DNA of 35,257 nucleotides from Nautiliaceae bacterium (GTDB lineage Bacteria; Campylobacterota; Campylobacteria; Campylobacterales; Nautiliaceae). A program made the position numbers and the translations under genes. The notes below the pieces were generated by a model, which was not told the origin of the DNA, ran no database searches, and saw nothing but the letters and a program-made list of their open reading frames with translations. The stretch's first letter is position 1. The number at the start of each line of letters is the position of its first letter. Location of the stretch: contig JALWNI010000142.1 of assembly GCA_027083695.1 (NCBI GenBank), positions 1 to 35,257 on the forward strand, written 5' to 3'. Shown here in pieces: positions 1 to 35,257 of this stretch.

Positions 1-1
1 A

Positions 2-928
2 AACAATATAAAGGGTTTGATTACAGGTAAAAATTTTGATACAAAAGTCCTTTTAAAAAATATAAAAAATTTCCATTTTCCAATTTTTAAAAACATACCA
101 ATTTCAGGATACAATAATTTGGTTTTTAAAATAACAGATAAACCTGTACTTTGGTCTGATTTTCAGGGAAATTTAAATATAAATAATATAATTATACCAA
201 TTACAAGCAAATTAAAAATTAATTTTTTTAATAATGAAAATTTTGTCTTTAACTTAAATGTAAATTCTTCTAAAATAATTGGAAAAATTAAAGGAATTAA
301 AAATAATAATTCATTAATAATCAACGGATTATTAAATAGGTTTGATTTGAATTTGATAAAAAAATCTGTGTTAGTGCCAGTTAAAGGTATAGTAACTTTA
401 AGATTCAAATATAATAATCAAAGTGATATTTTTACTTTTTTTTCTACATATTTTAATGGATACAGTGATGGAGATAATATAAATATTCAAATTAATATGC
501 CTTTGAAAAGATTTTTTAAATTTTTAAAAATCCCTCCAATACTTTCAGGGAAAATAAGCGGTAATATTATTATTAATAATAATAAAGGATATTTTAACCT
601 TTTAATTGAAAATGCCACTTTCATCCCTAATAAAATAATTAAAAAACTTGATTCAATTACCCATATAAAACTAGAAAAAATAAAAAGTACTTTCTTTTTA
701 AATGGTAGTTTTGATAATAAAAAGATAATTTTTGATTTTATAAGTAAAAATCAAAATTATTATATGTATCTTTCAAAGGGTATATATTATTATGAAGGGT
801 TTTATAATTTTGATTTTGATTTAAAAATTGATGATAATAATTTATATAAATTTAATATTACAAATGGACAAATTAAATTATTGCAGCATAATATTAATAA
901 ATTAGGATATGATATTTTAGTCGATTAA
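2..928 (+). CDS. AsmA/YhdP-like (DUF3971-type) large envelope protein, C-terminal part; 5' end lies outside the window
   Basis: Open frame with no stop back to base 2 (N-N-I-K-G-L-I-T-G); beta-rich, low-complexity N/K/I composition typical of this family. The track's TTG at 17 is probably not the real start. Confidence 0.6.
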   Translation, partial: NNIKGLITGKNFDTKVLLKNIKNFHFPIFKNIPISGYNNLVFKITDKPVLWSDFQGNLNINNIIIPITSKLKINFFNNENFVFNLNVNSSKIIGKIKGIKNNNSLIINGLLNRFDLNLIKKSVLVPVKGIVTLRFKYNNQSDIFTFFSTYFNGYSDGDNINIQINMPLKRFFKFLKIPPILSGKISGNIIINNNKGYFNLLIENATFIPNKIIKKLDSITHIKLEKIKSTFFLNGSFDNKKIIFDFISKNQNYYMYLSKGIYYYEGFYNFDFDLKIDDNNLYKFNITNGQIKLLQHNINKLGYDILVD

Positions 929-939
929 TATCAACTATC

Positions 940-968
940 TTGACAAATTAAAATCAATATTGTATAAT
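940..968 (+). promoter_or_regulatory. sigma70-type promoter for hsp20: TTGACA (940-945), 17 nt, TATAAT (963-968)
   Basis: Exact consensus hexamers with 17 nt spacing, followed by AAAGGAGG SD (989-996). Confidence 0.9.
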
Positions 969-998
969 TTCATTAGAAAAATCCATTTAAAGGAGGGG

Positions 999-1424
999 AT
1001 GATGTGGCCAACAGTATTTGATCCATTTAAAGAATTACAAGATATTGAAAGAAGACTTGGAGCAGTATTAAATGTAAATCAACCTGCAAATGAAGTTAAA
1101 AGTTTTACACCTGCCGTAAATGAAAAAGTAGATGAAAAAGGTTATCATTTAGAAATAGATTTACCGGGGGTTAAAAAAGAAAATATTGATATTTCAGTGA
1201 ATGATGGAATTTTAACAATTTCCGGGGAGAGAAAATTCGAAAAAAAAGAAGAGAAAGAAAATTACACAAGAATTGAAAGTTTCTTCGGTAGATTTGAGAG
1301 AAGTTTTAAATTACCTTCTGATGCGGATTTAGACAATATTGAGGCAAAATATGAAGATGGTGTTTTAAAAATATTTATTCCAAAAAAACAAAAAGCAGAA
1401 GGTAAAAAAATAGAAATTAAATAA
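999..1424 (+). CDS. Hsp20/alpha-crystallin small heat shock protein
   Basis: LEIDLPGVKKENIDISVNDGILTISGERK ... GRFERSFKLPSDAD ... YEDGVLKIFIPKK ACD motifs. Start moved to ATG 999 because 960 lies upstream of the predicted TSS and overlaps the -10. Confidence 0.95.
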   Translation: MMWPTVFDPFKELQDIERRLGAVLNVNQPANEVKSFTPAVNEKVDEKGYHLEIDLPGVKKENIDISVNDGILTISGERKFEKKEEKENYTRIESFFGRFERSFKLPSDADLDNIEAKYEDGVLKIFIPKKQKAEGKKIEIK

Positions 1425-1446
1425 GTTATATTAATTGAAAATTAAG

Positions 1447-1488
1447 TTTTTCTCTCCTTTTTGTTATAATACAAAAAAGGAGAGAAAA
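1447..1488. repeat. Inverted repeat whose loop is exactly TATAAT (1465-1470)
   Basis: TTTTCTCTCCTTTTTGT (1448-1464) and ACAAAAAAGGAGAGAAAA (1471-1488), one extra A in the right arm. Confidence 0.9.
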
Positions 1489-2777
1489 TGAACTTTTTAG
1501 AAAAGTTTTTTAAATTAAAAGATAAAAACACTACTGTCTCTACTGAAATTAGAGCCGGTTTTACTACTTTTCTGGCAATGATGTATATTGTTCCTGTAAA
1601 TGCTTCAATTATGAGTCTAACTGGTATGCCTTTTGATGCTTTAATTACAGCAACTGCTGTTGTTACTATAATCTCTACGATATTAAATGGAATATGGTCT
1701 AATACTCCTGTTGCTATGAGTGTTGGAATGGGGCTTAATGCATATTTTACATTTGGACTTGTTAAGGGGATGCATATTCCATGGCAGACAGCTCTTGGAA
1801 TTGTAATGATTTCAGGTCTTATTTTTTTAGCACTTTCATTTACAAAATTTAGAGTATGGGTACTTGATAGTGTGCCTGTGGATTTACGAAGAGCAATAAG
1901 TGCGGGAATTGGTGCTTTCATTGCTTTTATCGGTCTTAAAGGAATGGGGATAATTGTGAGTAATCCAGCTACTTTTGTATCTCTTGGGGATATAAAATCT
2001 CCTGATGTATTGCTTGGTATATTTGGTTTTTTGCTTGCAGCCGTTTTTTATTCTTACAGAATTAAAGGGGCATTTATTTTATCTATTGGCTTAACTTCAA
2101 TTGTAGCTTGGGTTTTAGGGCTTGCTAATTTACCAAAAGGTATTATTTCAATGCCAGCAAGCATTTTGCCAGTTGCATTCCATTTTGATTTAATAAGTGC
2201 TTTAAAACTTAGTCTTTTGCCGGTTATTATTACATTTTTGGTTACAGATATGTTTGATACAATTGGCACGCTTGCTGGAATAGGTCTTAGAGCCGGTCTT
2301 TTTAAAAATTCAAAAGAATTACAAAAAACACTTGAAGCTGATGCGGCTGCCACTGTAATAGGTGCAAGTCTTGGAACTTCTACTACTACCTCATTTATAG
2401 AGAGTGCAGCAGGTGTTGAAGAAGGTGGGAGAAGTGGGCTTACAGCAGTGGTAACTGGACTTTTATTTATTACTACACTTTTTTTCTTGCCTATATATAA
2501 AGCAATTCCGGATAATGCAATTTATCCTATTTTAGTAATGGTTGGTGTGTTAATGTTTAGCGAACTTAAAAATATAGATTTTAGCGACCATGTAATTGCG
2601 GTTAGCAGTTTTATAACTGTTATATTAATGCCTCTTACTTATTCAATTACGATAGGACTAAGTGCCGGATTTGTTTTATATTTAATTCTAGCACTATTAA
2701 AAAAAGAGTTTGATAAAATAAATATAGGCACTATTACACTTGCGTTGATAGGTTCTTTGGCTTTTATTTTCCATTAG
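1488..2777 (+). CDS. NCS2 (AzgA-like) purine/xanthine-uracil family permease
   Basis: LKDKNTTVSTEIRAGFTTFLAMMYIVPVNASIMS; VTDMFDTIGTLAGIG; TTTSFIESAAGVEEGGRSGLTAVVTG signature. Confidence 0.95.
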   Translation: MNFLEKFFKLKDKNTTVSTEIRAGFTTFLAMMYIVPVNASIMSLTGMPFDALITATAVVTIISTILNGIWSNTPVAMSVGMGLNAYFTFGLVKGMHIPWQTALGIVMISGLIFLALSFTKFRVWVLDSVPVDLRRAISAGIGAFIAFIGLKGMGIIVSNPATFVSLGDIKSPDVLLGIFGFLLAAVFYSYRIKGAFILSIGLTSIVAWVLGLANLPKGIISMPASILPVAFHFDLISALKLSLLPVIITFLVTDMFDTIGTLAGIGLRAGLFKNSKELQKTLEADAAATVIGASLGTSTTTSFIESAAGVEEGGRSGLTAVVTGLLFITTLFFLPIYKAIPDNAIYPILVMVGVLMFSELKNIDFSDHVIAVSSFITVILMPLTYSITIGLSAGFVLYLILALLKKEFDKINIGTITLALIGSLAFIFH

Positions 2778-2778
2778 T

Positions 2779-2797
2779 TTTCCTTTATTAAAGGAAA
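2779..2797 (+). terminator. Weak AT-rich hairpin just after the permease stop
   Basis: TTTCCTTT-ATT-AAAGGAAA perfect 8 bp stem; no clean U tract. Confidence 0.4.
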
Positions 2798-2869
2798 TAT
2801 TGTAACAAATTTCTTCTTTTTTCTTTTGTTTTCTATGTAATATTTTCTATCTTTATATGGTTATTATGA

Positions 2870-2875
2870 TATAAT
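2870..2875 (+). promoter_or_regulatory. -10 element TATAAT upstream of rpmJ
   Basis: TATAAT about 6-10 nt before the CCCCCT that begins the structured leader; no clear -35. Confidence 0.65.
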
Positions 2876-2880
2876 TCCAT

Positions 2881-2952
2881 CCCCCTGAACACAAATGAGG
2901 CTTTGCAATAATTACGGAATTATTGCAAGGGCTGGCCGTTGTGCCTAAGGGG
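2881..2952 (+). ncRNA. Candidate structured 5' leader (cis-regulatory RNA) of rpmJ-rpsM-rpsK-rpsD-rpoA-rplQ
   Basis: Nested pairing: CCCCT 2882-2886 / AGGGG 2948-2952; CACAA 2890-2894 / TTGTG 2939-2943; 11 bp perfect hairpin TTGCAATAATT-ACGG-AATTATTGCAA 2903-2928. Confidence 0.7.
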
Positions 2953-2978
2953 ATAAAGTTAATTTTAAGGGGATAATA

Positions 2979-3092
2979 ATGAAAGTTAGAGCATCAGTTA
3001 AAAAAATTTGCCCTAAATGTAAAATTGTTAAAAGAAAAGGTGTTATTAGGGTAATTTGTGAAAATCCAAAACACAAACAAAGACAAGGATAA
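2979..3092 (+). CDS. rpmJ: 50S ribosomal protein L36 (absent from the ORF track, too short)
   Basis: Translation [45 protein letters not shown] 2967-2972. Confidence 0.97.
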
Positions 3093-3095
3093 AAC

Positions 3096-3464
3096 ATGGC
3101 AAGAATTGCGGGTATAGATTTACCAAAAAACAAAAAAATTGAATATGCACTTCCATATATTTATGGAATCGGACTTACAACAAGTAGAAAAATTCTTAAA
3201 GACACAGGAATTGATCCTGAAAAAAGAGTTTATGAGCTTACAGAAGATGAAATTTCAATTTTAAATAAAGAAATTCAAAATAACTATATAGTTGAAGGTG
3301 AACTTAGAAAAATTGTTCAGCTTAATATTAAAGAACTCATGGATTTAGGATGTTATAGAGGTCTAAGACACAGACGCGGTCTTCCAGTTAGAGGACAAAG
3401 AACTAAAACAAATGCCAGAACTAGAAAAGGCAAAAGAAAAACTGTTGGTGCAAAAGCTAAATAA
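3096..3464 (+). CDS. rpsM: 30S ribosomal protein S13
   Basis: [26 protein letters not shown] ... [25 protein letters not shown]. Confidence 0.98.
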
Positions 3465-3474
3465 GGGGAGTTAA

Positions 3475-3867
3475 ATGGCGAAAAGAAAAGTAACAAAAAA
3501 GAAAAAAATTAAAAAACAAGTAGGAAGAGGAGTAGTTTATATATCAGCTACTTTTAATAATACAATGATTACCGTAACTGATGAAATGGGAAATGCACTT
3601 TGTTGGAGCAGTGCAGGTGCACTTGGATTTAAAGGAAGTAAAAAATCAACTCCGTTTGCAGCTCAGCAAGCAGTAGAAGATGTAATGGCAAAAGCAAAAG
3701 AATACGGAATTAAAGAAGTAGGAATTAAAGTACAAGGACCAGGAGGTGGTAGAGAAACAGCTATTAAAACAGTAGGTGCTACTGAGGGTATTAAAGTATT
3801 ATGGATGAAAGATATTACTCCTCTACCACATAATGGTTGTAGACCAAGAAAAAGAAGAAGGGTGTAA
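3475..3867 (+). CDS. rpsK: 30S ribosomal protein S11
   Basis: [22 protein letters not shown] ... [15 protein letters not shown] ... [18 protein letters not shown]. Confidence 0.98.
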
Positions 3868-3869
3868 CA

Positions 3870-4496
3870 ATGGCTAGATATACAGGACCTGTTGAAAGAA
3901 TAGAAAGAAGACTTGGAGTATCACTTGAACTTAAAGGTGAGAGAAGATTAGCTGGTAAAAGTGCGCTTGATAGAAGACCTTATGCACCGGGTCAACACGG
4001 ACAAAGAAGAACTAAAATTTCTGAATATGGACAACAGTTAAGAGAAAAACAAAAAATCAAATATTATTATGGTGTACTTGAAAAACAATTTAGAAAATTC
4101 TTTAAAGAAGCAAACAGACAAGAAGGTTCAACTGGGGAAAACCTTATTAAACTTCTTGAAAGAAGACTTGATAATGTAATTTACAGAATGGGATTTGCAA
4201 CAACTAGAAGATTTGCAAGACAGCTTGTAACACATGGTCATATTTTAGTAAATGGCAAAAAAGTAAATATTCCATCATATCTTGTAAAAGAAGGTGATAG
4301 AATAGAAATTAAAGAAAAATCAAAAAACAATCCTCAAATTCAAAGAGCATTAGAACTTACTGCTCAAACAGGTATTGCACCATGGGTTGATGTAGATAAA
4401 GAAAAAATGGTTGGAGTATTCCAAAGAGTACCTGAGAGAAGTGAAGTAAATATTCCAGTAGATGAAAGACTAGTAGTTGAGTTATACTCTAAATAA
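3870..4496 (+). CDS. rpsD: 30S ribosomal protein S4
   Basis: [25 protein letters not shown] ... [41 protein letters not shown]. Confidence 0.98.
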
Positions 4497-4509
4497 TAGG
4501 GGCTAAAAA

Positions 4510-5514
4510 ATGAATAAAATAAAAACAGAAGTTTTAATTCCTAGTGAATTCACATATAAAAAAGAAGACAACAAAGCGGTTATCGAAGTATATCCTTTCG
4601 AAGCCGGCTTTGGTGTAAGTGTAGCCCATCCAATTAGAAGGACATTAATTTCAGCAACATTGGGATATGCTCCTGTGGCGTTGCAAATCGAAGGAGTAAA
4701 ACACGAATTTGATTCGCTTAAAGGAATGCTTGAAGATGTTGCAAGTTTCATTATTAATCTTAAAAATATAAGATTTAAAATAAAAGATGAAAGCAAAAAT
4801 GAAGTTACAATAAATTATCATTTTGTAGGACCAAAAGAAATCAGAGGCGAAGATTTAATAAACGATGAAGTGGATGTAGTTACACCAAATGAATATATCG
4901 CAACACTTAATGATGAAGGTGAACTGAAATTGTCTTTAATTATTAAAAAAGGTATGGGATTTGTAGCTGTTGAAAATTACAGAGATGAACTTCCAGATGG
5001 TTATATAGGACTTGATGCATATTTTAGTCCAATTAAAAAAGTTGTTTATAATATTGAAAATATACTTGTTGAAGATGATCCTAATTTTGAAAAAGTAATT
5101 TTTGAAGTTGAAACAGATGGCCAAATTGATCCAATTGATGCATTTAAAGATGCGGTAAATACATATTTAAATCAATTTGCGGTATTTTCAAAAGAATTTA
5201 AACTTGAAACAAAACAAAAAGAAGAAGTGGAACTTCCAGAAGAATATAATGTATTATTTGAACCTATTGAAAATTTAAATCTTAGAAGTAGAAGCTTTAA
5301 CGCGCTTGATAGAGCGGGTATAAGATTTATTGGTGAACTTGTATTAATGGGTAAAGAAAAAATTGCAAATGTTAAGAATCTTGGAACAAAATCACTTGAA
5401 GAAATATTTGAAAAACTTGAAGAAATTGGATTTTCTTTAAGCAAACCATTGCCGCTTAATATAAAAAAAGTTGTAGAAGAAAAGATAGCAAAATTAAAGG
5501 AGAGTGAATCATGA
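4510..5514 (+). CDS. rpoA: DNA-directed RNA polymerase alpha subunit
   Basis: [41 protein letters not shown]-terminal [24 protein letters not shown]. Confidence 0.98.
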
Positions 5515-5879
5515 GACATAAACATGGATACAGAAAGCTTGGAAGAGATTCTGAGCATAGAGCTGCACTTTTAAGAAATCTTGCTTGTGACTTGATTGAA
5601 AACGGTAGAATTAACACTACTGTCCCAAAAGCAAAAGAGCTTAGAAGATATATCGAAAAAATCATTACAAGAGCAAAAGTAAATGATTTGAATACTCACA
5701 GATATGTATATTCAAAATTAGGATCAAATGAAAGAGCAAAAGCGGCAACTAAAAAAGTTATAGAAGAAATTGCACCAAAATTTGAAAATAGAAATGGTGG
5801 TTATACAAGAATTATTAAAACTAATTTCAGAAGAGGTGATGCAGCAGAAATGTGTATAATTGAAATTATTGCTGAGTAA
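5511..5879 (+). CDS. rplQ: 50S ribosomal protein L17
   Basis: [49 protein letters not shown] overlap with rpoA. Confidence 0.98.
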
Positions 5880-5888
5880 GGATAAATA

Positions 5889-6185
5889 ATGGCTGAAATC
5901 CCTTTTTCTAATGAAGAATTAAAAGAAGCAGTGGCGGGTGTTTTAGAAGAAATCCGTCCTATGCTTCAAATGGATGGAGGAGATGTTACTTTAATTGATG
6001 TAAGAAAACCAATTGTTTTTGTTCAATTACAAGGCGGATGTGTAGGATGTGCAAGTGCAGGGGCTACACTAAAATATGGTATAGAAAAAGCATTAAAAGA
6101 AAAAATACATCCTGATTTAGTAGTAATGAATGTACCTCATGGATATGAGGATAAATTAGATGAACTTGCGAAATATTCATTTTGA
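5889..6185 (+). CDS. NifU-like C-terminal (Nfu) iron-sulfur scaffold protein
   Basis: RPMLQMDGGDVTLIDV ... QLQGGCVGCASAGATLKYGIEKALK (CxxC). Confidence 0.95.
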   Translation: MAEIPFSNEELKEAVAGVLEEIRPMLQMDGGDVTLIDVRKPIVFVQLQGGCVGCASAGATLKYGIEKALKEKIHPDLVVMNVPHGYEDKLDELAKYSF

Positions 6186-6528
6186 TTTAAAAGCTCTTCT
6201 TGAAGAAGCTATAAATAAAAAAGATTATAAAAAAGCTCTAAAAATAATCAATGAGCTTATAGCTTCTCCTAAATCAGTTAATGCGGAAGAAATTGATGGT
6301 ATCTTTTTTAAAGATATAAAAGATATTGTAAAATCAAAAGAAGATTTAGAAAATATTTTATTATCAACAAAAGTATTGTTTGAAAAAAAAGAAGAGTTAC
6401 TTGAATTTTTTGAGATGCTTTTGAAATATGGATTTAAAGAAAATGCAATAAGTTATTTTGAAGACTTGGTTTCCCAAATTGATGATATTGAGATAATTGA
6501 TGGATTTAATTCATTACTTACAAAATGA
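6160..6528 (+). CDS. Hypothetical alpha-helical protein upstream of murE
   Basis: Overlaps both neighbours in a tight operon; no recognised domain. Confidence 0.6.
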   Translation: MNLRNIHFDLKALLEEAINKKDYKKALKIINELIASPKSVNAEEIDGIFFKDIKDIVKSKEDLENILLSTKVLFEKKEELLEFFEMLLKYGFKENAISYFEDLVSQIDDIEIIDGFNSLLTK

Positions 6529-7723
6529 TTTAATTACAGACAACACTTCTAAATTATCACCAGATAAAATTTTTTTAAAAACCTTTCAAAATGCAAAATA
6601 TGCAAAAGATATTAAAAATTTTATAACCCCAAAAGAGCTTTTAAAAGCTCTTAAACTCACAACTAAATTTATTGGAATCACAGGTACAAACGGTAAAACA
6701 ACGACTGCATTTGTGCTTTCATATCTTTTAAAAGAGCTTGGGTTTACCGTGGCAACACAGGGAACTGAGGGATTTTATTATAATTTAGAAAAAAAAGAAT
6801 CAAAGACACTCACAACACCTCCGATATTTACTACCATAAAAAGAGCATTTGAATATAAACCTGATTTTTATATTATGGAAGTAAGCTCTCATGCGATAGC
6901 CCAGCAAAGAATTGAAGGGATTGAATTTTTTGCTAAATTATTTACCTCTTTTTCGCAGGACCATCTTGATTTTCACAAAAGCATGGAAGAATATAAAAAG
7001 GTTAAAGAGTCTTTTTTTCAGGATGAGGCGGTAAAAATAGTGAATGGAAAATTGAAAATTGAGAATGGAGCATGGAATATAGTTAATATTGGCGGATATG
7101 ATTTTAAAATAAATGCTAAAAGTTTATATGTGTTGGAAAATCCTATTGTTGAAAATATTCCGATGGCTGGTGAATTTAATAAAATGAATTTTTCATTGGC
7201 CTTAAAAACTGCTGAAATTTTCACAAATTCTCCATTCTCCATTCTTAATTCTTCATTAAAAAATTTTAAAGGTGTTCCCGGCAGAATGGAGATAGTTTCT
7301 AAAAATCCTTTAATTATTATAGATTTTGCCCATACACCTGATGGAATTGAAAATATCTTAAAAAGTATTAAGGGCAAAAAAATAGTGGTTTTTGGTGCAG
7401 GAGGAGATAGAGACAGAGAGAAAAGATCTTTAATGGGAAAAATGGCAAGTGAAAATGCTGATTTCGTGATACTTACAAATGATAATCCAAGATGTGAAAA
7501 TGAAGAACAGATTTTAAACGATATTAAAAAAGGTCTTATAAATAATAATTATCTGATTATTCCTGATAGAAAAGAAGCAATAAAAAAAGGTATTGATCTT
7601 GCTATTAAAGAAAATGCTGCTCTTTTAGTTTTGGGAAAAGGTGATGAGGAATATATTGAAAGATGCAAAGAAAAAATCCCTTTTAGCGACAGGGATGTTA
7701 TTCTTGCTCTTTTAAACTCTTAA
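6500..7723 (+). CDS. murE: UDP-N-acetylmuramyl-tripeptide synthetase
   Basis: GITGTNGKTTTAFVLSYLLKELG; MEVSSHAIAQQRIEGIEF; FKGVPGRMEIV; DFAHTPDGIENIL; TNDNPRCENEEQIL. Confidence 0.95.
   Translation: MDLIHYLQNDLITDNTSKLSPDKIFLKTFQNAKYAKDIKNFITPKELLKALKLTTKFIGITGTNGKTTTAFVLSYLLKELGFTVATQGTEGFYYNLEKKESKTLTTPPIFTTIKRAFEYKPDFYIMEVSSHAIAQQRIEGIEFFAKLFTSFSQDHLDFHKSMEEYKKVKESFFQDEAVKIVNGKLKIENGAWNIVNIGGYDFKINAKSLYVLENPIVENIPMAGEFNKMNFSLALKTAEIFTNSPFSILNSSLKNFKGVPGRMEIVSKNPLIIIDFAHTPDGIENILKSIKGKKIVVFGAGGDRDREKRSLMGKMASENADFVILTNDNPRCENEEQILNDIKKGLINNNYLIIPDRKEAIKKGIDLAIKENAALLVLGKGDEEYIERCKEKIPFSDRDVILALLNS
7044..7078 (+). repeat. Heptamer tandem repeat (ATKGARA)x5 inside murE, left arm
   Basis: ATGGAAA ATTGAAA ATTGAGA ATGGAGC ATGGAAT. 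Confidence 0.75.
7229..7256 (-). repeat. Inverted heptamer tandem repeat inside murE, right arm
   Basis: TCTCCAT TCTCCAT TCTTAAT TCTTCAT, the reverse complement family of the left arm. Confidence 0.75.
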
Positions 7724-8552
7724 CAAATTCAATTAAAAATACCAAAAATATTGAAAGTATAAATCCTACAATAAATGCAACTGTAATAATAAGTTTCTTT
7801 TTAGGTTTTATTGGGTTTGGAGATTTTTTAACCGTTCCTATTATATGAGTTGGTGTGATATTAGCAGGAGAGAGTGTGTTTTTAAGATTTGTAATTGTTA
7901 ATTCGTTTTTTGTAATTTTTGATTGAAGTTCTGAAATATTATTTAATATTGTTGCATATAATTGTGCGTCTTTGGTGTTTTTTAGTTTTTCATTCAAAGT
8001 GTTTAATTCATATTTAAGTCTATTATTTGCTTTTTTTAATATGTCTATTTTTTTATTTATTTCTGATTTAAATGCTTTTAATTTTTTGTTTTCTTTGTTT
8101 TTTAAGTCTTTTAAAATTTTATTCAGATAATCATCGGCATTTTTATTTGAATATGCATCAATATTTAAATTATAAATATCTTTAATGTTTTTTGGAGTGG
8201 TTATATTGATTGTAGGATATGGAATTTTGTCAAATTTGTCTTTTTTGTATACATTTTTGAGATAAACTTTTGTGGCATACGGGTCAAGAAGATATATTTT
8301 GGAAATGGAAACAGCATTAGAATTGGTATTAGAATTAGAATTAATATAACCTAATTGAATGGATGTTGTAATTTCATAGACGGGTTTTTTTATAAATACA
8401 TAAATAATGGCTAATGCTGTTATAAGCAATGTGAAACCTACAATAAATTTTTTATATTTTAAGATAGTTTTTACTATATCTTTGAGGCTGATTTCATTGT
8501 CTTCTTCTATTGGAATATATTGAACAGGGATTATTTTTTGTTCTTGCGACAT
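7698..8552 (-). CDS. Wzz/chain-length determinant family protein
   Basis: N-terminal YIPIEEDNEISLKDIVKTILKYKKFIVGFTLLITALAIIYVFIKKPVYEITTSIQLG, coiled coil, C-terminal TM with KSPNPIKPKKKLIITVAFIVGFILSIFLVFLIEF. Confidence 0.92.
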   Translation of the reverse strand: MSQEQKIIPVQYIPIEEDNEISLKDIVKTILKYKKFIVGFTLLITALAIIYVFIKKPVYEITTSIQLGYINSNSNTNSNAVSISKIYLLDPYATKVYLKNVYKKDKFDKIPYPTINITTPKNIKDIYNLNIDAYSNKNADDYLNKILKDLKNKENKKLKAFKSEINKKIDILKKANNRLKYELNTLNEKLKNTKDAQLYATILNNISELQSKITKNELTITNLKNTLSPANITPTHIIGTVKKSPNPIKPKKKLIITVAFIVGFILSIFLVFLIEFVKSLKEQE

Positions 8553-8594
8553 TAGTAACCTTTTTTAGGTAGAATTTTATCAAAAAGGAAGGTA

Positions 8595-9083
8595 ATGTTT
8601 AAATTAAAACTCTCAGACATTTCAAAAGAAAAGGGAGAATATGTTGTAAATCCAAGTAATACAATACTATCACTTGGCAGCGGGGTTAGCGGAGTGTTAA
8701 AAAGGATGTGTCCGGAGCTTCAAAATGTTATGTGGGAATATCTTAATAGAAACGGATATCTAAATCCGGGAGATATTGCAGTTACACCATATCCTTGTGA
8801 AGAGTTTGAATACGCAATACACGCGGCTGTGATGGATTATACAAAAGAAGCGGTTGAGATTGATCCAGATTATGAAAGAATTGAAAAAATCTGTCAAAAT
8901 ATAGCCAAGTTTCTGGGTGATAAAAAAACAAAAGTAATAACACCTCTTCTTGGAACGGGAGTTGGCGGACTTAATAAGGAAAAAGTTTATAAAATCATGA
9001 AAAAACATTTTGAAAATTTAAATGCCGAAATTATACTTGTGGTACATAAAAAAGAAGATTATGATAAATTAATTTTAATTTAA
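8595..9083 (+). CDS. Macro (ADP-ribose-binding) domain protein
   Basis: YVVNPSNTILSLGSGVSGVLKRMCPELQ ... GDIAVTPY ... AIHAAVMDY ... VITPLLGTGVGGLNKEKVYKIM. Confidence 0.85.
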   Translation: MFKLKLSDISKEKGEYVVNPSNTILSLGSGVSGVLKRMCPELQNVMWEYLNRNGYLNPGDIAVTPYPCEEFEYAIHAAVMDYTKEAVEIDPDYERIEKICQNIAKFLGDKKTKVITPLLGTGVGGLNKEKVYKIMKKHFENLNAEIILVVHKKEDYDKLILI

Positions 9084-9144
9084 TAATTAGATGTATAATT
9101 GCATTACTTTCAAAAAAAATATATAATAATAAAAAGGAGCGCAT

Positions 9145-9480
9145 ATGCAAATGCCAAAACCAAAAAATATAATTTTTATGTGTCAGGTAAAAAGACCTCC
9201 AAATTTTCCAAAACCTAGTTGTGTTAGAGAAGGTAAAGAGGATTTATTTCCATACACACAGCAAAAAATGATGGAGATGGGAATCGATCCTATGACAAAC
9301 TGGATTGTGCCAACAGGTTGTCTTAACAGATGTAATTTCGGACCAGTTATGCTTGTTGAGCCTGGAAGTTATATGTATGTAGATCTTGATAAAGAAAAAA
9401 TTGACAGAATTTTAGAAGAACATATCAAAAACGGAAATCCTGTAAAAGAATATTTAATACCAGAGGAGTTTTGGGCGTAA
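9145..9480 (+). CDS. Thioredoxin-like (2Fe-2S) ferredoxin domain protein
   Basis: FMCQVKRPPNFPKPSC ... VPTGCLNRCNFGPVMLVEPG cysteine pattern. Confidence 0.8.
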   Translation: MQMPKPKNIIFMCQVKRPPNFPKPSCVREGKEDLFPYTQQKMMEMGIDPMTNWIVPTGCLNRCNFGPVMLVEPGSYMYVDLDKEKIDRILEEHIKNGNPVKEYLIPEEFWA

Positions 9481-9489
9481 GGAGAGTAA

Positions 9490-9780
9490 ATGTATGCCGT
9501 AGTATTTGATTTGGATACAAGCTGTTTGGGAGATGAGTATCATACTCCATCAGCAAATAATGCTTATGCAGGTATAAGAAAATTTATGGAAAAACATAAT
9601 TTTAAATGGCAGCAAGGAAGTGTTTATTTTGGAGACGATAGTATAGATGCTGTAAAATGTGTATTGGTAGTACAAAAATTAGCTCAAACATACAGTTGGT
9701 TTAAAGCATGTGTAAAAGATATTAGAATGCTTAGAATAGAAGAAAATAATGATTTAATGCCAGCAATAGATATGGTATAG
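9490..9780 (+). CDS. vapD: VapD family (Cas2-like) endoribonuclease
   Basis: MYAVVFDLDT ... YAGIRKFMEKHNFKWQQGSVYFGDD ... WFKACVKDIRMLRIEE, the VapD pattern. Confidence 0.85.
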   Translation: MYAVVFDLDTSCLGDEYHTPSANNAYAGIRKFMEKHNFKWQQGSVYFGDDSIDAVKCVLVVQKLAQTYSWFKACVKDIRMLRIEENNDLMPAIDMV

Positions 9781-9788
9781 GAGAGTAA

Positions 9789-10163
9789 ATGAAAATAGAA
9801 ATGCTTTATTCTAAAATCCACAGAGCCACAGTAACGGATGCCAACTTGAATTATGTTGGCTCTATTACGATAGATGAAGAGCTGATGGATGCTGCAAATC
9901 TGCTTGTCGGGCAAAAAGTGGATATTGTAAATATAAATAACGGTGAGAGATTTTCCACTTATGTAATTAAGGGCGAAAGAGGCAAAAAGGATATCTGTCT
10001 AAACGGTGCCGCAGCAAGAAAAGTGCATCCTGGTGATAAAATAATCATTATTGCCTATGCACAGATGGATATAAATGAAGCAAAAGAATTTAAACCTGCC
10101 GTGATAATTGTAGATGATAATAACAATATAATAAAAAATACCGATAATTTGAAGGAAGAGTGA
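9789..10163 (+). CDS. panD: Aspartate 1-decarboxylase
   Basis: [58 protein letters not shown] ... [24 protein letters not shown] self-cleavage site present. Confidence 0.97.
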
Positions 10164-10450
10164 TGTTTGGAAATATTGATTTAAACGAAATGATGAAAAA
10201 ACTTCAAGAAAGCATGGAAGAACAAAACAATAAAACATATACTGCAAAAAGCGGTGGTGGACTTGTAGAAGCTACTGTAAATGGACAGTTTGAACTTGTT
10301 GATTTAAAAATTGACGACTCTTTACTTGAAGATAAAGAATCTTTGCAGATACTTATTATGAGTGCTGTAAATGATGCAATAAAAATGGCTGTTGATGATA
10401 AAAAAGCTCAGGCTATGAATATGTTTGGAGGTCTTAATTTGGGACAATGA
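10160..10450 (+). CDS. YbaB/EbfC nucleoid-associated protein
   Basis: [20 protein letters not shown] ... [44 protein letters not shown]. Confidence 0.92.
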
Positions 10451-11337
10451 AAAAATTAATTTTTTTAATACCTTTTTTGTTGTTTGGGAAAGTAATAGAT
10501 TTTTCAATCTGTTATGATAAATATTCGTTTATAAAAGATTTGATTCCTGTTACAAAAACTAAAAGTGTAACTTTTTCAAAACCTTCTAAATATTTATATT
10601 ATGACCCTTTTACAGGTTTGTATGTCGTAAATCACAAAAACACAAAAATAGTTAAATTTTTTACTAATGCAAAGCTTGGCTGGTGGATGGCAGGTATTAA
10701 AAATAATTCAGTTTTTGGCGGCACATATGCAAAAAAAGGATATTTCTTACAATTTTCAGTTTTAAGTGTTAAAACCCCTATAAATTCAATAATAAGCGAT
10801 ATTTTTTGCAGAGCGTATGGGGTAAGCTCAAACAGAGGTTTTTTAGATTCTAAAAAATTAATCCATTTTGTAAAATACGGATATTGGGGAGATATTGGAA
10901 TAGGCGTGGATGAAAATTTAAAAGTATTGTATTCGGATCCTTTTTATACGGACATAAAACCGGGTGAAAGGATTTTGTTTATAAATTCTAAAAAAGCCAC
11001 TCCAAAAATTTTTACAGATTATATACTTCTTGGTAAAAAAGGTCAAAAAGTAACAATAATTACAAATAAAAATGGATATACCTTAAAAATAAGAAAACTC
11101 AAATATCTTTATACTCCTCTTGAAAATTACGGAATAAAAGTCGATAAAAATTTAGAAGCACTCTTACCTAAAAATTTAGCTAATAGATATTTTTTGAAAA
11201 AGGGTAAAATAGTGGCAGTAAATTTTCAAAAAATTTTTTCATTCAAACAGCTTTTATATCTTCTTTCATTTGACAAAAATGTTACAATTACGCTTGAAAA
11301 TAACGGAATTAAAATTAACATACCTTTAAGGAAATAG
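10447..11337 (+). CDS. Periplasmic PDZ-like hypothetical protein
   Basis: Signal peptide [19 protein letters not shown]-like segment LYSDPFYTDIKPGERILFINSKKATPK. Confidence 0.65.
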   Translation: MKKLIFLIPFLLFGKVIDFSICYDKYSFIKDLIPVTKTKSVTFSKPSKYLYYDPFTGLYVVNHKNTKIVKFFTNAKLGWWMAGIKNNSVFGGTYAKKGYFLQFSVLSVKTPINSIISDIFCRAYGVSSNRGFLDSKKLIHFVKYGYWGDIGIGVDENLKVLYSDPFYTDIKPGERILFINSKKATPKIFTDYILLGKKGQKVTIITNKNGYTLKIRKLKYLYTPLENYGIKVDKNLEALLPKNLANRYFLKKGKIVAVNFQKIFSFKQLLYLLSFDKNVTITLENNGIKINIPLRK

Positions 11338-12180
11338 ATGGAAGAATTTATAAAAGAAAACTTAATAAAAGCAAAATCTTTTCATCCTTTTTTTGAAAAA
11401 GCTCTAAATGAGATGCTTCTTGCCGGCGGTAAAAGATTTAGACCCGAGCTTTTGCTATCAGTTGTTAAAGCTTACAATCCTCTTTTGATTGACAATGCTA
11501 AATATGCAGCTTTTGCACTTGAACTTGTACATACATACTCTCTTATACATGATGACCTGCCTGCGATGGATAATGCTTCTCTTAGAAGAGGACATCCGAC
11601 TCTTCATATAACATATGATGAGGTTACGGCAATTTTAGTAGGAGACGCACTTAATACTTATGCTTTTGAGGTTTTAAGCAAGGCTCCTATGCATAACGAT
11701 ACAAAAATTGAACTTATAAGAATTTTGGCTGAAAATGCCGGAGCTAACGGAATGATTTTAGGTCAGGCTATTGACTGTTATTTTGAAAATAAAAATCTGA
11801 ATTTGGATGAACTTAAATTTTTGCATCTTAACAAAACCGGAAAACTTATAGCGGCAAGTATGAAAATGGGAGCCGTTATTGTAAATAAGAATGATTTGGC
11901 TGACAGACTTTATGATTTCGGGCTTAAATTAGGACTACTTTTTCAGATTCAGGATGACTTGCTTGATTTGCTTGATGAATCAAAAACCGGTAAAAGCAGC
12001 GGTGTGGATGAGAATAAAAACACTTTTGTAACCCTACTTGGAAAAGATGAGGCAATAAAAAAAGCTGACAGGTTTGCAAAAGAGATAGAAAAAGAGCTTA
12101 ATGATTTTGATGAAAATTTAAAAACTGAACTTAACAAGCTTCTTAAAAAATATTTATACAGGCATAAAAATGTCAATTAA
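11338..12180 (+). CDS. ispA: Polyprenyl (geranyl/farnesyl) diphosphate synthase
   Basis: AGGKRFRPELLL; YSLIHDDLPAMDNASLRRGHPTLH; LFQIQDDLLDLL. Confidence 0.95.
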   Translation: MEEFIKENLIKAKSFHPFFEKALNEMLLAGGKRFRPELLLSVVKAYNPLLIDNAKYAAFALELVHTYSLIHDDLPAMDNASLRRGHPTLHITYDEVTAILVGDALNTYAFEVLSKAPMHNDTKIELIRILAENAGANGMILGQAIDCYFENKNLNLDELKFLHLNKTGKLIAASMKMGAVIVNKNDLADRLYDFGLKLGLLFQIQDDLLDLLDESKTGKSSGVDENKNTFVTLLGKDEAIKKADRFAKEIEKELNDFDENLKTELNKLLKKYLYRHKNVN

Positions 12181-12460
12181 AAATGAAGTTTTGAATTTTT
12201 TAAGGGAGAATAAAAAAGTTTTTAGGAAAAAATACGGTATTAAGGAAATCTGGCTTTTTGGTTCAGTGGCAAGAGGAGAGGATACTCCAAGCAGTGATAT
12301 TGATTTGATTAATGATTTTAAATTTAACACTTTTGATAATTATTACGGATTTTTAGAAGATATGAAAGAAAAATTTAAAAGAAAAATTGATTTAGCAACA
12401 AAAGAAATAATAAAAGAGAGGTTAAAACCGTATATTTATAAGGATTTAATTAGTACGTAA
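12170..12460 (+). CDS. MNT-type nucleotidyltransferase domain protein, no HEPN partner adjacent
   Basis: LFGSVARGEDTPSSDIDLI motif. Confidence 0.85.
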   Translation: MSIKNEVLNFLRENKKVFRKKYGIKEIWLFGSVARGEDTPSSDIDLINDFKFNTFDNYYGFLEDMKEKFKRKIDLATKEIIKERLKPYIYKDLIST

Positions 12461-12463
12461 AAA

Positions 12464-12510
12464 GGTATATTTGTTATTGGTTAATAAAAATAACAAATAA
12501 CAAATATACC
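12464..12510. repeat. Intergenic hairpin with heptamer-repeat arms
   Basis: GGTATATTTGTTATTGGTTAA (12464-12484) versus ATAACAAATAACAAATATACC (12490-12510): 19 of 21 complementary by hand, 15 contiguous at the base; 5 nt loop. Confidence 0.85.
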
Positions 12511-12531
12511 AATATACAAAAAGGAAGGTCT

Positions 12532-14397
12532 ATGAACTTGGAAATGAAGAAAAAAATGGCGGATACTATAAGGTTTTTAGCGGCGGATATGGTGCAAAAA
12601 GCAAATTCGGGACATCCAGGGGCTGCACTTGGTATGGCTGATATTTTTGTTGAATTCAGTGATATTGTAAGACTCACACCTCACAATCCTGCGTTTATAA
12701 ACAGAGACAGGGTTGTATTCTCGGGAGGACATGCAACACCTCTTATTTATTCAATGCTTTATTTATGGGGATATGATATTTCTATGGATGATTTGAAAAA
12801 TTTCAGACAACTTGGAAGCAAGACTCCGGGACATCCTGAATTTGGACACACTCCTGGAATCGAAGTAACTACCGGTCCTCTTGGTCAAGGTGTGGCAAAT
12901 GCGGTAGGCTTTGCAATGGCAAAAAAATATATTTCAAATAAATTTCCTGAAATTAACCACAAAATATGGTGTTTTTGCGGGGACGGGGATTTGGAAGAAG
13001 GTATTTCTTATGAAGCTTGCTCTATTGCAGGAACAGAAAAATTAGAAGATTTGATTTTAATTTATGACAGCAATAATATCTCTATTGAAGGACCTGTTAA
13101 ACCGGTATTTGCAGATGATATCCATAAAAGATTTGAATCGCAAGGGTTTAGAGTGCTTGAAATGAACGGGCATGATTATGAAGACATTAAAAAAACTCTG
13201 ATTAGGGCAAGAGAAAGTGATGGAAGACCGACTCTTGTAATAGCAAAAACAGTAATAGCAAGAGGGGCTGTGGGGCTTGAAGGAAGTGAAAAAACACACG
13301 GTGCTCCGCTAGGAGTTGATGTTATTAAAAAAAGTAAAGAAGCGGCAGGATTTGACCCAGAAAAAACATTTTATGTACCCCAAGACGTTCTTATCAGATT
13401 TAGATGTGTAAAAGAAAAAGGCGAACTTTTAGAGGCTGAATGGAACAAAAAAGCAAGAGTAAAAGAAATAGAAGAATTTTTTGAAAAAGATTTCAGTAAA
13501 ATAAACTGGCCTGAATTTAAAGATGGTGAAAGCATTGCAACAAGAAAAAGCAATGGGAAAATTCTTAATGCAATAGCAAAAGCTATTCCAAGTTTTCTTG
13601 GAGGAAGTGCGGATTTGGCACCTTCAAACAATACTCATTTAGAAGGTGAAGATGATTTTCCATACGGAAGAAACCTTCATTTTGGTATTAGAGAACATGC
13701 AATGGGCGCGATTAACAATGCATTTAGTGCATACGGATTCTTGCCATTTGCAGCGACGTTTTTGGTATTTAGCGATTATTTAAGAGGTGCTTTAAGGCTT
13801 TCGGCTTTAAGTAAACATAAAAACTACTGGATTTTTACTCATGACAGTATAGCTCTTGGAGAAGACGGACCGACTCATCAGCCGGTGGAACATCTCACTT
13901 CACTTAGAGCAATTCCAAATCTTTATGTAATGAGACCTGCTGATGCGAATGAAAATGTAAATTGCTGGAAGGCGGCGTTAAATATCGACGCTCCCGTTGC
14001 ATTTGCTCTGACAAGACAAGGGGTTAAAAATCAGACTCCAAAAGATATCGATTTAAGCAAAGGCGCTTATGTTTTAAGAGAAGGAAAAGCTGATATTACA
14101 TTAGTTGCAAGCGGAAGTGAAGTCGAACTTGCCATGGATGTGGCAGAGGAGATTGATGCAAGAGTTGTGAGTGTGCCTTGTTTTGATTTGCTTGAAGAGC
14201 AGACTCAGGAATTTAAACAAAGTCTTTTTAAAGGAAAAGTTATAGCAATTGAAGCCGCAAGAGGACTTGAATGGTATAAATATGCCGATATGGTTATCGG
14301 AATGGATACATTCGGTGCAAGCGGAAAAGGAAGCGAAGTTTATAAATATTTCGGATTTGACAAAGATAAAATAATCGAAAAAATAAAAAATTTATAA
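12532..14397 (+). CDS. tkt: Transketolase
   Basis: ANSGHPGAALGMADI; GDGDLEEGISYEA; REHAMGAINNAF; THDSIALGEDGPTHQPVEHL. Confidence 0.97.
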   Translation: MNLEMKKKMADTIRFLAADMVQKANSGHPGAALGMADIFVEFSDIVRLTPHNPAFINRDRVVFSGGHATPLIYSMLYLWGYDISMDDLKNFRQLGSKTPGHPEFGHTPGIEVTTGPLGQGVANAVGFAMAKKYISNKFPEINHKIWCFCGDGDLEEGISYEACSIAGTEKLEDLILIYDSNNISIEGPVKPVFADDIHKRFESQGFRVLEMNGHDYEDIKKTLIRARESDGRPTLVIAKTVIARGAVGLEGSEKTHGAPLGVDVIKKSKEAAGFDPEKTFYVPQDVLIRFRCVKEKGELLEAEWNKKARVKEIEEFFEKDFSKINWPEFKDGESIATRKSNGKILNAIAKAIPSFLGGSADLAPSNNTHLEGEDDFPYGRNLHFGIREHAMGAINNAFSAYGFLPFAATFLVFSDYLRGALRLSALSKHKNYWIFTHDSIALGEDGPTHQPVEHLTSLRAIPNLYVMRPADANENVNCWKAALNIDAPVAFALTRQGVKNQTPKDIDLSKGAYVLREGKADITLVASGSEVELAMDVAEEIDARVVSVPCFDLLEEQTQEFKQSLFKGKVIAIEAARGLEWYKYADMVIGMDTFGASGKGSEVYKYFGFDKDKIIEKIKNL

Positions 14398-14416
14398 AAA
14401 GCCTTTTTGGCTTTTT
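14396..14416 (+). terminator. Rho-independent terminator of tkt
   Basis: AAAAAGCC-TTTTT-GGCTTTTT. Confidence 0.85.
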
Positions 14417-14455
14417 CAGATTAAAATGTTTTACTGAGCTAAATGCTCTTTGTGA

Positions 14456-14461
14456 TATAAT
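14456..14461 (+). promoter_or_regulatory. -10 TATAAT for the downstream aminotransferase operon
   Basis: TATAAT 20 nt before the ATG, after the tkt terminator. Confidence 0.65.
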
Positions 14462-14481
14462 TTCGTTAAAAAAGGAATAGA

Positions 14482-15582
14482 ATGATTTTAGCCACCCCTG
14501 GACCTGTTGAAATTCCTCTTTTTGTAAGAGAAACATTTTTAGGTGAAACAATTCACCACAGAACTCCTGAATTTAAAGCAATTTTACTTGAAACGCTTGA
14601 AAGATTTAAAAATATTACACATCTGCCTTTCAATGTTTTTTTAAGCTCATCTGGTACGGGCGCAATGGAAGCAGCTGTTATCAATACAGTAAAAAATAAA
14701 GCGCTTACAGTAAATGCCGGCAAATTCGGCGAGAGATGGGGAAAAATCTGTGAAGCTCACGGTATAGAGTACAAAGAAATCAAATATGACTGGGATACAC
14801 CGGCACAGATTGATGATATTATTGCCGCAATAAAAGAAGATTCTTCAATTGATACGCTTTTTATCCAAATAAGCGAGAGTGCGGGTGGGCTTAGACATCC
14901 GGTGGAAGAAATTGCCGCTGAGGTTAAGCTGATAAATGAAGATATTATTATTGTAGCGGACGGAATTACGGCTCTTGGAGTGGAAGATATAGATACAGCA
15001 AATATCGATATAGTAATAGGAGGAAGTCAAAAAGCGTTTATGTTGCCTCCCGGACTTGCTATGCTTGGTATCAGCGAAGCCGGGTTTAAAAGAATAGGCA
15101 AAGGTAAAGGATTTTATTTTAACCTTGCAAATGAAATAAAAAAACAAAGCGAAGGCTCAACTGCATTTACACCGGCAACAAGCCATATAATCGCACTTAA
15201 TGAAGTACTTAAAAAACTTGAAGAAATCGGACTTGAAAACCATTATAAAAATACGGCAAAAAGACATGATGCCTTAATTCACGCAATAGAGGAACTTGGA
15301 CTTTCAATATTCCCGCAAAATCCAGCACTTTCTATGGCTGCTGTTTATTTTGAAAAAGCCGAAGAGCTTAGAAAAATTCTTAAAAAATACGAAGTAAACG
15401 TTGCCGGCGGACAGGATCATATGAAAGGCAAGCTGTTTAGAATCAACAATATGGGAATTATAGAAGATTACAAAATGGCACATATTATAAATGCGGTGGA
15501 ACTCGCACTTGATGAGCTTGGTGTCAGAAAATATGACGGAAGCGGGGTTAAGATTTACACAGCTGAAAAAATAAAAGTATAA
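14482..15582 (+). CDS. Class V aminotransferase (alanine-glyoxylate / serine-pyruvate type)
   Basis: ATPGPVEIPLFV...HHRTPEF; SSSGTGAMEAAV; ADGITALG; GGSQKAFMLPPGLA (PLP Lys). Confidence 0.92.
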   Translation: MILATPGPVEIPLFVRETFLGETIHHRTPEFKAILLETLERFKNITHLPFNVFLSSSGTGAMEAAVINTVKNKALTVNAGKFGERWGKICEAHGIEYKEIKYDWDTPAQIDDIIAAIKEDSSIDTLFIQISESAGGLRHPVEEIAAEVKLINEDIIIVADGITALGVEDIDTANIDIVIGGSQKAFMLPPGLAMLGISEAGFKRIGKGKGFYFNLANEIKKQSEGSTAFTPATSHIIALNEVLKKLEEIGLENHYKNTAKRHDALIHAIEELGLSIFPQNPALSMAAVYFEKAEELRKILKKYEVNVAGGQDHMKGKLFRINNMGIIEDYKMAHIINAVELALDELGVRKYDGSGVKIYTAEKIKV

Positions 15583-15583
15583 A

Positions 15584-15802
15584 ATGATAAGTGATAAGAT
15601 AAAAATTGAAATTGATTTACTAAGAGATAGTTTAAGAAATATATTTTTTGTAATGTTTGCACTTGTCAGTGGTGAAGTGAGTCTTTTGTATAAAATTTTT
15701 CATAGAGAAGATTTTGTTAGTATAGTTTTTAGTGTAAATGGGTTTTTAATATTAATTTTATTTTATTTTGTTCAAATTAGTTATAAAGTAATTGGAGGAT
15801 AA
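15584..15802 (+). CDS. Small two-TM membrane protein
   Basis: Two hydrophobic segments; sits 1 nt after the aminotransferase stop. Confidence 0.6.
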   Translation: MISDKIKIEIDLLRDSLRNIFFVMFALVSGEVSLLYKIFHREDFVSIVFSVNGFLILILFYFVQISYKVIGG

Positions 15803-15805
15803 AAA

Positions 15806-15891
15806 ATGAAATACATACTTTTAACTGTATTATTGCTTATTTTAGCATGGTTTTTAATAAAATCTGTTGATGTCTCAGTAAAAGAGGATAA

Positions 15892-15895
<4 letters not shown>
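15806..15895 (+). CDS. 29-aa single-TM small protein (not in the ORF track)
   Basis: GGAGG SD; MKYILLTVLLLILAWFLIKSVDVSVKEDK*; ATGA overlap with hisZ start at 15892. Confidence 0.65.
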
Positions 15896-17923
<2,028 letters not shown>

Positions 17924-17928
17924 ATAAT

Positions 17929-18016
17929 TATATGGGAGGATGAGTATATGAGTTTATGGGATTTAAAAATTTATAAAATATCAACTCATTCACCCATTTA
18001 CCCATCTTCTCATATA
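17929..18016 (+). repeat. Element A: inverted pair of octamer-type repeats with a 23-nt AT-rich spacer
   Basis: Left TATATGGGAGGATGAGTATATGAGTTTATGGG, right ACTCATTCACCCATTTACCCATCTTCTCATATA; outer ends align position by position. Confidence 0.85.
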
Positions 18017-18031
18017 CTATTAAAAACATGA
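17948..18031 (+). CDS. 27-aa leader ORF formed by element A, stop overlapping the FliJ-like start
   Basis: GGGAGG then ATG at 17948; MSLWDLKIYKISTHSPIYPSSHILLKT*; ATGA overlap with 18028. Confidence 0.5.
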   Translation: MSLWDLKIYKISTHSPIYPSSHILLKT

Positions 18032-18450
18032 AAACAAAATTTGATTCGGTTTTGAAAGTAAAAAAAAACGAAGTTGAAAAGATTGAAAGAAATATTCAAA
18101 AAATAAATGTTTCAATAAATATGTTAAAAGAAAAAATTAAAAAATTAAATGATAAACTCTCTTTACTTTCTTTCCCTAAAAATGGGAGTTTTAGCGAATT
18201 CAATCAATATAAATTAATGCAAAATATTTTAATTGACGAAATAGATAATCTGGAAAATCAGATAAATGTACTTGAAAACCGCAAAAATGAGCTTTTTAAA
18301 GAGTATAAAAAAGCAAATATTGAGTATGAAAAAATAAAATATCTCCAAGCAGAAGAGATAAAAAAGCTGATTAAAAAACAAAAACAAAAAGAGAATATCC
18401 AAATGGATGAAATTGCAATTCTTTTAAGGAATAAAAATGAATCCAACTAA
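18028..18450 (+). CDS. FliJ-like coiled-coil protein
   Basis: Heptad-rich helical protein directly after purA, the arrangement I recall for the FliJ-like gene in Helicobacter. Confidence 0.6.
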   Translation: MKTKFDSVLKVKKNEVEKIERNIQKINVSINMLKEKIKKLNDKLSLLSFPKNGSFSEFNQYKLMQNILIDEIDNLENQINVLENRKNELFKEYKKANIEYEKIKYLQAEEIKKLIKKQKQKENIQMDEIAILLRNKNESN

Positions 18451-18877
18451 AATATATCTGACACAGACCGATACGACCGTAGGATTTTTGTCACAGGATT
18501 ATAAAAAATTAAACAAGATAAAAAAAAGACCTTTTAATAAAAAAATTTTGATAGAAGTTGATAGTTTAAATACTTTAAAAAAATTTTCAAGAATTCCTAA
18601 AAGATTCAAAAAACAAGTTAGAAGAGCAAAAAAAACAACTTTTATTTACCCAAAAGGAGAATCATTTAGAGTGGTAAAAGATGAAAAACATTTGGAATTT
18701 TTGAAAAAATTCAAATGGATGTATTCGACTTCTGCAAATTTAACCGGGCAAAAATTCGATAAAGAGTGGGCCATTTCCAAAGCGGATGTGGTTGTTGAAG
18801 GGAAAGAGGGGCTTTTTGAAGGAGAAGCTTCAAAAATTTACAAAATAAACAATTATAAAATAAAGAAGATAAGATGA
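18437..18877 (+). CDS. Sua5/YrdC/TsaC-like protein
   Basis: IYLTQTDTTVGFLSQD...LNKIKKRPFNKKIL ... YSTSANLTGQKFD. Confidence 0.8.
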   Translation: MNPTKIYLTQTDTTVGFLSQDYKKLNKIKKRPFNKKILIEVDSLNTLKKFSRIPKRFKKQVRRAKKTTFIYPKGESFRVVKDEKHLEFLKKFKWMYSTSANLTGQKFDKEWAISKADVVVEGKEGLFEGEASKIYKINNYKIKKIR

Positions 18878-19425
18878 TAATTAACTCAAAACTTTCAGCT
18901 TCGAATCACGCATTTTCCCATTCACCCATCCACCCATTCACCCATCCACTCATCCACCTTTTAAAAAAAATCCTTATCCCTTTTGCCATCTTCTTCATTG
19001 CTTTTTTTATCATCGGCTGTACTACAAAAATTACACCGGTTTTTGTAACAATTAAATCTCCAAAAATCAAAATATCAGATGAGGGTTTTTTAAAAGAAGG
19101 ATTTGGATATAAAGAGATTATAATATATAAAGCTGGAAATGTTCCGGTTAAATTTTTGTTAAAACAAAATCAGATATGTGTGAATAAAAAATGTTTTAAT
19201 AAATATTTATTTATAAAACACTATTTTAAAGGGTATAAAAAAAATTTTTTTGATAAAATTCTATCTAAAAAGCCTTTGTCACTTAAAAATATACAAAAAA
19301 TACCAGAAGGATTTATACAAAAAACGCAAAACATTACCTATATAGTTAAAAAAAACAGTGTTTTATTTAAAGACAAAAAAAAGCATATTATTATTTTTAT
19401 TAAATATTTAAAGGAGAAAGGATGA
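18874..19425 (+). CDS. Predicted lipoprotein with repeat-encoded N-terminal extension
   Basis: Lipobox FIIGC after KKILIPFAIFFIAFF; preceded by [14 protein letters not shown] encoded by repeat B. Confidence 0.6.
   Translation: MIINSKLSASNHAFSHSPIHPFTHPLIHLLKKILIPFAIFFIAFFIIGCTTKITPVFVTIKSPKIKISDEGFLKEGFGYKEIIIYKAGNVPVKFLLKQNQICVNKKCFNKYLFIKHYFKGYKKNFFDKILSKKPLSLKNIQKIPEGFIQKTQNITYIVKKNSVLFKDKKKHIIIFIKYLKEKG
18915..18958 (-). repeat. Element B: solo octamer repeat array inside the 5' end of the lipoprotein ORF
   Basis: TTCCCATTCACCCATCCACCCATTCACCCATCCACTCATCCACC. Confidence 0.85.
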
Positions 19426-20234
19426 TAAAAAAAGCATTATTTCCGGCAGCGGGGTATGGAACAAGATTTTTGCCGGCTACAAAGTCGGTGCCAAAAGAGA
19501 TGCTTCCAATTGTAAACAAGCCTTTGATTCATTATGGGATTAAAGAATGTATGAATGCCGGGATTTTTGAGATAGGTTTTGTTACCGGAAGGAATAAAAG
19601 AGCAATTGAAGACTATCTTGATTATTCACCCGAACTAGAAGGAAAAATAAAAGATTCGAGCAAAGCAAAACTGCTTCATGAAACAAATGAAATGATTGAA
19701 AAATGTACATTTACGTATGTCAGACAAAAAGAGATGCTTGGACTTGGACATGCTGTGCTTACAGGTGAGCCTCTAATAGGAAATAATCCTTTTGCCGTTG
19801 TTTTGGCTGATGATTTATGTGAGGGGGAAGTGCTTACCCAAATGGTAAAGTTGTATAAAAAATATAAATGTACTATTGTAGCAATCGAAGAAGTGCCAAG
19901 AGAAGAAGTTAATAAATATGGGGTGATTAGCGGAAGAGAGATTGAGAAAGATGTTTTTATGGTAGATAATATGGTAGAAAAACCAGAAATTGAGAAAGCT
20001 CCAAGTAATTTAGCAATTATTGGAAGATATATTCTAACACCTGATATTTTTGATCTTTTAAGAAATACTAAACCCGGAAAAGGTGGAGAGATACAATTAA
20101 CTGATGCTCTTTTAAAACAAGCAAAAGAAGGTATGGTAATAGGGTATAAATTTAAAGGAAAAAGATTTGATTGCGGAAGTGTTGGAGGATTTATTGAAGC
20201 AACAAACTATTTTTATGAAAAGGAATTTAAATAA
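19422..20234 (+). CDS. galU: UTP-glucose-1-phosphate uridylyltransferase
   Basis: KKALFPAAGYGTRFLPATKSVPKEMLPIVNKPLIHYGIKE; RFDCGSVGGFIEA. Confidence 0.97.
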   Translation: MIKKALFPAAGYGTRFLPATKSVPKEMLPIVNKPLIHYGIKECMNAGIFEIGFVTGRNKRAIEDYLDYSPELEGKIKDSSKAKLLHETNEMIEKCTFTYVRQKEMLGLGHAVLTGEPLIGNNPFAVVLADDLCEGEVLTQMVKLYKKYKCTIVAIEEVPREEVNKYGVISGREIEKDVFMVDNMVEKPEIEKAPSNLAIIGRYILTPDIFDLLRNTKPGKGGEIQLTDALLKQAKEGMVIGYKFKGKRFDCGSVGGFIEATNYFYEKEFK

Positions 20235-22003
20235 TGTGTGGAATAGTAGGGTGTATTGGAATAAATGATCCAGTTAAGTATCTTATAGAAGGGCTCAAAG
20301 AGCTTGAATACAGAGGCTATGATAGTGCCGGTATTGCCGTAATGGATGAAGAGGATTTAAAAATAATAAAGGCTGTTGGAAAACTTAAAAACCTTGAAGA
20401 TAAAGTAAAAAAGGTAATATTTAAAAATCCTTTTTCAGGTATAGGACATACGAGATGGGCCACACACGGGAAGCCGACAGAGCTTAACGCTCATCCTCAT
20501 AAAGGGAAGTTTAGTGCGGTGGTGCATAACGGTATTATTGAAAACTATCAGGAGATTAAAGATAAACTTCAAAAAGAAGGAGTTGATTTTATATCCCAGA
20601 CGGATACCGAGGTTATAGTAAAGCTTTTTGAATATTATTATGAGGGGGATGCATTTAAGGCATTTAAGAGAGTGCTTGATGAGATTGACGGTGCTTATGC
20701 AGTGCTTCTTATTACAAAAAAAGAGCCTAAAAAGATATTTTTTGCCAAAAAAGGTTCACCTTTAATAGTGGCTAAAAACAATAAAGAGATCTATTTTGCT
20801 TCATCTGATGCACCTCTTATCGGATATGCAAACAGTGCACATTATTTAGAAGACGGGGAATTTGGATGGGTGGATAATGAAATTCATCTTTTTAATGAAA
20901 ATAAAGAGATAATCCCCGCATTCAAACCTCTTCCTTCAAATAAAGAATCGGCAAAAAAAGGCGGATTTAGATTTTATATGGAAAAAGAGATTTATGAGCA
21001 GTTTGACGTTTTAAAAGAAAACACCCTTGGGAGAAATACAAAAGATGGGATTAAATTCGATGAGCTTGATAGGGAATTTTTTGATGGAATTAACAATATT
21101 ATAATTTCAGCATGCGGTACAAGCTATCATGCGGGACTTGTGGGTAAATATCTGATTGAAAGAAATGCGAAAATAAGAGTCGATGTGGAAGTTGCAAGTG
21201 AGCTTAGATACAGAGACCCTCTTCTTACAAAAGACACTCTTTTTGTCGTGATATCACAAAGCGGGGAGACGGCGGATACTCTTGAAACGCTTAAAATGGC
21301 AAAAAAAGCAGGGCTGAAAACCCTTGCGCTTTGTAATGTAGACAACTCTTCAATCGTAAGGGAAGCGGATAAAACAATCTTACTTAGAGCCGGGATAGAA
21401 AAAGGTGTGGCTTCTACAAAAGCGTTTGCTACACAGGTGATGACTCTTTGGATGTTTGCAAATTATCTTGGAGATAAAAACGAATATGATGCCATTAATG
21501 AAGCTATTGAAGTTACAAAAGTAGACGCTTCAATCCATGAAAAGATAAAAAGACTCTCAAAAAGATATCTTCACGGACATGGATTTTTCTTTATCGGAAG
21601 GGATATTTTCTATCCTCTTGCGCTTGAAGGTGCATTGAAGCTAAAAGAGATAAGCTACATCCACGCCGAAGGCTATCCGGCAGGAGAGATGAAACACGGA
21701 CCAATCGCACTTGCAGACCCCGAGCTTTTCGTAGTCGCACTTTTATCTAAAAACATACTTTTTGAAAAAACAAAATCAAACATTGAAGAGCTTGTAGCAA
21801 GAGATGCCACAACGCTTACAATTTCAAGCGAATATATCGAAATGACAGATGATTTCGTAAAAATCAGTGAAGCAAACCATCCGATGGTGGAATTTTTTGA
21901 AATGATGGTAATTACACAGCTTCTTGCTATGGAAGTGGCAATAAGAATGGGCAATGATGTCGATATGCCAAGAAACTTGGCTAAATCGGTTACGGTGGAG
22001 TAG
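20234..22003 (+). CDS. glmS: Glutamine-fructose-6-phosphate aminotransferase
   Basis: MCGIVGCIG; HTRWATHGKPTELNAHPH; canonical end MPRNLAKSVTVE*. Confidence 0.98.
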   Translation: MCGIVGCIGINDPVKYLIEGLKELEYRGYDSAGIAVMDEEDLKIIKAVGKLKNLEDKVKKVIFKNPFSGIGHTRWATHGKPTELNAHPHKGKFSAVVHNGIIENYQEIKDKLQKEGVDFISQTDTEVIVKLFEYYYEGDAFKAFKRVLDEIDGAYAVLLITKKEPKKIFFAKKGSPLIVAKNNKEIYFASSDAPLIGYANSAHYLEDGEFGWVDNEIHLFNENKEIIPAFKPLPSNKESAKKGGFRFYMEKEIYEQFDVLKENTLGRNTKDGIKFDELDREFFDGINNIIISACGTSYHAGLVGKYLIERNAKIRVDVEVASELRYRDPLLTKDTLFVVISQSGETADTLETLKMAKKAGLKTLALCNVDNSSIVREADKTILLRAGIEKGVASTKAFATQVMTLWMFANYLGDKNEYDAINEAIEVTKVDASIHEKIKRLSKRYLHGHGFFFIGRDIFYPLALEGALKLKEISYIHAEGYPAGEMKHGPIALADPELFVVALLSKNILFEKTKSNIEELVARDATTLTISSEYIEMTDDFVKISEANHPMVEFFEMMVITQLLAMEVAIRMGNDVDMPRNLAKSVTVE

Positions 22004-22004
22004 A

Positions 22005-22106
22005 CGGGTAAATGAGTAGATGGGTGAATGAGTGAATGAGTAAATGGGTGAATGGGTGAATGAGTAAATGAGAAAATGGGTAAATGAGTAGATGAGGAAA
22101 TGGATA
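22005..22106 (+). repeat. Element C: octamer repeat array (TGGGTGAA/TGAGTAAA types) directly after the glmS stop
   Basis: About 12 degenerate units, e.g. ATGGGTGAATGAGTGAATGAGTAAATGGGTGAATGGGTGAATGAGTAAATG. Confidence 0.9.
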
Positions 22107-22131
22107 AAAGAATAAGATGAGTGGGAAAGTA

Positions 22132-22500
22132 ATGAGGACACACAAAGATTTAGATATTTGGAAACTTGGAATCGAATTGGTTGAAAATATTTATAAATTG
22201 TGTGAAGTTTTTCCGTTGGAAGAAAAATTCGGTATTGTTTCCCAAATAAAAAGGGCCGCCGTTTCCATACCTTCAAATATTGCAGAAGGCAGTGCGAGAA
22301 ATTCCAAAAAGGAATTTATTCAATTTTGCTATATTTCATTAGGCTCTTTATCAGAAATTGAAACTCAACTAATTATATCCAACAGATTAAAATTTATTTC
22401 GAATGAAGATTTAGAAAAAAACATATTAACGATAGAAACACTAAGAAAAAAACTGTTGAATTTTATCAAATATCTCAAAAGGAAAGCTTATGAAACATAA
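22132..22500 (+). CDS. Four-helix-bundle protein of the 23S rRNA intervening-sequence (S23/IVP) family
   Basis: [77 protein letters not shown] signature. Confidence 0.93.
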
Positions 22501-23569
22501 TAACTTATCAACCCATCCACCCATTCACTCATCCACCCATCCACTTATATTAGTCACCGGCGGTGCCGGATACATCGGCAGTCATACCCTTATTGAATTA
22601 GAGAAGGCAGGATTTGATTTTTTAGTGCTTGATAATCTTTCTAATTCAAGTGAGGAAGCTATCAGAAGGGTTGAGAAGATTATAAATAAAAAAATTCCTT
22701 TTATTAAAGGCGATATAAGAGATAAAAATCTTTTAAAAGAGGTTTTTAAAGAAAATAAAATTGACAGCGTAATTCATTTTGCCGGGCTTAAAGCGGTGGG
22801 TGAATCGGTAGAAAAGCCGCTTATTTATTATGAAAACAATGTATGCGGTACAAATACGCTTCTTGAAGTTATGAAAGAATTCGGTGTCAAAAAGTTTGTA
22901 TTCAGCTCATCTGCGACAGTTTATGGCGAGCCGGATAAAATGCCGGTAACTGAGGATATGCAAACGGGAATCGGGATAACAAATCCTTATGGCAGAAGCA
23001 AATATATGATAGAAGAGATATTAAAAGATTTGTTTATTAGTGATAATTCATGGAAAATTGCAATTTTAAGATATTTTAATCCGGTAGGTGCACATGAGAG
23101 CGGTATTATAGGAGAAGACCCGGAAGGCATTCCAAATAACCTTATGCCGTTTATCACTCAAGTAGCTGTCGGGAAGCTTCCTAAACTTAGAGTATTTGGA
23201 GGGGATTATCCTACGCATGACGGAACGGGCGTTAGGGATTATATACATGTAATGGATTTGGCAAATGCGCATGTAAAGGCTCTTGAATATCTAAATAACA
23301 ATGATTTAAATGAGCCTTTAATAGTAAATCTAGGTACCGGTCAGGGATACAGCGTGCTTGATATGGTAAAAGCGTTTGAGAGGGCAAGCGGAGTAAGAAT
23401 CCCTTATGATATAGTTGACAGAAGGCCCGGTGATATTGCCAAAATATACGCAAATCCAAAAAAAGCCAAAGAGCTTTTAGGCTGGGAAGCTAAAAGAGGG
23501 ATTGATGAAATGTGTGAAAGTGCATGGAAATGGCAAAATCTTAATCCTAAGGGGTATAAGGGTGAGTAG
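22490..23569 (+). CDS. galE: UDP-glucose 4-epimerase with repeat-encoded N-terminal extension
   Basis: [63 protein letters not shown]. Confidence 0.96.
22507..22545 (-). repeat. Element D: octamer array in opposite orientation to C, inside the 5' end of galE
   Basis: ATCAACCCATCCACCCATTCACTCATCCACCCATCCACT; complementary to 22015-22053 at 32 of 39 positions by hand. Confidence 0.9.
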
Positions 23570-23626
23570 ATGAGTGAATGGGTGGATGAGTAAATGGGTG
23601 AATGGGTGAATGAGAATATGGAGTAG
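23561..23626 (+). repeat. Element E: octamer array spanning the galE stop codon
   Basis: GGTGAGTAGATGAGTGAATGGGTGGATGAGTAAATGGGTGAATGGGTGAATGAG. Confidence 0.88.
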
Positions 23627-23708
23627 AAAGAAAAAAATGAATATTTTAAAAGAAAAGGGAAAAATGCTTTATGCAAAAGAGTGAAAATTTGAATTTAAAG
23701 GAAAAAGT

Positions 23709-24752
23709 ATGAAGATACTTGTTACTGGTACTGCTGGATTTATAGGATTTCATCTTGCAAATAGACTGCTTGAAAGAGGAGATGAGGTTGTAGGACTTGA
23801 TAATATCAATGATTATTATGATGTGAATCTGAAATACGGGAGATTAAAAGAATCTGGAATTGAAAGAGAGGATATTGAATACAATAAACTGGTACAAAGT
23901 AAAAAATATCCGAATTACAAATTTATCAAACTGAATCTTGAAGATAAAGAAAATCTTTTTAAACTTTTTGAAAAAGAAAAGTTTGACAAAGTATGTAACT
24001 TAGCGGCTCAGGCGGGAGTGAGATATTCTCTGAGTAATCCTGATGCTTACATAAACAGCAACATTGTAGGGCATATGAATATTTTAGAAGCGGTAAGGCA
24101 CCACGGTGTAAAAGCTCTAAGCTATGCCAGCAGCAGCAGCGTTTACGGGCTGAATAAAAAACAGCCTTTTTCAACGGATGACAATGTAGACCATCCGATA
24201 AGCCTTTATGCCGCTACAAAAAAGGCGGACGAGCTTATGAGTCATACTTATTCGTATCTTTATAATATCCCTACAACAGGTCTCAGGTTTTTTACAGTTT
24301 ACGGTCCATGGGGAAGACCTGATATGGCACTTTTTTTATTTACAAAAGCTATTTTGGAAGATAGACCTATTGATGTATATAACTATGGAAATATGCAAAG
24401 GGATTTTACTTATATTGATGATATAGTTGAAGGAGTGGTAAGAGTAATCGACAATCCTCCAAAACCTAATCCAAACTGGGATGGAAGAGCCAGTGAGAGC
24501 GTAGCTCCTTATAAAGTTTATAATATAGGAAACGGCTCACCTGTTAAGCTGATGGATTTCATAGAGGCAATTGAAGAGACTCTTGGCAAAAAAGCCAAAA
24601 AAAATCTTTTGCCAATGCAGCCGGGGGATGTACCGAGCACTTGGGCAGATACAACAGATTTAGAGAGGGATTTAGGGTATAAGCCATATACTCCTGTAAA
24701 GGAAGGGATTAAAAAATTTGTAGAGTGGTATAGGAAGTTTTATAGTATTTAA
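23709..24752 (+). CDS. UDP-glucuronate 4-epimerase-like NAD-dependent epimerase (CapI family)
   Basis: [67 protein letters not shown]. Confidence 0.93.
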
Positions 24753-24848
24753 TTTTTGTCAAAAAAGTGTAATATAAGTGTCATTGAATTAAAATTGATT
24801 TTTGATATTTAAATTGGTAAAATTTCGTATCTTAAAAAAGGGGAAAGG

Positions 24849-26216
24849 GTGAAAACCGTCATATTAAGCGGGGGAAGCGGTACAAGGCTTTGGCCGCTAA
24901 GCAGGAAATTAATGCCAAAGCAGTTTTTAGTGTTGTTTGATGGAAAAAGTTTATTTCAAGAGACAGTTGAAAGAAATAAAGAAATCAGTAATGATTTAAT
25001 GGTTATTACCAATGAAAATCAATATTTTCTAGCCCTCGATCAGTTAGAAGAACTAAACATTAAATTCAATTCCCAAAATACTAAATTTTTACTCGAAAAA
25101 ATCGGGAAAAACACCGCTCCCGCAATAGCTTTTGCAGCATTAGAGAGCAATGAAGAAGATATACTTTTTATAACTCCAAGCGATCATCTTATAAAGAATC
25201 AAGAAAAATATAAAAAAGCAATAAACAGAGCAAAAGAACTGGCTAAAAAAGGTTATTTGGTTATATTTGGAATTACCCCTGCTGAGCCTCACACAGGATA
25301 CGGATATATAGAAGCAAAAGGCGAAGATGTAATAAAATTCCATGAAAAACCTGATATAAAAACAGCAAAAGAGTATTTAAAAAGAGGTAATTATTATTGG
25401 AACAGCGGAATGTTTATGTTTAAAGCAGGAGTTTATTTAGAAGAGCTTAAAAAATATTCTCCTGAAGTTTATGAGAGTTGTTTGGAAGTTTATAAAAATT
25501 ATATAAAACCAATCACTGATAATCAATTAAGAATAACAAATATGAAAGAAATACCGGATATCAGTATAGATTATGCGGTAATGGAAAAGAGCGATAAAAT
25601 AAAAGTTATTCCGAGTAATTTTGAATGGAATGATGTAGGAAGTTTTGATAGTTTGGTTGAAGAAACAAATTCAAAAGAAGCAATAGAAATAGACAGTAAA
25701 GATAATTTTTATTACTGTGATAATGAAAATAAAGTAATAGCTGCAATAGGATTAGAAGAGTATATAGTAATTGACACAAAAGATGCTTTGCTTATTACGA
25801 AAAAAGGGCAAACCCAAAAAGTAAAAGAGATAGTAAATCAACTTAAAACCACCAACTCACCACTTCTTACAACCCATTCAATTGTTCACAGACCATGGGG
25901 GACATTCGAAAATCTTATAGATGAAAACGGATATAAAATAAAAAGAATAATAGTAAAACCCGGAAAAAGACTTTCTCTTCAAAAACATTTTCATAGAAAC
26001 GAGCACTGGATAGTGGTAAGCGGTACAGCGGAGGTACAGGTAGGAGATAAAAAATATCTTGTAAGACCGAATGAATCAACATACATAAAGATGGGAGAAA
26101 TTCACAGACTTTCTAATCCAGGGAAAATACCAGTAGTATTAATAGAAGCACAGGTTGGTGAATATACAGGTGAAGATGATATTGTAAGAATCGAAGATGA
26201 TTTTAAAAGGAGTTAA
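24849..26216 (+). CDS. manC: Mannose-1-phosphate guanylyltransferase / mannose-6-phosphate isomerase (GTG start)
   Basis: LSGGSGTRLWPLSRKLMPKQFL; YYWNSGMFMFKAG; HRPWGTFENLI...SLQKHFHRNEHWIVVSGTA. Confidence 0.96.
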   Translation: MKTVILSGGSGTRLWPLSRKLMPKQFLVLFDGKSLFQETVERNKEISNDLMVITNENQYFLALDQLEELNIKFNSQNTKFLLEKIGKNTAPAIAFAALESNEEDILFITPSDHLIKNQEKYKKAINRAKELAKKGYLVIFGITPAEPHTGYGYIEAKGEDVIKFHEKPDIKTAKEYLKRGNYYWNSGMFMFKAGVYLEELKKYSPEVYESCLEVYKNYIKPITDNQLRITNMKEIPDISIDYAVMEKSDKIKVIPSNFEWNDVGSFDSLVEETNSKEAIEIDSKDNFYYCDNENKVIAAIGLEEYIVIDTKDALLITKKGQTQKVKEIVNQLKTTNSPLLTTHSIVHRPWGTFENLIDENGYKIKRIIVKPGKRLSLQKHFHRNEHWIVVSGTAEVQVGDKKYLVRPNESTYIKMGEIHRLSNPGKIPVVLIEAQVGEYTGEDDIVRIEDDFKRS

Positions 26217-26678
26217 ATGTTAAATCAAGATATATTTAAATGTGTTGTTGAAAACACTCCATTAGTTTCAATAGATTTTTTGATTAAAAGAGATAATAAA
26301 TATCTGCTTGGCAAAAGAAAAAATCCTCCTGCAAAAGATTTTTATTTTACTATTGGAGGAAGAATATTTAAAAATGAAACTATTAAAGATGCTCAGGAGA
26401 GAATTTTGAAAGATGAGCTTAACTTAATTCCTGATGCAATAAAAGATAAAAATTTTTTAGGAATTTTTGAGCATTTTTATAAAGATTCAATTTTTGGAGA
26501 TAAAGTATCAACTCATTATGTAAATTTAGCATATGAAATCGAGATTAAGTATGATATAAAAAAATTACCTAATGATCAGCATAATGAATATAAATGGTTT
26601 AATAAAGAAGAAATTTTAGAATCAGATGAAGTACATAAATATGTCAAGAATTATTTCAAAGGAAGCAAATATGTCTAA
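26217..26678 (+). CDS. NUDIX hydrolase, GDP-mannose mannosyl hydrolase-like
   Basis: [54 protein letters not shown], Nudix-like box. Confidence 0.85.
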
Positions 26679-27849
26679 GAAAAAAGCATTAATAACAGGT
26701 ATAACAGGACAAGATGGAAGTTATTTGGCAGAGTTTTTACTTGAAAAAGGCTATGAAGTACACGGTATAAAAAGAAGAACGAGTCTTTTTAATACAAAAA
26801 GAATAGACCATCTCTATAAAGATCCTCATGAGGAAGATGTAAATTTTTTCCTTCATTACGGGGATATGACAGATAGTATGAATTTAACTCGTATTATTCA
26901 AGAAGTTCAGCCGGATGAAATATATAACCTTGCTGCTCAGTCACATGTGGCGGTAAGTTTTGAAGAGCCAGAATATACTGCAAATGCAGACGGGATAGGG
27001 ACACTGAGAATTCTTGAAGCTGTAAGACTTTTAGGATTAACTGATAAAACAAAAATATATCAGGCTTCAACAAGTGAACTGTATGGACTTGTTCAGGAAG
27101 TGCCTCAAAAAGAGACAACACCTTTTTATCCAAGAAGTCCTTATGCAGTGGCAAAACTTTATGCGTATTGGATAACAGTGAATTACAGAGAAGCATATAA
27201 TATGTTTGCTTGTAATGGAATACTTTTTAATCATGAATCTTCTAGACGTGGAGAAACATTTGTAACCAGAAAAATTACAAGAGGAATGGCAAGAATTCTT
27301 TTAGGACTTGATAAAAAACTTTATCTTGGAAATTTAAGCGCAAAAAGAGACTGGGGACATGCAAAAGATTATGTAAGAATGATGTGGATGATACTTCAAT
27401 ATGAAAAACCAGAAGATTGGGTAATAGCAACAGGAAGAACTACTGAAATTAGAGAATTTGTAAGACTTACTGGTAAATTTTTGGGACTAAATATAAGATT
27501 TGAAGGTGAAGGGGTTGATGAAAAAGGCATAGTGGAAAGTATTGATGAAAAAAGGCTAAATGAAGTATTAAAAGAAGCCGGAATTCAAAATCCAGAACAT
27601 ATTATTTCTCATGCAAAAAGTTTAATCGGAAACGATATTATAAATGTGGACCCTAAATATTTCAGACCGACAGAAGTTGATTTATTGCTTGGAGATGCAA
27701 CAAAAGCAAAAGAGAAACTTGGATGGGAACCAAAAATTACTCTTGAAGAGATGACAAAAGAGATGGTAGAGAGTGATTTAAAAGAGAATTATCAAGAACT
27801 TGTACTTAAAGAGTGCGGATTTGAAGTTCCAAAAAGTTGCGGAGTATAA
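26671..27849 (+). CDS. gmd: GDP-mannose 4,6-dehydratase
   Basis: [80 protein letters not shown] at 26671 preferred over 26626. Confidence 0.98.
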
Positions 27850-28875
27850 ATGTTAGAAGTAAAAGAGTATAAAAATATTTTAGAAGATTTAAAATTAAAA
27901 TTTAAAACATCTCAAATAAAAGCTTATATAAAAGTAAATAGTGAATTATTAAAATTTTATTGGTATCTTGGTAAAAAAATCATTGAGGTTCAAAATAATT
28001 ATAAATGGGGAAGTAAATTTTTAGAAAATTTAAGTAAAGATTTATCAAAAGCTTTTCCTAATGTTAAAGGATTTTCTAAAAGGAATTTAGAACTTATTAG
28101 AAAATGGGTTGGTTTTTGGGATAATGAAATTGCGAAACAAGCTGTTTCGCAAATTTTTCAAATTCCTTGGGGACATAATATTGTAATTATTCAAAAGTGT
28201 AAAGATATTGATGAAGCAATTTTTTATGTAGAAAATACTTTAAAAAACGGTATTAGCAGAAATGTTTTAGTCCATCAGATAGAAAGCGGGCTTTTTTATA
28301 GAAAAAATAAAGCCATAAATAATTTTGAAAAAACTCTGCCACCTGTTCAGTCTGATTTAGCAAAAGAGATAACAAAAGACCCATATATTTTTGATTTTTT
28401 AAGTTTAAGCGAAGAGTATAAGGAAAAAGAGCTTGAAAATGCTCTAATAGAAAATATTAAAGATTTTTTACTTGAGCTTGGAAACGGATTTGCTTTTGTT
28501 GGAAAACAGTATAAGATAGAAGTTTCCAATCAAGAGTATAGAATAGATTTACTTTTTTATCATTTAAAACTTCATTCATATATTGTAATTGAGCTTAAAA
28601 ATGATGAATTTAAGCCGGAATATGCAGGAAAATTAAATTTTTATGTTTCAGTTGTGGATGATAAATTAAAAAGTGATAAAGATAATCCCACAATAGGTAT
28701 TTTGATTTGTAAATCAAAAGATAATTTAATAGTTGAATATGCTTTAAGAGATGTTAATAAACCAATAGGAGTTAGTGAATATAAATTAACAAGAGAATTA
28801 CCGGAAGAATTAAAAAACAATCTGCCAAGCGAGGAAGATATTAAAAAACAATTTCACAAGGAAAACAATGAATAA
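27850..28875 (+). CDS. DUF1016/YhcG-like PD-(D/E)XK nuclease-domain protein
   Basis: WYLGKKIIEVQ...WGSKFLENLSKDLSKAFPNVKGFSKRNLELIRKW; C-terminal YRIDLLFYHLKLHSYIVIELKNDEFKPEYAGKLNFYVSVVDD. Confidence 0.93.
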   Translation: MLEVKEYKNILEDLKLKFKTSQIKAYIKVNSELLKFYWYLGKKIIEVQNNYKWGSKFLENLSKDLSKAFPNVKGFSKRNLELIRKWVGFWDNEIAKQAVSQIFQIPWGHNIVIIQKCKDIDEAIFYVENTLKNGISRNVLVHQIESGLFYRKNKAINNFEKTLPPVQSDLAKEITKDPYIFDFLSLSEEYKEKELENALIENIKDFLLELGNGFAFVGKQYKIEVSNQEYRIDLLFYHLKLHSYIVIELKNDEFKPEYAGKLNFYVSVVDDKLKSDKDNPTIGILICKSKDNLIVEYALRDVNKPIGVSEYKLTRELPEELKNNLPSEEDIKKQFHKENNE

Positions 28876-30010
28876 GAGAGAAAAAATCTTAGTATGCGGT
28901 GGGACTGGTCTTGTAGGAAGTGCTATTGTTAGAAAATTACTTGAAAAAGGATATAATAATATCTTAGCTACATATTACTCTAAAAAACCAAATATTGATA
29001 ATGTGAAATGGATTCAGATAGACTTAAAAGATAAAATAAAAACCGATGAACTGTTTGAAAAAGAAAAACCTGAATATGTTTTTCTTGCCGCTGCAAAAGT
29101 GGGCGGTATTATGGCAAATAATATCTATAGAGCCGATTTTATCTATGAAAATTTAGAAATTCAAAACAGTGTAATTTATAATGCTTATAAACATAAAGCA
29201 AAAAAACTTATGTTTTTAGGAAGCACTTGTATATATCCAAAAAACTGTCCTCAGCCTATAAAAGAAGAGTATCTTTTAACAGGAGAGCTTGAATATACAA
29301 ATGAACCTTATGCAATTGCAAAAATTGCCGGAATTAAAATGTGTGAAAGTTTTAATATTCAATATGGAACAAATTTTATTTCAGTTATGCCGACAAACCT
29401 TTACGGTGAAAATGATAATTTTGATTTAGAGACTTCTCATGTACTACCGGCTCTTATAAGAAAAATATATCTTGGGAAATGTTTGGAAGATGGTAATTTT
29501 GAAGCAATAAGAGAAGATTTAAATAAAAGACCAATTGAAAATATAGATGGAAATGCAAATAAAGAAGAAATATTAAATATTTTGGGAAAATATGGAATAA
29601 AAAATGGACAAATAGAAATTTGGGGTAGCGGTAAACCAAAAAGAGAGTTTTTATATTCTGATGATATGGCAGATGCATGTGTGTATCTGATGGAAAACAT
29701 TGATTTTGAAGATATTGTAAATTGGAAAGAGGGAGAAAATAGCTCTTGTGATACTATAAAACATCCTGTAAAAGAAATAAAAAACACTCATATCAATATA
29801 GGTACAGGTAAAGACATCTCAATAAAAGATTTAGCATATTTGATAAAAGATGTAATCGGATACAAAGGAGATTTTTATTTTAACACTTCAAAACCTGATG
29901 GTACTATGAGAAAGGTGACTAATGCCACTAAACTCCATTCTCTTGGATGGAAACATAAAATTGAACTTGAAAATGGAATTAAAAAAATTTTTGAGTGGTA
30001 TAAAGGGTAA
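28868..30010 (+). CDS. fcl: GDP-L-fucose synthase
   Basis: VCGGTGLVGSAIVRKL; AAKVGGIMANN; FLGSTCIYPKNCPQPIKEEYLLTG; PTNLYGENDNFD. Confidence 0.96.
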   Translation: MNKREKILVCGGTGLVGSAIVRKLLEKGYNNILATYYSKKPNIDNVKWIQIDLKDKIKTDELFEKEKPEYVFLAAAKVGGIMANNIYRADFIYENLEIQNSVIYNAYKHKAKKLMFLGSTCIYPKNCPQPIKEEYLLTGELEYTNEPYAIAKIAGIKMCESFNIQYGTNFISVMPTNLYGENDNFDLETSHVLPALIRKIYLGKCLEDGNFEAIREDLNKRPIENIDGNANKEEILNILGKYGIKNGQIEIWGSGKPKREFLYSDDMADACVYLMENIDFEDIVNWKEGENSSCDTIKHPVKEIKNTHINIGTGKDISIKDLAYLIKDVIGYKGDFYFNTSKPDGTMRKVTNATKLHSLGWKHKIELENGIKKIFEWYKG

Positions 30011-30012
30011 AA

Positions 30013-30771
30013 ATGAAAAAATTAATAATTGAAAAAAATAATACAATAAAAGAAGCTTTAAAAAAATTAGAAGAAAATAAAAAACGTTTTTTAATTGTTT
30101 TAGAAAATGAAAAGGTAGTAGGAACTTTGACAGATGGAGATATTAGAAGGGGACTTTTAAACAATTTAGACTTAAATTCTAAAATAGAGCATGTTATAAA
30201 TAAACAGTTTAAATTTTTAACTATAAATTCAACTTTTGATGAAGTATGTGAAGCTTTTAGAAATTCTAAAATAGATTTTTTACCAATTTTAGATGAAAAT
30301 GGAAAGTTGTTAAATATAATTACAAAAAAACAATTTCATTTGTTGCTTTTAGAAGATGTTAAATTTGATTTATTGTATGATTTTTCTATTTTTGATTCAA
30401 AAACTTTAGAACATGAAATCTATAATAGACCTTGGGGATTTTATAAAAGCACTCTTTTATCTCCTTATGCTCAAGCAAAAATAATTACTGTGTTTCCGGA
30501 TGGAGAATTGAGTTTGCAAGAGCATAAAAAAAGAGAAGAGCATTGGGTAATTATAAAAGGAAAAGGGAAAGTGATTTTAGGAGAATCTGAATTAGAAGTA
30601 TATCCGGGTAAATATATTTATATTCCAAAAGGATGTAAGCACCAAATTATTAATACTTCTGATGAAAATTTAATTTTTGCAGAAGTTCAATTAGGTGAGT
30701 ATTTTGGAGAAGATGATATTATTAGATATTCAGATAAATATGGAAGAATTAATAAAAAGGAGAAAAAATGA
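30013..30771 (+). CDS. CBS-domain pair fused to a type II mannose-6-phosphate isomerase-like cupin
   Basis: CBS: RFLIVLENEKVVGTLTDGDIRRGLL / DFLPILDENGKLLNIITKKQ; cupin: NRPWGFYKST...SLQEHKKREEHWVIIKGKGKVILGESELEVYPGKYIYIPKGCKHQIIN...GEYFGEDDIIRYSDKYGR. Confidence 0.88.
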   Translation: MKKLIIEKNNTIKEALKKLEENKKRFLIVLENEKVVGTLTDGDIRRGLLNNLDLNSKIEHVINKQFKFLTINSTFDEVCEAFRNSKIDFLPILDENGKLLNIITKKQFHLLLLEDVKFDLLYDFSIFDSKTLEHEIYNRPWGFYKSTLLSPYAQAKIITVFPDGELSLQEHKKREEHWVIIKGKGKVILGESELEVYPGKYIYIPKGCKHQIINTSDENLIFAEVQLGEYFGEDDIIRYSDKYGRINKKEKK

Positions 30772-31655
30772 AATTTAATTTTGATTATAAAGAGCCAAAA
30801 GTAGTAGCAGAAATTGGATGTAATCATATGGGAGACTTTGAAATTGCAAAAGAACTTATAAAATTAGCAAAAGATGCAGGAGCTGGATATGTTAAATTTC
30901 AAAAAAGAGATAATGATTGGTGGAGAAGTATAAAACCTGAGTGGGACAATCCTCATCCAAACCCATGGAATAGTTATGGAGATACTTATTATGAACATAG
31001 AGTAGCACTTGAATTTACATTTGAACAGCATGCAGAGCTTAAAAAATATTGTGAAGAGATAGGAATTGTTTATTCTACTTCTGTATGGGATACAAATAGT
31101 GCAAGAGGAATAATTGAATTAAATCCAGAATTTATTAAAGTTCCAAGTGCTTGTAATACAAATTTTGAGATGTTGAAAGTTTTAAGAGATGAATATAAAG
31201 GGCAAGTTCAACTTTCAGTAGGAATGACAACAAGAGAAGAAATTGAAGAGATAGTTAAATTTTTTGAAGAAACTAATCAAGCTAAAGATAGATTAATGAT
31301 TTATTCTTGTACTTCCGGATATCCTGTACCTCCAGAAGATGTAGCTCTTTTAGAAATAAATTATTTATATGAAAAATATGGAGATAGAGTTAATGAAATA
31401 GGTTTTTCAGGACATCATTTAGGAATAGCTTTAGATGTAGCAGCTTATACACTTGGAGCAAGATGGATTGAAAGACATTTTACAAAAAATAGAGCGTGGA
31501 AAGGAACAGACCATGCAGCTTCACTTGAACCACAAGGTCTTCAAAAATTGTGTAGAGATTTAAATAATGTATATAAAGCTCTAAAATACAAAGAAAAAGA
31601 TTTACTTGATATAGAAGAGGTACAAAGAAAAAAATTAAAGGCGGTTATTAAATGA
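30768..31655 (+). CDS. NeuB-family nonulosonate synthase, short form without SAF domain
   Basis: VVAEIGCNHMGDFEIAKELIKLAKDAGAGYVKFQKR; IKVPSACNTNFEMLKVL; GFSGHHLGIALDVAAYTLGARWIERHFTKNRAWKGTDHAASLEP. Confidence 0.9.
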   Translation: MKFNFDYKEPKVVAEIGCNHMGDFEIAKELIKLAKDAGAGYVKFQKRDNDWWRSIKPEWDNPHPNPWNSYGDTYYEHRVALEFTFEQHAELKKYCEEIGIVYSTSVWDTNSARGIIELNPEFIKVPSACNTNFEMLKVLRDEYKGQVQLSVGMTTREEIEEIVKFFEETNQAKDRLMIYSCTSGYPVPPEDVALLEINYLYEKYGDRVNEIGFSGHHLGIALDVAAYTLGARWIERHFTKNRAWKGTDHAASLEPQGLQKLCRDLNNVYKALKYKEKDLLDIEEVQRKKLKAVIK

Positions 31656-32794
31656 ATATAGCTTTTATTCCTGTTAGGTGCGGAAGTAAATCAATTCCTT
31701 TTAAAAATATTAAAAATTTTTGTGGTAAACCATTAGTTTATTGGAATTTATTAGCACTAGAAAATAGTAAGAAAGTTGATAAGGTAATAGTAGCAACAGA
31801 TTGTGAAGAGATTAAAGAAGTAGTTAAAAGTTTTAACTTTAAAAAAGTAGAAATTTATGACAGAGAACCAAAAAATGCTACAGATACAGCTTCAACAGAG
31901 GATGTTATGCTTGAATATATTAATAAAACTAATTTAAATGATAATGATTTATTTATTTTAGTTCAAGCTACTTCTCCTTTTACTCAAAGTAAAGATTTTG
32001 ATAAAGCAATAGAAAAATTAAAAAAAGAAGATGCGAGTTCTCTTTTAACTTGTGCAAGAATAAAAAGATTTTTATGGCATGAAAATGGAACACCTATAAA
32101 TTATGATTATAAAAATAGACCAAGAAGACAAGATTTTAAAGGCATTTTAGTAGAAAATGGGGCATTTTATATAAATTCTATAAAAAATATAAAAAAAGAT
32201 AAAAATAGATTAAGTGAGAAAATTACAATTTATGAAATGCCAGAGTATACTTTTATAGAATTAGATGAAGAAGATGATTGGTTTATAGCTGAAAAATTAA
32301 TGAAAAAATATGTGTTGCATTCTAAGAACTCAAAAATAAAACTTTTTGTTAGTGATGTAGATGGAACTCTTACAGATGCAGGAATGTATTATAGTGAAGA
32401 TGGTAATGAGTTAAAAAAATTTAATACTCGTGACGGAAAAGGATTTGAGTTATTAAGAAAAGCAGGAATTAAAACAGCTATCATTACAAGTGAAAATACA
32501 AAAATAGTAGAAAATAGAGCTAAAAAATTAAAAGTTGATTATTTATATCAAGGTTTAGAGCATATAGGAAAATTAGAAGCTATAAAGGAAATTTGTAATA
32601 AAGAAAATATTAAATTAGATGAAGTAGCATTTATTGGAGATGATATAAATGATAAAGAAGTATTAGAAAATGTAGGATTAGCGGGATGTCCTTTAGATGC
32701 TAGTGAAGAGATTAAACAAATTCCTAATATTTATGTTATGAATAAAAAAGGTGGTGAAGGAGCTGTTAGAGAATTTATAGAAATGATTTTATAG
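31652..32794 (+). CDS. CMP-nonulosonate cytidylyltransferase (NeuA-like) fused to KdsC-like HAD phosphatase
   Basis: IPVRCGSKSIPFKNIKNFCGKPLVYWNL; QATSPF; then KIKLFVSDVDGTLTDAGMYYSEDGNELKKFNTRDGKGFELLRKAGIKTAIITSE ... AFIGDDINDKEVL. Confidence 0.93.
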   Translation: MNIAFIPVRCGSKSIPFKNIKNFCGKPLVYWNLLALENSKKVDKVIVATDCEEIKEVVKSFNFKKVEIYDREPKNATDTASTEDVMLEYINKTNLNDNDLFILVQATSPFTQSKDFDKAIEKLKKEDASSLLTCARIKRFLWHENGTPINYDYKNRPRRQDFKGILVENGAFYINSIKNIKKDKNRLSEKITIYEMPEYTFIELDEEDDWFIAEKLMKKYVLHSKNSKIKLFVSDVDGTLTDAGMYYSEDGNELKKFNTRDGKGFELLRKAGIKTAIITSENTKIVENRAKKLKVDYLYQGLEHIGKLEAIKEICNKENIKLDEVAFIGDDINDKEVLENVGLAGCPLDASEEIKQIPNIYVMNKKGGEGAVREFIEMIL

Positions 32795-32899
32795 GAAATT
32801 TGATTAGAAAATTGGAAAAATAAACACTAAAATTTATTTGAGTTTTTATGAGAAAAATTATACAAGTATTTTTTCAAAGAAAATGTTTAAGGTTTGATT

Positions 32900-34348
32900 A
32901 TGATAAGTTATATTGAGAAGTTAGATAAAATAATAAAAGAATATAAGATTAAAAAAGAAAATATTTGCATTGTAGGAAGCAGTGTATTAGCTTATTATGA
33001 TTTAAGAGATAATAAAGATATTGACATTGTAATAAAAAAAGAAGATAGGTTAAGACTTTTTAATACTTTACATACATTTCAAATTGATGATAATATTGAA
33101 TTAGTTCAATTTGGATGGATTCCAAATAATAAAATTACGGATGATATTTTAATAGAAAATGATAAATATCATTTTTTAGATCCTATTACAGGATATAAAA
33201 TTGCTAAATTAGAATTGGTTTTAGCTAAGAAAGAACTTCTAAAAAGGGGAAAAGATTTGGAAGACATAACATTAATTAAAAATTATTTTAAATATAATAA
33301 CTTTTCAAAAGATATATACGAAGAATCTAAGAGAAAAAATTATTTTTTACAAAAAATAAAAAACAAACTTAGACCTTATTATAAAAAAATAAAAGAGTTA
33401 GAATGGAGTAGTTGTATTAGCAAAGATATGCTTATAATGCAACATACAGATAAGTTATTTGCTTATCAATATAAAAACAATAAATTTAATAGATATGATA
33501 TTGTTGTGAGATATTTAGCAATTGAAGAGTTTTTTGGAAAAAATAATATTGGATTTAATTTATATAAAAAAATGCAAGAAAAAAGAGGATTTATTAAAAG
33601 AGTAGATCATAAAAATAAAGAAGATTCTTTAGAGAGATTTAAAAAATTAATTAAAAATATAGAGAAAAATGGATTTGATGAATATAGTTTTATTCCTGTA
33701 GATAAAAATCAAGCTATTATGGATGGTTCTCATAGAGTCTCATTGGCACTTTTTTTTGATATAAAACTGTTACCTATTAAAATATATAGAAAAAAATTTG
33801 AAGTTGATTATAGTATAGATTGGTTTAGAAAAAATGATTTTAGTGATGAAGAGATAAATATAATTAAAAGAAAAAAGGAAAAAATTTTTAGAGAAAAAGG
33901 TATTTATTTTCAAGTAATTTTATGGCCTCCTGTTGATAAATATTTTGATGAAATAGAAGAAGATATTAAAAAACATTATAATGTATTAAAAAGCTATGAT
34001 ATTAATTTTCCTAATAGGAATAGTTTTAAAAATTTTGTATTTGAAATATATGAGTCTGATGATATAGAAAAATGGAAAATAGAGAAAAAATTAAAAGGTT
34101 TTGAAAATCATAAATTAAATGTAAAAATAATAGAAATTGAAATTATAAATCCTAAATTTAGAAAAAAAGATTTAAATAATCATGATATTTCTCAAGAAGT
34201 AGAAAAAATTAAAAAATATTATAGAAATAAATATAAAAACAAAATAGATAATTATTTTTATGACATTATTATGCATATAGGAGATAATTATTCTCATACA
34301 AGGGAAATAGCAAAAGTATTAGAAAAATATAAAGGACCCAAATGCTAA
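32900..34348 (+). CDS. Multidomain protein: N-terminal nucleotidyltransferase-like, central ParB/Srx-like (DGSHR), uncharacterised C-terminus
   Basis: [76 protein letters not shown]-terminal [26 protein letters not shown] 32900 preferred over TTG 32894. Confidence 0.7.
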
Positions 34349-35253
34349 ATAAGAAAAGACTAACCCACCTAAAACAGCTAGAAGCGGAGAGTATATACAT
34401 ATTAAGAGAAGTTGCGGCAAATTTTAGCAATCCGGTAATGATGTACAGTATAGGAAAAGACAGCAGTGTTATGCTTCATTTAGCAATGAAAGCATTTTAT
34501 CCAGCAAAGCCACCGTTTCCTTTACTTCATGTAGATACATTATGGAAATTTAGAGAGATGATAGAGTTTCGTGATAAAAGAGCAAAAGAGCTTGGAGTAG
34601 AGCTTTTAGTGTATACAAACCCAGAAGGGATTGAGATGAATATCAATCCTTTTATTCACGGAAGTAAGGTCCATACAGATATAATGAAAACACAGGCACT
34701 AAAACAGGCTCTTAACAAATGGGGATTTGATGCAGTAATAGGCGGAGCTAGAAGAGATGAAGAAAAGAGTAGAGCAAAAGAGAGAATATTTTCTTTTAGG
34801 GATAAAAATCACAGATGGGACCCAAAAAACCAAAGACCAGAACTTTGGAATTTATACAATACTCACATAAATAAAGGTGAGAGTGTAAGAGTATTTCCTC
34901 TTAGTAACTGGACAGAGCTTGATATTTGGCAATATATTTATCTTGAAAAAATACCAATTGTTCCTCTTTATTATGCAAAAGAAAGAGAAGTAGTAGAATA
35001 TGAAGGGGCTAAAATTTTAGTAGATGATGACAGAATGCCTGAAAGTCTAAGAAAAAAAGCAAAAAAAGAGTGGGTGAGATTTAGAACACTTGGATGTTAC
35101 CCTCTAACAGGAGCAATTTCATCAAAAGCAAATACACTTGAAAAGATAATAGAAGAGATGCTTTTATCTAAAACAAGTGAAAGAGAAGGCAGACTTATTG
35201 ATAAAGACCAAGAAGGAAGTATGGAGAAGAAAAAAATAGAAGGTTATTTCTAA
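34342..35253 (+). CDS. cysD: Sulfate adenylyltransferase subunit 2
   Basis: [93 protein letters not shown]. Confidence 0.97.
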
Positions 35254-35257
35254 TATA

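Follow-up and report, generated by a model that had tools for sequence, protein, structure and literature searches.

A gene-less facing-repeat insert in the purA-fliJ overlap of a Nautiliaceae bacterium and the putative leader frame that crosses it

The junction between purA and fliJ in a Nautiliaceae metagenome-assembled genome (G000) raises two questions: what kind of element is the small repeat-bounded insert (Element A) that separates the two genes, and how is the flagellar gene translated behind it? An earlier note on this DNA had proposed a MITE-like element, emptied of its gene, that had become a device for translational coupling. We analyzed the 35,257-nt stretch that carries the junction (the window) and the corresponding loci of its named relatives, which are also Nautiliaceae metagenome-assembled genomes.

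Layout and history of the purA-fliJ junction

Element A occupies 104 nt between purA (16682..17923, forward strand; Pfam PF00709, 3.3e-171) and fliJ (18028..18450, forward strand; PF02050 FliJ, 3.7e-14). The left arm (17919..17960, forward strand) is an array of about five degenerate units of the G-strand octamer TGRGTRRA (TATA TGGGAGGA TGAGTATA TGAGTTTA TGGG), and the right arm (17980..18018, reverse strand) is a C-strand array. Compared with its description in the earlier note, the left arm extends further and takes in the stop codon of purA (GGTAAATA), a TAA at 17921-17923 within the first repeat unit. A scan of both strands of the 35 kb window for the tandem unit TGRGTRRA, with a score threshold of 14, identified six arrays and nothing else at or above the threshold. 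Two of the six are the arms of Element A, the left one degenerate (score 21) and the right one scoring 30. The arms pair over about 34 nt as tandem arrays rather than as defined ends, and together they are predicted to form an RNA hairpin (17929..18016, forward strand; -26.8 kcal/mol, z -3.50) that none of 200 dinucleotide shuffles equaled. Buried in this stem is a Shine-Dalgarno (SD) sequence, GGGAGG (17934..17939, forward strand), followed by an ATG at 17948. This ATG opens a leader open reading frame (ORF) of 27 codons (17948..18031, forward strand; MSLWDLKIYKISTHSPIYPSSHILLKT and a stop) that reads through the right arm in a stop-free frame and ends with a TGA (18029-18031) overlapping the fliJ ATG at 18028. 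Sequence, coordinates and ORF agree with the first description of the locus, as does the assignment of the two facing arms to one octamer family. Also as proposed, Element A has no gene and belongs to a wider repeat family, sharing its unit with a gene-bearing element at 21998-22545; its insertion site is empty in sister species.

The ancestral junction reads AG-ATGA, with the purA TGA overlapping the fliJ ATG, and is empty in three species of the genus (G003, G004 and G007) and in most of the family. Among the relatives compared, only G000 and one sister (G002) carry Element A, which sits exactly between the purA AAG and the fliJ ATG. The empty (AATAAG-ATGAAAAC) and filled junctions revealed no target duplication flanking the insert. 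This comparison, which the earlier note had suggested as a check, shows that Element A is a real insertion common to two sister species only and that it landed exactly in the purA/fliJ overlap in the ancestor of the G000 species and its sister. From the ATGA sequence we infer tight termination-reinitiation coupling as the ancestral state. The locus is a minimal natural experiment in two species, in which an operon survived insertion into an ATGA overlap. Searching 21 genomes for the core of Element A (ATGGGATTTAAAAATTTATAAA, up to 3 mismatches) returned exact matches in the two orthologous copies only; the remainder were at chance level, so that these genomes contain no multi-copy family with this core. 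In another genus (g3), G009 and G013 carry unrelated repeat arrays at the purA-fliJ junction (L041 and L045, upstream of fliJ), and the fliJ start codons in G009/G013 are GTG/TTG. Judging from these sequences, the junction may be a recurrent target.

Translation signals and the coupling of purA to fliJ

The start of fliJ is set by its relatives: the first residues (M-K-T-K-F) are invariant among eight of them, and the overlap with purA fixes the ATG in genomes with an empty junction. With an SD energy of +3.0 kcal/mol, the weakest among the 37 genes tested in the window, fliJ indeed has no SD of its own, as the earlier note had remarked. The leader SD, at -10.7, is among the strongest, and that of the G002 leader is -5.5. 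In published reporter work, reinitiation drops steeply as genes lie further apart and all but disappears at about 20-38 nt (PMC10666635); thus, an insert of 104 nt would sever the ancestral coupling if nothing bridged it. A point against such bridging is that the gap between the purA stop and the leader ATG (24 nt) exceeds what direct reinitiation can efficiently span; ribosomes must then enter the leader through its own SD. In folding predictions, this SD is 0.5% unpaired in the free RNA versus 75% with a ribosome at the purA stop.

Our best reading of these signals, and one that we consider probable, is that the leader frame couples purA to fliJ. The insertion would have placed about 104 nt and an RNA stem in front of a gene without a ribosome-binding site, while bringing in its left arm a strong SD and ATG and in its right arm a sequence free of stops in the leader frame, so that a short frame could cross the stem and stop on the fliJ ATG. 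A ribosome finishing purA would open the foot of the stem and free the leader SD; translation of the leader would then melt the stem and hand the ribosome to the fliJ start. Coupling would in this way persist as a two-step relay, with a leader ORF that most likely restores what the insertion had broken. The earlier proposal that the element had become a coupling device holds for its components, an SD-less fliJ and a leader with a strong SD that ends at the fliJ ATG. Because the ancestral ATGA would already have given coupling, however, these components are better read as restoring it.

The sister species provides a second version of the same arrangement. The orthologous leader of G002 (L032; MGLWDLKIYKLLTHTPIPNSPICCE and a stop) stops 1 nt before fliJ rather than on it, and the distance from leader ATG to fliJ ATG is 79 nt versus 80 nt in G000, with a different phase relative to fliJ. 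In this single genome pair, 6 of 50 nt (12%) changed in the segment from the SD to the spacer versus 31.7% at purA fourfold sites (P = 0.0011), and 14 of 44 changed from the right arm to fliJ, which is the neutral rate (Fisher P = 0.024). The differences within the leader change amino acids; thus, selection on the peptide itself is not apparent. Further, the G002 hairpin folds no better than shuffled sequences (z -0.47). With the start half conserved and the stem not, what has been kept is the translation start rather than the hairpin.

A leader frame could also arise without a function, because a right arm with no stops in that frame supplies through-frames almost for free. In simulated random facing pairs, 48% had a left-arm ATG whose frame ended within 8 nt of the next ATG. 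Element A could then be neutral debris, one of the many repeat arrays spreading behind stop codons in this genus, with a leader frame that is an automatic by-product of stop-free C-strand repeats and with fliJ translated independently of the leader by SD-less initiation at an A/T-rich site. We regard this as unlikely, although it is the most serious of the alternatives. The start region of fliJ is A/T-rich and 75% unpaired, making SD-independent initiation possible, and around 30 solo arrays in G000 follow stop codons but have no leader. Another gene-less pair of G000 (contig C58) speaks against coupling as well, for it has a through-frame though its downstream gene has an SD of its own. The frame alone is, therefore, unsurprising. 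Its combination with an SD is not, since a through-frame and an SD-like tetramer occurred together in only 3.9% of the simulated pairs. Neutral debris is also at odds with an SD/start half conserved beyond neutral expectation between G000 and G002, and with a sister species that would keep its coupling via a different phase.

The same hairpin could instead be a processing site, an IVS-like substrate of RNase III at which the purA-fliJ message is cut and the two genes are uncoupled, in the manner of the S23p-type intervening sequences (IVS) of 23S rRNA. The long stem (z -3.5) and the S23/IVP genes of gene-bearing relatives are consistent with such a role, given that rRNA IVS are excised by RNase III at the stem of their inverted ends (PMC4990558). 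Yet G002 kept the leader with a stem that does not exceed shuffles, the arm expected to covary drifts at the neutral rate, and the site lies between purA and fliJ rather than in 23S rRNA. A cut would, moreover, leave fliJ without ribosome entry unless the leader loads it, and we judge RNA processing to be quite improbable. Rfam had no credible match for Element A; all were below the gathering score and to miRNA models, as expected of any long stem. We give almost no credence to an intrinsic terminator or a promoter island between purA and fliJ. A stem does separate the genes, and positions 17989-18018 match a promoter at 9 of 12 positions, but the region contains no terminator-like site (a stem followed by a T run) and its 3 promoter-like matches compare with 2.7 expected. 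Coupling through the leader frame accordingly stays our preferred reading of the junction.

Gene-bearing relatives and the class of the insert

The term MITE implies transposase-driven copies with target duplications. Element A is like MITEs in that it is short and gene-less, has inverted ends and is present or absent between sister genomes, and to that extent the label given to it earlier is apt. The resolved junction, however, has no target duplication, and the sole gene found between facing arms of the TGRGTRRA unit belongs to PF05635; its product is a four-helix-bundle protein of the S23/IVP type rather than a transposase. Two defining features of MITEs, the target duplication and the transposase parent, are thus missing. 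Also unlike MITEs, the element has arrays in place of defined terminal inverted repeats, and neighbouring copies differ in unit.

The gene-bearing relative lies 4 kb downstream of Element A and is built from the same octamer. Its left arm (21998..22115, forward strand; identified in the array scan) follows glmS, and its right arm (22503..22545, reverse strand) is translated as the N-terminus of a downstream epimerase, whose start at 22490 overlaps the stop of the gene between the arms. That gene (22117..22500, forward strand) encodes a four-helix-bundle protein of the 23S_rRNA_IVP (S23p) family (PF05635, 6.6e-38) with a match to PDB 2gsc (1.2e-27). The glmS-epimerase site is empty in G005 and G006, where the epimerase starts with MILVTGG right after the glmS stop; by comparison, the epimerase of the filled site has gained a repeat-encoded N-terminus, given as 25 residues. 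At the same site, G002 and G004 carry an IVP gene with a different 7-mer arm unit.

We surveyed 26 IVP loci from G000 and its relatives. The left and right arms of a locus were mutually complementary in 22 of the 26, beating 200 shuffles, which is the limit of the test. Arm pairs from the same locus had a median score of 39 versus 16 for arms paired across different IVP loci, so the unit tends to be peculiar to the element. The gene behind the IVP gene begins 3-13 nt ahead of the last base of the IVP stop in 20 of the 26 loci and runs on beyond it, and in most of these the right arm is read as its N-terminus. The gene-bearing elements thus seem to pass ribosomes on in a similar way, which favours the coupling reading of Element A. 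Nine of the 26 loci lie at what we take, from the flanking protein sequence, to be one emrA-emrB-like junction, and the loci are, therefore, not all independent. S23/IVP genes recur at this junction in many Campylobacterota (L091-L094, L096-L098, L104 and L106), but the arm units are not the same from genus to genus, and L098 retains the gene while having lost its arms. In these bacteria, then, PF05635 genes usually lie between facing arrays whose repeat unit is particular to the element, and the downstream gene begins over the IVP stop and reads on through the right arm.

Element A has the layout of the IVP loci, with an upstream stop, a start inside the left arm and a frame whose stop overlaps the downstream start; it does not have the PF05635 gene. 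Part of its leader, the codons WDLKIY (17957..17974, forward strand), resembles the N-terminus of IVP proteins (D-L-K-V-W), the best leader 10-mer scoring 3.8 bits and ranking 33rd among the 70456 positions of a six-frame scan of the window. The resemblance is suggestive of a start left over from an S23/IVP gene, in which case Element A would be an internal-deletion derivative of a gene-bearing element. The best explanation of the insert is that it is a gene-less member of a family whose inserts consist of a degenerate 7- or 8-base repeat arranged as two facing arrays. Of wider interest is the translation-transparent layout that it appears to have in common with its gene-bearing relatives. We are evenly divided on a broader reading, in which such inserts form a widespread class with Element A as its minimal, gene-less form. 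Each would consist of facing arrays whose 7-8-base unit is specific to the element, enclosing either an S23/IVP gene or no gene at all. The G-strand arm would close the upstream gene and give an SD and a start, the frame would end on the downstream start, and the stop-free C-strand arm would be translated, often as a new N-terminus. If this is true, such inserts can become established in operons with tight coupling and not shut them down.

Class 1 integrons provide the best functional parallel, and S23p IVS elements and short-repeat arrays the best structural ones. In integrons, ribosomes for SD-less cassettes are recruited by ORF-11 of the attI1 site and by short ORFs within attC stem-loops, and these ORFs also prevent the stem from closing (PMC8876359). 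As in the mechanism proposed here, an SD-equipped short ORF in the recombination site of a mobile element opens a stem-loop and feeds an SD-less gene by termination-reinitiation; unlike integrons, Element A has no integrase or attC core sites, and its frame comes from facing tandem-repeat arms and would restore a coupling that preceded the insertion. The S23p/IVP IVS of 23S rRNA, such as that of Coxiella, are also small inserts whose complementary ends form a stem and whose gene-bearing form carries an S23/IVP (PF05635) gene, and they are regarded as selfish, with an unknown mechanism of mobility (PMC4990558). They reside in rRNA helices, whereas the inserts described here lie between protein genes in operons and end in facing tandem-repeat arrays, and Element A is gene-less. 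The intergenic TAACTGA heptamer arrays of Beggiatoaceae, Cyanobacteria and Bacteroidetes have stops in all frames of one strand and none on the other and occupy short intergenic spaces adjoining starts without a ribosome-binding site (PMC4679880). Their unit is different, however, the arrays are direct rather than facing pairs (one indirect repeat is reported), and neither a leader ORF nor an S23/IVP gene is described. In the Nostoc trnL intron, the P6b stem forms by pairing between two arrays of a degenerate 7-mer that face each other, although within a group I intron and with no coding role (PMC4476775). In open-access text, we found no report tying S23/IVP genes to flanking short-repeat or facing arrays, which does not in itself prove novelty. 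For decades, S23/IVP genes have been familiar as passengers of 23S rRNA for which, to our knowledge, neither a function nor a means of mobility has been described. Here, members of the family are found between self-matched facing arrays at operon junctions that are empty in sister species, in an architecture that would keep downstream translation going. Its insertion, spread and function thus become testable in mRNA rather than rRNA.

Other repeat arrays in the genus

The second gene-less facing pair of G000 (L068, positions 2043-2117 of contig C58) precedes a glutaredoxin-like gene and has a predicted hairpin with a z of -7.0 and a through-frame of 26 codons. Across the genus, this junction is empty in G004, carries very different octamer pairs in G000 and G005, mainly a left array in G002 and a pair with another 7-base unit in G006, a pattern that points to a hot spot. 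The array survey of G000 draws on a whole-genome pattern search and 20 sequence stretches. Octamer arrays occur at around 30 other places in G000, mostly solo, beginning at an upstream stop codon or shortly after it and with the G strand as the sense strand. The solo arrays are often mosaics in which TGRGTRRA is combined with two 7-mers, one GGAAGTA-like and the other TTTTGAG-like. Genome-wide matches to the octamer pattern range from 1 to 126 across the genus. Nearly all variation in the octamer consists of A/G transitions at three positions. As a lead to this transition bias, we considered adenine mutagenesis of the kind that operates in diversity-generating retroelements, on the ground that Avd is a fold relative.

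Two further arrays lie within coding sequence in the window. A lone C-strand octamer array (18906-18958) is translated in the N-terminal, signal-peptide region of a lipoprotein-like gene (18874-19425); it is absent in G003 and G007, and G002 has a different short C-strand repeat in its place. Inside an ORF at 6497-7723, facing heptamer-like arrays (approximately AATTGAGAATGG and ATTCTCCATTCTTAATT) with 153 nt between them span positions 7032-7268 and constitute a facing-array element of a different unit.
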